This document shows, one piece after another, positions 1-64,000 of a stretch of DNA of 64,000 nucleotides (within the stretch, counting starts at the first letter, position 1; the number at the start of each line of letters is the position of its first letter). Below the pieces are notes generated by a model, which worked only from the letters and a program-made list of their open reading frames with translations, did not search any database and was not told where the DNA came from. A program made the translations under genes and the position numbers. This DNA is from Acidimicrobiia bacterium (GTDB taxonomy: Bacteria; Actinomycetota; Acidimicrobiia; Acidimicrobiales; Poriferisodalaceae): assembly GCA_022824805.1 (NCBI GenBank), contig JAJDZE010000066.1:1-64000 (forward strand), given 5' to 3'.

Positions 1-1374
1 TGCGGGAGTACACAGATAGTTCTCGATCTCACGACGGTGCCACGCGTGGCATTCGAGACCGTCTCCGGCACCATCGCCGGGAGATTCATCCAGTAGCACG
101 ACACCGCGCAGCTCCGGCAGGGCCTCCCGCAGGCCGAAGAAGTGGCGCTGAGCATTGGGCAGTTGATTGCCGATGTAGTACACGAACGGCCGCTCGAGTG
201 CGTCTTTGGCATCGTCGTGGCCGAGCCTGTCAGCAAATGCCTGGAGGATCGCCAGGTCGGTCGAGCCTTCGAGATAAAGCACCCAACCTGTCGCCTCGGC
301 CTGGGCATACTGCTCGAAACCGATGTCGCGCAGCGACTTGAGCAATTGGCTGCCGCGGTCGTCTATGCGGTGGGGCCGGCCAACGAATGCGACCACCGTG
401 TGGCGTCCGGCCGCCTCATTGAGCAGCACCTCGGAGTGGCTGGCGGCGACGATCTGGCTGCCGGTCTCCGCAGCGACGTCATTGATGACCCCGTATGTCT
501 GACGCTGCCGCAAGATCTCGAGGTGTGCATCGGGCTCGTCGAGCAGTAGCACTGCTCCCTCATTGGCGTACATGTAGGCCAGCAGGAGCAGCGTCTGCTG
601 AAAGCCGCGACCGCTGGAGGACAGGTCGAGCCATGCGCCGTGCTCGCGGTAGCGCATGGTGATCTCGCCGCGGGCGGTGACATAGCGCGGCACTTCGATC
701 TCAACGCCGAACAGTTCGTCGACTCGCCTGCTGAGGTCGTTCCAGCGTTCAGGTGACTCTTCATGCACGCGGTAGCACAGGTTCCGCAGCACCTCGGCCG
801 TGCGGCCTTCGCCGATGCGCACGTCGATCGCCCCTCGGTCGAGGCGGACTTCGCTTCCGGTCAGACCAGACATCGGCGGCAAGAAGGCGACTTCCACCTC
901 ATGCGCCTCGTCGGGAATCGGCATCCGTTCGGCACTCGACGACGGCTCCGCTCGCAGCGGACGGCAATAGAGAGACTCCTCGTTCGCGTAGTCGAATTCC
1001 AGGCCGCACTGCCAAGAGCCGCTCGGCCCGACGCCTTCAAGAATTATCTCGACGCGGATGTTCTCCGTACGCTGCCGGCCTTCGACGCGGTGTGTATTCC
1101 GTGTGCGCAGCTCATGCCAAAGCAAGTTCGCAGCCGGGACCGGCAGAGAGACCAAGTCTCGACGGTTGACCGCGACGCCGGGGCGCTTTTCCGGCGCCGA
1201 CGTACCCGAGCGCTTCTCGCTCCACAGCTGCAGCCCGGCGTGCCACAACGCCAGCGCTTGAAGCGCCGACGTTTTGCCAGAATTGTTCGGACCGATCAGC
1301 ACCACCGGATTGGCCAACTCAACCTCAGCCTCGCCGAACCGCTTGAAGTTCCGCATCACCAACCGCGTCAGCAT
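1..1374 (-). CDS. OLD-family-like AAA ATPase with TOPRIM-like region (partial, runs off left edge)
   Basis: Manual reverse translation from ATG at 1374: MLTRLVMRNFKRFGEAEVELANPVVLIGPNNSGKTSALQALALW; Walker A GPNNSGKT; AVLLLDEPDAHLE Walker B; WVLYLEGSTDLAIL resembles a TOPRIM motif; open to base 1. Absent from the ORF track because no stop lies in the window. Confidence 0.8.
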   Translation of the reverse strand, partial: MLTRLVMRNFKRFGEAEVELANPVVLIGPNNSGKTSALQALALWHAGLQLWSEKRSGTSAPEKRPGVAVNRRDLVSLPVPAANLLWHELRTRNTHRVEGRQRTENIRVEIILEGVGPSGSWQCGLEFDYANEESLYCRPLRAEPSSSAERMPIPDEAHEVEVAFLPPMSGLTGSEVRLDRGAIDVRIGEGRTAEVLRNLCYRVHEESPERWNDLSRRVDELFGVEIEVPRYVTARGEITMRYREHGAWLDLSSSGRGFQQTLLLLAYMYANEGAVLLLDEPDAHLEILRQRQTYGVINDVAAETGSQIVAASHSEVLLNEAAGRHTVVAFVGRPHRIDDRGSQLLKSLRDIGFEQYAQAEATGWVLYLEGSTDLAILQAFADRLGHDDAKDALERPFVYYIGNQLPNAQRHFFGLREALPELRGVVLLDESPGDGAGDGLECHAWHRREIENYLCTPA

Positions 1375-2030
1375 CGCTTCACCTTCCTGGAAGTGCCCGC
1401 AGGACCCCGATCCGTCGCTCCGGCCGACACACCACTGGTCAGATCACGTGTGTCCGCTGGCACCCCACGGAGCGGTGGGCCTTGGCACAACGACTCGAGC
1501 CATTCGACGAGTTCGTCGATCTGCCACGCCGCGAGGTCGGCCACCCGGTGACCACGAATACCGACGAAGTACTTATCATCCCAGTTCATGCACTCTGCCG
1601 GAAGGTCACACGCCGAGGACCCGAAGTAGACGAACCGCGTGCCAATCAGCACCCGGTTCACGCTCAAGTCGCGATGCATATGTTCGTCGCAATGGTGGCA
1701 CAGTAGTTGTATCCATTTGCCCGTCCCGTCGTCACGGTGGTAGGCATTGTCACCGCACTCAAGCCGCATATCGCTGCTGACCCGCGGCTTCTTGCATTCA
1801 AATCGCGGGTCGTCCCAATACTCCTCGAAACTCAAGGTCTCTGAGATCTGCATCGCGTAAATCAGTTGCCTGCTCAGGTCCGCACCCACACTGCCCAAGC
1901 CCATGATCCAGTCCCCCACCTTAGCCGCGCGTCGAATCTGTGGTTTGCACAGCGCCAGCGTGCAATATCCATGATACGGATTCGGAGCCAAGCCGGTGTC
2001 ATAGGTCATTACATACCGATAGAGCTTCAT
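1368..2030 (-). CDS. Nmad2-like (nucleotide modification associated domain 2) protein
   Basis: MKLYRYVMTYDTGLAPNPYHGYCTLALCKPQIRRAAKVGDWIMGLGS resembles the Nmad2 N-terminus; coupled to hsdS (1-nt overlap) and the downstream ATPase (7-nt overlap). Confidence 0.7.
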   Translation of the reverse strand: MKLYRYVMTYDTGLAPNPYHGYCTLALCKPQIRRAAKVGDWIMGLGSVGADLSRQLIYAMQISETLSFEEYWDDPRFECKKPRVSSDMRLECGDNAYHRDDGTGKWIQLLCHHCDEHMHRDLSVNRVLIGTRFVYFGSSACDLPAECMNWDDKYFVGIRGHRVADLAAWQIDELVEWLESLCQGPPLRGVPADTRDLTSGVSAGATDRGPAGTSRKVKRC

Positions 2031-3253
2031 CAGTCCCGCCCGGCCGCTGATATGGGGACTCGTAGCTCACCAGAAATCAACTTCGGCAGCAGCGTGTCCC
2101 GAAGATCACCCAAGAGTTGAGAGCTTGCCTGTATCGATTGCTCACAACACCAAAGACCTGACACAGCCTCAGTGAAGGCTGCAATTGCATCGTCCGAAGG
2201 TCTCGCATATAGATTCGCGTAGGCCAGATTTCGATTGAGTCCGGGCACCGCTGAATCTGATGTCACTGAAGGCAACTGTTGCCGCTGCAACATGCAATAC
2301 AGATACTCGAATGTCAATCCCGCATCACGAGCGACAGCGTAGAAGGTTGTGTCGATTGGGAAGAAGTCAGCATGTGACCGGCGGACCGTTCCGGGGTTAC
2401 CCTTCCTGCCAACAATGATTCCTGGACCTTTAACGAGGTATTCGTCATGCCACCCAATTTGACCATTCGAGCCATATACCGGGACCGGCCCGTACTTGCG
2501 TTCTGACGCTTTGAGTGCCTTGCCGTATTCAAGTTCAATAGAATCACCTAACTGCTCGATGTTCCACCCGGCAGGAACGGTTCCAAGTCGGGAGTCCACA
2601 AGTTGGTTTGGGAAGATATCGTAGGTTTCGGCGGGAAGTCCAAGAACGGACTCGCCCTCGCGCCATCGGCCCTCCATCTTGGCACGTACAGGCTCGAAAT
2701 CCACAAACCATGACTTGTACAGCGCTTGAGCCATCTCCTCCAACATCTCGCACATCCGGCGATTCAACTCAACCCGATCGTCCAACGCTCCCAATATCTC
2801 TGCTACTCGCCGCTGTTCAGCTATTGACGGAAGTGAAACCCGATGACTTGACACAAAGTCCCATTTTGCGCGCGGCATTCTTGTGCCTTCGGTTCCACGC
2901 GTCGCTAGTTCGACGAAATCAGAACACGCGAGTACATAAAAGAGAAACTCGGCGTCAATATTTCGTTTGGACCGTATGACCCAAATATCGGTAGAACAAA
3001 TGCCGTCAAAATTCGGTCTCACGATCTTGCGGAAATATGGCCGTAGCTTGCCGAAAAGGATGTCGCCTCGACGAAAGCGTGACTTGGTGCTTGTGACGTC
3101 ACGAGCGCTACCAATCCCGATTAGGCCAAGGCTGCTCTCGCCGATGTGTTCAAGACCAATGTATGGTGATCCGCCGCAAGACTCCGGGCTGACTGAGTCC
3201 CGAACTAAGTAACAGCAATCGGCAATTGTGGTGCGAGTCCAAACGTTTGACAT
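2030..3253 (-). CDS. hsdS: Type I restriction-modification specificity subunit HsdS
   Basis: Two TRD-like halves; SIAEQRRVAEILGALDDRVELNRRMCEMLEEMAQALYKSWFVDFEPVRAK is a typical HsdS conserved helix; next to hsdM. Start MSNVW assumed. Confidence 0.93.
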   Translation of the reverse strand: MSNVWTRTTIADCCYLVRDSVSPESCGGSPYIGLEHIGESSLGLIGIGSARDVTSTKSRFRRGDILFGKLRPYFRKIVRPNFDGICSTDIWVIRSKRNIDAEFLFYVLACSDFVELATRGTEGTRMPRAKWDFVSSHRVSLPSIAEQRRVAEILGALDDRVELNRRMCEMLEEMAQALYKSWFVDFEPVRAKMEGRWREGESVLGLPAETYDIFPNQLVDSRLGTVPAGWNIEQLGDSIELEYGKALKASERKYGPVPVYGSNGQIGWHDEYLVKGPGIIVGRKGNPGTVRRSHADFFPIDTTFYAVARDAGLTFEYLYCMLQRQQLPSVTSDSAVPGLNRNLAYANLYARPSDDAIAAFTEAVSGLWCCEQSIQASSQLLGDLRDTLLPKLISGELRVPISAAGRD

Positions 3254-3257
3254 GGAT

Positions 3258-3518
3258 TCAATGCGACTTGCGTGCAATACGCACCGCAGGGAGGCTTTTC
3301 TCGCCAGGATTCAACCACGATTCCTCATACTCGCCTTCCCAGTCTCGATGATCGGGCTTGTAGTAAATGCTGATGATGCTGAGGTTGTCCGGATGCACGT
3401 TGTCATACCCGTCCTCGTAGCCGTCCACAACGACGCGCAGATCGACCGGGTAGGTCGCAAGCAGATCAATCAGTTCCTTCACTGTGATCGCAGTGTCGTC
3501 GGCTTCGCTGTTCTCCAT
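3258..3518 (-). CDS. Small conserved-looking protein between hsdM and hsdS (86 aa)
   Basis: MENSEADDTAITVKELIDLLATYPVDLRVVVDGYEDGYDNVHPDNLSIISIYYKPDHRDWEGEYEE; co-directional with and tightly spaced to hsdS. Confidence 0.75.
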   Translation of the reverse strand: MENSEADDTAITVKELIDLLATYPVDLRVVVDGYEDGYDNVHPDNLSIISIYYKPDHRDWEGEYEESWLNPGEKSLPAVRIARKSH

Positions 3519-3576
3519 GGTGCGATCCTCCGTGGGGTGGCCGGTGGTGCGTGTACTGAGGGCGCCGGCTGACGCA

Positions 3577-5244
3577 TCAGAAGCCCAAGGATTGCAGGTT
3601 GGCTTCGATCTGAACGTCCAGTTTTTCTGCCTCGGCCTGCTGGGCGCGCCACTGGGCGGCGAGACGGGTCATCTTGTCGGCGAACGGCTCGCCGTCATCG
3701 GACTCGGGCGCCACGCCGACGTAGCGGCCTGGAGTGAGCACGCAGTCGTAGCCGCGGATTTCCTCGACCCGGGCGCTCTTGCAGAAACCTGCGACGTCCT
3801 CGTAGCCCGCCGACCTGTTGGCGCCGCCCTTGTCGGCCTGATCGTCGGCGCTCGATTCGCCTTGGCGGCTGCTCGCGTCGGCCTGTTCGCCGCCGCCTGC
3901 GTCGGCTGAACGCCAAGCGTGGTAAGTACTGGCCACCTTGGCAATGTCGTCGTCGGTGAACTCGCGGTGGGTGCGGTCGACCATGCGGCCCAAGCTGCGG
4001 GCATCAATGAACAGCACTTCGCTGCGCCGGTCACGCATGCCCTCGCCACCCGAGCGGTCTTTGGCCAGGAACCACAGGCAGGCCGGGATGGCTGTGGAGA
4101 AGAACAACTGGCTGGGCAGCGCCACCATGCAGTCGACCAGGTCGGCCTCGACGAGGTTCTGGCGGATCGCGCCCTCGCCCGACTGCCGCGACGACATCGA
4201 CCCGTTGGCGAGCACGAAGCCGGCCACCCCTTTCGGCGCAAGGTGGTGGACCATGTGCTGCACCCAAGCGAAGTTGGCGTTGCCCTTCGGCGGCACGCCG
4301 TAGACCCAGCGCTTGTCGTCGGCCAAGCGCTCGCCGCCCCAGTCCGACACATTGAACGGCGGGTTGGCCAGGATGAAGTCGGCTCGTAGGTCAGGGTGGC
4401 GATCGTCGTGGAACGTGTCGCCGTGAGTGATCTGGCCCTCGATGCCGCGGATTGCCAAGTTCATGCGCGCCAAGCGCCATGTGGTGTAGTTCGACTCCTG
4501 ACCGTAGACGGAGATAGCCGTCCGCGTGCCGGGCGGGCGTGGACCGCCGTTGCCGTTCCCGGAGGCGTGAGCTTCGATGAACTCCACCGACTGCACGAAC
4601 ATGCCCGACGAGCCGCAGCAAGGGTCGTACACCCGGCCCTCGAACGGCTCGATCATTTCCACCAGCAGGCGCACCACGCAACGAGGCGTGTAGAACTCGC
4701 CGCCCCGCTTGCCTTCCGCATCGGCGAACATCGACAGGAAGTACTCATAGACACGCCCGAGCACGTCACGCGAGCGAGCGGCGGCATCGCCCACCGTGAC
4801 GTTGCCCAGCAGGTCGATCAACTGGCCGAGCCGCTCCTGATCGAGCGCCGGCCGGGCGTAGTCCTTGGGCAGCACGCCGTCGAGTGCAGGGTTCATGGCC
4901 TCGAGTTCGTCCATGGCCCGGTCGATGATCGACCCGATGTGCGGCTGGCGGGCCTGTGCGGCAAGCACATCCCAACGCGCCGGCGCGGGCACCCAGAAGA
5001 CGTTGCGCCAGCGGTACTCGTCCACGTCGTCGGGATCGGCACCCTCGTCGATCTCGGCTTCGAGTTGCTCGCGGAGCTCGCCGAACGCGTCCGACACGTA
5101 TTTCAGGAAGATCAGCCCGAGGACGACATGCTTGTACTCGGCGGCGTCCATGCTGCCGCGCAGCTTGTCGGCGGCGGCCCACAGCGTCCGCTGGATGTCT
5201 GCGAGATCACCGCCCGCTACATCGCTCTCGCGAGTTCCGCTCAT
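3577..5244 (-). CDS. hsdM: Type I restriction-modification methyltransferase subunit HsdM
   Basis: [70 protein letters not shown] catalytic motif. Confidence 0.96.
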
Positions 5245-5329
5245 GGGCATTGTTGGTCTCCGCAACGCGCCGGGCCCCGCAATACGGGACACTCCTGCCT
5301 GCTTCTGTTTCTACTTCACACCGGCTCCC

Positions 5330-5782
5330 ATGAGCGCTATTCGGGCCGAGAACGCGTGCCGAGAGGGGATCGCTGCCGAGATATCGTGCGCGGCGATGGT
5401 TGCTGTCGGGCTGGCTCGGCTCATGGCCGCGTCGCATCTGGCCTACATCGTGTTCCTGCTGGTGGGCGGGTTTGCCGCGAAGCGCTGGCCCAGGCTGATG
5501 AAGTGGCACCTTGCTGCATTCGGCGCAGCCGGATTGGTGAACCTCACTGGTTCCGACTGCCCGCTGACGGTGTGGGAGAAATGGCTCCTGCGCCAAGCCG
5601 GGAGGGAGCCGTACGAGACCGGCTTCGCCTCGCACTACCTGGTGGAGCCCTTCTATTCGAAAGGCATCACCGGCCGGGCGAATTCGGTAATCCTGCTGGC
5701 GCTCGTGATCCCGGTCTTGGTGAGCTACTGGCGGCTATTTCGCAGCTCCGCGGCCGACTCCGGCGAGTCCGCTACGAACTGA
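5330..5782 (+). CDS. DUF2784-like membrane protein
   Basis: [13 protein letters not shown]...[59 protein letters not shown]2784-like CPLT..E pattern. Confidence 0.7.
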
Positions 5783-5812
5783 CCCTTCGCGTCCCGGCCG
5801 CGCCATAGACTC

Positions 5813-5935
5813 ACGCCCGGTTGTCGTGAGCGAAGCCGGTGAGATCCCGGCACTGTCCCGCAACGGTGATGCCCCTCCGGGGGACGAGTCCGGTCGCCTC
5901 CCGGCCGCCATCACGCGAACCGATTCCTCGAGGTA
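5813..5935 (+). promoter_or_regulatory. Cobalamin riboswitch
   Basis: GAAGCCGGTGAGATCCCGGCACTGTCCCGCAACGGTGATG...GAGTCCGGTCGCCTCCCGG matches the cobalamin core and B12-box pattern; directly upstream of btuFCD/cobO. Confidence 0.9.
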
Positions 5936-6001
5936 AGGAGCGGCTCGTGCGGTGGGTCCCCCCGCTGCTCGGCCCTGAACTCGAGCAGAAGGGAGAACAC
6001 C

Positions 6002-7063
6002 ATGAACCGCACCGCGACAAAGCGAGCAGCCTTGCCACTGCGACTGCTGTGGGCACTGGCAGCCGTGCTCTTGCTCGTCTCGGCCTGTGGAAGCGACGAC
6101 ACCGCCAGCAGTCCAACGCCTGCGCCAGCGACGGAGGCTGCTCCGGCCACCGAGGCACCGGCGGCAACACAAGCGCCGACGAGCACGACCGAGGCCGCTG
6201 CTGAAGCGGCCGAGGGGACCGACGAAGCGGCAGGGTCGGCCGAACAGACCGAGGACACCGAACCGGCGCCCGCCGAGCCGGAGTACCGCTACCAGCGAAT
6301 CGTCTCCATCTCCCCCACCGGTACCGAGATCCTGTTCGCCATCGGTGCGGGCGATCGGGTGGTCGCCGTCGATGAATTCTCGTACTACCCGCCCGAGGCG
6401 CCCGTCACCGACTTGAGCGGCTGGCAGCCGAACGTCGAGGCCATCTCGTCATACGACCCCGACCTTGTCGTCATGGGCAGCGACGGTGACATCGAGGCCA
6501 ACCTCGAATCGCTGGGGATCGCAGTGCTGGCCATCAATGCCCCCACCACCTTCGACGAGGTGTACGTGCAGATCGCACAATTCGGCGAGACCACCGGGCA
6601 GATCGACGAAGCGGCTGCGTTGATCTCGGAGATGCGCAGCGAGATCGGCGCCCTCATCGACGCAGCACCCGACGCTTCGGGGCTCAGCTACTACCACGAG
6701 CTCACCGACGGTCTGTACTCGGTGACGAGCAGCACCTTCATCGGACAGGTGTACTCGCTCTTCGGGCTCGACAACATCGCCGATCCTGCCGATTCCGACG
6801 GAAGCTCCTACGGCTACCTCCAGCTCGGCAACGAGTACATCGTCGACGCCGATCCCGACCTGATCTTCCTGGCCGACACGCTGTGCTGCGGCCAGAACGC
6901 CGAGACGGTTGCTGCCCGTCCAGGCTGGGACCTGCTGAGTGCGGTCCAGCACGGCCGGGTTGTCGAGCTCAATGACGACATCGTCTCGCGCTGGGGACCA
7001 CGCCTCGTGGAGTTCATCGCGGCAATCTCCGATGCGATCATCTCGATCGGCGCAGCGAGCTGA
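6002..7063 (+). CDS. btuF: Cobalamin ABC transporter substrate-binding lipoprotein (BtuF-like)
   Basis: Lipobox (LLVSACGS), YQRIVSISPTGTEILFAIGAGDRVVAVDEFSYYP; downstream of riboswitch. Confidence 0.85.
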   Translation: MNRTATKRAALPLRLLWALAAVLLLVSACGSDDTASSPTPAPATEAAPATEAPAATQAPTSTTEAAAEAAEGTDEAAGSAEQTEDTEPAPAEPEYRYQRIVSISPTGTEILFAIGAGDRVVAVDEFSYYPPEAPVTDLSGWQPNVEAISSYDPDLVVMGSDGDIEANLESLGIAVLAINAPTTFDEVYVQIAQFGETTGQIDEAAALISEMRSEIGALIDAAPDASGLSYYHELTDGLYSVTSSTFIGQVYSLFGLDNIADPADSDGSSYGYLQLGNEYIVDADPDLIFLADTLCCGQNAETVAARPGWDLLSAVQHGRVVELNDDIVSRWGPRLVEFIAAISDAIISIGAAS

Positions 7064-7125
7064 GCGGTGCCCCCGACGCACCAAGTTGACGCCGTGCGCA
7101 GCGCCGATGACTGAAGGCTGAGGTT

Positions 7126-8208
7126 GTGATGCGCGCCGACGGCTCATCTGGCGCCACCAGTGCCAACGGCGTCCAGCTTCAGGCATCGGGACTGCGAGCG
7201 CGAGCGCTTGTTGCCGGCATCGCTGCCGTCGTCATCGCTGTCATCGCCGGGCTGACGATTGGCCCGGCCGGCATTCCGGCGCACCGGGTGCTGATGGAGC
7301 TGGCCGACCTGCTGCCTGGCATTGCGGTCGAGTCGGGCCTCAACGACGCGCACAAAGCGATCGTGACCGACATCCGGCTGCCCCGCGTTGTGCTCGGGCT
7401 GCTGGTGGGCGCAACGCTCGCCACGAGCGGGGCCACCTATCAAGCAGCGTTTCGCAACCCCCTTGCCGACCCCTACCTGCTCGGCATCGCCGCCGGCGCG
7501 GGACTCGGCGCGACGATCGCCATCGTCAACGACATCGGCGACGGCGCCGGCGTATTCGACCTCGTTCCGATCGCCGCATTCGGCGGGGCGCTCGGGGCGG
7601 TGACCGTGGCCTACCTCGCCGGACACATCGGCGGGCGGTCGACTGCATCGCTGATCCTTGCGGGGATCGCGGTGGCGAGCTTTCTCGCGGCCTGCCAGAC
7701 GTACCTGCTGCAGGCGAACGCGGATGCGTTCCGCAGAATCCTCGCCTGGCTCCTCGGCCGGATTGCCACGTCGGGCTGGGCCGAGCCGGCGCTGCTGCTG
7801 CCCTATTTCTTGGTGACGACGGCCATCGTGCTGCGCTACCGGCGGGCGCTCGACGTGCTCGCCGTCGGCGACGAGGAAGCTGCGGCGCTCGGCCTCGAAC
7901 CCCGCAGGATCCGGCTGATCGTCCTGATTGCGGCATCGCTCGGGGCGGCCGCCGCAGTGTCGGTGAGCGGTCTGATCAGCTTCGTCGGCATCATCGTGCC
8001 GCACGCAATCCGGCTGGTCTTCGGCACCAGCAACCGCGTCCTGCTGCCGCTGTCGGTGCTCTTCGGCGCAGCGTTCCTCGTGCTTGCCGACCTGACCGCG
8101 CGCACAGTGCTCTCCCCCGCCGAGCTGCCGATCGGTGTGGTCACCGCGTTTCTGGGAGCGCCGTTCTTTGTGTTCGTGCTGAGAACGAGCCGACGGGAGA
8201 TCTGGTGA
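7126..8208 (+). CDS. btuC: FecCD/BtuC family ABC permease
   Basis: RLPRVVLGLLVGATLATSGATYQAAFRNPLADPYLLGIAAGAGLGA is the FecCD permease signature. Confidence 0.92.
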   Translation: MMRADGSSGATSANGVQLQASGLRARALVAGIAAVVIAVIAGLTIGPAGIPAHRVLMELADLLPGIAVESGLNDAHKAIVTDIRLPRVVLGLLVGATLATSGATYQAAFRNPLADPYLLGIAAGAGLGATIAIVNDIGDGAGVFDLVPIAAFGGALGAVTVAYLAGHIGGRSTASLILAGIAVASFLAACQTYLLQANADAFRRILAWLLGRIATSGWAEPALLLPYFLVTTAIVLRYRRALDVLAVGDEEAAALGLEPRRIRLIVLIAASLGAAAAVSVSGLISFVGIIVPHAIRLVFGTSNRVLLPLSVLFGAAFLVLADLTARTVLSPAELPIGVVTAFLGAPFFVFVLRTSRREIW

Positions 8209-9038
8209 GCGCCGCCGTCGCAGTGGAAGCGCTCGAGGTCAGCCTCGACCGGACGCCGATCCTGAAGGGGGTCGAACTCGGAGTTTCGGCCGGCGAATGG
8301 GTGAACGTGGTGGGTCCCAACGGAGCAGGCAAGACGACCCTGTTGCGGGCACTTCTCGGCCTCGTCGCCTACGACGGCAAGGTTCACATTGAGGGCCTCT
8401 CCAGCCAGCGGCGCTCCGTGCGAGCCCAACACCTGGCGTACGTGCCCCAATCGCCCGTGATTCCTCAGGGAATGCTGGTGGGCGACTACGTGCTGCTGGG
8501 CCGAACACCGCACCGGGGCATCTTCGCTGCCGAGACCGCCGCCGACACTCGCATCGCCACGGAGGTGCTCGAACGGCTCGATCTGGGCGGCTTCGGAGAC
8601 CGGGCCGTGCAGTCGCTCTCCGGCGGTGAACGACAGCGAGCCGTGCTGGCCCGGGCGCTCGCGCAGCAAACACCGATCCTGTTGCTCGATGAGCCGACAA
8701 CCGCCTTGGACCTGGGGCACCAGCAGGATGTGCTCGATCTCGTCGATGGACTGCGTCGCGAGCGGGGCCTGACGGTGATCGCCACGCTGCATGACCTGAC
8801 GCTCGCAGCCCGCTATGGCGACCGGGTCGCCATTCTGTCTGAGGGGCGCGTTGCGGCGTGCGGGCCACCCGACGGCGTGCTCACTGTGGGCAGCATCGCC
8901 CGACACTTCGGCGCACACGTCAAGGTGCTGCGCGATTCGGACGGCCCCGTCATCGTCCCCACAGCAACAACTACGTCACGAGCAACCGGCGTGGCGCCAG
9001 CGGGGCGCGCCGCCACACAGAATGGAGACCACTTATGA
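8205..9038 (+). CDS. btuD: ABC transporter ATP-binding protein (BtuD/FecE type)
   Basis: VGPNGAGKTTLLRALLG, LSGGERQRAVLARALAQQTPILLLDEPTTALDLGHQ; 4-nt overlap with btuC. Confidence 0.92.
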   Translation: MSAAVAVEALEVSLDRTPILKGVELGVSAGEWVNVVGPNGAGKTTLLRALLGLVAYDGKVHIEGLSSQRRSVRAQHLAYVPQSPVIPQGMLVGDYVLLGRTPHRGIFAAETAADTRIATEVLERLDLGGFGDRAVQSLSGGERQRAVLARALAQQTPILLLDEPTTALDLGHQQDVLDLVDGLRRERGLTVIATLHDLTLAARYGDRVAILSEGRVAACGPPDGVLTVGSIARHFGAHVKVLRDSDGPVIVPTATTTSRATGVAPAGRAATQNGDHL

Positions 9039-9631
9039 ATGCATCACAGCCAGACGGCTCGACACCCACCGACGCGCCGCCCACCGAGGATCCCCGCCCA
9101 GACGGGCTGCGCACGGCGCGCAGCCTCGTGGTGGTGAACACCGGCGACGGCAAAGGGAAATCCTCCGCTGCGTTCGGCACGGCGATGCGGGCGCGAGCCC
9201 GCGACTGGCCGGTTGCGGTGGTGCAGTTCCTCAAGTCGGACAACTGGGTGACCGGCGAGCAGATGATGGCCGAGCCGCTCGGCATCGACTTCTGGTCGCT
9301 GGGCGAGGGCTTCACCTGGGACAGCGACGACCTCAGCCGGGACGAGGCCGAGGCCCGCGAGGCCTGGCGCCACGGCAAGGCACTGGTGGAGGCCGGCGAG
9401 CATCGGCTGGTCGTGTTCGATGAGATCACCTATCCGCTCAACTGGGGCTGGATCGACGCCGCCGAGGTGGAGGCCACGTTCCGCAACCGGCCTGAGCGGG
9501 TCTCGCTGGTGCTGACCGGCCGCGACGCTCCGGGTTGGATGATCGAACTCGCCGACACGGTGACCGAGATGGTCAAGACCAAGCACGCCTACGACTCGGG
9601 CATCCGGGCCAAGAAAGGCATCGACTACTGA
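9035..9631 (+). CDS. cobO: Cob(I)yrinic acid a,c-diamide adenosyltransferase
   Basis: SLVVVNTGDGKGKSSAAFGTAMRARARDWPVAVVQFLKSDNWVTGE; ATGA overlap with btuD. Confidence 0.95.
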   Translation: MNASQPDGSTPTDAPPTEDPRPDGLRTARSLVVVNTGDGKGKSSAAFGTAMRARARDWPVAVVQFLKSDNWVTGEQMMAEPLGIDFWSLGEGFTWDSDDLSRDEAEAREAWRHGKALVEAGEHRLVVFDEITYPLNWGWIDAAEVEATFRNRPERVSLVLTGRDAPGWMIELADTVTEMVKTKHAYDSGIRAKKGIDY

Positions 9632-9673
9632 GCCAGTGCGCCCGCTGCGGGGGCGGCAGGACATGGCGGTCGC

Positions 9674-11269
9674 TCAGGCGGTGAGGTCCATGATCTCGAA
9701 GAGCGAGCCGAGGTCGACATGGGCCTCGATTGCGTCGGCAACCTGGTCGAACTGCGCCTCGCGGCGGGCGGCGAACGAGCCTGGGTCCGGCGTGTAGGGA
9801 CAGGCGCACTCCGCCGCAATGCGAGCCAAGTAAGCACGCCGGAAGTCATCGCTCTCGAAGATGCCGTGAAGCGTTGTGCCCATTGTTCGGCCGCTGCACC
9901 GGCCTTCGGGCTCGCCGTCCAGCCACAACCAGGGCTCGCTGGTGCCGCCGGTGGTGGGCTCAACGCGTCCGTGATGGATCTGATAGCCCCAGACCGGTGC
10001 TCCGCAGGCTTCGCCCCGGCGCTGGGCGAGCACCTTGTCGTCCTCGAAGACGGTCTCGACATCGAGCAAGCCCAGACCGGGCACCGTCCCTTGCCGCGAC
10101 TCGACGTCGTCGTGAACGACTTGGCCGAGCATCTGGTAGCCGCCGCAGATGCCGAGCACGGATGCCCCGCCGTCGGCGACCGCGGCCGTCACGGCATCAG
10201 CGAGGCCTCGGGACCGCATCCATGACAGATCGCCCACGGTGGCCTTGGAGCCTCCCAGCACGATCAGGTCGGGCTGACCCAGCTCGCGGACCGAGCGGAC
10301 GAAGCGGACACCGACATCGGATTCCGCGAAGAGAGGATCGAGATCGGTGAAGTTTGACAGGCTTGGGAAGGCGATGACGGCCACGTCGAGGTGAGCCTCG
10401 GCACGCGGCGGGGGCATCTGCGCGAGCGCGACCGAGTCCTCGGCGTCGATGCGAACACCGTCGAGCATCGGGATCACGCCGAGCGTCGGCACTCCGCAAT
10501 GTCGTTCCAAGTCGATGAGCCCGTCGCCGAGCAGGGCCGGGTCGCCGCGGAACTTGTTGATCAAAAAGCCCCGCACGAGGCGTCGGTGCTCGGGCGGCAG
10601 CAGCGCAACCGTTCCGGCCAGCGAAGCGAAGACACCGCCGAGATCGATGTCGCCGACCACGACGGCGGGCAGGCCTGCTCGTTCGGCGATGCGCAGGTTG
10701 ACGATGTCGCTGTCGGCAAGGTTGATCTCCGCAGGGCTGCCCGCTCCCTCGAGCACCACCGCATCGAAGTCGCAGCGCAGCCGGCGCAGCGACTCCAGGA
10801 CGAGCTCCAGCAACTCGGGCTTGCAGCGGTGATACTCCGCCGCGCTCATCGAGCCCACCGGTCGGCCCTCCACGACGACCTGGGCATCGGTGTCGCCGGT
10901 GGGCTTGAGCAGAACCGGGTTCATGCTCACCGTGGCCTCGACGCCCGCTGCTTGCGCCTGCGCGTACTGGGCCCGGCCGATCTCGTGTCCCGAAGCTGTC
11001 ACCGCCGAGTTCAGCGCCATGTTCTGTGCCTTGAACGGTGCGACGCGCAAGCCCCGCCGAGCCAACAGCCGGCACAGACCTGCGACAAGCGTCGACTTGC
11101 CCACGTTCGAGGCCGTCCCGCACACCATCAGACCAGGCGCCAGCGGGTCAGTGGCGTTGCCGCGCACCGCGGCAGCGTACAAACCCCCTGCGTCAGCCCC
11201 GTGCGTGAGATCAGCCAAGCGGAGCACCGTGCTGGGAACACTGACAAGCGAGACATCACCACGCGACAT
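9674..11269 (-). CDS. cobQ: Cobyric acid synthase
   Basis: LMVCGTASNVGKSTLVAGLCRLLARRGLRVAPFKAQNMALNSAVTASGHEIGRAQYAQAQAAG; C-terminal GATase with LGICGGYQMLG. Confidence 0.96.
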   Translation of the reverse strand: MSRGDVSLVSVPSTVLRLADLTHGADAGGLYAAAVRGNATDPLAPGLMVCGTASNVGKSTLVAGLCRLLARRGLRVAPFKAQNMALNSAVTASGHEIGRAQYAQAQAAGVEATVSMNPVLLKPTGDTDAQVVVEGRPVGSMSAAEYHRCKPELLELVLESLRRLRCDFDAVVLEGAGSPAEINLADSDIVNLRIAERAGLPAVVVGDIDLGGVFASLAGTVALLPPEHRRLVRGFLINKFRGDPALLGDGLIDLERHCGVPTLGVIPMLDGVRIDAEDSVALAQMPPPRAEAHLDVAVIAFPSLSNFTDLDPLFAESDVGVRFVRSVRELGQPDLIVLGGSKATVGDLSWMRSRGLADAVTAAVADGGASVLGICGGYQMLGQVVHDDVESRQGTVPGLGLLDVETVFEDDKVLAQRRGEACGAPVWGYQIHHGRVEPTTGGTSEPWLWLDGEPEGRCSGRTMGTTLHGIFESDDFRRAYLARIAAECACPYTPDPGSFAARREAQFDQVADAIEAHVDLGSLFEIMDLTA

Positions 11270-11366
11270 CTGCCAGCCAGGACTGGCATGGGGAGTTCTC
11301 AGTTACTTCTCATCTCGGCTTCGTACCGTGCGTGCACCCATTACGGCTACTCGGAGGCGAACCCGC

Positions 11367-12128
11367 GTGCTGAGATTCTTCCGCCCATCGCTGCTCGCAG
11401 TCGCGGCAGTCACCTCACTGGTGGCAATGGCTTGCTCAGAGGGCAACCAGAACGGCCTGCCGACCCTGCTGGAGAGCACCTCGACCAGCACCGCCGAAGC
11501 GCTCACGGCTGCAGGCACTGACGGCCCGTCGGGGATGCCGTCATCGGCGAGCGAATCAACGGCGCCCGCAACCACGGCTCCTGCATCGACCGACACGGCG
11601 TCGACTGACCCAGAACAAGACGGCACGGACGAAGCCGTCAGCGACGAGGAGCGCCTGCTGGAGTTCGCAGCGTGCATGCGCGACAACGGCGTGGAATTCC
11701 CCGACCCGATCGTCGAGGCTGACGGCACGATCAGCTTCGGATTACGGCCGGGCGCGGGCGGTGCCTCCCGGTCGGCCGAGAATCTGCAGCGCATCGGCCG
11801 CGATCGGGACCTGCCGGCAGCGCGCGAAGCATGCGGGGGCCTTCTTGAAGGCCTCGCGTTCGGCCGAGGCAGTCAGGACTTCGCGGAGGCCCAAGCCGAG
11901 CAGGCCGACCGATTGCTCGAATTCGCCCAGTGCCTGCGCGACAACGGCATCGATGTCGGTGATCCCGACACCAGCGGATTTGGCCCCGGCGGAGGCGGCG
12001 GCGCAGCCCTCCCGTTCGGAGACGTGGACTTCGACGATCCCGATGCGAGCGCCGCGCTGGACATCTGCGCGGAGCAGGTGTCGATCGCCCCGAGGCAGCG
12101 CGGCCGCCAGTCGCAGGCGGGACAATGA
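11367..12128 (+). CDS. Lipoprotein with duplicated C(M/L)RDNG motif
   Basis: Signal/lipobox LRFFRPSLLAVAAVTSLVAMACSEG; repeats LLEFAACMRDNGVEFPDP and LLEFAQCLRDNGIDVGDPD; GTG start assumed; overlaps next gene by 4 nt. Confidence 0.75.
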   Translation: MLRFFRPSLLAVAAVTSLVAMACSEGNQNGLPTLLESTSTSTAEALTAAGTDGPSGMPSSASESTAPATTAPASTDTASTDPEQDGTDEAVSDEERLLEFAACMRDNGVEFPDPIVEADGTISFGLRPGAGGASRSAENLQRIGRDRDLPAAREACGGLLEGLAFGRGSQDFAEAQAEQADRLLEFAQCLRDNGIDVGDPDTSGFGPGGGGGAALPFGDVDFDDPDASAALDICAEQVSIAPRQRGRQSQAGQ

Positions 12129-14221
12129 GCATGTCGCGCACCAGCCGACGGACGAGAACTGCCGCAATTGCCGCTGTGCTCATCGTCGTCGCTGCGGTCG
12201 TCATCATCGTGCTCGTACTCCTGCGCGATGAGCCAGACGACACCTCGAGCGATGCGAACGAGTCGATCCTCACCACGACGCTGATCGAACAGCGCGAACT
12301 CACCGAGTACCTCGAGATCGACGGGACCCTCGACTACGAAGGCATGGTCACGCTCGCCGCCCGTAGCGACGGATCGCTGGTTCATCTCGCAGCCGAGGGC
12401 ACCGTCGTGGGCCGGGGCGAATCGATCTACCTGATCCTGGATCCCCCGACCGAGGCGGAATCTGCCGCTGCGCTGGCCGACGTCGCATCGACGCAGGACT
12501 CGCTCATGGTTGCTGAAGACGACCTGAGCAGCGCCCGATCCGGGCCCTCGGACGCCGACATCGCTGCCGCAAGCGCCGATGTCGCCACCGCCATCGAAGC
12601 GCGGGACGAGCTGATCGCCGAGCCCACCGTATCTGAGATCCGCACCGCCGAGGCCGCTGTGGCCGTTGCATCCGAAGCGCTCGAGCAGCTCGACAACCCC
12701 ACGGAGGCTGCACGCGCGACGGCCCGCTCCGACCTCGCCGCCGCCCAAGAGCGGCTCGCCCAGTTTATTGCCGGCGCAACGCAAGCCGAGATCGACTCGG
12801 CGAAGGCCAACTTGGTGACGGCGCAAGAAGCGCTCGCAGCATTGCTCGCCGAGCCATCGGAAGCCGAGATCGAATCGGCCGAAGCAGCGGTGGCGATCGC
12901 TTGGGAACGGCTCCACGGCGAACTGCAGTGCTGCAGCTCCGACGCCGAGATTGACGAACTGCGCGCCGTGTTGCTGACCGCGGAAGAGGCGCTCGACGAA
13001 CTGCTCGCCGGTCCGACCGAAGCTGCGGTCGATGAGGCAGAGGCACAGGTGCTCGCTGCGCAGGAAGCGCTCGACAATCTCACAGCGGGCGCGTCCAGCG
13101 CCGAGATCGAAGATGCCGAAGCAGCGGTGCTCGCCGCGCAGGAAGCGCTCGACCTGCTCGACAATCCCACCGAGGCGACACGAGCCCAGGCACGGGCCGA
13201 TCTCGCCGCTGCCTCAGAAGCACTATCCGACCTGCGCGCCGGCCCCTCGGACGCAGAGATCGACGCCGCGAACGCAGCAATCCTGGTTGCGGACGAGGCC
13301 CTGGCCGGCCTGTTGGCGCCCCCGTCGGAGACGGAGCTCGCGGCGCTCACGGCGGCCGTGCAGAGCGCGGAGGCAGCGCTCGACGCTGCCGAGGAGCAGT
13401 GGGCTGATCTCGGTCACAGCCAGCATTCGCTCGTCCTCCTCTACGGCAGCATGCCCGCATATCGCACCATGGCGCCGGGCGCCTCCGGCGACGATGTCCG
13501 TCAGCTCCAGGAGAACCTCGTCGAGCTCGGCCATCTCGACCGAGAGCAGCACCCTGCCGACGGCGTCTTCGACGAGGCCACGGCCGCGGCAGTGCAGCGT
13601 TGGCAGCGCGACGTCGGACACCACGTCGACGCGACAGTGGGCACCGCTGATGTGCTGTTCGTCGATGGTCCGGTGCAGATCGGGCCTTGGTCGGTGGGCA
13701 TCGAGGTGGGCCAGGACCTGCCCGCCGGCACCACGCTCGCGTCGCTCACGGTGATCGAGACGCCGACTGGCGGTGTCATGGCCACCACCCAGCGCATCGC
13801 CGCCAACCTGCCCCTCAGCGAGAGGGATCTGGTCAGCGAGGGGATCATCGTCAACGTTGAGTTTCCCGACGACACCGATGTCGAGGGCACAGTTGTCGCC
13901 ATCAATCCGTCCCCGATCACCGACCCCGCGACGGGTGAGAACGTCGTCGAGTTGACCATTCAGCTCCACAGCCCAGCCTCGGCGGTATGGATCGGCGCGT
14001 CGGTGGTTGTGGAAATCACTCAGACACTCATCGAAGACGCCTTGGTCGTGCCCGCCACCGCGCTGGTTGCCCTCGTCGAGGGCGGCAGCGCCGTGGAGGT
14101 TCTCGCCGACGATGGAAGCATCCGCTTGATCGGCGTGGAGACGGGGCTGTTCGTCGACGGTGACGTCGAATTGCTCAGTCCGGAACTCAAGGCCGGCATG
14201 CGAGTGGTGGTTCCCCGTTGA
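12125..14221 (+). CDS. HlyD-like periplasmic adaptor with long repetitive coiled coil and peptidoglycan-binding domain
   Basis: N-terminal TM; about 10 approximate AxPSxAEIxxAxAAVxxAxEALxxLL units; PG_binding_1-like GASGDDVRQLQENLVELGHLDREQHPADGVFDEATAAAVQRWQRD; next to MacB-type ABC genes. Confidence 0.85.
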   Translation: MSMSRTSRRTRTAAIAAVLIVVAAVVIIVLVLLRDEPDDTSSDANESILTTTLIEQRELTEYLEIDGTLDYEGMVTLAARSDGSLVHLAAEGTVVGRGESIYLILDPPTEAESAAALADVASTQDSLMVAEDDLSSARSGPSDADIAAASADVATAIEARDELIAEPTVSEIRTAEAAVAVASEALEQLDNPTEAARATARSDLAAAQERLAQFIAGATQAEIDSAKANLVTAQEALAALLAEPSEAEIESAEAAVAIAWERLHGELQCCSSDAEIDELRAVLLTAEEALDELLAGPTEAAVDEAEAQVLAAQEALDNLTAGASSAEIEDAEAAVLAAQEALDLLDNPTEATRAQARADLAAASEALSDLRAGPSDAEIDAANAAILVADEALAGLLAPPSETELAALTAAVQSAEAALDAAEEQWADLGHSQHSLVLLYGSMPAYRTMAPGASGDDVRQLQENLVELGHLDREQHPADGVFDEATAAAVQRWQRDVGHHVDATVGTADVLFVDGPVQIGPWSVGIEVGQDLPAGTTLASLTVIETPTGGVMATTQRIAANLPLSERDLVSEGIIVNVEFPDDTDVEGTVVAINPSPITDPATGENVVELTIQLHSPASAVWIGASVVVEITQTLIEDALVVPATALVALVEGGSAVEVLADDGSIRLIGVETGLFVDGDVELLSPELKAGMRVVVPR

Positions 14222-14937
14222 GCGATCGGCGGGCCGTGCCCGATCCTCAGCCGCCGGCCATCGAGCTGCGTGGCGTCTCGAAGATCTACCCGGGATCGCC
14301 GCCCATCAAGGCGCTGGACGACGTCTCGGTGCAGATCGACTGGGGCCAGATGGTCGCGGTCGTCGGCCAGTCGGGCAGCGGCAAGTCGACGATGCTCAAC
14401 GTGATGGGCACGCTCGATCAGCCCACCAGCGGTTCGGTGCTGATCGAGGGCACCGACACCTCGCTGCTGACCGACAACCAACTGTCGGCAATCCGTGGTC
14501 GGCGCGTCGGTTTCGTGTTCCAGCGCTTCTTCCTCCTGTCGGGGATAGCGGTGATCGACAACGTGGCGAACGGCCTGCTGTACACCGGCGCGACCCGGCC
14601 GGACCGGCGCAAGGCGGCCGAGGCTGTGCTTGAGCGTGTCGGGCTCGGTGCGCGCAAATGGCACAAACCCGACGAACTGTCCGGCGGTCAGATGCAACGT
14701 GTCGCCATCGCCCGGGCGCTCGTCGGCGAGCCGGCGTTTGTCCTGGCCGACGAGCCCACCGGCAATCTCGACTCCGCCTCGTCGAATTCGATCATCGAGC
14801 TGCTGTTCTCGCTGCACGACGAAGGTCGGACAATTGTTGTCATCACCCACAACGAAGCAATCGCCGCTGCGATGCCCCGGCAACTGCAGATTCTCGACGG
14901 GCGTCTCGTGCACGACAGCGGCACGGCCTCGCAATGA
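14218..14937 (+). CDS. MacB/LolD-type ABC transporter ATP-binding protein
   Basis: VVGQSGSGKSTMLNVMGTLDQPTSGSVLIEG; LSGGQMQRVAIARALVGEPAFVLADEPTGNLDS. Confidence 0.95.
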   Translation: MSDRRAVPDPQPPAIELRGVSKIYPGSPPIKALDDVSVQIDWGQMVAVVGQSGSGKSTMLNVMGTLDQPTSGSVLIEGTDTSLLTDNQLSAIRGRRVGFVFQRFFLLSGIAVIDNVANGLLYTGATRPDRRKAAEAVLERVGLGARKWHKPDELSGGQMQRVAIARALVGEPAFVLADEPTGNLDSASSNSIIELLFSLHDEGRTIVVITHNEAIAAAMPRQLQILDGRLVHDSGTASQ

Positions 14938-16127
14938 ACCTGGCGCCGAGCCGCTTGCGTCCGTCCGAGACGGCGCGCGTCGGACTCGGGTCGCTGGCGG
15001 CGCGGCGGCTCCGTTCGGCGCTGTCGGCGCTCGGCATCGCCATCGGCATCGCCTCGCTGGTGGCTGTGTTGGGTCTGTCGGACTCGTCGAAGTCGGCGCT
15101 GCTCGACCAGATCGGCGCGCTCGGCACCAATCTGCTCACCATCGAGGCAGGTTCGGGATTCGGTGCGGGCGACGCGGCGCTGCCCGAGACCTCAGTTGCG
15201 ACGGTCAGCCGGGTGCCCACCGTGGAGGCAACCTCGGCCGTGTATACGGTCGATGCTGGCGTGTACCGCAACGATCTCGTGCCCGAAGACCTCACCGGGG
15301 GCATCAGCGTGTACGGCACCGATCCTGGTCTCCTGGGCGCCCTCAACGGCGAGATCGCCCTCGGCTCATTCCTGACGGAGGCCACCCGCGACCATCCGGT
15401 GGCGGTGGTCGGGGCGGTCGCCGCCGAACGCCTGGGAATCCGCAACCTCGACCAGCCGGTGCGGCTGTACATCGGCGACCGCTGGGTCGAGGTGGCAGGC
15501 GTGCTGGAGCCATTCGCACTCGCCGCCAACCTCGATCGCGCTGTGTTGATCGGCGATCGGGCAGCCGAGCGCTACTACGACACCGAGCTGGTGCCGGCCA
15601 CGGTGTACGTGCGCGTCTACGAGGACTACATCGACGAGACCCGCGATGTGCTGGCCGCAACGGTCGATCCGGAGAATCCCGAGGAGGCCGAGATCAGCAG
15701 GCCGTCGGATCTGCTGGAAGCCAGATCAGCCGCGGAGAGCTCGTTCACCTCGCTCTTCTTGGGCTTGGGCGCTGTAGCGCTGCTGGTGGGCGGCATCGGC
15801 GTGGCAAACGTCATGGTGATCGGGGTCATTGAGCGTCGCGGAGAGATCGGCCTGCGGCGCGCCATCGGGGCGACGAGGGCGCACATCCGCAGGCAGTTCT
15901 TCACCGAGGCTCTGACGCTCGCGACCCTGGGCGGCACAGCAGGGGTGCTCTTGGGGGTTGCGGTGACCTACGGGTACTCGCTCGCCCAAGGATGGCGCGT
16001 GATCATCCCGCCGGTCGCCGTAATCGGCGGGTTCGCTGCGGCGGTCGCCATCGGCGTGATCGCCGGCTTGTATCCGGCGATCAGAGCATCGCGGGTATCT
16101 CCCACGGAGGCGCTCCGCTCGGCCTGA
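14934..16127 (+). CDS. MacB/FtsX-type ABC permease
   Basis: N-terminal RLRSALSALGIAIGIASLVAVLG; GGIGVANVMVIGVIERRGEIGLRRAIGATRAHIRRQFFTEALTLA; 4-nt overlap with ATPase gene. Confidence 0.94.
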   Translation: MNLAPSRLRPSETARVGLGSLAARRLRSALSALGIAIGIASLVAVLGLSDSSKSALLDQIGALGTNLLTIEAGSGFGAGDAALPETSVATVSRVPTVEATSAVYTVDAGVYRNDLVPEDLTGGISVYGTDPGLLGALNGEIALGSFLTEATRDHPVAVVGAVAAERLGIRNLDQPVRLYIGDRWVEVAGVLEPFALAANLDRAVLIGDRAAERYYDTELVPATVYVRVYEDYIDETRDVLAATVDPENPEEAEISRPSDLLEARSAAESSFTSLFLGLGAVALLVGGIGVANVMVIGVIERRGEIGLRRAIGATRAHIRRQFFTEALTLATLGGTAGVLLGVAVTYGYSLAQGWRVIIPPVAVIGGFAAAVAIGVIAGLYPAIRASRVSPTEALRSA

Positions 16128-16216
16128 GGGATGCCGAACCCTGCAAGGCCCCGCGCTTCGGGCCCAGGGCTGCGTCTCTTAGCCTCTGAGGCCATGCAAC
16201 GGCACGGCGGCACTTC

Positions 16217-17374
16217 GTGAGCGGCTTGAAGGTCTCCGAGCGGGCGGATATCGCGCCCTTCTTTGTGATGGAGATGATGCGGGCTGCCGCCGACAGGGAA
16301 GCGGCCGGCGGCGATGTGGTGCACATGGAGGTCGGCCAGCCGTCCACGCCCGCGCCGGCCGGGGCGCGCACTGCTGCCAAGGCGGCAATCGACAACGACG
16401 TGCTGGGTTACACGTCGGCGGTGGGCATCGAGCCGCTGCGCACGAGGCTGGTGCAGCGCTACGCCGACTGGTACGGCCACGACACCGATGCGGGTCGCAT
16501 CGTCGTGACCCAAGGCGCCAGCGGGGCATTCACGCTCGCGTTCCTGGCGTGCTTCGAGGCCGGCGACCGGGTGGCGGTGACTGCGCCCGGCTATCCCTGC
16601 TACCGCAACACGCTCGAAGCGCTGGACATCGAGGTCGTCGAGATCGCGGTCACACCCGAGTCCGGCTTCCGGTTGAGCGCAGAAATGGTCACCGGCGCCG
16701 GCCCGCTCGATGGGCTGGTGGTGGCCAGTCCCGCAAACCCCACCGGCACCATGCTCATGGCAGACGAACTGGGCCGGCTAGCCCGCTGGTGCCATGAAGC
16801 CGGCGTGCGGCTGATCTCCGATGAGATCTACCACGGCATCGCCTACGGAACCGAGGCCGCCACCGCCGCAGCGCACAGCCCCAGCGCTGTCGTGGTGAAC
16901 AGCTTCTCCAAGTACTTCTCGATGACCGGCTGGCGCCTGGGCTGGCTGCTGCTGCCGCCCGATCTGGTCTCGCCCGTAGAGCGCCTCGCCCAGAACGCCA
17001 CGATCGCTGCCGCCACGGTGAGCCAGCACGCCGCACTCGGTGCCTTCGACAGCATCGACGAGCTCGAGGCCAACGTCGCCCGCTACCAGGCGAACCGCCG
17101 GATACTGCTCGACGGCCTGCCCGCTGCAGGGATCGACCGCATCGCTCCGCCCGACGGGGCGTTCTACATCTACGCCAACGTCGATCACCTCACCAACGAC
17201 AGCGCCGAGCTGGCCGCGACCTGGCTCGCTGAACTCGGCATCGCCACCACACCCGGCATCGACTTCGACCCTGCTGAGGGTCATCGCTACATCCGATTCT
17301 CGTTCGCGGGCAGCAACGACGACATGATCCAGACCGTCGAACGCCTCACTGCCTGGGCCAAACGCCTGCATTGA
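16217..17374 (+). CDS. Class I/II pyridoxal-phosphate aminotransferase
   Basis: VTQGASGAFTLAFLACFEAGDRVAVTAPGYPCYRN; NSFSKYFSMTGWRLGW PLP-lysine motif. Confidence 0.93.
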   Translation: MSGLKVSERADIAPFFVMEMMRAAADREAAGGDVVHMEVGQPSTPAPAGARTAAKAAIDNDVLGYTSAVGIEPLRTRLVQRYADWYGHDTDAGRIVVTQGASGAFTLAFLACFEAGDRVAVTAPGYPCYRNTLEALDIEVVEIAVTPESGFRLSAEMVTGAGPLDGLVVASPANPTGTMLMADELGRLARWCHEAGVRLISDEIYHGIAYGTEAATAAAHSPSAVVVNSFSKYFSMTGWRLGWLLLPPDLVSPVERLAQNATIAAATVSQHAALGAFDSIDELEANVARYQANRRILLDGLPAAGIDRIAPPDGAFYIYANVDHLTNDSAELAATWLAELGIATTPGIDFDPAEGHRYIRFSFAGSNDDMIQTVERLTAWAKRLH

Positions 17375-17417
17375 GCCCTCGGGCGCAACCCAAGTCCCAC
17401 CACTAGCGTCGCTGCTC

Positions 17418-18212
17418 ATGGAATCGGCAGAACTCGAAACGCTCATCATCGACGCCGCGGACAACGGCGTGGTCACCATCACGATGAACCGGCCCAAGCG
17501 CCTCAACGCGGCGAGTCCGCAGATGTTCACCGAGCTGCGCGAGACATGGAACGAGATCGGCGGCGACCCCACGGTGCGCTGCGTGGTGATGACCGGGGCC
17601 GGCGACGCCTTCTGCAGCGGCGCTGACTTGGCCGCCGATGACGGTGACGGCCCGCGCAGGCACCCGTTGCAAGGGCTGAACGTGATCCACCAGACCGTGT
17701 CGGCGCTCTACTCGATCATGGCGCCGGTCATCGCCAAGGTGAACGGCGTCGCTGCGGGCGCGGGCATGAACCTGGCTCTGGCGTGCGACCTGATCGTGGC
17801 CTCCGACCAAGCCCGGTTCAGCGAGATCTTCGCCCGGCGCGGCCTGTCAGTCGACTTCGGCGGCACTTGGATCCTGCCTCGGCTCATCGGCCTGCACCGC
17901 GCCAAGGAGCTGGCGTTCTTCGCTGACGTCCTCGATGCCAAGCAGGCCGAAGACTTCGGCATCGTCAACAAGGTGGTGCCCCACGGCGAGCTCGACGCAT
18001 TCGTCGACGACTGGTCCGACCGCCTCGCGGCCGGACCGCCCATCGCCGTTGCTATGACCAAGCGCCTGCTCACCCTCAACGCCTCGGCCGACTTCGCCAC
18101 TGCGCTCGAAGGCGAGGGCATGGCTCAGTCGCTCAACTTCACCACCGAGGACACCAAGGAAGCCGTCCAGGCATTCCTCGAGAAACGCCCGCCCACCTTC
18201 ACCGGCCGCTAG
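17418..18212 (+). CDS. Enoyl-CoA hydratase/isomerase family protein
   Basis: GVVTITMNRPKRLNAASPQMF; GAGDAFCSGADLAADD; KVNGVAAGAGMNLALACDLIVASDQARFSEIF. Confidence 0.95.
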   Translation: MESAELETLIIDAADNGVVTITMNRPKRLNAASPQMFTELRETWNEIGGDPTVRCVVMTGAGDAFCSGADLAADDGDGPRRHPLQGLNVIHQTVSALYSIMAPVIAKVNGVAAGAGMNLALACDLIVASDQARFSEIFARRGLSVDFGGTWILPRLIGLHRAKELAFFADVLDAKQAEDFGIVNKVVPHGELDAFVDDWSDRLAAGPPIAVAMTKRLLTLNASADFATALEGEGMAQSLNFTTEDTKEAVQAFLEKRPPTFTGR

Positions 18213-18246
18213 ACGCAGGCCGATCGCGGGATCGGATCAGCGAGGT

Positions 18247-19449
18247 TCAGGCGAGGGCGGATCGGGACTCCGCCCAGGTCTTGCCGGACTCCACGTCGAC
18301 GTCGTGGGGCAGGCCCAGCACCCGCTCGGCGATGATGTTGCGCTGCACTTCCGAGGTGCCACCACCGATGGTGAGTGCAGGGCTGAACAAGTAGCCGCCG
18401 TGCCAGCCGTTCCAGCCCTCCGTAACGGCCTGGGCCTTGGGGAAGTCTGGCGACGTGCCCAGCGGGCCCGTATTGGCGAGCAGTCCGTGGGCGCCGGCCA
18501 GATCCTTGGCCAGCCCCATGACGTGCTGACCGTGATCGTCAGCCAGCGCTTTGCGCACGCTGGCCTCGGGCCCAGGCTGGCGGCCGTGCAAGCGGGCGCT
18601 CAGCGTCCGCAGCCGGATGAGCCGCAGCACTTCGGCTTCGATGTGCAGCCGTGCGGCCCGGTCGCGCATCACCGGATCTGACACGCCCCCGGCAGACCGG
18701 ACCACGTCGAGCAGGTCGGCAGCGCTGGGGCCGCTGCCCCACAGCGCCCCTTCGCCCGACAGCGACACCCGTTCGTTGCCCAGCGTGATCTTCGCGAGCC
18801 GCCAGCCGTCGTTCTCGTCGCCGATCCGGTTCTCCACCGGCAGCTCCATGTCGGTGAAGAACGTCTGATTGAACGAGTACGCCGTGGTCATGTCGATGAT
18901 CGGGCGCAGTTCCAGGCCGGGGGTGTCCATCGGGCAGATGAAGTACGACACGCCGCGGTGCTTGGGCACGTCGGGGTCGGTGCGGGCGATGAGGATGCCG
19001 AACTTGCTGCGATGCGCTCCGGACGACCAGATCTTCGAGCCGTTCACGATGTAGCGGTCGCCGTCCCGCACGGCGCGGGTGGCCAGGTTCGCCAGATCCG
19101 AACCGCTGTCGGGCTCGGAGAACAGCTGGCACCACACCTCCTCGCCGGTGAGGATCGGCCACAGGTAGCGCTCCTTCTGGGCGTCGGAGCCGCCGTAGAT
19201 GATGGTCGGACCGGCCCAGCCCAGCCCGATACCGCTAGCCAGGCGCTTCACGCCGGCAGCAGCCAGCTCTTCGTCGATCAGGAGTTGGGTGATGGGGTCG
19301 GCGTCGAGGCCGTAGGGCCTGGGCCAGTGCGGCGCCACGTATCCGGCGTGCGCCAGCGCCTCCTGGCTCGGACTGCCGTCGTGATCGTCGAGCCAGTCGC
19401 GCACCGCGACTCGGCGGGGGTCGTCATGGTCCGGCCAGTCGAAGTCCAT
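18247..19449 (-). CDS. Acyl-CoA dehydrogenase
   Basis: EEVWCQLFSEPDSGSDLANLATRAVRDGDRYIVNGSKIWSSGAHRSKFGILIARTD; C-terminal IGGGTSEVQRNIIAERVLGLP. Confidence 0.96.
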   Translation of the reverse strand: MDFDWPDHDDPRRVAVRDWLDDHDGSPSQEALAHAGYVAPHWPRPYGLDADPITQLLIDEELAAAGVKRLASGIGLGWAGPTIIYGGSDAQKERYLWPILTGEEVWCQLFSEPDSGSDLANLATRAVRDGDRYIVNGSKIWSSGAHRSKFGILIARTDPDVPKHRGVSYFICPMDTPGLELRPIIDMTTAYSFNQTFFTDMELPVENRIGDENDGWRLAKITLGNERVSLSGEGALWGSGPSAADLLDVVRSAGGVSDPVMRDRAARLHIEAEVLRLIRLRTLSARLHGRQPGPEASVRKALADDHGQHVMGLAKDLAGAHGLLANTGPLGTSPDFPKAQAVTEGWNGWHGGYLFSPALTIGGGTSEVQRNIIAERVLGLPHDVDVESGKTWAESRSALA

Positions 19450-19483
19450 GTGCGGACCCTAGCGGGGTGCCCCGAGACGCGAA

Positions 19484-19513
19484 CAGGCCCCCGCTCGACT
19501 GAGCAGGGGCCTG
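19484..19513 (-). terminator. Strong hairpin (terminator-like, no U tract)
   Basis: Minus-strand CAGGCCCCTGCTC-AGTC-GAGCGGGGGCCTG: 13-bp stem with one G-U pair and a 4-nt loop. Confidence 0.6.
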
Positions 19514-19756
19514 CTGCTACCCGAAGATCGTGTTCGCGCCTCTGCCGTTTGGCGGGGCGGCGGCCGCGTGAGGACCAGCACGCGGATCTTGTGGGGTTCG
19601 GTGGTCCGGGTTGGAGTCGCCACCTGATGGAGACGTCCCCTTCTCGGAAGCGGGTCGCCTCAGCGCCCGGCCACCTCCAGAGTCCTGTTGCGTTTCGGCA
19701 TTGCTTGGACCACCCCCTTTCTCTGGTGCCACCAGATTGCCACAGTCGCGGCCAGA

Positions 19757-20677
19757 TCAGGAAACGATTTCCGATCGGATCGCTCGGGCGACCGCAGCAG
19801 CCCCCAGCATTGCCACCAAGTCCGGTTGGGTGTCGACCTCGCCTGTGGCGAGCAGGAACAGCGCGTCGCCGTCGAAATTCGTGTGGGGGGGCTCGATCGC
19901 CCGGGCAATGCCCGTATGTGCGAGATCGACCGCCCGGCAGGCCTCTGGCTTGGTGAGCCGGGCGTTGGTGACCAGGCAGCCGATGGTGGTGTTGCCACGC
20001 TCGGGCGACTCGGGCTCTTCGGTGCCGCGCCCGGTGAATCCGGGTATCGCACCGACCGGATCATGCGGATAGCGCTCGGCCCCCGGTGGCGCCGTGCAAC
20101 CGGCCAGCACGGTGCCGTCAGTGTCGATGACATCGCCCAGGGCGTTGACCGCCACCAGCGCGCCCACGACCACATCGCCCGAACGCTCCACCGCAGCGCC
20201 CAGCCAGCCGGGCGCGGAGAAGTCCCGACCAGCGACCTTGCCGATCGTGCAGCCCCTCCCGACGCCGACCCGCCCGGTGGCGGGCTCGTCCTCGCTGGCG
20301 GCCTCGCAGGCAGCCCATCCCGCGGCCGCGGTCGGACGCTCGCTGTCCGGGGACTGGATGTCGTACACCACGGCCGCCCCCACGACCGGCACAATGCTGC
20401 CGCGGATGTCGAGCCCGCGGCCCTCGCTGGCGCACCAGCGCACAACTCCGTCAGCCGCAGAAAGGCCGAAGACGCTGTTGCCGCACAGCACCACCCCGTG
20501 ACACTCGACGCCGGCGCCCGTCGAACTCAGCGCAGCGGCCTCGCGAGTTCCGGGTGCACCCCCGCGCACGGCGATGGCCCCCAAGGTGCCTGGCGGCGGA
20601 AGCACCACGGTCACCCCAGTGGCTGCGTCGTCGTCGGTCCATGAACCGACCAGCACCGACGGCAATCCCAACGCCAT
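19757..20677 (-). CDS. P1 family (DmpA/BapA-like, S58) peptidase
   Basis: GNSVFGLSAADGVVRWCASEGRG; GVGRGCTIGKVAG; ERGNTTIGCLVTNARLTKPEACRAVDLAHTGIARAIEPPHTNFDGDALF. Confidence 0.9.
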   Translation of the reverse strand: MALGLPSVLVGSWTDDDAATGVTVVLPPPGTLGAIAVRGGAPGTREAAALSSTGAGVECHGVVLCGNSVFGLSAADGVVRWCASEGRGLDIRGSIVPVVGAAVVYDIQSPDSERPTAAAGWAACEAASEDEPATGRVGVGRGCTIGKVAGRDFSAPGWLGAAVERSGDVVVGALVAVNALGDVIDTDGTVLAGCTAPPGAERYPHDPVGAIPGFTGRGTEEPESPERGNTTIGCLVTNARLTKPEACRAVDLAHTGIARAIEPPHTNFDGDALFLLATGEVDTQPDLVAMLGAAAVARAIRSEIVS

Positions 20678-20758
20678 GGCCGCGCACCCTACGCGCTGGA
20701 CTGCCCGCTGGCCGCGCCGGTTCGGAGGCGCAGCCCGGCCGCCGGGAGCAACGGCGGG

Positions 20759-21712
20759 CTACTCCTCGGCGGCCCCGATCGGGGAAGCGGCGTCGGCGGT
20801 GCGGTCGCGGAACATCTCGCCCATGGCGGCGACGGCGCCGAGCACGCCGCTGGTGTCGAGCGGCAGGAAGATCTTGGTGGCCTGGCCGTTCGCGACGCCT
20901 TGCAGCGCTTCGAGGTACTTGATGGCGATCAGGTCGTCGGTGGGGTCGCCATTGTGGATCGCCAAGAACACTCGCTCGATGGCCTGGCCCTCGCCCTCGG
21001 CCACCGTGAGCTTCTGGTACTTGTCGGCATCAGCCACCCGCTTGATGGCCTCCGCCTCGCCCTCAGCCCGCAGGATCTGCGACTGCTTCACGCCCTCTGC
21101 CTGGAGGATCGCCGCCCGCTTCTCGCCCTCCGCCTCGGTGACCGCAGCACGCCGGTCGCGTTCGGCCTTCATCTGGCGGTGCATCGCTGTGGTCACATCG
21201 GCGGGCGGCTCGATCCGCTGGATCTCCACGCGGACCACACGGGTGCCCCACTTGTCGGTGGCGTCATCGAGGATCTGCCGCAGCTTGGAGTTGATGACCT
21301 CGCGCGACACCAGCGCATCGTCGAGCTGCAGGTCGCCGACCACATTGCGGAGGTTGGTCTGGGCCAGCTTCGTCACGGCGATGATGAAATTGCCGACCGC
21401 GTACTTCAGCTTCACCGGATCAGTGGGCTCGTAGTAGATGACAGCGTCGACGGTGACCGCCACATTGTCCTTGGTGATGACCTCCTGGGGCGGCACGTCC
21501 ACGACCTGCTCGCGCATGTCCACCTTCAAGATGCGCTGCACGAACGGGATCACGAAGCGCAGGCCCGGTTCGACCGTCATGCGGTACTTGCCCAGGAACT
21601 CGATGAGGCCCTGCTCGAAGGGGCGCACGATGCGCAAGCCTTTCGCCGCTATCACGAAGATCGCCAGTGCGATGATTGCCAGGAGAATCACTCCGGGGCC
21701 GATGCTGTCCAT
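20759..21712 (-). CDS. SPFH/stomatin-family membrane protein
   Basis: [81 protein letters not shown]. Confidence 0.95.
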
Positions 21713-22305
21713 CAGTCGCTCCTCGATGGTTGGGGCTTGGCCGCTTGCTGGCTCTGGCCGCCGTCGGACTCGGACTCGGCCGTTGCATCTTCGTCGGCGT
21801 CGTCTGGTGCGGCCGCCTCGGAGGCCGCCGCACCGGCGGCGTCGCGACGCAGGTAGTCGGACGGTGGCGGTTCGAGGACTTCGACATCGAGCTTGGTGCC
21901 GTGCAGTGCCGTGACGCGCACCAACGAGCCCTCGGCCACCAGCCCGCTCTCGGCAACGGCCCGCCACTCGTCCGATTCGACGCGCACACGTCCGGTGTTG
22001 GCAACGAGATCGATGTCTTCGATGACCCGCGCCTCCATGCCGATATAGCGGTTGGCCCCCACCGGCAGATCGTCGGGGCGGTCCTGGCGGCCCATGAATC
22101 GGCGCAGCACCAGCATCGACACCGCGGTGCCGCCAAAGAACAGCAGCCATTGGACGGCGCCGTGCAGGTCCAGCCACGCCGCTGCCGCTGCGAGCGCGGC
22201 GCCGAGCGCGAACGGCAGGAGGAAGAAGCCGGCAGTGAAGATCTCGCCGATGCCCATCACCATGGTCACGGCGACCCACACCCACCGCCACAGTTCGTTG
22301 TCCAC
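21712..22305 (-). CDS. NfeD-family membrane protein
   Basis: TM helices followed by an OB-fold-like C-terminus ([54 protein letters not shown]); 1-nt overlap with SPFH gene. GTG start at 22305 assumed. Confidence 0.85.
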
Positions 22306-22363
22306 ACCGACCCCCGATCGCGCGATGGACCCGCTGCCAGTATGCCCCGCCTCAGCGAGGGTG

Positions 22364-23242
22364 TTAGCGCCTCTGGCAGCGGGGGCACCAGGTGCTGGAG
22401 CGCTGGTCGAGCACGCGGCGGCGCAGTTCGGTGCCGCAGCGCACGCACGGCTCGCCTGCGCGTCCGTAGCAGACGAAGTACTTCTGATTGTCGCCTGCGC
22501 CTTCGAGGCTGTAGTAGTCGCGCAGGGTGCTCCCGCCCCGTTCGATGCTGGCGACCAATACATCTCGCAGCGCCTCCAGCAGCCGTTTGGCTCGCGGTTT
22601 CGAGATCGCCCGGGCCGACGGGTTGATGCGCGCCAGGAACAGCGCCTCGTCGGCGTAGATGTTGCCGATGCCCGCAACCAGCCGCTGGTTCAGCAACTGG
22701 GTCTTGATGCGCTGGCTCGACCGCCTGCTCGCCCGCCAGAACGCGGTTGCGCCCAAGCCCTCCTCCAGCGGCTCAGGACCCATGGCGGCAAGCGTCGGCA
22801 GGCGCCGGTAGTCGCCCCGGTCGCAGACGGCGATGCGGCCGAACCGGCGCACGTCGTGGAAGCAGAGCGTCTCGCCGTTGTCGAGGTGCCACCACGCACG
22901 CACATACGGGTCGACCGTGCTGACTGCGTTCGGCGCCATGACCTCCGCCGCCGATCCATCGGCAGGGCGCAGCGGCGGCATGGCGTCGCGTACTGCGCCG
23001 CTTGCCCCGGCGAAGCAGAGCCGGCCGGTCATGCCCAGATGCACGATCAGTTCACGCCCACAGTCCAGTTCTGCGATCAAATACTTGCCGCGCCGGCGCA
23101 GCGCCTCGATCTCGCTGCCCACCGCATCGGGTCCAGACGCGAACTTGTGCGACGGGTAGGCCCATGCCTCGGTGATGCGACGTCCCACCAGCGGCCCGGC
23201 CAACTGGCGCCGCACCACCTCGACCTCCGGCAGCTCAGGCAT
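22364..23242 (-). CDS. mutM: Formamidopyrimidine-DNA glycosylase
   Basis: MPELPEVEVVRRQL N-terminus, zinc finger CYGRAGEPCVRCGTELRRRVLDQRSSTWCPRCQR. Confidence 0.96.
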   Translation of the reverse strand: MPELPEVEVVRRQLAGPLVGRRITEAWAYPSHKFASGPDAVGSEIEALRRRGKYLIAELDCGRELIVHLGMTGRLCFAGASGAVRDAMPPLRPADGSAAEVMAPNAVSTVDPYVRAWWHLDNGETLCFHDVRRFGRIAVCDRGDYRRLPTLAAMGPEPLEEGLGATAFWRASRRSSQRIKTQLLNQRLVAGIGNIYADEALFLARINPSARAISKPRAKRLLEALRDVLVASIERGGSTLRDYYSLEGAGDNQKYFVCYGRAGEPCVRCGTELRRRVLDQRSSTWCPRCQRR

Positions 23243-23314
23243 CGCTCGGCTGCGGGTTGCTTGACGGTTCGGTGCGCATCCGCCGCGGGCAGTTCCAGGC
23301 TGCGCGTATCAGGC

Positions 23315-24118
23315 CTACCGGAAATTCGGCGGGCGCTTCTCCAAGAACGCAGCTACGGCCTCGCGGTGATCGTGCGATGCACGAGCGATGTTCAGCGCCT
23401 CCAGCTCGCGGCGTTGCACCGCACCCAGATCGGTGTCGGAGCCATTGGCGGAAAGCAACTGCTTCGTGAGCTGCAGCATGGTGGGCGGGTTCTCGGCGTA
23501 GCTGCTCGCCCGCGCCAGGGCAGCTTCGAGCACGTCGCCATCGGTGACCTCGTCGACGAGGCCCATCTCGCCCGCCTCGGCGCCCGTGACGATCCGGCCG
23601 GACAGCGCGAGGTCTGAGGCCGCGCCCCAACCGCAGCGCTGGATGAGGATGTGCGACGACGCCAGTTCTGGCGTGACACCCATCTTCACGAAACGGCACG
23701 ACAGCTTGGCGTCGCTATGGGCGATGAGGAAGTCCATCGACAGGATCATGGTGAGGCCGACGCCGATGGATGCGCCGTTGATTGCCGCCACCATGGGCTT
23801 CGAGCTGCGCACGAGCTCGACCCAGTCGTCTGCGGCGGAGTCGTCGTGGGCAGCCGCTTCGCCCACGCTGGCGCCCGCTTCGTCGGCTGCGTCGATGCGG
23901 GCCGCGAATACCTCGGCGATATCGGCGCCGGCGCAGAAGCCGCGACCCGCGCCAGTGATGACGAATGCCCCGATCGACGAGTCGTCGTTGCCGGCCCGTA
24001 CCGCGTGGGTCAGCTCCGACTGCATGCGCGGCGTCCAAGCGTTGAGTTTCTCCGGCCGGTTCAGCGTCAGTACCCGCACATCGTCGCGGTCGGTCACGGT
24101 GATCTGCTCGTAGTCCAT
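23315..24118 (-). CDS. Enoyl-CoA hydratase/isomerase family protein
   Basis: VRVLTLNRPEKLNAWTPRM; GAGRGFCAGADIAEVF; AAINGASIGVGLTMILSMDFLIAHSDAKLS. Confidence 0.93.
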   Translation of the reverse strand: MDYEQITVTDRDDVRVLTLNRPEKLNAWTPRMQSELTHAVRAGNDDSSIGAFVITGAGRGFCAGADIAEVFAARIDAADEAGASVGEAAAHDDSAADDWVELVRSSKPMVAAINGASIGVGLTMILSMDFLIAHSDAKLSCRFVKMGVTPELASSHILIQRCGWGAASDLALSGRIVTGAEAGEMGLVDEVTDGDVLEAALARASSYAENPPTMLQLTKQLLSANGSDTDLGAVQRRELEALNIARASHDHREAVAAFLEKRPPNFR

Positions 24119-24177
24119 CTGGATGCTCCCAAGTTCGCAGGATCGGGCTACAGCATGGCCGCTGAGCGCGCAGCTTT

Positions 24178-24256
24178 GCTCACGCAGCGAGCTGTATCCG
24201 ATGCGGGCCGGCTCACGCAGCGAGCTGTGCTCAATGCAGCATCGCTCACGCAGCGA
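24178..24256. repeat. Three tandem copies with 33-bp period (core GCTCACGCAGCGA)
   Basis: Exact GCTCACGCAGCGA at 24178, 24211 and 24244; the third copy overlaps the 3' end of the PD-(D/E)XK nuclease gene. Confidence 0.8.
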
Positions 24257-25121
24257 TGCCCGTCCTCCGCTGGTGCTCGAGTTGGCCTTCGGAGCAGTCG
24301 TCGCGGTAGGGACACCAGCTGCACAGGGGGCCCGGGGTGGGTTCGAAGCAGCCGGTGTCAGCGGCGTCAGCGATCCGATCCCATGTGTCGCGATGTTCGT
24401 CGACCGCCGCCGCTACAGCGTCGGCATCGAATGGGCGGGCGATCTCGGTGGGCCGACGGTGGTCGCGGCCGGCACCTGTCTCGCCCAGATACAGCAGCCG
24501 CACGTCGCTGACGTCGTCGCCGACCGACTCCAGCGCGGCCGCATACAGCCAGACCTGCGACAGGCGGCTGTCGACGAAGCGCTGCGAGGGCGGCCTGCCG
24601 GTCTTGTAGTCGGTGACGCGCACACCTTTTGACACCCGGTCGACCAGGTCCACGATGCCCCGGAACGGCACGCCATCCAGCGATGTGCGGAGGTCGCGCT
24701 CGCGGTCCACCACGTCGACCTCGGCGGGATCCACCAGCTGGAAGTACCCCTCGACATCGGTCCACGCGTTCCATCGAAAGGCCCGTTCCTGGGCTTCGGG
24801 CAGTTCCAGCGCCACAAAATCGGGGTTCTCCGCGAGCTGCGGCCACAGATCCCGGCAGATGGCACGAGCCCGCTCAAGCGTGCGCTGCGCAGGCGCCACC
24901 GCCAGCAGCTCCTCGAGCACGTGGTGCACGAACGTGCCGCGCAGCGCCGGCTCGCCGGGAGGGTCCGGCAGCTTGTCGAGGTAGCGGAACTTCCAGCGCC
25001 TCGCGCACTGCCGGAATGTCGACGCGCCTGAGGGGCTCAGGCTCCGCGGAAGCTCGACCTTGAGCGCGCCGTTGTCAGCGACGCTGCCGGTGCGGGGTTC
25101 CACGTTCACAGCGTGGCCCAT
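24246..25121 (-). CDS. RecB-like PD-(D/E)XK nuclease family protein
   Basis: LSPSGASTFRQCARRWKFRYLDKLPDPPGEPALRGTFVHHVLEELL; GIVDLVDRVSKGVRVTDYKTGRPPS; CSWCPYRDDC iron-sulfur-type C-terminal cysteines. Confidence 0.88.
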   Translation of the reverse strand: MGHAVNVEPRTGSVADNGALKVELPRSLSPSGASTFRQCARRWKFRYLDKLPDPPGEPALRGTFVHHVLEELLAVAPAQRTLERARAICRDLWPQLAENPDFVALELPEAQERAFRWNAWTDVEGYFQLVDPAEVDVVDRERDLRTSLDGVPFRGIVDLVDRVSKGVRVTDYKTGRPPSQRFVDSRLSQVWLYAAALESVGDDVSDVRLLYLGETGAGRDHRRPTEIARPFDADAVAAAVDEHRDTWDRIADAADTGCFEPTPGPLCSWCPYRDDCSEGQLEHQRRTGIAA

Positions 25122-25145
25122 CCGGTCATCGAGCGCGTGGATGGT

Positions 25146-25451
25146 TTAGGGACGGCGGCGCCAGCGCCGCCACAGCCACCACGCCACGACTGCAGCAATC
25201 AGCCACCCGGCGGCGACTGCCCCGCCGAATGCGGCGAGCAGGCGCCGGTCGACTGGCTCGGCCTGGCGCGGCAGAAGGTGCGATGCAGGCGCGGGCGCCG
25301 GATCGGTGTCAGCGTCGGTGTCGGCGACCCGAGCACCCGCAGCAGTTGGGGCGACTGGTGTCTCAACAGGCTCGGCCGCGGGCAGATCGCCCGGGAGCGC
25401 AGCGGTCCCGTCGACGCTCGGCCGTGGTCGGTTCGGGTCGTAGTTGGCCAT
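25146..25451 (-). CDS. Small single-TM protein, low-complexity N-terminus
   Basis: MANYDPNRPRPSVDG...RRLLAAFGGAVAAGWLIAAVVAWWLWRRWRRRP. Confidence 0.55.
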   Translation of the reverse strand: MANYDPNRPRPSVDGTAALPGDLPAAEPVETPVAPTAAGARVADTDADTDPAPAPASHLLPRQAEPVDRRLLAAFGGAVAAGWLIAAVVAWWLWRRWRRRP

Positions 25452-25498
25452 GGTCAAACCCTGCAACGGCGAGCAATCCGAGCGTACCGCCGACGGGA

Positions 25499-26269
25499 TC
25501 AGGCCAATCGGCGCCCCAAGTCGAACCACAGCTCGTCGAAGGCCTGCACCGCTTCGGGCGCACCAGGCCGGCGGCCGAGCGCCCGCAGCGGCTGCGACTG
25601 CCCGGAGGCTTCGGCGATGGCGGCCCGCTGCGGGACGGGCGGCAACAACTCTGTGTCGAAGCGCTCAGCGAGCTGCTGGGCCCAATACGCGTTGTCACGC
25701 GTCCGTCCAACACGATTCAGCACGACACCGGCGATCGTGGGCGTGCCTTGGCGCTGCGCTACTCGACCGATCGTGGATCGCATGAGGTCGACGCCGTCGG
25801 CTGCCCAAGCCGCCGGTTCGGTCACCACCAGCGCACGGTCGGCTGCGAACAGCCCGTTGATGCACAGCAGGCCCAACGACGGCGGGCAGTCGATGAGAAC
25901 GAGATCGTGGCTCACGCCGGCGAGCGCAATGCGCAGCCGGTCCTGTGCGCCCACTGGGTCTGCAGCCATCTGCGGTTCCCGGCTGGCCAGCGCATAGCTG
26001 CCCGGGACGAGTTGCGGGCAAGGCCCGTCAGGTGGCCAGCAAGCGTCGGTGACCGCGGAGAGCACAGCCCCCGGGGTCGGATCGGCGAGTGCGTCGTCGA
26101 CGCTCGGAGACCCGTTCCACACGCCTAGGCCAGCCGACGCGTTGGACTGCGGGTCGAGATCCACGACGAGCACGCTCAGCCCCGAAGCGCTCGCGGCCTC
26201 AGCGATGCCGAGCGCGACGGTGGTCTTGCCCACGCCGCCCTTTTGGTTGACCACAGCCAGCGTCGTCAT
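25499..26269 (-). CDS. ParA/Soj-family ATPase
   Basis: MTTLAVVNQKGGVGKTTVALGIAEAA; VLVVDLDPQSNASAGLG; VLIDCPPSLGLLCINGL. Confidence 0.93.
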   Translation of the reverse strand: MTTLAVVNQKGGVGKTTVALGIAEAASASGLSVLVVDLDPQSNASAGLGVWNGSPSVDDALADPTPGAVLSAVTDACWPPDGPCPQLVPGSYALASREPQMAADPVGAQDRLRIALAGVSHDLVLIDCPPSLGLLCINGLFAADRALVVTEPAAWAADGVDLMRSTIGRVAQRQGTPTIAGVVLNRVGRTRDNAYWAQQLAERFDTELLPPVPQRAAIAEASGQSQPLRALGRRPGAPEAVQAFDELWFDLGRRLA

Positions 26270-26305
26270 CGCAAGTGCCCTACTCCGACCCCGATGAGCA
26301 CCGTG

Positions 26306-27508
26306 TCACGGCGCCGCTGTCGCGAGCGGTGTGGACAAGTCGATGCCGCACAGGGCCGCCGCGGCCGCCAGCTCGCCTCGCAGCCTCGCGCCCGCGGCCC
26401 CTCGCTCAGCCGCAGCAGCAGCGTCGAGCAGTGCAGCACGCGCCATCGGGGCATTGAGGTCGTCATCCAGCACAGCCTGCACCTCGGCGAGCAGGCCCGA
26501 TGACCCCTCGCCCGATCCGGCCGCAGGCGAGGCACCGGCAGCGGCTGCCACCAGCCTGTCCAAGTCTCGCTGGGCAGCAAGACCCTCCGAATCGAACCAC
26601 TCCCATTCCGTGCGGTAGTGGTGCGCCATGAGCGCCAGCCGGATGGCCCTGGGATCGATGCGTGCACGCAGATCCGAGATGAAGACCAGGTTGCCGAGCG
26701 ATTTCGACATCTTGTGCCCCTGGTACGAGACCAGGGCCGCATGCACCCAATATCGGGCCAGCGGAGCACCGTGCAGTGCCTCGCTCTGAGCGATCTCGCA
26801 CTCGTGGTGCGGGAACACCAGGTCACCGCCCCCGCCATGTATGTCGATGGTCTCGCCGAGCGCCGCGTAGCCCATCGCCGAGCACTCGATGTGCCAGCCA
26901 GGCCGCCCCGAGCCGAACGGCGACGGCCACGAGGGCTCGCCGTCTGCGCTGGCCTGCCACAGCACGAAGTCGAGCGGGTTGCGCTGGCGGGGGTCGTCAG
27001 GTGCGCCGCCGCGCTCGGTGGCCAGCTCGGTCATGCGACCGGCGCTGTAGCCCGACAGCTTCCCGAATTCAGGGAACGTGGTGACGTCGAAGAAGACCCG
27101 ATCGTGCGAGATGTAGGCATGCCCGGCATCGAGCAGCTTGGAGATCATGGTGATCATGGCGTCAATGGACCGGGTGGCCCGCGGCTCGTGCGCCGCGGGC
27201 CGTGTTCGAAGTGCCGCCATGTCGGCTTCGAAGCGTTCGATCTCCCGCTCGGCCAACGACAGGTAGTGCTCGCCCAGCTCGGCTGCCTTGGGCAGGATGC
27301 TGTCGTCGACGTCGGTGTAGTTGCGTACCAGCGTGACGGTGTGGCCTCTGTCTTCGAGGCGACGTATCAGCAGGTCGTAGGCCAGATACGTGGCGGCGTG
27401 CCCCAGGTGGGTGGCGTCATAGGGCGTGATGCCGCAGACATACATGCCGACGTGATCGCCGAGTTCCAACTCGACGACGGTCTTCTGCGCGGTGTCGAAG
27501 ATGCGCAT
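26306..27508 (-). CDS. mshC: Cysteine--1-D-myo-inosityl 2-amino-2-deoxy-alpha-D-glucopyranoside ligase-like (mycothiol) / CysS-like
   Basis: MYVCGITPYDATHLGHAATYLAYDLLIRRLEDRGHTVTLVRNYTDVDDSIL; KMSKSLGN; about 400 aa, shorter than typical CysRS. Confidence 0.8.
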   Translation of the reverse strand: MRIFDTAQKTVVELELGDHVGMYVCGITPYDATHLGHAATYLAYDLLIRRLEDRGHTVTLVRNYTDVDDSILPKAAELGEHYLSLAEREIERFEADMAALRTRPAAHEPRATRSIDAMITMISKLLDAGHAYISHDRVFFDVTTFPEFGKLSGYSAGRMTELATERGGAPDDPRQRNPLDFVLWQASADGEPSWPSPFGSGRPGWHIECSAMGYAALGETIDIHGGGGDLVFPHHECEIAQSEALHGAPLARYWVHAALVSYQGHKMSKSLGNLVFISDLRARIDPRAIRLALMAHHYRTEWEWFDSEGLAAQRDLDRLVAAAAGASPAAGSGEGSSGLLAEVQAVLDDDLNAPMARAALLDAAAAAERGAAGARLRGELAAAAALCGIDLSTPLATAAP

Positions 27509-27540
27509 TCCCACGGCCCGACACGGTACTGTCGGAGCGG

Positions 27541-28719
27541 GTGGACAAGCGTGGTAGCGATCGTGCGCTGCTCGAGCGGATTGCCCTGTACCGGCATCGA
27601 CGTGAGCTGCCGCCACTGCAACCCGCAGTCATCGATGAGCTTGCCGAATGGCTGAGAATCCACGGCGCCGACCCGCTCACCTACGTGTGCGATCTCTTCG
27701 AGCGACACCAAGTGGTCTTCGTGGGCCACCACACCCCCACGCGCCGCGCCGGGCTGTTCCTGCAGGATCTCGTGGCAGCGGCGTACCGGTCCGGCGTGGG
27801 CATCGTGGCGATGGAGTACGCCTGCGTCGATGACCAGGCCCGGCTCGACGCGGTGGTCACCGGCGCGACCTTCGACGAGCAGCTCGCGCGAGACGCACTG
27901 CTCCGCTGGGGCATACGCCACAACTTCGCCTACCGCGAATACCTCAACGTGCTGAGTGCGGTCTGGGAGGTGAACCGGCGCTTCGTCGGCAGCGGGCCGC
28001 CCATGCGCGTCCTGGCGCTCGACTACGACCTCGACCTCGATGCCGTCACCGACACGGCCGACCTGCGCACCTCGTACGCGTGGCCGCACCTGCGCAGCCG
28101 CGGCCCGGTGTCAGCGCACATGTGCGACGTGCTGCTCGCCGAGGTCGTCGAGCCGGGTCATCGCGCGCTCGTGCTCGCCCGCACCGCTCACGCGCTCACC
28201 CGCGCCAGGCGGCTGCCGCACCGGGTGTGGGATGCGATAGATGCCGAGATCGTGGGCGGTCAAGTGGTGGGCGCAGCGAACCGTGTGTACGAGGTGGTGG
28301 CCGACCGTGCCGTCACCGTGCTGATCCACGAACCGCTGCCGGCCGACGGCGAGCTGTGCGACTACGCCCTGGTCGCCGACGGCGTGCTCGACGCGGCGTT
28401 TGCCATGCACGACGACCTGGCCGTGCCGCTCGCCTTCGACGTCGATCAAGGGCCCGCAGCCCGACTCGGCTGTACCACCAGCCTCGATCGCGGGCCGCTC
28501 GGCGGCCTCGCCACCGGCTGGATCTACCTCGAACCCGACTACGAGCGTCGTGCGCCGACCCCGCTGCCCGAGCCGGTGCCTGCGGTGTACGTGGAGCACG
28601 CTCGGCGGTATGCCCTCGATCCGGCGCTGCGAGACGAGACATCGACCCCTGGCGACTTCGCTGCGGCAGTGTCCGAATCAGCAGCGGCAGCAGAGCTGGC
28701 CTGGACACAGGTGCTCTAG
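27541..28719 (+). CDS. ChaN/EreA-like (TIKI superfamily-like) protein, copy 1
   Basis: VVFVGHHTPTRRAGLFLQDLVAAAYRSGVGIVAMEYACVDDQARLDAVVTGATFDEQLAR...FAYREYLNVLSAVWEVNR resembles the ChaN pattern and is paralogous to the next gene. Confidence 0.5.
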   Translation: MDKRGSDRALLERIALYRHRRELPPLQPAVIDELAEWLRIHGADPLTYVCDLFERHQVVFVGHHTPTRRAGLFLQDLVAAAYRSGVGIVAMEYACVDDQARLDAVVTGATFDEQLARDALLRWGIRHNFAYREYLNVLSAVWEVNRRFVGSGPPMRVLALDYDLDLDAVTDTADLRTSYAWPHLRSRGPVSAHMCDVLLAEVVEPGHRALVLARTAHALTRARRLPHRVWDAIDAEIVGGQVVGAANRVYEVVADRAVTVLIHEPLPADGELCDYALVADGVLDAAFAMHDDLAVPLAFDVDQGPAARLGCTTSLDRGPLGGLATGWIYLEPDYERRAPTPLPEPVPAVYVEHARRYALDPALRDETSTPGDFAAAVSESAAAAELAWTQVL

Positions 28720-28779
28720 CTGGGCGCTGGGTCGGCTCGCTGTCAGTTTCGGGGCCGCCAGCGGGCAGACTCTTGGGCG

Positions 28780-29931
28780 GTGCCGCCCGAAGAACCCACC
28801 GACCACGAGCGGCCCACGCCCGCGCTCCTGTCGCCTGAGGAATACCTGGGCGACCTCTGCGGGCGCCACCAGATCGTTCTGCTCGGCGACCAGGTCGGGG
28901 TCCGCCAGCACTTGGGCTTCCTGGCGGGCACGCTCGCCGAGCTGGCCGAGGGCGGCGTGGAGAATCTCGCCTGGGAATTCACCAACTCACGCCGTCAAGC
29001 CGAGTTGGATGCCCTGATCGACGCGCCGGAGTGGGACAGCCGGGCCTGCGCCGACCTCTTCGTCGATCTGCTCGGTGCCGGATTCGGCTACCGGGAATAC
29101 GCCGACGTGCTGCACACGGTCTGGAAGCACAACCAAGCCGAGCTCCGCCGGGACGACGACCGGCGGCCCATCCGCGTGATCGCACTCGGCCTGCCCACCT
29201 ACGTGGAAGACCCCGACCTGCTCGACGGTCGCTCCGCCGCCGAGCTGGGGCTGCGGAACTGGTCGCTCGGCGGGCACTACCGGGACATGTCCGCGTTTCA
29301 CGCTGCCAGCGTGCTCACGACCGAAGTGCTCCGAGGGGGCCAGCGGGCGCTCGTGTACATGAACGTCGCCGCAACCACGACCGGTCTCATCGAGTGGGTT
29401 GACGGCTCGCCGACAGCCTCTGCGGGCAACCTCCTGTGGCGGTGGATGAGCGACGGATGCCGACGCGTCGTGTTCCACGGCGCCGTGGCCGACACCGCCG
29501 CCACCGAACGGGTCGAGGAGCTGATCTCACGCTCGCCCGAAGGGCGGGGCGGCACCGACATCCGCTTCGGCTTGGACCTGGCAGCCTCGACGCTCGGCAG
29601 CGTTGCGATGACGGGGGTGCGCGGCTCGCTCGACGGTGCCGATACCTCGCTGCGACTGCGCGAAGTTGCCGACGGCTACCTCTATCTGGGGCCGCGGGCC
29701 GACTGGGAACCGTGCGCGCTGATCGACGACCTGGTCACCGACGACAACTTCGCGAGTGCCGAGGCCCGTTACCGCGCACTCGATCCCCGACCGGCGCCCT
29801 ACACCCGCGCCGAGCTCGACGAGGTGCGCCGCACCGGGCAGCAGGAGCTGTCGGCAGCCTGGCCGCCGCTGCCGGAACCGCCCGAGGCGCCCAAGCGACG
29901 TTTCGCGCGCTTCCGCAAGAACGACGAGTAG
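28780..29931 (+). CDS. ChaN/EreA-like (TIKI superfamily-like) protein, copy 2
   Basis: IVLLGDQVGVRQHLGFLAGTLAELAEGGVENLAWEFTNSRRQAELDALIDAPEWDSRACADLF...FGYREYADVLHTVWKHNQ aligns by eye to the preceding gene. Confidence 0.5.
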   Translation: MPPEEPTDHERPTPALLSPEEYLGDLCGRHQIVLLGDQVGVRQHLGFLAGTLAELAEGGVENLAWEFTNSRRQAELDALIDAPEWDSRACADLFVDLLGAGFGYREYADVLHTVWKHNQAELRRDDDRRPIRVIALGLPTYVEDPDLLDGRSAAELGLRNWSLGGHYRDMSAFHAASVLTTEVLRGGQRALVYMNVAATTTGLIEWVDGSPTASAGNLLWRWMSDGCRRVVFHGAVADTAATERVEELISRSPEGRGGTDIRFGLDLAASTLGSVAMTGVRGSLDGADTSLRLREVADGYLYLGPRADWEPCALIDDLVTDDNFASAEARYRALDPRPAPYTRAELDEVRRTGQQELSAAWPPLPEPPEAPKRRFARFRKNDE

Positions 29932-29939
29932 CGAATACC

Positions 29940-30461
29940 GTGCTGCACCGCATCGACGAGATCCCGCTTCGGGCCGCTGAGGCAGTCGGTCGCCTGTTCG
30001 TGACCAACTTCTCGGCCGTCGGTCCCGATCCGGGGGGCGCGCTGGATCGCGTGGGCGCGTCGGTGGTGGCGTGCATGCTGACGCGCCACGAGATCGAGCT
30101 GCGCTATCCCGACTACGGCGAGTGGCTCACTGCCCATAGCGACGAGGCCGGCAGCCCCCGCGCACTGTGGCTGCCCACGCCTGACGGGGGCGTGACCACG
30201 GACGGGCCAGTGCTCGAACTCGTGGAGGCTGTCGTTGCAGCGCTGGATCGCGGCGACAGCGCCCTCGTGCACTGCGGCGCTGGCATGGCGCGCACGGCGG
30301 TGATCGGCATCCTGACGATGGTGGCCTTCGGCGCCGACCCTGCCGCGGCCGCTGTCGACTTCCGGGCTGCCCGTCCCGGCGGCGGTCCCGACGGTCCTCC
30401 CCAGGAACGCCAGATCGCCCGCCTCGTCCCCAAGGCCAGACGACTGCGCGCCATCGACTGA
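29940..30461 (+). CDS. Protein tyrosine/dual-specificity phosphatase-like
   Basis: ALVHCGAGMARTAVIGILTMVAFGADP contains HCxxGxxR(T); GTG start just after the previous stop. Confidence 0.75.
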   Translation: MLHRIDEIPLRAAEAVGRLFVTNFSAVGPDPGGALDRVGASVVACMLTRHEIELRYPDYGEWLTAHSDEAGSPRALWLPTPDGGVTTDGPVLELVEAVVAALDRGDSALVHCGAGMARTAVIGILTMVAFGADPAAAAVDFRAARPGGGPDGPPQERQIARLVPKARRLRAID

Positions 30462-30467
30462 TGCGGC

Positions 30468-31283
30468 CTAGCCCGCGTCGGTGTTGGTGCCGTCGTGTTC
30501 TTCCCAGCGCCAGCCGGAGCGGACCATGACGCAGCGGCGGCGCGGGCCGGGGGCATCGAGGTCGCCGTCAGGAAAAGCTGCATCGCCGACGTAGACGGCA
30601 ACGTGACCCGGGTCGGTCTCCGGCGACGTGATGATCTGGGTGTGGAAGCATGTGTGGCCGTTGATCGAGGCGAGCGCCTCGGCAGCGCGGGTGAAGCCTG
30701 ACAGCCAGGTGAGCGTCACGAACGTGGGTGTGACGAACTCGATTTCGCCTGCTGCTCGCCGTTCCAACGCCGCCGCGGGCGACACCCAGGCATGGTCGAG
30801 GATCTCGCTCCCGTCGACACGCACCGCATCCAGATCGGCTGGCGCCTCACAGATGAAGAAATGTGTCGAGAACCGCTTGGGCCGAATCGGCGGCGGCAGC
30901 CAGTGGGCGAAGTGGGTCAGCTCGGCGCCAGAGAGGTCGATGCCGGCCTCTTCGTGCGCCTCCCGAACTGCCGCTGTGCGAAAGCCGCGTCGGTCGCCGT
31001 CATGCAGCCCATCTGCGCCGGCAGTGCGGGGGTCGCACGCGGCCACCGCATCTCCGGGCGTGTCACGATCGGGCGGGTCCACCCGACCGCCGGGGAATAC
31101 CCACATGCCACCGAAGAAGCCACGTGAGTTTCGCCGGAGCATGAGCACCTCGATATGGGTCCCGGCGTCGCTTTCCGCCGCGTCGAATCCGTGACCTGGC
31201 GCGGCAGCGGGCGTGCCGTCGCGCAGCACCACGACGGTCGCCGCGTCGATCGGCGCTGGCGGCTGTGCGGGGGAATCGTTCAT
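30468..31283 (-). CDS. NUDIX hydrolase
   Basis: GGMWVFPGGRVDP...RTAAVREAHEEAGIDLSG Nudix box. Confidence 0.92.
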   Translation of the reverse strand: MNDSPAQPPAPIDAATVVVLRDGTPAAAPGHGFDAAESDAGTHIEVLMLRRNSRGFFGGMWVFPGGRVDPPDRDTPGDAVAACDPRTAGADGLHDGDRRGFRTAAVREAHEEAGIDLSGAELTHFAHWLPPPIRPKRFSTHFFICEAPADLDAVRVDGSEILDHAWVSPAAALERRAAGEIEFVTPTFVTLTWLSGFTRAAEALASINGHTCFHTQIITSPETDPGHVAVYVGDAAFPDGDLDAPGPRRRCVMVRSGWRWEEHDGTNTDAG

Positions 31284-31292
31284 AGGCCCGGT

Positions 31293-31943
31293 CTACGCGG
31301 TGTCCCGGGTTCGCAACTCCAAGCGATCGGAGCCGGCGTCCATGCCGGGCAGCGGGCGCGGCACGTAGCCGCTGTGCTTCGCCAGCAGTTCCACCACCAT
31401 CTCCTCGGCCTCGGCCCAGTCGTGGGCCCGTGGTCCTTCCACTTGGAGGTTGTAGGGCTGGTCGAACGTGATCGCATACCCGCCAGCGGCGCGAATATCG
31501 ATCACGTTGTGCGGAGCGTCTTCGATGTAGGCGTCAGCGTTCACCATCGCCTTGTCGGCCACGAAGCAGATGTCGCGATAGGGGATGCGCTCACGGTCGA
31601 GCCACTCGACCGTGTCGCTCACGGTGACACGGTGGCCCCAGCTCACATACAGGCGGTGGGTGACGATCCGAATCCACACGCCGGCATCAGACAGCCGCCA
31701 CAGCGCTTCGGAGCACCCCTCCATCGGCTTCATCTCACGGAACATGCGGTAGTCGACGACGGCAATGCGGTGCAGCTCTTCGAACTCGCCGTCGGCGAGA
31801 CCCCACTCGGTGAAGTTCCAGCCACGCACCAGCGGCAGCGAGTCCTCCGGAACGCCGCGCTCGGCTGCCACCACGCGACGGAAGGCCTCGGTGTGCATCC
31901 CGCACACACCGTCGAGGTCCACTGCAAGCACGAACGCTGGCAC
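31293..31943 (-). CDS. 5'-nucleotidase / 5'(3')-deoxyribonucleotidase-like HAD protein
   Basis: FVLAVDLDGVCGMHTEAFRRVVA; IRIVTHRLYVSWGHRVTVSDTVEWLDRERIPYRDICFVADKAMVNADAYIEDAPHNV. Confidence 0.8.
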   Translation of the reverse strand: MPAFVLAVDLDGVCGMHTEAFRRVVAAERGVPEDSLPLVRGWNFTEWGLADGEFEELHRIAVVDYRMFREMKPMEGCSEALWRLSDAGVWIRIVTHRLYVSWGHRVTVSDTVEWLDRERIPYRDICFVADKAMVNADAYIEDAPHNVIDIRAAGGYAITFDQPYNLQVEGPRAHDWAEAEEMVVELLAKHSGYVPRPLPGMDAGSDRLELRTRDTA

Positions 31944-32021
31944 TCCCGCAACCTAACAACCGGCGCCCGATCAGCCCGGTTCGCCATGCGGCTCAGCCTC
32001 GAGGTGCAATGCTGTTCGGCG

Positions 32022-32777
32022 ATGCCGCCTGATGCCGACGAGCCGATGCCTGCGACGCGCGGCGTCCACGACCTCGGCGGCGCGAGCGGCTGGGGCCGTG
32101 TTCCCTACGAACCGGACGAACCGCCGTTCCACGCCGACTGGGAACGGCGAGTCTTCGGCCTGCTGGGCGCAGTCACGTCGGCGACGGCCCGGCGGCCCGG
32201 CGAGTTCCGCTATGCGCTGGAGCGCCTTCACCCCGACGACTACTTCGACAACGGCTACTACGGCCGCTGGCTGGCAGGTTTCGAAGTGCTGCTTGACGAG
32301 TACGGGGTCTTCGATCTCTCCGACTTGGCTCTCCGAGTGAGCGCACGCACCGAACAGGCCCTCGGCGACATCACACGGGCATCACCGGCGCTGCGGGTTG
32401 CCCCAGTAGCCGACCGCGTCTCTTCGATGCTGCCCCCCGATCGCCCGGTGCCGGCGCCCCAACGCCGGACGGTGCGGCGGGATCTCGCTGAGCCGCCCCG
32501 GTTCAGCACCGGCGACCGCGTGGTTGCCCCGACGCCGACGCAACCTGGCCATACACGGCTGCCGGGCTACGTGATGGACAAGCCGGGCACGGTCGCCAAG
32601 CTGCATCCGGCCGAGGTGCTGCCCGACAGCACCGCGCACAACAGGGGCGAACGGCCCCAGCACGTGTACTGCGTGGGCTACGACGCCCGAACGCTGTGGG
32701 GCGACGACGCCGAGCCCAATGCGACGGTCTACGCCGACCTGTACGAGTGCTACCTGACTGCGGCCCAGAGCGACTGA
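32022..32777 (+). CDS. nthB: Nitrile hydratase subunit beta
   Basis: GVHDLGGASGWGRV; FSTGDRVVAPTPTQPGHTRLPGYVMDKPGTVAKLHPAEVLPDSTAHNRGERPQHVYCVGYDARTLWGDDAEPNATVYADLYECYL. Confidence 0.93.
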   Translation: MPPDADEPMPATRGVHDLGGASGWGRVPYEPDEPPFHADWERRVFGLLGAVTSATARRPGEFRYALERLHPDDYFDNGYYGRWLAGFEVLLDEYGVFDLSDLALRVSARTEQALGDITRASPALRVAPVADRVSSMLPPDRPVPAPQRRTVRRDLAEPPRFSTGDRVVAPTPTQPGHTRLPGYVMDKPGTVAKLHPAEVLPDSTAHNRGERPQHVYCVGYDARTLWGDDAEPNATVYADLYECYLTAAQSD

Positions 32778-32810
32778 CGCGATGGCAACAGGCTGACCAC
32801 GGAGGAACGG

Positions 32811-33452
32811 ATGCACGACGACCACGGGCATGGGCATCACCACGGCGAGCACGACCACGGCCGTCACGCTGCGTCGTCGCCGGGAGTCCGCGTGGAGGCC
32901 CTGGAGGACCTGTTGGTGGAGCGGGGTCTGGCCGATCGCGAGCGGATTGACGCGACCATCCAGCGGTTCGAAGACGACATCGGCCCGATGATCGGAGCGC
33001 GGCTCGTGGCCGAGGCGTGGGCCGATGCTGGCCTGCGACGGAGGCTGCTGAGCGAGGCAGACGCCGTAGTCGCCGAGATGGACATCCGGGGTGCGGAGAT
33101 TGAGCACATCGAGGTGAAGGCCAATGAGCCTGGCGTCCACAACGTGGTCGTCTGCACCCTGTGCTCGTGCTACCCGTGGGCGCTGCTGGGCCTGCCGCCG
33201 AACTGGTACAAGAGCCCCGAGTACCGGGCCCGCGTGGTGCGCGAGCCCCGGGCCGTGCTGGCCGAGATGGGCTTGCACCTCGAAGCTGACACCGAGCTGC
33301 GTGTGTGGGATTCGAGTTCCGAGACGCGTTTCTTGGTGCTGCCCGAACGGCCCGTCGGCACCGAGGGATGGTCGGTTGAGCGCTTGGTCGAGTTGGTGAC
33401 GCGTGATTCGATGATCGGCGTCGCACATGCGGCCGATCCCGGCGGCCAGTGA
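32811..33452 (+). CDS. nthA: Nitrile hydratase subunit alpha, cobalt-type, His-rich N-terminus
   Basis: VVVCTLCSCYPWALLGLPPNWYKSPEYRARVVREPR metal-claw motif; N-terminus MHDDHGHGHHHGEHDHGRHAASS. Confidence 0.96.
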   Translation: MHDDHGHGHHHGEHDHGRHAASSPGVRVEALEDLLVERGLADRERIDATIQRFEDDIGPMIGARLVAEAWADAGLRRRLLSEADAVVAEMDIRGAEIEHIEVKANEPGVHNVVVCTLCSCYPWALLGLPPNWYKSPEYRARVVREPRAVLAEMGLHLEADTELRVWDSSSETRFLVLPERPVGTEGWSVERLVELVTRDSMIGVAHAADPGGQ

Positions 33453-33462
33453 GGCCCCGCCG

Positions 33463-33804
33463 GTGAGCATCGACCTGCTGGAGGGCACTCCGGCCGCCCC
33501 ACCACGTGACAACGGCGAGTTGGTTTTCTCTGAGCCATGGCAGGCGCGTGCGTTCGGCTTGGCGGCCGACCTCGTCGACGGCGGTCACTTCACCTGGGAC
33601 GAGTTCCGCGACCACCTCATCGAGGCCATAGCTGGATGGGAGCAGGCCTCGGGCTGTGGTGAAGCGGCTGAGCCGTGGGATTACTACCGGTGCTGGCTGA
33701 CGGCGCTCGAGCACGCCGTTGGCGAGCGCGGCCTGCTGAGCGGCGATGCCGTTGCCGATCGGGCCGCCGCATACGCCTCCCGTCCCGCTGGCCACGATCA
33801 CTGA
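33463..33804 (+). CDS. Nitrile hydratase accessory/activator protein
   Basis: GELVFSEPWQARAFGLAADLVDGGHFTWDEFRDHLIEAIAGWEQA...YYRCWLTALEHAVGERGLL; beta-subunit N-domain-like; adjacent to nthA. Confidence 0.88.
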   Translation: MSIDLLEGTPAAPPRDNGELVFSEPWQARAFGLAADLVDGGHFTWDEFRDHLIEAIAGWEQASGCGEAAEPWDYYRCWLTALEHAVGERGLLSGDAVADRAAAYASRPAGHDH

Positions 33805-33874
33805 GCCGAGGGCTCGCCGAGCCGGAGCCACAGCACAGCACGCGCGGCTGCGGCGCGGGTGTCAGACTGGACCC

Positions 33875-34414
33875 ATGAGCACCCTCACCTTCCACGATCC
33901 GCGAGGCGAGGCCAAGACTGCGCCTGAGCCATACGCGCTCAGCACACCGCTCGATCAGCCGATCACGATCGGCTTGGTCGCCAATGGCTTCCCCGACAGC
34001 GTCCGCTTCCTTGACCACGTCGAGAAGGCGTTGGCCGAACGGCTGCCGTCGGCGTCGTTCAACCGCTACGACAAGGGCGACGCGTCGTCGGTTGTCGGCA
34101 AAGGGATGCTCAGCGACATCAGCTCCGAATGCGGCGCGGTGATCGCTGCGTACGGCCATTGAGGCAGCTGCACATCTGGCACCGTGCGTGACAGCATCAC
34201 TACCGCCCGAGCAGGCATCCCGTCCATCGCGCTCGTCACCGATGCGTTCTGGCCCCAGGGCGACTTCGTGGCCAACGCCACCGGCATGCCGACGGTCCCC
34301 CGCGTCCGGCTTCCCCACCCCGTGGCGGGCAGCGGCGAGGACAACCTGGCCAAGGTGGCCGCCGATATCGCGCCGCAGATCATCGCGATCCTGACCGGCG
34401 CTGCCGCCAACTAG
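33875..34414 (+). CDS. UGSC-family selenoprotein (in-frame TGA at 34160-34162 read as Sec)
   Basis: Two same-frame ORFs join across TGA: ...ISSECGAVIAAYGH-U-GSCTSGTVRDSITTARAGIPSIALVTDAFWPQGDF...; the residues after TGA spell the family motif UGSC. Confidence 0.85.
34160..34194 (+). promoter_or_regulatory. Candidate bacterial SECIS hairpin
   Basis: TGA then 13 nt, then CTGGCAC-CGTGC-GTGACAG (CTG/CAG, G-A mismatch, CAC/GTG; G in second loop position). Confidence 0.45.
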
Positions 34415-34436
34415 CTGTGTCGAATTCGAATAGGCC

Positions 34437-35561
34437 GTGACACTGCTGGAGGCCCGCAGCGAGGCCGACGCACTCGAACAGCTTCACGCGCTCGGCCTCA
34501 CCGACGGCCTGCCAGTGGTCATCCCAACCCCCGAGCGGGTGGCCATGATGGCGCTCGCCAGCGGGCTCGACCCCGATCTCGAGTTGGGTGTCATGGGACC
34601 CGCGCACGGCGTGGCGAGCGTGGAGAAGGTGGCGACGGCCGCAGTGATGGCCGGCTGCCTGCCCGACCATATCCCCGTCGTCGTGGCCGCCGTTCGGGCC
34701 GTGTGCCAGCCCGAGTTCGACCTCACCGAGATGCAGAGCACCACCCACTGCACCGCGCCGCTCATCGTGGTGTGCGGACCGGCACGGCACCTGTGCGGCG
34801 AAGTGGCGTCGGGATTCGGGGCGCTGGGGCCCGGCCATCGGGCCAATGCCACCATCGGCCGGGCGCTGCGGCTGGCGATGATGAACATCGGCGGCGCCCG
34901 CCCCGGCGTGTCCGACATGGCGCTGCACGGCCATCCGGGCAAGTTCACCTACTGCCTCGCCGAAGACACGGAGAACAGCCCATTCGCGCCGCTGCACACC
35001 AGCTACGGCTACGCAGAAGACGACAGCGCTGTTGTCGTGGTGGGCGCCGAGGCGCCGCATTCGACGATCTTCACCGGCGATGCCGACGACCCAGAGTCGG
35101 CCGGTCGGCTGCTGAACGTGATCGCCGCGGTCATGGCCAACCCGGGCAGCAACAACGCGCACCTGCGGCACGGTGCTGTCACGGTGATCATGAACCCCGA
35201 TCACACGACGGTGCTGGCTCGCGCCGGGCTGACCCGCGAGGACATCCAGGCCGAGCTGGCTGCCCGTGCTGCCAACACGGCAGCCACGCTCGCTCATGTC
35301 GGGTCGGCCTTCTACCTCGACCGGGACGGCCCGCACGATGAGCTCGTCCCGATCCTGAAGGACCCCAGCAGGATCGTGGTGTTCCAGGCGGGCGGCTCGG
35401 GTCTGTACACGATGGTGATGCCCTCGTGGTGCGCCGGCCCGCACCGGAACCCGGTCGTGCACGCCGAGATCGATCTCGACCAAGCGTGCGAGGTGCCCTG
35501 GGCCGATGCTCTCGGCATCGGCGCCTCAGACTCAACCGACGTTGCAGGAGGAGCAGCCTGA
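34437..35561 (+). CDS. Conserved protein adjacent to UGSC selenoprotein (possible functional partner)
   Basis: Immediately downstream and co-directional; [16 protein letters not shown]...[85 protein letters not shown]. Confidence 0.75.
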
Positions 35562-36055
35562 TGAGCGACGCACCCCGCCCGCACGGCGGCCGATGGTTCG
35601 AGGAGCTGACGCCGGGTCTGGTGATCCATCATCGACTGCGCCGCACAATCACCGAGGCCGACAACGTCATGTTCACCACCATGACGTTGAACCCGGCGGC
35701 CCTGCATCTCGACTTCGAGTACGCCCGCACCGAGACCCAGTTCGGCAAGCCGCTCGTCAACTCGATGTTCACGGCCGCTGTCGTGGTCGGCATCTCGGTG
35801 CACGAGACCACCCACGGCACCACCGTGGCCAACCTCGGCTTCGAACGGATGGATTTCCCTGCACCCGTCTTCCACGGCGACACGCTGCGGGTAGAGAGCG
35901 AAGTGGTCTCGGCCCGAGGATCCAAGAGCAAGCCCGACCAGGGCATCATCCTGTTCGAGCACCGCGCTTACAACCAGGACGACACGCTGGTCGCCATCAT
36001 GCGCCGCAACGCCCTCATGTGGCGCCAGCCATCGGAGGCCGACACCGGCGCCTGA
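35561..36055 (+). CDS. MaoC-family dehydratase
   Basis: [68 protein letters not shown]. Confidence 0.9.
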
Positions 36056-36102
36056 ACGCACTGGGGCGTGGCGGCGTCACTGCGCGTGCATCCTTGATCG
36101 CC

Positions 36103-37128
36103 GTGAACGCTGGTCCCCCGTCCGATCCCATCGCGCTACGGCGCGCCGCTCAGCAGCTCGCGGATGAGGTGCTGTTCGAGCGCGCCTTGGACGTGGACGA
36201 AGCGGGCGAGGTTCCTGAGCGCAACCTGGACCTGTTCCTTGATGCTGGGCTGTATGGGCTGTGGACGCCGACCGAGGTGGGCGGCTGCGGCTTCGACGAG
36301 CTTGAGCGACTGCCGATACTTGAAGCGCTGGCTGGCGGCTGTCTCACGACGGCGTTCGTGTGGGCTCAGCACGGCGGCGGCTCGGCGAACGCTGCGCGGA
36401 CCCCGCCGGGATCGCCGCTGCATGAGCGCTGGGCCCGTGCGCTTGCGACCGGCGAGCGGCGCAGTGGCGTCGCGTTCGCGCATGTGCTGCGTCCCGAGCC
36501 GTGCCTGTTCGCAGAGCGTTCCGGCGACGGCTGGGTGCTGCGTGGCGTCGCACCGTTCGTCACTGGGTGGGGTCACATCGACGCGGTGCTGGTTGCTGCC
36601 CACGACGCTGACCGGCTGGTGTGGATGCTCATTGCGGCCGCCGAGGCACGCACGCTGACCTCCAGCCGGCTGCGGCTCGCTGCGGTGGACTCCTCGTTGA
36701 CGGTGGAGCTGCACTTCGACGGGCACTCCGTCAGCGACGACGACGTGGTGGAGGTCATCGACTACAGCGACTGGCTGTCGTTCTACCGCCAGGGCCTGCG
36801 AACCAACGGCGCCCTCATGCTGGGCGTTGCGTCCCGCGCTCTCGGACTGCTCGGGCACTCGCCGCTGGATGCCGAGCTGGATGCGGCTCGCAGCGCGCTC
36901 TACGCAGCCGAGGTCGATGAGATGCCGGATCGCCGTGCGCAAGTCGGTTACGTCGGCATTCGGGCGACCAGCGCGCTCGTCTCATCAGTCGGCGGCAGAG
37001 CGATCACGCTCGCCCATCATGCGCAGCGCCTCGCCCGGGAGGCCCTCTTTCTGCTGGTCCAGGGCCAGACCGCCGACATCCGCGCCGGCCACCTGCGCCG
37101 TCTCACAGGCACCGACCCGGGCGGCTGA
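36103..37128 (+). CDS. Acyl-CoA dehydrogenase-like protein
   Basis: LFLDAGLYGLWTPTEVGGCGFDELERLPILEALAGGCLTTAFVWAQHGG; ACAD-like N- and C-terminal helices; GTG start assumed. Confidence 0.75.
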   Translation: MNAGPPSDPIALRRAAQQLADEVLFERALDVDEAGEVPERNLDLFLDAGLYGLWTPTEVGGCGFDELERLPILEALAGGCLTTAFVWAQHGGGSANAARTPPGSPLHERWARALATGERRSGVAFAHVLRPEPCLFAERSGDGWVLRGVAPFVTGWGHIDAVLVAAHDADRLVWMLIAAAEARTLTSSRLRLAAVDSSLTVELHFDGHSVSDDDVVEVIDYSDWLSFYRQGLRTNGALMLGVASRALGLLGHSPLDAELDAARSALYAAEVDEMPDRRAQVGYVGIRATSALVSSVGGRAITLAHHAQRLAREALFLLVQGQTADIRAGHLRRLTGTDPGG

Positions 37129-37258
37129 GGGCTCAGAGGCTGAGCCGCACGGCGAAGCCGTGGCCCGAGCGGCCCGTGAGCCCAATCACATGAGAATGGG
37201 GAACAAGAGCGGGAGACAACAGGCGACGCGCTGGGAGGCTCACCTCTCGACGCGGCAG

Positions 37259-38101
37259 CTACGGCAGACCGGCACCGGGCACGTCGACCCGGACGGTCTC
37301 GATGCGTCCGAGGGCCGGAGCGTCGTCGGGCGGGCGCGATGTCGGCGCGGTGACCATGTAGAGGGTGCGGCGATCGTCGTCGCCGAGCATGCAGGCGAAG
37401 CAGTTCAGCTCCAGCTCGATGACATCGGTGATCTCGCCGCCGTCGACTACCCGGAAACAGCTGGCATTGAGCGGATCGGCCACCCAGATGCCGCCGGCCT
37501 CGTCCCCGCAGATGCCGTCGGGCACCCGCTCGCCCAGATCGGCGAAGGTCCGCCGCCCGCTCAACGAGCCGTCAGGTTCGATGTCGAACGCCGTCATCCG
37601 GCGGCCGTAGCTCTCCGCGACGACCATGTGGCGCCCGCTGGGGTCAATGACGGTGCCGTTGGGAAAGTCGAACCCATCGGGCCCAGGCCGTGCCACGCCG
37701 TCGGGACTCACGATGGCCAGCGTCGCCTGGGCGAACGTCTCCCCTGCACGGTCGTCGAACCCGAAGTTGCCGACGTACGCCGTGCCGTCGGCGGCAACCA
37801 CCATGTCGTTGCACGGCCCTCCGGCGATGCCCGACAGGTCGGCGTGCAGCCACTCGTTGCCGTCGGCGTCGAGCCGGCGAAGCCGCCGGTCGAGCATCGA
37901 GACGAACAGCAGATCGCCGTTGGGCAGCCACCCCAGCCCCGACGGCTGGGTGGGCACCGTGTGGATCAGTTCCTCGTCGCCGTCGGGCGTGACCGTGAAG
38001 ATGCCATGCCGGTAGAAGTCGGAATACCAGAGCCGGTCGCCGCGCCAGCGCGGCCCCTCCCCGAATCGCAGCCCCGTCACCACCACATCAGTCGTCGTCA
38101 T
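37259..38101 (-). CDS. SMP-30/gluconolactonase-like protein
   Basis: LRFGEGPRWRGDRLWYSDFYRHGIFTV...NGTVIDPSGRHMVVAESYGRRMTAFDIEPDGSLSGRRTFADLGERVPDGICGDEAGGIWVADP. Confidence 0.93.
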   Translation of the reverse strand: MTTTDVVVTGLRFGEGPRWRGDRLWYSDFYRHGIFTVTPDGDEELIHTVPTQPSGLGWLPNGDLLFVSMLDRRLRRLDADGNEWLHADLSGIAGGPCNDMVVAADGTAYVGNFGFDDRAGETFAQATLAIVSPDGVARPGPDGFDFPNGTVIDPSGRHMVVAESYGRRMTAFDIEPDGSLSGRRTFADLGERVPDGICGDEAGGIWVADPLNASCFRVVDGGEITDVIELELNCFACMLGDDDRRTLYMVTAPTSRPPDDAPALGRIETVRVDVPGAGLP

Positions 38102-38179
38102 GGCCGCCGACGCTAGTCCTGCACGCAGATCGCACTTGAAGGCACCGGTCGTGCCCGGATACCCCGCCGAGCGGGCAGA

Positions 38180-39472
38180 TCAAGACCGAGCGACCACCAT
38201 CTGATGCTTGATGGGGCCGACGTGCAGGTGTCCGATGCGCGACTGCTCGCCGTCGAGCTGCAGGCCGTCGAGCAGGGGCGCAACGACGCGGAAGAACGCT
38301 CGCAGCTCCCAGCGGGCCAAGTGCACTCCCAGGCAGAAGTGGGCGCCGTGGCCGAAGGCGAGGTGATCGTTGGGTGTGCGCCCGATGTCGAAGCGGTAGG
38401 GCTCGGGAAACTGCCGCTCGTCGCGGTTGGCCGAGGGGTACCACACCCCCACGTGCTCCCCGGCCTTGATCGTGTGGCCTCGCAGCTCGGTGTCTTTGGT
38501 GCAGGTGCGCGCGAACTGGATGACCGGCGAGGTCCAGCGCAAGATCTCCTCCACGGCCGACTCCACAGCATCGGGGTCGTCGATGCGCTCGTTGAGCAGG
38601 TCGAGTTGGTCGCGGTGCTCCAGCAGAGCGATCACCCCACCGCTCGCAGCGTTGCGAGTGGTCTCGTTGCCCGCAGCGATCATCAGGCGCAGGTAGCCCA
38701 CGAGCTGCTGCGGCGTGAGCGGGCCTGATTCGATCTCCGAGCGCAGCAGGATGCTCACCAGGTCGCGGCCGTCGGCGCCGTCGCGGCGGCGCTCGGTGAT
38801 CAGCTCGCCGATCCAGGTGTCGAACTCGCGGATCATGCGCGCCCGCATCTCGTCGCGGGGCTCGCCGGGCCGGCAGAACCTCTCCAGATCGGGATCGTCG
38901 AACAGCACCGACGTCCAGGCGTGCACCTGTTCCCAGTCGTCGGCCGACACGCCGACCATCTCGCAGATGGCAGCCAGCGGCAGCTTCACCGCCAGGTCTT
39001 CCACGACATCGGCGGTGCGTTCGTCGGCGACCTTGGCGATGAACTCGTCCGCGAATCGCTGGGCGTGCAGCTCCAGCGATTCGGACCTGGCACGCATCGC
39101 CTTCGGCGTGAACTCCGGCACCACCAGCCGGCGCAGGTCCCAGTGGTCGGGCCGGTCCTTGAAGATGAAGTCCGGCGGTTCGTCCGGATCCCAGCCGATC
39201 TCGATGGAGCGCTGGCGGTACTTGGTCCAGAAGCGGGCATCCCGGTCGGCGTCGGCGAGGCGCAGGCGACCGCCGCCGTTGATGAACGTCTTGTTCTGGC
39301 CCGAGATCCACTTCACGTCCTCGTAGCGGGTGACGGCCCAGAACGGCACGATGTTGTCGCGCACGTACCAGTAGACGGGCGCCTCCTCGCGCAGCAGATC
39401 CCATTCGGCCCACGGGTAACCCTCAGCGGCGTATCGCTCGGTGTCGTGGATGACCGCCTCGTCGACCTGCAT
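38180..39472 (-). CDS. Cytochrome P450
   Basis: AAGNETTRNAASGG I-helix; EEILRW; FGHGAHFCLGVHLARWELR haem-binding motif. Confidence 0.97.
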   Translation of the reverse strand: MQVDEAVIHDTERYAAEGYPWAEWDLLREEAPVYWYVRDNIVPFWAVTRYEDVKWISGQNKTFINGGGRLRLADADRDARFWTKYRQRSIEIGWDPDEPPDFIFKDRPDHWDLRRLVVPEFTPKAMRARSESLELHAQRFADEFIAKVADERTADVVEDLAVKLPLAAICEMVGVSADDWEQVHAWTSVLFDDPDLERFCRPGEPRDEMRARMIREFDTWIGELITERRRDGADGRDLVSILLRSEIESGPLTPQQLVGYLRLMIAAGNETTRNAASGGVIALLEHRDQLDLLNERIDDPDAVESAVEEILRWTSPVIQFARTCTKDTELRGHTIKAGEHVGVWYPSANRDERQFPEPYRFDIGRTPNDHLAFGHGAHFCLGVHLARWELRAFFRVVAPLLDGLQLDGEQSRIGHLHVGPIKHQMVVARS

Positions 39473-39698
39473 GAATCTGCACCTCTTCCCGCTGGTACCT
39501 GCCGAAACTGGCGTCAACGGTAGCCATGCGCCGGGTAGGAGTGCCGGGCTGCGATGATGACCAGCCTCGCCGACATGCGGCCTGGCGTCGCGGGCACACC
39601 ATGAGCGGAGCGCCGCCGAGCCAGCATCGACAGCCGGTACCGGGTCAACGCCATACTGACGACCTGTCCGACGCAGTCTCGGAGGTCAGGGGCACCAC

Positions 39699-40700
39699 AT
39701 GAGCACGGTTACTGAGGCGGCAGATGGTCCAGACGATCTGCCGGTCATCTGGTTCGACCGGCCCGCCGGCCGGCTGCAGCGCGAGCTGCTCGACGGACGG
39801 GCGCAGATCGTCGATGTGCGCGGCGCTGACCCGCTGGAAAGCATCGAACAGGCGCACGGCGCCATCGTGGGCGCCGCGATCCGCTACGACCGCACCGTGT
39901 ACGAGCGAGCTCCGCGGCTGAAGGTGATCGCCCGGGCCGGCATCGGATTCGACAATCTCGACCTCGACGACGCCACCGAGTTCGGCATCGCCGCCTGCAA
40001 CACGCCCGACGGGCCGACGATCTCCGCCGCTGAGCAAGCCGTCGCGCTCATTTTCGCCATCACCAAGGGACTGAAGGAATCGGCCCTCCGGCTCGAAGCT
40101 GCCGAAGGCGACTACTGGGCACGCCACGGGCATCTCGAACTGGCCGGCTCGACGCTCGCATTAGTCGGGCTCGGACGAATCGGCGGCTACGTGGCTCGGG
40201 TGATGTCTGCCGTCGGCATGGAGATCGTTGCGTATGACCCGTATGCGGGCGACGAGCGATTTGCGGAACTCGGGGCGCAGCGAGCGGCGACGCCCAATGA
40301 GGCAGTGGCTGACGCACACGTCGTGTCGGTGCACGCGCCCCTCAGCGAAGCCACGCACCATCTCGTGAACGCCGAACTGCTCGCTGCGATGCGCGACGGC
40401 GTGTACCTGGTCAACACGTCTCGCGGCGGACTTGTCGACCAAGGCGCCCTGCTGGCGGCGCTCGACGCCGGCAAGGTGCGAGGCGCCGGGTTGGATGTGA
40501 CCGAGCCTGAGCCGCTGCCCTCGGGCCACCCGTTGCTGGGTCGCCCCGATGTGGTGGTGACCCCGCACGTGGCTTCTGCCACGGTCGCCGGCCGCCGTCG
40601 CATCTTCACCCACGCCGTCGACGAGGTGATGACGGCGTTCGGCGGCCACCAACCCCCCAACATGCTCAACCCCGAAGCTTGGCCTGGCCGCAACGCCTGA
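39699..40700 (+). CDS. D-isomer-specific 2-hydroxyacid dehydrogenase
   Basis: LKVIARAGIGFDNLDLDDATEFGIAACNTPDGPTISAAEQAVALIFAI; STLALVGLGRIGGYVARVMSAVGMEIVAYDPY; NTSRGGLVDQGALLAAL. Confidence 0.93.
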   Translation: MSTVTEAADGPDDLPVIWFDRPAGRLQRELLDGRAQIVDVRGADPLESIEQAHGAIVGAAIRYDRTVYERAPRLKVIARAGIGFDNLDLDDATEFGIAACNTPDGPTISAAEQAVALIFAITKGLKESALRLEAAEGDYWARHGHLELAGSTLALVGLGRIGGYVARVMSAVGMEIVAYDPYAGDERFAELGAQRAATPNEAVADAHVVSVHAPLSEATHHLVNAELLAAMRDGVYLVNTSRGGLVDQGALLAALDAGKVRGAGLDVTEPEPLPSGHPLLGRPDVVVTPHVASATVAGRRRIFTHAVDEVMTAFGGHQPPNMLNPEAWPGRNA

Positions 40701-40785
40701 CGCTCTGCCTCGTGCTTCCCGCTCTTGTTCGCCGCGCTCACGGGCCGCTCGGGCCCGGGACTCGGCCTCTTAGCCTCCATTGTCG

Positions 40786-44498
<3,713 letters not shown>

Positions 44499-44530
44499 TC
44501 ACCGTCAGCAAGCGAGCCAAGCGAGCCGTC

Positions 44531-45751
44531 GTGGCCGATTTTCAGCAGCACGAGTCGATTGCAACGCTTCACCGCCTTGGCGACCGATCCGTCGAGAGCT
44601 TCGAGAGCGAGCTGTTCGACTACTCGCGTCGCAGGCCCATCGCGCTCATCATCCCGGCGCTGTACAGCGAGCTGCAGGGCCCCGCCCTCGGGAACATCGT
44701 CGACGAGATCGCCAAGGTCGCTTACATCGACGAGATCATCGTGGGCATCGACCGGGCCGACGAGGCTCAGTTCGCCGACGCCAGGCGGTTCTTCGCACGG
44801 CTGCCGCAGCGCACCCGCCTGCTGTGGAACGACGGCCCGCGGCTGCGCACGATCGACGAAGTGCTCGCCGATCGGGTGCTGGCACCGACGGAACCGGGCA
44901 AGGGTCGCAACGTCTGGTACTGCCTCGGCTATTTCCTGGCCTCGGGACGCTGCGAGAACGTCGCCCTGCACGATGCCGACATCCTCACCTACGACCGCGG
45001 CCTGCTGGCACGGCTGCTGTACCCGATCCTGCATCCCACCTTCGGGTACTCCTTCTCGAAGGGCTACTACTACCGGGCCGGCGAGAGTCCCTCCGGACGG
45101 CTCAACGGCCGGGTCGTGCGGCTGCTGGTGACGCCGCTGCTGAGGGCGCTGCGAGCCACGATCGGCGAGCACGACTACCTGCGCTACCTCGGCGCCTTCC
45201 GCTACCCGCTGGCCGGCGAGTTCGCGATGAAGCTGGACATGACCCGCAGCATCCGCATCCCCAGCGACTGGGGCCTCGAGATCGGTGTGCTGTCGGAGGT
45301 GTACCGCATCTACCAGGGTCGGCGGATCTGCCAGGTCGATCTCTGCGGGCGCTACGACCACAAGCACCAGGACCTCTCGCTCGAAGACGCCAACGCGGGC
45401 CTGCACAAGATGAGCCGCGACATCGCCAAGGCCATCTACCGCAAGCTGGCCATCGACGGCACCACGCTGGGAACTGAGATCTTCCGCACAGTCAAGGCCG
45501 TCTACTACCGCAACGCGCTCGACCTCGTCAGCCACTACCGCAACGACGCCGCGTTCAACGGCTTCGACTTCGACCTGCACGCCGAGGAGACGGCCGTGGA
45601 GCTGTTTGCCTCAGCGATCATGGAAGCCGGCGACGAGTTTCTGAACGACCCAATGGACACACCGTTCATCCCGAACTGGTCACGCGTGCAAAGCGCCGTG
45701 CCCGGTGTGCTCGGCCAGCTCTACGACGCCGTCGAGCTCGACAACGCCTGA
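44531..45751 (+). CDS. gpgS: Glucosyl-3-phosphoglycerate synthase-like glycosyltransferase
   Basis: RPIALIIPALYSELQGPALGNIVDEIAKVAYIDEIIVGIDRADEAQFADARRFF; ALHDADILTYDRGLLARLLYPI; next to a GH13 sugar phosphorylase. Confidence 0.8.
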   Translation: MADFQQHESIATLHRLGDRSVESFESELFDYSRRRPIALIIPALYSELQGPALGNIVDEIAKVAYIDEIIVGIDRADEAQFADARRFFARLPQRTRLLWNDGPRLRTIDEVLADRVLAPTEPGKGRNVWYCLGYFLASGRCENVALHDADILTYDRGLLARLLYPILHPTFGYSFSKGYYYRAGESPSGRLNGRVVRLLVTPLLRALRATIGEHDYLRYLGAFRYPLAGEFAMKLDMTRSIRIPSDWGLEIGVLSEVYRIYQGRRICQVDLCGRYDHKHQDLSLEDANAGLHKMSRDIAKAIYRKLAIDGTTLGTEIFRTVKAVYYRNALDLVSHYRNDAAFNGFDFDLHAEETAVELFASAIMEAGDEFLNDPMDTPFIPNWSRVQSAVPGVLGQLYDAVELDNA

Positions 45752-45795
45752 GCCTCGCGGCGGCCAGCCCTGCCCGATGGCCCGCCGGCGGGGAG

Positions 45796-47658
45796 TTACA
45801 GGTTCGTCGGACGGTGCGCTTGCGCGGGCTCGCGGCGCTCGGCCTCCAGGCACAGCCACATCGTCTGGCTCGACGCCAGATCGACACGGTCCGACGGACC
45901 GTGCGGCGCACCCTCCATCAGGTCCACGCAGCCGGCCTCGCCGAACTGCCTGCCTGCGCTGCCTGGCGGGCAGAGCGATGACAGCACCTCGAGGTCCACG
46001 GTGAGATGGGTGTGACCCACGTTGGTCACCGACACCACCGTCTGACCGCTCTGCGCACCGCCGCGCATCACACCCAGGGCCTGCGGCCCCAAGTCCAGCG
46101 ACACCTGCGGGCTGTCGGGATGGAATGCGGGCTGCGCACGGCGGATGAGCATGCGGTGCACGAGCTCGACCAGCGTCCTGCGCCGGATCCCATCCTGTGC
46201 GCCGAGCAGATCCACCGCCTCGTCCAGGGTGACCTTGCGCCGGTTGATGGTGCGATTGTTCTGTTCCACTGGCGGCAGACCATGCTCGGTGACGATGCGC
46301 GGCGGCTCGCTGATCGGCGTCCAATAGCTGGGGGTGCCCAGCAGTGCGTGCACATACAGCGCAGGGACGCCGGCGAGGCTCAGCATGATCGTGTGCGCGG
46401 CGAGGAACTGCGCCACGCCCAGAGGGTCGCCATCGCCGGCGAAGAGATCCCACAGCGAGACGTTCAGCTCGTAGGCCTTGGGTCCAGCAGGTGTGTCGAA
46501 CTCCGAATGCGTGCCGCCCGCGCTGTGCGCGGCGGCGATGAGCCGGTTGATCTCGGCGACGCTCAGCAGCCCCTCCACCGGGCGCAGCCCGATGCCGTCG
46601 TGGCTGGCGATGAAGTTGAAGAATGACGCTCCCGCAGGCGGTGCCTCCAGCTTCTCCAGCCATTGCTGCATCGCCACCGACGAGCCCGACAGCATCGTGT
46701 GAGCCACCAGCGGCGGCAGGCTGAAGTTGTAGACGAGGTGGGCTTCGTCGCCGTCGCCCCAATACGCCACGTTCTGGTCGTGCGGCACGTTGGTCTCGGT
46801 GATGATGACCGAGTCGGGACATCGGGCGTCGAGCAGTGTCCTCAGCAGCTTCACGAACTCGTGGGTCTGGGGCAGATTCACGCAGGAAGTTCCGAGCTCC
46901 TTCCAGAGATACGCGATGGCGTCGAGCCGGAACCACCGCACGCCCGCGTCCACGAGACGGGCGACGGTGCACAGCAGCTCCAGCAGAACCTCAGGCTCAG
47001 CGAAATCCAGGTCGACCTGGTCGTAGCTGAACGTGCACCACAGCAGCCGGGGGCCGTCGGGGGTCTCGACTTCGCGCAGCAGCGGCGTCGTGCGGGGACG
47101 CACCACGCTCGACAGGTCATCGGTGGGCTCGGCGGTGAGCAGGTAGCGGCTGCCGGGCTCTTCCCCGCTGCAGAACTGCTCCATCCAGGGGTGATCGGCG
47201 CTGACATGGTTCACGACCAGATCGGCCATGACCGTGTAGGTCTCGCTCAAGTCAGCGATGTCTTCCCAGGTTCCCAGTCGCGGGTCCACAGCACGGTGGT
47301 CAGTAATGGCGAAGCCCCCGTCGGAGCTCGCCGGGTAGAAGGGCAGCACGTGCACGACCGACACGACGTCGCCGGTCAGGTCGTCGAGCAGGTCGTGCAT
47401 CGTCTGCATCGGCACCTTGCCCGCTTCGGTGATCGAGTCGGCGTAGGTGATCACCGCCACGTCGTGCTCATCCCACCGCGGGCCGCCCGCTGCAGCGCCC
47501 CGAGTGCCGTCGATTCCGAGGGAGGAGAGCACGTCGTCGACGAGGCGATCAGTGCACGACCCCGGGTAGATGAACTCGAGGTGGCGCCGGACGCGGCTGC
47601 GGAGATCCCCCTCTGTCACGACGTTCGGACCCCAGTCATCAGGCCGGCTCTGGGCCAA
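45796..47658 (-). CDS. GH13_18-type sugar phosphorylase (glucosylglycerate or sucrose phosphorylase-like)
   Basis: VITYADSITEAGKVPMQTMHDLL; VSVVHVLPFYPASSDGGFAITDHRAVDPRLGTWEDI; GVRWFRLDAIAYLWKELGTSCVNLPQTHEFVKLLR. Confidence 0.9.
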   Translation of the reverse strand: MAQSRPDDWGPNVVTEGDLRSRVRRHLEFIYPGSCTDRLVDDVLSSLGIDGTRGAAAGGPRWDEHDVAVITYADSITEAGKVPMQTMHDLLDDLTGDVVSVVHVLPFYPASSDGGFAITDHRAVDPRLGTWEDIADLSETYTVMADLVVNHVSADHPWMEQFCSGEEPGSRYLLTAEPTDDLSSVVRPRTTPLLREVETPDGPRLLWCTFSYDQVDLDFAEPEVLLELLCTVARLVDAGVRWFRLDAIAYLWKELGTSCVNLPQTHEFVKLLRTLLDARCPDSVIITETNVPHDQNVAYWGDGDEAHLVYNFSLPPLVAHTMLSGSSVAMQQWLEKLEAPPAGASFFNFIASHDGIGLRPVEGLLSVAEINRLIAAAHSAGGTHSEFDTPAGPKAYELNVSLWDLFAGDGDPLGVAQFLAAHTIMLSLAGVPALYVHALLGTPSYWTPISEPPRIVTEHGLPPVEQNNRTINRRKVTLDEAVDLLGAQDGIRRRTLVELVHRMLIRRAQPAFHPDSPQVSLDLGPQALGVMRGGAQSGQTVVSVTNVGHTHLTVDLEVLSSLCPPGSAGRQFGEAGCVDLMEGAPHGPSDRVDLASSQTMWLCLEAERREPAQAHRPTNL

Positions 47659-47742
47659 TCGGGTGCGGAACCGTAGTGAGCGAGACTAGTGACGTTCATC
47701 GCGCCGACCGCGTAAGCGCGGTGCACCGCGTAGCGTGAAGCC

Positions 47743-49686
47743 ATGGCCGACACACTGCTGGAAACACCGGTCGAGGGCGCGGACACACCCTCGGTTCACC
47801 CGCTGTCGATGATGACCGAAGCGGAGGCTCACGCTGCCATCGAGGTGTTGCGTCGCAGCGGACGCATCGGCGCGGAGGCGCGATTTCACGGCTTCTGCAT
47901 CGCCGAGCCGCCGAAGGCCGAAGTGGCAGCGTGGACGCCCGGCACCGTCACGGATCGGCGATTCGAGGTAGTGGTGCACGAGAACGGCGAGGTGCATGTC
48001 GCCGTGGTGTCGGTGACTCGCGGCGAGATCGACTCGTGGACGCACCATCCCGGTGTGGTGCCCCGGGTGGGCATGGCGGAGCTGTTTGCCGTGATGGACG
48101 CCTGCCGGAAGGACCCGGGCTTCGCCGCCGCACTGGCCAAGCGCGGCATCGCCGATACCTCGCAAGTGCAGATCGATCCCTGGCCCACCGGCGACTACGA
48201 CTTCGACTTCGAGGTCGGCCGGCGGGTGCAGCGCTGCATCGCCTTCTGGCGGCCGAACCCCGCCGACAACGGGTACGCGTACCCCCTCGATGGCTTGATG
48301 GTGCACATCGATGTCGACACGCTGGAAGTGCTGCACGTCACCGATTTCGACCAATGGCCGGTGGCCTCTGAGCGCGGCAACTACGACGTCGACGCGGTCA
48401 CCGAGGACTTCGGGCCGATGCGCACCGATCTGCGCCCGATCGAGATCACCCAGCCCGAGGGCACCAGCTTCACGCTCGACGGCAACGAGCTGCGCTGGCA
48501 GAAGTGGTCGATGCGCGTCGTCATGGACGACACCGAGGGCTTGGTGCTGCACCGGATCGCCTACGACGACGGGGGCCGGGTGCGGCCCATCATCGACCGG
48601 GCCTCGCTGGCCGAGATGGTCGTTCCCTACGGCGACACCCGGCCGTCGCAGACGTTCAAGCACGCGCTCGACTCCGGCGAGTTCGGCCTCGGCCTCATGA
48701 ACAACTCGCTGCAGCTCGGCTGCGACTGCCTGGGCGAGATCGTCTACCTCGACTCGACGCAGGTGTTCGACGACGGCTCAGTGGTGACCACGCCGAATGC
48801 CATCTGCATCCACGAGGAGGACTTCGGCATCGGCTGGAAGCACTTCGACTGGCACGCCGACACCACCGAGGTCCGCCGCTCCCGCCGCCTGGTGGTGAGC
48901 GCCATCCACACCGTCGGCAACTACGAGTACGGGTTCTTCTGGTACTTCTACCTCGACGGCACCATCCGCTACGAGGTAAAGCTGACCGGCATCCTCACCA
49001 CGCGGTCGCACCGCGAGGGCGACGACCTGACGTTCGCCCGCCAGGTGGCGCCGCACGTGTCAGCCCCGATCCACCAGCACATCTTCTGCGTGCGGCTGGA
49101 CATGGCCATCGACGGCAATGCCAACAGCGTCGTGGAGGTGAACACCGAGGCGCTGCCGCCGGGGCCGGACAACCCGTATGGCACCGCGTTCGCTGCGCGG
49201 GAAACCGTGCTCGAAAGCGAGCTGGCAGCCCGGCGCAACGCCAACTCGGCGTCGAGCCGGTACTGGCGCATCCAGAGCACGGAGCACATCAACCGGCTGG
49301 GGCAGCCGACCGCCTTCCGGCTGCTGCCGCCGCCCACGGCCACCATGTTCGCTGCAAACGACAGCCCGCATTCGCAGCGTGCCACGTTCGCCCGGCACAA
49401 CCTGTGGGTGTCGCCCACCCGGCCCGACGAGCGCTACGGCGCCGGACGGTTCCCCACTCAGCGCAACGCGGGCGACGGCCTCGAGCGCTACACGGCGGGC
49501 GACCGATCGGTCGTCGACACCGACATCACGGTGTGGCACACGTTCGGGATCACGCACGATGCGCGGCCCGAGGATTTCCCGGTGATGCCCACCGAGTACG
49601 TCGGCTTCGGGCTGGTGCCCGACGGCTTCTTCGACCGCAACCCGATGCTGGACGTGCCGCCGTCATCCAACGGCCACTGCAGCTAG
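47743..49686 (+). CDS. Copper-containing primary amine oxidase
   Basis: HTVGNYEYGFFWYFYLDGTIRYEVKLTGIL (TPQ motif TxxNYEY); copper-site HQHIFCVRLDMAIDG; C-terminal H. Confidence 0.96.
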   Translation: MADTLLETPVEGADTPSVHPLSMMTEAEAHAAIEVLRRSGRIGAEARFHGFCIAEPPKAEVAAWTPGTVTDRRFEVVVHENGEVHVAVVSVTRGEIDSWTHHPGVVPRVGMAELFAVMDACRKDPGFAAALAKRGIADTSQVQIDPWPTGDYDFDFEVGRRVQRCIAFWRPNPADNGYAYPLDGLMVHIDVDTLEVLHVTDFDQWPVASERGNYDVDAVTEDFGPMRTDLRPIEITQPEGTSFTLDGNELRWQKWSMRVVMDDTEGLVLHRIAYDDGGRVRPIIDRASLAEMVVPYGDTRPSQTFKHALDSGEFGLGLMNNSLQLGCDCLGEIVYLDSTQVFDDGSVVTTPNAICIHEEDFGIGWKHFDWHADTTEVRRSRRLVVSAIHTVGNYEYGFFWYFYLDGTIRYEVKLTGILTTRSHREGDDLTFARQVAPHVSAPIHQHIFCVRLDMAIDGNANSVVEVNTEALPPGPDNPYGTAFAARETVLESELAARRNANSASSRYWRIQSTEHINRLGQPTAFRLLPPPTATMFAANDSPHSQRATFARHNLWVSPTRPDERYGAGRFPTQRNAGDGLERYTAGDRSVVDTDITVWHTFGITHDARPEDFPVMPTEYVGFGLVPDGFFDRNPMLDVPPSSNGHCS

Positions 49687-49711
49687 GGCTATTGCGGCCT
49701 ACTGTGGCCGG

Positions 49712-50995
49712 ATGGCGGGAGCACCCGAGGCCGACGAAGCCACTCCGATGTCCGCAGCAGGCGAATCCGACGATCTCGGGCTGACAGGCCTTGAACTGGT
49801 CGAGCACTTCTCCCCGGCGCCGGTCGAGGGCCTGCGGATAGCACCGTTCCTTGACGCGATCGAGGCGCAGGCAGAAACAGCAGACCAGACCCGGTCGGTC
49901 TCGTCGGAGGTCATCGAGGCCATCCGCGGCACCGACTTCATGCGCATGTCGGCCACGCGCAACATCGGCGGCGTCGAGGAGACCATGCTGGGGATGGGCC
50001 GCGAACTCGAAGCGGTGGCAGCCCGCTGCCCGAGCCTGGCGTGGTGCCTGTGGAACCACCTGTGCGTGTTCCACCTGTTCGTCGGCTCGGTGGGACCCGG
50101 CCAGCAAGACTTCCTCACCCACATCGTGACCAACGGCCAATGGGTGTCGTTCCCCGGCGGTGCGCGCAGTTCGGTCTACGGACGCATCGAAGGCGATCAG
50201 GCGATCCTGAACGGCACCGGCCGGTGGGGCACCGGCGCTCGCTACGCCGACTACTGCGGCGTGGCCTTCGCCATCGCCGGCGACGACGGCAAGCCCGTGA
50301 GGCCGATGGACATCCGCTTCACGATCCTGCCCACCAAGGCAGAGGGCGTGAAGATCGACCCGTCATGGAATGGCGCCGGGCTGCGGGCATCGGCCACCGA
50401 CGATGTCCACTACACCGACGTGCCCGTCAATCTCAGCGACTGCGTGGCCTGGTTCGGCGCCAATCGTGCTGAGTCGCTGCGCACGGTGCCGGTGGTGCAT
50501 CACCGCTACCGCGAGGACTGGGTGGGCATCTCCGACTTGTGGCTCTCGTTCATGGCGGTGGGCCTCGTGCGCCGAGCACTGGCCGAGGCCGCTGACGCGG
50601 CCGGCGGCCGGCGGGTGATCATCGGCGGCAAGATGGTCGAACGGCCGACCGTGCAGGTCAATTTCGGACGGGCGGCATCACTGCTGGCAGCCGCCGCTGC
50701 GGCAACCGAAGCCGCCTGCAATGACGTCGACCGCCGCATCGCCGCCGGTGTCGTGCCCGACGAAGCCGACTACCTGCGCCAGATGGCGGTGACGACAATG
50801 GCCGTGGAGCAGCTCGACGAGGCCATGTCGTTGCTGCACCGCACCCAGGGCGGCACCGCGTTGCGAGAAGGCGGCGCATTCGACCGCCGCTACCGCGACT
50901 TCCGCGCCATGCCGGTGCACATCAACGTGCACCAAGACCGGGTGACCCACCAGCTCGGCCGCCACCTCCTCGGTCTCGAACTCAACCCATTCTGA
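49712..50995 (+). CDS. Acyl-CoA dehydrogenase/HpaB-like flavin-dependent oxidoreductase
   Basis: FMRMSATRNIGGVEETMLGMGRELEAVAARCPSLAWCLWNH; LNGTGRWGTGARYADYCGVAFAIAGDDG. Confidence 0.85.
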   Translation: MAGAPEADEATPMSAAGESDDLGLTGLELVEHFSPAPVEGLRIAPFLDAIEAQAETADQTRSVSSEVIEAIRGTDFMRMSATRNIGGVEETMLGMGRELEAVAARCPSLAWCLWNHLCVFHLFVGSVGPGQQDFLTHIVTNGQWVSFPGGARSSVYGRIEGDQAILNGTGRWGTGARYADYCGVAFAIAGDDGKPVRPMDIRFTILPTKAEGVKIDPSWNGAGLRASATDDVHYTDVPVNLSDCVAWFGANRAESLRTVPVVHHRYREDWVGISDLWLSFMAVGLVRRALAEAADAAGGRRVIIGGKMVERPTVQVNFGRAASLLAAAAAATEAACNDVDRRIAAGVVPDEADYLRQMAVTTMAVEQLDEAMSLLHRTQGGTALREGGAFDRRYRDFRAMPVHINVHQDRVTHQLGRHLLGLELNPF

Positions 50996-51091
50996 CCCAG
51001 CTCGGAGTGGCTGCGGACCCGGATGGGCAAGATTAGGCTCGATGACGACCGCCCCGGGGCTGCCTCGCGGGCGCGAACGGAGAGGGAGATC

Positions 51092-52186
51092 ATGCGTTCG
51101 AGGACTCTGACACGACTTGCCATTGCGGTGGTCGGCGTGGCGCTGCTGGGAGCAGCGTGCGGCGGCGACAGCAGCGACCCCGAGGACGTCACGGCGGCAT
51201 TCGTGCTGGTGGGCCCAGTCGGCGACGCCGGCTGGAACTGGGCACACGACCAAGGCCGCCAGTACGCGGAAGATCAGACGGGCGCCACAACGCTGTTCGT
51301 CGAGAGCATCCCGGAGAACGCCGAGGACTTCAAGGCAGTCGCTGTCGACTTCATCGAGAACGAGGACGCCGATGTCATCTTCGGCACATCGTTCGGCTAC
51401 ATGGACCCGATGCTCGAGCTGGCCGACGAGTATCCCGATGTCGTGTTCGAGCACGCCTCGGGCTTCAAGATGAACGACACCAACTTCGGCAACTTCTTCG
51501 GCCGCATGTACCAGCCCCGCTACCTGTCGGGCATGGCAGCCGGCGCGATGACCGAGACCGGGCAGCTGGGCTATGTGGCCGCATTCCCGATCCCCGAGGT
51601 GATCCGAGGCATCAACGCCTTCACCCTCGGCGTACGCGAGACCAACCCGTCGGCGGAGGTCCACGTCATCTGGACCTTCACCTGGTTCGACCCGGCGGTC
51701 GAGGGCGACTCGGCCAAGGCCTTGCTTGAAGCCGGCGCCGACGTCATTGCCATGCACCAGGACTCGACGGCTGCGGGCGTGGCTGCGCAGGACGCCGGTG
51801 CCCGCTGGGTTGCCTACAACTCCGACATGCGAGATTTCGCACCTGACGCATTCATCACCGCTCCGGTGTGGAACTGGGGCCCGCGCTACTCCGAGATCAT
51901 CGAGGCGGTCGCAGCCGGCACCTACACACCGGGTGCGTACTGGGGCGGCATGGACGACGGCATCGTCGACCTGGCGCCCCTGGCCGATGACGTGCCCGGC
52001 GATGTCGCCAGCCAGATCGACGACGTAGCAGAGCAGATCCGTGAAGGCGAGTGGGACGTCTTCACTGGCCCGATCAACGATCAGGACGGCACCGAGCGTG
52101 TCGCCGCAGGCGAGACCATGGACGACGGCTCGATGCTGGGCATGGACTGGTTCGTCGAAGGCGTCGTGGGTGACGCCAGCCCCTGA
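51092..52186 (+). CDS. BMP-family ABC transporter substrate-binding lipoprotein
   Basis: Lipobox LLGAACGG; AAFVLVGPVGDAGWNWAHDQGRQYAE; DVIFGTSFGYMDPMLELADEYPDVVFEHASG. Confidence 0.95.
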   Translation: MRSRTLTRLAIAVVGVALLGAACGGDSSDPEDVTAAFVLVGPVGDAGWNWAHDQGRQYAEDQTGATTLFVESIPENAEDFKAVAVDFIENEDADVIFGTSFGYMDPMLELADEYPDVVFEHASGFKMNDTNFGNFFGRMYQPRYLSGMAAGAMTETGQLGYVAAFPIPEVIRGINAFTLGVRETNPSAEVHVIWTFTWFDPAVEGDSAKALLEAGADVIAMHQDSTAAGVAAQDAGARWVAYNSDMRDFAPDAFITAPVWNWGPRYSEIIEAVAAGTYTPGAYWGGMDDGIVDLAPLADDVPGDVASQIDDVAEQIREGEWDVFTGPINDQDGTERVAAGETMDDGSMLGMDWFVEGVVGDASP

Positions 52187-52214
52187 TCCGGCTGGCCGAA
52201 CCGAACTGAAACCG

Positions 52215-53773
<1,559 letters not shown>

Positions 53774-53777
<4 letters not shown>

Positions 53778-55012
53778 CCGACCCGGGCGCAGCGCCCGAA
53801 CCGACGCACGCCCCGCTGCACACTGTGTCGCGTGGCCGGGCCCGATGGCATCGCGGCCTGATGCGGCCAGTCCTGCAGCGGCGTGCCGATGTCGTGCCTG
53901 CCGCCCAGGCTGTCGCCTTCGTCATCGGCATCGCCGTGGCACTGATCGCGGGGGCACTCCTGCTGCTCGCTGCGGGCAACGACCCAGCCCAGGTGTACGG
54001 CCGGATGGTCGACTCGTCGCTGGGCGGCATCAATTCGATCTCGAGGACACTGCTGCGAGCCACGCCGCTGGCGCTGGCCGGCCTGGCCGTTGCCGTGGCC
54101 GGCTCCATGGGCCTGTGGAACATCGGGGCCGAAGGCCAGATGATGGCCGGCGCAACCGTCGCAGCGGGCTTCGCCATGTCGGCCGGCGACCTGCCGGGGC
54201 CACTCCTCATCGTGCTGATGCTGATCGCAGGTGCAGTGGGCGGCGTCGTTCTCATGGTGGGGCCGGCGCTGGCGCGGGCATACCTCGGCGTCAGCGAGAT
54301 CATCACGACGTTGATGCTCGTCGAGGTCTCGATCCGAATCGTCGAATGGCTCGAAACCGGTCCCTGGAAAGACCCCGAGTCGCAGGGTTTCGCGTTGATC
54401 GAGCCGCTGCCTGACCAGGCGTCGCTGCCCGGGCTGTTCGGCCGAACCCATGTCGGCGCACTGTTCGCCGTCGCGCTGCTGGTCGCGTTCTGGCTGGCGG
54501 TCTCACGCACGGCCTGGGGGTACGAGCTGCGTATGGCGGGTTCCTCGCCTGCCACCGCTCGCTACGCCGGCATCTCGCTGCAGCGCAAGGTGCTCGCTGC
54601 TCTGCTGCTGTCGGGTGCGCTGGCCGGTCTCGCCGGCGCCATCGAGCTCACCGGAACGGCGACGAGACTCGATCCCGGCTTGTCCAACGGATATGGCTTC
54701 GCCGGGATCATCGTGGCTGCTCTCGCCCTGATGCGACCGTCGGGGGTGGCCGCGGTGGCCTTCGTGTTCGGCGCGGTACAGGTGGGCGGCCAGTCCATCC
54801 AGACGCTCGGCGTCACCAGCTCCATCGCGACGATCCTGCAGGCCATGATCCTCATCGGAGCGCTGGTGGCGGCCGTGCTGCTCAACTACCGCGTCCGATG
54901 GGTGCGTCCGGTAGGCCACCCCCCTGAGGAAGCCGCACCGCCGGCTGGGCCGGCACTGGACCGAACCCCCCCTTCGGATGGCTCTTCGAATCCGGAGGCA
55001 TCGGGTGTCTGA
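53774..55012 (+). CDS. ABC transporter permease (BMP-associated, BPD_transp_2 type)
   Basis: Multiple TMs; ATPLALAGLAVAVAGSMGLWNIGAEGQMMAGATVAAGFA. Confidence 0.95.
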
Positions 55013-55961
55013 GGCGGCCGTCGTCGGGCTGCTCGTGGCGACCGTGCAGTTCGCCACGCTCGTGTACCTGGCCGGACTGGGCGAGCTCATCGCCGAGCGC
55101 TCCGGCGTGCTGAACCTCGGTGTCGAGGGAATGATGGCGATGGGCGCTGTGAGCGGGTTCATGATGGCGCTCGCCACCGACCGGCCCTGGATCGGGTTCG
55201 CATTCGCGGCGCTGGTCGGCATGGCGGTCGCGGGCGTTCATGCACTGGTGAGCGTGGTGATGGGCGCCGGTCAGGTGGTGTCCGGCCTGGCGATCACCAT
55301 CGGCGGGCTCGGGTTCGCCGCCTTCATCGGGCAGGATGCGGTCCGCGAACGTGCCGATGCCGTGTTCACCGATCTCGGCATCGCCGGGCTCGCCGACATC
55401 CGCTGGGTCGGCCCGATCCTGTTCAACCAGCCGCCGGTGGTCTATCTCGCGGGCCTCTTGGGCATCGCGGCCTGGTTCGTGCTGAATCGCACCCGGTTGG
55501 GTCTGGCATTGCGCGCTGTCGGCGAATCCGCCTCCACAACAGACTCGGTGGGCCACTCGGTGACCCTCCTGCGCTCCGGGGCGGTCCTGATCGGCGGTGC
55601 GTTCGCAGGCGCCGCCGGTGCCTTCCTGTCGCTCTACATGGCCGCCGGCTGGACCGAAGGCCTCATCGCCGGCCGCGGCTGGATCGCGGTGGCGCTCGTC
55701 ATCTTCGGGGCGTGGCGGCCCGGACGCCTGGCCGCAGGCTCGCTGCTCTTCGGCTTCACGCTCGCCTTGCAACCCAGGGTCCAGACGTTCGATCTGTCGA
55801 TCTTCGGGTTTGAGATCAACACGATCTCGCCGGCGCTGCTCGGCATCCTGCCGTTCCTGCTGACCGTGGTGGTACTGATCGCGATCAGCTTCCGGGCCCG
55901 GCACCGGCCGAGTCCCGCACCCGCAGCGCTGACCCTGCCCTACCGCCGCGAGGAACGCTGA
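55005..55961 (+). CDS. ABC transporter permease (BMP-associated), second subunit
   Basis: LGELIAERSGVLNLGVEGMMAMGAVSGFMMAL; TRLGLALRAVGESASTTDSVGHSV. Confidence 0.95.
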   Translation: MSEAAVVGLLVATVQFATLVYLAGLGELIAERSGVLNLGVEGMMAMGAVSGFMMALATDRPWIGFAFAALVGMAVAGVHALVSVVMGAGQVVSGLAITIGGLGFAAFIGQDAVRERADAVFTDLGIAGLADIRWVGPILFNQPPVVYLAGLLGIAAWFVLNRTRLGLALRAVGESASTTDSVGHSVTLLRSGAVLIGGAFAGAAGAFLSLYMAAGWTEGLIAGRGWIAVALVIFGAWRPGRLAAGSLLFGFTLALQPRVQTFDLSIFGFEINTISPALLGILPFLLTVVVLIAISFRARHRPSPAPAALTLPYRREER

Positions 55962-56030
55962 GGCAGCGCATTCCCACCCGTGCGAGCACCATGAAGTGGC
56001 CTGGCCCAGCCGCCAAGTAGGTTTCGGCAG

Positions 56031-56357
56031 GTGACAGACGGCAACACTCATGAAGCCCTGCCCGACGGCACGAATATGCAGATCCGGCTGCCGCCGGAAC
56101 TCGAAGCAGGTGTCTGGTCGAACTTTGCCGTGGTGCGCCACTCGCCCTATGAGTTCACGCTCGACTTCATCCGCCTCGACTTCAGCGGCAAGCAGTCGCC
56201 GCGACGGGGCGTCGTGGTGCAGCGGGTCAACATGTCGCCGCAGTTCGTGGAGCAGCTCATCAGCGCCCTGACCGACAACATGTCCAAGTTCGCCTCGAAC
56301 CTCGCGCCCTCCAGCCTCGAGTCCCTCGACGAGTCCGGCGACGATCCAGACGCTTGA
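56031..56357 (+). CDS. DUF3467-family protein
   Basis: LPPELEAGVWSNFAVVRHSPYEFTLDFIRLDFSGKQSPRRGVVVQRVNMSPQFVEQLISALTDNMSKF. Confidence 0.88.
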   Translation: MTDGNTHEALPDGTNMQIRLPPELEAGVWSNFAVVRHSPYEFTLDFIRLDFSGKQSPRRGVVVQRVNMSPQFVEQLISALTDNMSKFASNLAPSSLESLDESGDDPDA

Positions 56358-56363
56358 TCTGCC

Positions 56364-57665
56364 TCAGCGCTTCGCGGAGCGCTGTCGTCCCTTCGGTCTG
56401 GAACGGTTGTTGCTGCGAGGACGGTGCCGGGATTGATGCTTGGCCGCCGGACGCTCCAGCGTGCGACGTCGCGTCTGCGTGCGCGCCGGCTGGCGGATCG
56501 CGGTGACGTCGGCGTCAGTCACGCGCCGCTCCAGACCCATCTTGCGTTGCATGGACTTGAGCTCTGAGACTTGGTCAGGCTGGATGAGCGAGACCACCAC
56601 GCCGCTCTGGCCGGCCCGCGCGGTGCGGCCCGACCGGTGCAGGTAGGTCTTGTGGTCAGCAGCAATGTCGTAGTGGATGACCGCGCCGACACCTTCGACA
56701 TGAATGCCGCGCGCAGCTACGTCCGTCGCGACCAGCGCCTGCACCTCGCCGGCGGCGAACTCGGCCAATGCCCGGGTGCGCTGGGGTTGGCTGCGTCCGC
56801 CATGAAGCGCAGCCGCTCGAATGCCTCGACGATTCAGCTGCTTGGCCACGCGATCACAGCCGTGCCGGGTTCGACAGAACACGACCGTCGATCCTGCGGC
56901 GTCGATCGCCTCGGCGCAGATGTCGGTGCGGTCCGTGCGGTCCACACTCCAGAACACGTGATGGGCGGCCCTGGCGTCGGGGGTCTCGTCGCCCACCTCG
57001 TGACGCACGGGATCGCGCTGGTAGTCGCGTGTGAGCGTTGCGACATCTCCGTCGAGCGTGGCGGAGAACAGCATGGTCTGCCGCCTTGTCGCGGTTTGAT
57101 CGAGCAGACGCCGCACGGCCGGGACAAATCCCATGTCGGCCATGCGATCGGCTTCGTCGATGACGACCTTGTCCACCGAGGACAGGTCAGCCTCGCCCTG
57201 GGAAATCAGGTCTTCCAGGCGACCCGGGCACGCCACGAGAATGTCGACCCCACGGCGCAGCGACTTGACCTGGGCGTCGTAACCCACGCCGCCATAGGCG
57301 ACGCCGACGCGCCGCTTGCCTGCGAACGTGCGCAGCTCCGTCATGATCTGGTCGGCGAGTTCGCGAGTGGGCGCGAGCACGAGTGCACGGGGCCGGCGCG
57401 GGTGAGCCGTGCCGACGCCGGCGACGAGCGGGATCCCGAACGCCAACGTCTTTCCCGAGCCGGTTGGCGCGCGGCCGCAGACGTCCAATCCGGCCAGTGC
57501 ATCGGCAACGGTGGCCGCCTGGATGGCGAACGGCTGGCTGATGCCTCGCTGCGCGAGCGCGCGAACGATGAAGTCGGGGGCGCCCAGTTGGGCAAATGTG
57601 GGGGGCATGTGTCTCCTCGCCGACATCGGGTCGGCAAACGACGTGACCGCCGCCGACTCGAACAA
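56364..57665 (-). CDS. DEAD-box RNA helicase
   Basis: APTGSGKTLAFGIPLVAG; VVIDEADRMADMGF; LFSATLDGDVATL; HRSGRTARAGQSGVV; basic C-terminal tail. The true start may be an internal Met. Confidence 0.96.
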   Translation of the reverse strand: MFESAAVTSFADPMSARRHMPPTFAQLGAPDFIVRALAQRGISQPFAIQAATVADALAGLDVCGRAPTGSGKTLAFGIPLVAGVGTAHPRRPRALVLAPTRELADQIMTELRTFAGKRRVGVAYGGVGYDAQVKSLRRGVDILVACPGRLEDLISQGEADLSSVDKVVIDEADRMADMGFVPAVRRLLDQTATRRQTMLFSATLDGDVATLTRDYQRDPVRHEVGDETPDARAAHHVFWSVDRTDRTDICAEAIDAAGSTVVFCRTRHGCDRVAKQLNRRGIRAAALHGGRSQPQRTRALAEFAAGEVQALVATDVAARGIHVEGVGAVIHYDIAADHKTYLHRSGRTARAGQSGVVVSLIQPDQVSELKSMQRKMGLERRVTDADVTAIRQPARTQTRRRTLERPAAKHQSRHRPRSNNRSRPKGRQRSAKR

Positions 57666-57716
57666 CAGACGGCGCGGCGCGTCAGTGCCGCTGACAGTGC
57701 TCAGCGGCGTGTGAAT

Positions 57717-57914
57717 TCAAACGGGCTTGACGTTCTGAGCTTCGTCACCCTTGCGGCCTGGTCCGATATCGAACTCGACCTCCTGCCCTGCCTCCAGCGT
57801 CCGGTAGTTCTCACCGACGATGTTGGAGAAATGGACAAAGACGTCATCGGCGCCTTCACGGGAGATAAAGCCGAAGCCCTTCTCGTTGTTGAAGAACTTG
57901 ACTGTTCCACGCAT
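57717..57914 (-). CDS. Cold-shock domain protein (CspA family)
   Basis: [65 protein letters not shown]. Confidence 0.97.
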
Positions 57915-57979
57915 GTTGTGCCTCTCGAAGCTCGGCCTCGCCGGCCAAGGGCCGCAAGGCTACGGCGGGAACGCTGCGA

Positions 57980-58963
57980 TCAGGCCCGCGCGTGCGCGCC
58001 GGGCACGAATTCGGCCAGGAACTTGAGCGTCGCCTCGACGAAGATGTCGTTGCGGTCGCCGGCCACCATGTGCGCAGCGCCGCCCACGTTGGCGTAGTGC
58101 GCATGGGGCACGGCCTCGAGGAACGACTGCGCGCCTTCCTCTGACAGCACGTCGCTGAGGCCGCCCCGGACCAGCAAGGTCGGCAGCGTCAGGTTCTCGG
58201 CGGCAGCCTGCTGGCGGGGGATGCGCTCGGCAAAGCTGCGCGGGCGGTGCATGAAAGCGGGATCCCAGTGCCAGCGGTAGCGGCCGTCGGGCCAGAGGCG
58301 GACATTCTTGGCGAGCCCGTCCAGATTCCTGGGCCGCTTGCGGTGCGGCTGGTAGTTCGCAATGGCCTCGGCCACCTCTTCGAGCGACGCGAACCCGTCG
58401 GCGCCCTGGGCCATGAACTCCCGGATCTTGCGCACGCCGGCGGCCTCGATCTGCGGCGCAGTGTCGACGAGCACGAGCGCCAGCGCGTCCACCGCTCCCT
58501 CGCCGACGGCAGTCAGCGACGTGCCCCCGCCCATCGAGGCGCCGACCAGCACCGGCCGTTCCCCGAAGTGCTCCACGACGGCCACCAAGTCGGCCACCGA
58601 TGCCTCGGTGGTGTAGTCGCCGTCGGGTGCCCAGTCCGAGTCGCCATGACCCCGGGCGTCCAGGCACACGGCGCGGTAGCCGCCGTCGGCCAGGGCCTGG
58701 CCCGCTCCCTTCCACGCGTGACGCGTCTGGCCGCCGCCGTGTTGCAGCAGCACCAGCGGGCCCTCGTCGCCGTGGATGTCAGCGGCAACCGTCACGCCCC
58801 CCGACGCCTCGATCATGAGGTCGGGAGTGAGCGTGTCGGTGATGCGCTCGCCGTGCTCGGAGGGATGCGAGTAGACATCGGCACCGGCCGGTTCTGACGG
58901 CACGAAGTCGGGCGCGTCAGCGTCTGCGGGATCGAACAGCTGCTTGCGCTGGTCGTCGGTCAT
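57980..58963 (-). CDS. Alpha/beta hydrolase
   Basis: PLVLLQHGGGQTRHAWKGAGQAL; VLVGASMGGGTSLTAVGEG nucleophile elbow; C-terminal GGAAHMVAGDRND. Confidence 0.93.
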   Translation of the reverse strand: MTDDQRKQLFDPADADAPDFVPSEPAGADVYSHPSEHGERITDTLTPDLMIEASGGVTVAADIHGDEGPLVLLQHGGGQTRHAWKGAGQALADGGYRAVCLDARGHGDSDWAPDGDYTTEASVADLVAVVEHFGERPVLVGASMGGGTSLTAVGEGAVDALALVLVDTAPQIEAAGVRKIREFMAQGADGFASLEEVAEAIANYQPHRKRPRNLDGLAKNVRLWPDGRYRWHWDPAFMHRPRSFAERIPRQQAAAENLTLPTLLVRGGLSDVLSEEGAQSFLEAVPHAHYANVGGAAHMVAGDRNDIFVEATLKFLAEFVPGAHARA

Positions 58964-59035
58964 GTGCGGCCTTTCGTTCGGTCAGGCGCTACGCGCAGCA
59001 TCGCCGGCTGGCCCTGCCAGCGGTGCCTGGGTGGT

Positions 59036-59986
59036 TCAAGTGGTCCGGGCGCGGCCGTCGGCCTTGGCGGCCGCCTGATCGAGCCGACGGGCCTCGCCGG
59101 TTGCGGCCAGAGCGGCCCGGTTCGAGTCGTCCACGCGCATGAAGTGCTCCCGCCAGCCGTCGTTGTCGTCGGCGTCCCATACGTAGGGCGTCTGCACGGT
59201 GGTGCGCGGCAGCCACGCGCGCTCCAGCAGGTCGAGCGCGGTGCCCACGATGGCGCGTTGCATGCCGACGTCGCCGGGCTTGCCCGTCGGGTTCCCCAAG
59301 GGGAAGTCGGTGAATACAAAACGGGCGACGCCGCATTCCTCGACGATGTCGCGGGCGCTGCCGGCAACCACCGTGGGAATGCCGGCTTCTTCCAGGTGTC
59401 GAGCGATCAGACCGATCGTCTGGTGGCAGACCGGTCAGAGCGGTACCAAGAAGGCAACGTCCACGCCGTCTTCGCGCATCCACTCCTCGATGCGGGGCGA
59501 GTCGTTGCGCTGGGTGCGCCGATGGCTGTAGTCGGTGGGGATCCCGTAGAAGCGCTCGGACAGCGCACCGATGCGCCCCTCCGCCTCGAACTCGCGCAGC
59601 CGGTTGATGGGCAGGTACGTGTCGAGATCGTCGGTGTGGGTGTTGTCCTTGTCCCAGAAGAGATCGCTGTTGTACAAGCCGGCGAGGGCATCGTCGCAGC
59701 GAGCGGCGTAGGGCTGCTTGGGCCGGGCCACCGGCACGCCGGCAGGCTCGCGGCCCTTCTCGAAGAACGAGGTGGTGACCAGCCCGACGGTGCTCTCCGA
59801 CAGCGGCTTGGCCAACGGCGTGAACGCCACCTCGTGGTTGTACGCCCACTGGTACGGCTGCGGGTAGCCGTGCGCCCCGTAGTACTCGCGCGACTTGTCG
59901 ATATAGCTCAGGTACGACCGGTGTGCGCGCCGACCGTCAGGCTTGCGCCCGTTCGTCGTCCGCTGTGACCGTTCTGTCAACGCCAT
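59036..59986 (-). CDS. Glycine/sarcosine/betaine/D-proline reductase selenoprotein B-like (in-frame TGA at 59435-59437 read as Sec)
   Basis: Same-frame ORFs join across TGA: ...REDGVDVAFLVPL-U-PVCHQTIGLIARHLEEAGIPTVVAGSARDIVEECGVARFVFTDFPLGNPTGKPGD...; UPVCHQT context. Confidence 0.85.
59408..59437 (-). promoter_or_regulatory. Candidate bacterial SECIS hairpin
   Basis: mRNA sense: TGA-ccggtctgccac-CAGAC-GATCG-GTCTG; perfect 5-bp stem, 5-nt loop starting with G, loop begins 18 nt after the UGA. Confidence 0.5.
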
Positions 59987-60252
59987 CGTGTCTCCCCTGC
60001 CTGCCTCCGGGCCCGAACGAGGCCCACCGCTGAGCACCGGCCGAGCGGGCCGGCGCACCATGACTGTACGCGCCCTGCCCCGCGGGATGCCCGTTACCAC
60101 TCTGAGGAGCAGCGCAGCCAGATGCGCCCGCGGCGGAGGCAGCATGACCTTCTGCTCCCGCGATCCAGCAGGTCGCAACGTCGCAGAATCTCCTGCCGCC
60201 GCCTCCGCTATGGCGTCTGCGCCCACTGGCCCGAATCCTTAGCCTGAACGCC

Positions 60253-60756
60253 GTGACCGAGGACGATGCCACCCCGGCGAGCGAGCACTCCGCCCGAGGC
60301 GAGGAAGCCGCATGGGGCGCGGGCGGGCTGACGCTGGGCGGCAGCCTGGCCGAAGCCGTCGAACAACCGCCCACCGTGTTCGCAGCAGTCGGTGGGCAGC
60401 AGTTCTTCGATGACCTAGCGGATCGCTTCTACGACGCTGTCGAGAAGGACGAGCTTCTGCGGCCGATGTATCCCGCCGACATGGGTCCCTCCCGGCAGCG
60501 TTTGGCAGGCTTCCTCGCCCAGTACTGGGGTGGGCCGGCCGACTACAGCGCCGAGCGCGGTCATCCCCGACTGCGCATGCGGCACATGCCCTTCGCCATC
60601 GGCCAAGCCGAGCGGGATGCCTGGATGCGTCACATGGTTGCCTCGCTCGAAGCGGCGCAGCTGCCCGACGGTTCGCCGCTCAACCCCGACATCGCTCAGG
60701 CCATGTTCGCCCACTTCGACAACGCCGCCACCCACCTCATCAACCAGCCCGGCTGA
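60253..60756 (+). CDS. glbO: Truncated haemoglobin (group II-like)
   Basis: TVFAAVGGQQFFDDLADRFYDAVEKDELLRPMYPADMGPSRQRLAGFLAQYWGGPADYSAERGHPRLRMRHMPFAIGQAERDAWMRHM. Confidence 0.94.
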   Translation: MTEDDATPASEHSARGEEAAWGAGGLTLGGSLAEAVEQPPTVFAAVGGQQFFDDLADRFYDAVEKDELLRPMYPADMGPSRQRLAGFLAQYWGGPADYSAERGHPRLRMRHMPFAIGQAERDAWMRHMVASLEAAQLPDGSPLNPDIAQAMFAHFDNAATHLINQPG

Positions 60757-60793
60757 CGTCGTCCGAAACGGCGAGAACGCTGGCAGACAACTC

Positions 60794-60943
60794 TCAACCG
60801 CGCCGCGACCGCGGCGGCGGGGCCGGCGGCTTCTTCGAAGGCGGCGGCATCTTGGCCGACGACACCTTCCTTGACCCTCGACCGACATAAGGCCGCCTGT
60901 CGTCTCGTGCACCATTCGTCGAACGTGATCTGTCGCCTGCCAT
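60794..60943 (-). CDS. Small Arg/Pro-rich basic protein (49 aa)
   Basis: Not in supplied track; GGAGGAGCAATGG Shine-Dalgarno/start; MAGDRSRSTNGARDDRRPYVGRGSRKVSSAKMPPPSKKPPAPPPRSRRG then TGA. Confidence 0.5.
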   Translation of the reverse strand: MAGDRSRSTNGARDDRRPYVGRGSRKVSSAKMPPPSKKPPAPPPRSRRG

Positions 60944-61131
60944 TGCTCCTCCTGCCCACTGCGTCCCTCTTGGCCCACCGTAACGGATGGGCTACGAACC
61001 TCTGAAGCGATTTATCGACGTGCGCTTCGGGCCAGTCGTAATCGAATCTGGCTGCGACCGCGGCGATCCTCGCAGCATTGACGGCTGCTGCCTTGTGCTC
61101 CGGTATTGCTCGTGGGCTAGAACGGCGGGCG

Positions 61132-62010
61132 ATGGCTGAGACGACCAAGCCGCAAGCGCGGCAGATGTGGGAGTGCGTGGAGCGGTATCACCAGCTCTGC
61201 TACTGGGCACCCGAGGTCCGAGAGACCGCCACCGCTTCGGGGTTGAAGGGCTTCTGGATGAGCTACTTCGCGACCCGCTCGGCGCCGTTGGGACCCATGC
61301 CGGCGAGCGTTGTGGAATCGCTGTTCTTCTACTTCGCACCTGCGCGGGTTCGGCGGGCGATCCCTGATGCTTGGACGTTCTCGACGCCGTCCGAGGTGTT
61401 GGCCGCGCGCTATCAGGGCATGGATGCCGCCTTGAAACGCGAGCTGGGTAAGTCGGTCGACAGCGATCTCGTTCGCCGCAGCGCTGAGACCGTGCGGGCT
61501 GCCTGCGATGCCGCCAACCCCGTCGGGCGTGTGCTGTTCGCCGGCTGGGCGTCGCTGGACTGGCCAGACGAGCCCCACTTGGCGCTGTGGCACGGCTGCA
61601 CTCTGCTGCGGGAATACCGCAGCGGCTGCCACCTGATCGCCTTGGCAGCAGCCGGACTGGACGGCTGCGAATCGGTGGTTTCCCAGGTCGCCGTCGACGA
61701 AGCGCCCCGCGAGTGGATTCAAGAAGAAGCCGGCTGGACAGAAGCTGAGGCCGCGGGCGCACACGAGCGCCTCCGACGCCGGGGCTGGGTGGATGCCGAG
61801 GGGCGGGCCACCGCTGCAGGCACCGCCGGGCGCGCCGAGGTCGAGGCCATGACCGACCGGCTCGACGACGCCCACTGGGCCGCCATCGGCGACGACGCTG
61901 CCGACGCCCTGCTCGCGGACATGGCGCCGCTCAACGCCGGGCTGCCCAAGGACGACCAGATCGACTGGCGGGAGCTCTACCCCGCCAACGCCGCCACGGG
62001 CGCCGAATAG
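61132..62010 (+). CDS. SCO6745-like family protein
   Basis: MWECVERYHQLCYWAPEVRETATASGLKGFWMSYFATRSAPLGPMPASVVESLFFYFAPARVRRAIPDAW. Confidence 0.82.
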   Translation: MAETTKPQARQMWECVERYHQLCYWAPEVRETATASGLKGFWMSYFATRSAPLGPMPASVVESLFFYFAPARVRRAIPDAWTFSTPSEVLAARYQGMDAALKRELGKSVDSDLVRRSAETVRAACDAANPVGRVLFAGWASLDWPDEPHLALWHGCTLLREYRSGCHLIALAAAGLDGCESVVSQVAVDEAPREWIQEEAGWTEAEAAGAHERLRRRGWVDAEGRATAAGTAGRAEVEAMTDRLDDAHWAAIGDDAADALLADMAPLNAGLPKDDQIDWRELYPANAATGAE

Positions 62011-62097
62011 GCCCTGAGTCGCATCAGTCTGCGCCGCGACAACGCGGACGCTCTCGGCGCAGTGCGCGCCCTGAGGGCATCTGCAAGGCTTGGCGCC

Positions 62098-62598
62098 ATG
62101 AGTGGGCAGCTTCCCGGGCATGTTGATGACCCGGTGATGTCCCATAGCGAGTCGGTCGACATCGACGCGCCACCGAACGTGGTGTGGGAGATGGTGACGG
62201 CGCTGGATCGCTACGGCGAGTGGAGCAACGAGAACACCGGCGGGTACTGGCGCAAGGGGCCCGACGGGGTGCCGGGCACCGGGAACGTCGGCGACATGTT
62301 CGTCGGCATCAACCGGCTCGACGGCGAGGAGTGGAAGGCCCCCGTCGAGATCATCCGCCGTGTCGAGAACGAGGACTTTGCCTTCGTGACGGGCGGCCTC
62401 GAATACAACATCGTCCTGTGGCGCTACCAGCTGGCGCCGAACGGCGAGGGCACCACGTTGACCGAGACCTGGACGCTCCGCCAACTGTCCCCTCGAATGA
62501 TCGAGAACGGGCAGAAGGAACTCGACTACCGGGCCGGCAATGCCCGCGCCGGCATCCGCGCCACGCTCGCAGCGATGAAGGCAGCCGCAGAGGCCTAG
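62098..62598 (+). CDS. SRPBCC-family protein
   Basis: HSESVDIDAPPNVVWEMVTALDRYGEWSNENTGGYWRKGP...GTTLTETWTLR. Confidence 0.88.
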   Translation: MSGQLPGHVDDPVMSHSESVDIDAPPNVVWEMVTALDRYGEWSNENTGGYWRKGPDGVPGTGNVGDMFVGINRLDGEEWKAPVEIIRRVENEDFAFVTGGLEYNIVLWRYQLAPNGEGTTLTETWTLRQLSPRMIENGQKELDYRAGNARAGIRATLAAMKAAAEA

Positions 62599-62617
62599 CG
62601 CCTCAGAGGCTGAGCGA

Positions 62618-63352
62618 TCAGCCCGCGATGCCGACCATCTGTGACGTGGCGTGCATGTTTACCAGGCGGTCGAAGTCGACGAATTCGCTGAAGCCGTCCT
62701 CGGTGATGGTGGCCCGGTAGTCGTCCCAGCCCTGCGGGTCGCGGAAGTACAGCTCGGCCATGCCCAGGTAGGCCTCATTCGCAGGGTCCTGACTGTGGTT
62801 GACCACGTACCGCAGGCCGCCGATCTCGCCCATGACGCCTCGCACGTTCGGTGCATGGACATCGAGCCAATGCCCGTACGCGGCGTCGTAATCGATGCCG
62901 TCGCGGGCGGGCACCAGGAATGACACCTTGAAAAAACCCGAGCGCGTCAACGGGAAGGGCTCGTTGAGCGTGTTCGGCACGACGGGCAGCTCGCCGTCGA
63001 TCACCACGTACTCGGTGGTTGCCCACCCCACGTACGGCTGTGCCTTCTGCTGGAACGTGTCTCGGGGCACCGTGCCGTGCGGCTCGGGCGGGTTCGGGAT
63101 CGTCCGGTCGAACCAGAGCTGCGCCATGCCGTCCCACGGCACGTCCTTGCCGGGCCGCTGATCGAACAGCGTCGCGATGTACTTGGTGGCGTGGACCTTG
63201 CCCTCGGCCGCTGCCTGCGCCTGGCCGGCAATCACGTCGGGCATGTGATTCTTGAACCAGTTCGCGACCAACTCGTCACGGGTGGCTTCGGGCCGGCGCT
63301 TGATGAGGAAGATCATCTTGGCGCCGGGTGTTGCTGCGATGGCCGATGACAT
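62618..63352 (-). CDS. EthD-domain protein (two EthD-like halves)
   Basis: KMIFLIKRRPEATRDELVANWFKNHMPDVIAG and KVSFLVPARDGIDYDAAYGHWLDVHAPNV. Confidence 0.82.
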   Translation of the reverse strand: MSSAIAATPGAKMIFLIKRRPEATRDELVANWFKNHMPDVIAGQAQAAAEGKVHATKYIATLFDQRPGKDVPWDGMAQLWFDRTIPNPPEPHGTVPRDTFQQKAQPYVGWATTEYVVIDGELPVVPNTLNEPFPLTRSGFFKVSFLVPARDGIDYDAAYGHWLDVHAPNVRGVMGEIGGLRYVVNHSQDPANEAYLGMAELYFRDPQGWDDYRATITEDGFSEFVDFDRLVNMHATSQMVGIAG

Positions 63353-63454
63353 CGGTGCCTCCTGGGCTGCGAACCTCGGGCGGATCTCGCCCTGCGTGCC
63401 GCGATCCTGCCACTTGGCCCTGGGCCGCCGCAGCGCTGCCCCGCGAAAGCAGTG

Positions 63455-64000
63455 TCAGGGGCCGAGCGCCGTGACCGGCACCACCGACACGCCGTCCGGA
63501 CGCCGGTAGGCATACCCGGTCGCGGTGACGACGATGAGACTGCCAGGCTCGCCGACGCGATCTGTATCGACGCGCTCGCGCAGCCGCAGCAGGCTTCGTG
63601 CCGCGGACTCGATGGCACGCTCGCCACCAAGCTTCACCTCCGCGGCGATCCAGCTTCCGTCGGCCCGCTCCACAACGGCGTCGACTTCGAGGCCGGTGTT
63701 GTCTCGGTAGTGGAACACCGACGCCCGCAACGGCTCGGCATGGATGCGCAGGTCCCTCACCACAAGCGACTCGAACAGCAGGCCAAGCAACTCCATGTCG
63801 CGCCCGAGTCGGGCCGGCCCGGCGCCGAGCGCGCCAGCAGCCAAGGAAGGGTCCACGAAGTGGCGCTTGGGCGATTTGCGCAGCCGCGAGCGCGACCGCA
63901 GGCTGACCGACCAGTGGCGCTGCTCCTCCACTACGAACAGACGCTGCAGCGATCTGAGATACGCCGCAACGGTCTCGGCGCAGATCGCCTCGCCGACTTC
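63455..64000 (-). CDS. DUF4143-containing ATPase, C-terminal part (runs off right edge)
   Basis: EVGEAICAETVAAYLRSLQRLFVVEEQRHWSVSLRSRSRLRKSPKRHFVDPSLAAGALGA...LGLLFESLVVRDLRIHA...RDNTGLEVDAVVERADGSWIAAEVKLG; open to base 64000. Confidence 0.88.
   Translation of the reverse strand, partial: EVGEAICAETVAAYLRSLQRLFVVEEQRHWSVSLRSRSRLRKSPKRHFVDPSLAAGALGAGPARLGRDMELLGLLFESLVVRDLRIHAEPLRASVFHYRDNTGLEVDAVVERADGSWIAAEVKLGGERAIESAARSLLRLRERVDTDRVGEPGSLIVVTATGYAYRRPDGVSVVPVTALGP

What the first reader, a model, noticed from the sequence alone, without database searches (positions are those of the whole stretch)
27541..30461. Tandem pair of diverged ChaN/EreA-like proteins plus a PTP-like phosphatase
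Two adjacent 380-390-aa proteins share the same layout (VVFVGHH.../IVLLGDQ..., AMEYA.../AWEFT..., YREYLNVLSAVWEVN/YREYADVLHTVWKHN). They are followed 9 nt later by an HCGAGMART phosphatase. The putative active-site region differs between copies (GHHTPT versus GDQVGV), so one may be regulatory. The function of this cassette is unknown to me; an esterase/heme-handling or resistance module with phosphatase control is speculation.
Basis: partly seen in the sequence, partly recalled or inferred. Interest (0 to 1): 0.62.

Follow-up and report, generated by a model that had tools for sequence, protein, structure and literature searches.

The report
Degenerate esterase-fold gene pair, one lineage
Two neighbouring genes in an uncultured actinobacterium encode distant, duplicated cousins of erythromycin esterases and the haem protein ChaN that have lost the esterase's catalytic histidine; they are conserved almost throughout one bacterial family and found nowhere else searched, so they probably do a lineage-specific housekeeping job that nobody has described.

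Summary
Window 27541-28719 (P1, 392 aa) and 28780-29931 (P2, 383 aa) are diverged tandem paralogues (28% identity, E=3e-16), followed 8 nt after P2's stop by a DSP/PTP-type phosphatase (29940-30461). Superfamily: P1 hits Pfam ChaN/Tiki PF04187 below its cut-off, 11 of 24 P2 relatives hit it weakly, and both profiles score highest against erythromycin esterases out of 17 families, above 60 shuffles. So both are very distant EreA/ChaN/TIKI-fold proteins. Neither has the full 2Glu/2His site: the catalytic-base histidine is gone in all 68 sequences. The pair is old (each copy one clade, 100/100), under purifying selection, present in 34-35 of 37 genomes of one Acidimicrobiia family and in none of about 700 other genomes sampled in the phylum. 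The phosphatase is not a conserved partner: it sits there in all 11 genomes of this genus only. In five sister genera the pair instead heads a P1-P2-nucleotidase(NT5C)-NUDIX operon, divergent from a mshC-like gene. My best reading is a cytoplasmic heteromeric pair binding or converting a small phosphorylated metabolite, not a macrolide esterase or haem lipoprotein. The function is inferred only. New variant of a known kind, moderate interest.

The parts
27541..28719 (+). P1, 392 aa, EreA/ChaN/TIKI-fold relative; motif GHHT (GE in deep relatives), E92, H217, H263
28780..29931 (+). P2, 383 aa, diverged paralogue of P1; motif LGDQxGxxQH, WEF (E66), GGHYRD, H233
29940..30461 (+). DSP/PTP-type phosphatase (HCGAGMART, PDGG), 173 aa; adjacent to P2 only in this genus
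31293..31943 (-). NT5C-type HAD nucleotidase (PF06941, E=1e-35); directly after P2 in the operon of sister genera
30468..31283 (-). NUDIX hydrolase; fourth gene of the operon in sister genera
26306..27514 (-). MshC/CysS-type ligase gene, divergent from P1, 26 bp between start codons; scores higher to mycothiol MshC (417 bits) than to CysS (353), but under the MshC cut-off (485)

Best explanation
P1 and P2 are an ancient, vertically inherited pair of cytoplasmic proteins of the EreA/ChaN/TIKI superfamily. The pair lost the superfamily's catalytic-base histidine and kept the acidic pocket residue on the second strand. I infer that the two work together (as a heteromer, or as two steps on one substrate) and bind or convert a small phosphorylated or nucleotide-type metabolite whose further handling involves the neighbouring NT5C-type nucleotidase and NUDIX hydrolase. 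The phosphatase next to P2 is a genus-specific arrangement, probably a later addition. Shown: homology of the two copies, residue losses, lineage restriction, gene order in sister genera, purifying selection. Well supported: the superfamily relationship. Inferred: joint action, ligand class, metabolic role.
For: P1/P2 homology. PF04187 match of P1, 22.7 bits, and weak matches of 11/24 P2 relatives. Both profiles score best against erythromycin esterases among 17 families (28.6, 39.6 and 42.0 for P1, P2 and joint profiles; the best control scored 23.8) and above the best of 60 column shuffles (22.3, 30.0, 26.4). The P2 profile aligns its strand1-helix-strand2 to the same element of HopBA1. Each copy is one clade, 100/100. 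Gene order P1-P2-NT5C-NUDIX, mostly with 1-4 nt overlaps between the last three genes, in genera g2, g4, g6, g7 (a 51-nt gap in g5). No hydrophobic segment or signal-like N terminus. Low dN/dS.
Against: P2 in the deepest genera is coupled to a PEP-utiliser-domain protein and lies far from P1, so tight pairing is not universal. No direct evidence for any ligand or for P1-P2 contact. AlphaFold models were poor (mean pLDDT 48.5 and 37.9) and the one fold search was uninformative. NT5C occurs in other families of the order without P1/P2.
Confidence: 0.35

Rival explanations
1. One or both proteins are still hydrolases (esterase or peptidase) with a rebuilt active site, using residues invariant in this branch, such as P2 D37, H44, E66, H166, D169, H233 or P1 H183, H263.
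For: Many polar residues are invariant in each copy; deep P1s keep the GE motif and half of the P1s keep a histidine at the second His site.
Against: The catalytic-base histidine position is P (32/34) in P1 and G (32/34) in P2; for the Ere enzymes, mutation of that His costs about 1000-fold activity (PMC7979712).
Confidence: 0.25
2. Haem-binding or haem-handling pair, like a heterodimeric version of ChaN, whose dimerisation is linked to cofacial haem binding (title of the Chan 2006 paper in the reference list read).
For: The named Pfam family is ChaN; a tandem pair could form an asymmetric dimer.
Against: No lipoprotein or export signal and no TM segment; no haem-uptake gene was recognised next to the pair in the genera examined; PF04187 scores stay below cut-off.
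Confidence: 0.12
3. Antibiotic or toxin-resistance (or stress) module under phosphatase control.
For: The fold is shared with macrolide esterases; a phosphatase with intact HCxxGxxR is adjacent.
Against: Phosphatase linkage is confined to one genus; the genes are at a fixed chromosomal place with no plasmid or phage relatives; they behave as family core genes under purifying selection; catalytic His missing.
Confidence: 0.08
4. The two proteins have a different, unknown fold and the superfamily match is spurious.
For: All single matches are below curated cut-offs, and hhalign probabilities are only 5-53%.
Against: Independent matches converge: PF04187 and HopBA1 Pfam models, HopBA1 in the PDB, and erythromycin esterase profile-profile, with the joint and P1 profiles aligned at the same strand1/strand2 motif; real scores exceed shuffled, reversed and 16 control families.
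Confidence: 0.12

Closest known systems
Erythromycin esterase family (PF05139; EreA/EreB/EreC)
   Same: Best profile-profile match of P1, P2 and joint profiles; joint and P1 profiles align at the GE..H strand 1 and E strand 2, the P2 profile at the C-terminal half.
   Different: Catalytic-base His absent in all 68 sequences; first Glu is His/Gln in most P1s and Asp in P2; second His lost in P2 and Asn in half of P1s. No PF05139 hit in the window's genome.
ChaN / Cofac_haem_bdg (PF04187)
   Same: P1 22.7 bits over residues 54-174; 11/24 P2 relatives match weakly.
   Different: Below the 27.7-bit cut-off; the match covers only about half the model; no lipoprotein signal.
HopBA1-type TIKI proteins (PF22079, PDB 5T09)
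   Same: P2 shares the GD-type strand 1 and the E of strand 2 in the alignment.
   Different: E=0.1 in the PDB and 0.026 in Pfam: a lead only; similarity limited to about 50 residues.
PTP-SAK / DSP phosphatases (PF22784)
   Same: The neighbouring phosphatase has HCGAGMART and a PDGG loop.
   Different: Window copy 24.2 bits, cut-off 27; it is not a conserved partner of P1/P2.

Membership tests
EreA/ChaN/TIKI superfamily (fold) | Detectable profile similarity over the core strands, above controls | tested here: met
   best of 17 families and above 60 shuffles for P1, P2 and joint profiles
EreA/ChaN/TIKI superfamily (fold) | Central beta-sheet core with the TIKI topology in a structure | tested here: inconclusive
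   low-confidence models, no usable Foldseek match; the order of secondary elements is compatible
Active TIKI/Ere enzymes | 2Glu/2His catalytic set (EreC E47, H50, E78, H289; PMC7979712, PMC6254334) | tested here: not met
   E47 = H/E/Q (P1), D (P2); H50 = P (P1), G (P2); E78 = E/D (P1), E (P2); H289 = H or N (P1), mostly R or A (P2). Equivalence of the last site rests on my reading of the alignment
PF05139 erythromycin esterase | Score over the family's cut-off | tested here: not met
   no match in P1, P2 or the window's genome
PF04187 ChaN | Score over the family's cut-off (27.7 bits) | tested here: not met
   22.7-23.9 bits
PF04187 ChaN | Haem binding | not testable with these tools
   needs protein
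PF04187 ChaN | Lipoprotein or export signal (as in characterised ChaN; own knowledge) | tested here: not met
   no hydrophobic N-terminal segment in P1 or P2
Conserved P1-P2-phosphatase cassette | Phosphatase next to the pair across genera | tested here: not met
   genus g1 only

The most novel reading that the evidence does not exclude
A lineage-specific heterodimer built from two differently decayed TIKI/esterase-fold proteins has acquired a new chemistry or ligand (for example a nucleotide- or thiol-linked metabolite processed with the NT5C and NUDIX enzymes), becoming a core function of one Acidimicrobiia family.
Probability: 0.25. Interest if true: 0.6.

Novelty: new variant of a known kind. 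Interest (0 to 1): 0.36.

Why it matters
The EreA/ChaN/TIKI fold is known for unusually varied uses (drug esterases, a haem protein, Wnt and Ras proteases, effectors). A chromosomal pair of catalytically altered members, kept almost throughout one family of uncultured actinobacteria and not found elsewhere, is a clean case for asking what the fold does once the esterase site is gone. It also corrects an easy mis-annotation as erythromycin esterase, haem-binding protein or phosphatase-controlled resistance cassette.

Tried and rejected
Phosphatase as conserved partner: rejected, adjacent in one genus only. Mobile or phage origin: no relative in 72,556 plasmids (P1, P2), 50,697 phages (P2) or viral contigs. 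Wider distribution: profiles found no credible relative outside the family in samples of 297, 397 and 397 genomes, only fragments of 15.5-17.8 bits; other phyla could not be searched by whole genome, and the genome-contig scan uses patterns that reach close relatives only. Structure: AlphaFold on 14 sequences, mostly near-identical orthologues, gave pLDDT 48.5 and 37.9, and Foldseek found nothing usable. Single-sequence PDB searches gave nothing. Literature searches found no paper on this gene pair. Absence of P1/P2 in G023 and G033: those genomes also lack the NT5C gene, and their only MshC/CysS-type hit is about 40% identical, so loss of the whole locus and an assembly gap cannot be told apart.

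Full report
What is there. The window carries three genes on the + strand: P1 (27541-28719), P2 (28780-29931) and a small phosphatase (29940-30461), with the phosphatase start 8 nt after the P2 stop. P1 and P2 are homologous, 28% identical over 308 residues, E=3e-16. All three look like genes by codon usage. P1 evolves about as slowly as the mshC-like neighbour, P2 somewhat faster; both are under purifying selection.

What family. On its own P1 matches Pfam PF04187 (ChaN, Tiki superfamily) at 22.7 bits, under the 27.7 cut-off; P2 of the window matches nothing. Neither matches NCBIfam. Among relatives, 4 of 23 P1s (E<=0.05) and 11 of 24 P2s (E<=0.5) match PF04187 weakly, and 9 P2s match HopBA1, another member of the same superfamily. 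The P2 profile finds HopBA1 in the PDB at E=0.1, aligned over strand 1, helix 1 and strand 2. I then compared profiles with erythromycin esterases collected from the phylum. Against 16 control families from the same neighbourhood, the esterases came first for P1, P2 and the joint profile, and the scores exceeded 60 column-shuffled versions and one reversed version of each profile. Each piece is weak; together they make the superfamily assignment likely. The structure models were too poor to add anything.

The active site. In EreC the working residues are E47, H50, E78 and H289 (PMC7979712); TIKI enzymes share this 2His/2Glu set, and PMT is a member that lacks it (PMC6254334). In 34 P1s and 34 P2s the H50 position is Pro in P1 (32/34) and Gly in P2 (32/34). 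The E47 position is His (25), Glu (6) or Gln (3) in P1 and Asp in all P2s. The E78 position is Glu or Asp in P1 and always Glu in P2. The H289 position, read from the alignment by eye, is His or Asn (17 each) in P1 and mostly Arg or Ala in P2. P1s of deep genera keep an LGE motif, and some also keep the second His, which suggests an ancestor closer to the normal site.

Distribution and age. P1 is found in 35 and P2 in 34 of 37 genomes of the window's family; the named records among them are Acidimicrobiia MAGs. There is no credible relative in samples of the rest of the order and phylum, in plasmids or phages, or in viral contigs. Each copy forms one clade with 100/100 support, each holding sequences from nearly all genera, so the duplication predates the family's radiation. 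Other phyla were not searchable by whole genome.

Neighbourhood. In genera g2, g4, g5, g6 and g7 the order is mshC-like gene (divergent), P1, P2, NT5C nucleotidase, NUDIX. P1 and P2 are usually about 18 nt apart, and the last three genes mostly overlap by 1-4 nt, as in a translationally coupled operon; g5 has 51 nt between P2 and NT5C. In the window's genus the phosphatase follows P2 and the NT5C-NUDIX block lies inverted beyond it. In the deep genera g3, g8, g9 and g10 P1 sits by YihY and the mshC-like gene, and P2 by NT5C and, where the contig reaches, a PEP-utiliser-domain protein, kilobases from P1 or on another contig. The mshC-like gene scores 417 bits to MshC and 353 to CysS; it passes the CysS cut-off and misses the MshC one, so its identity is likely but not settled.

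The phosphatase. It has HCGAGMART and a PDGG loop, both conserved in its close relatives. It adjoins P2 in all 11 genomes of the genus and in no other genus; relatives in other families stand in unrelated contexts. It may be co-transcribed with P2 here, but it does not look like part of the ancestral unit.

Mechanism. I favour a cytoplasmic, catalytically altered pair that binds or converts a small phosphorylated metabolite together with NT5C and NUDIX (confidence 0.35). The recurring presence of phosphoryl-handling enzymes beside P2 (PEP-utiliser domain, NT5C and NUDIX, phosphatase) is the main positional clue, and it is weak. A rebuilt hydrolase is the main rival (0.25). Resistance and haem handling are possible but have little support.

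Verdict. The finding is real. The superfamily guess is right at a distance, the phosphatase cassette is not general, and the function is open. It is a new, lineage-restricted variant of a known fold family.

Noticed in passing
window 33875-34414 (+): UGSC-family selenoprotein: an in-frame TGA at 34160-34162 reads as GH-U-GSCTSG; NCBIfam NF041046 E=1.1e-31 (109.8 bits, cut-off 125) when TGA is read as Sec. Ordinary ORF tools split it in two. Folding of the 50 nt around the TGA showed no unusually stable hairpin.
   Followed up: partly
window 32022-33804 (+): Nitrile hydratase beta, alpha and accessory genes, conserved in the neighbourhood across genera but in opposite orientation relative to P1/P2 in the window's genus.
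   Followed up: partly
window 30468-31943 (-): The NUDIX-NT5C block is inverted in this genus relative to sister genera, at the place where the phosphatase gene appears.
   Followed up: partly
window 25499-26269 (-): ParA-like ATPase, conserved next to the mshC-like gene in several genera; no ParB gene was recognised beside it.
   Followed up: no
L108:7403-9151, L110:2162-4027, L116:470-2254: A 580-620 aa protein with a PEP-utiliser mobile domain at its C terminus lies directly upstream of P2 in deep genera, overlapping or close to it; most of the protein matches no Pfam family.
   Followed up: partly
window 3577-5250 (-): Type I restriction-modification HsdM-like gene, 174.8 bits, cut-off 242.75.
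   Followed up: no
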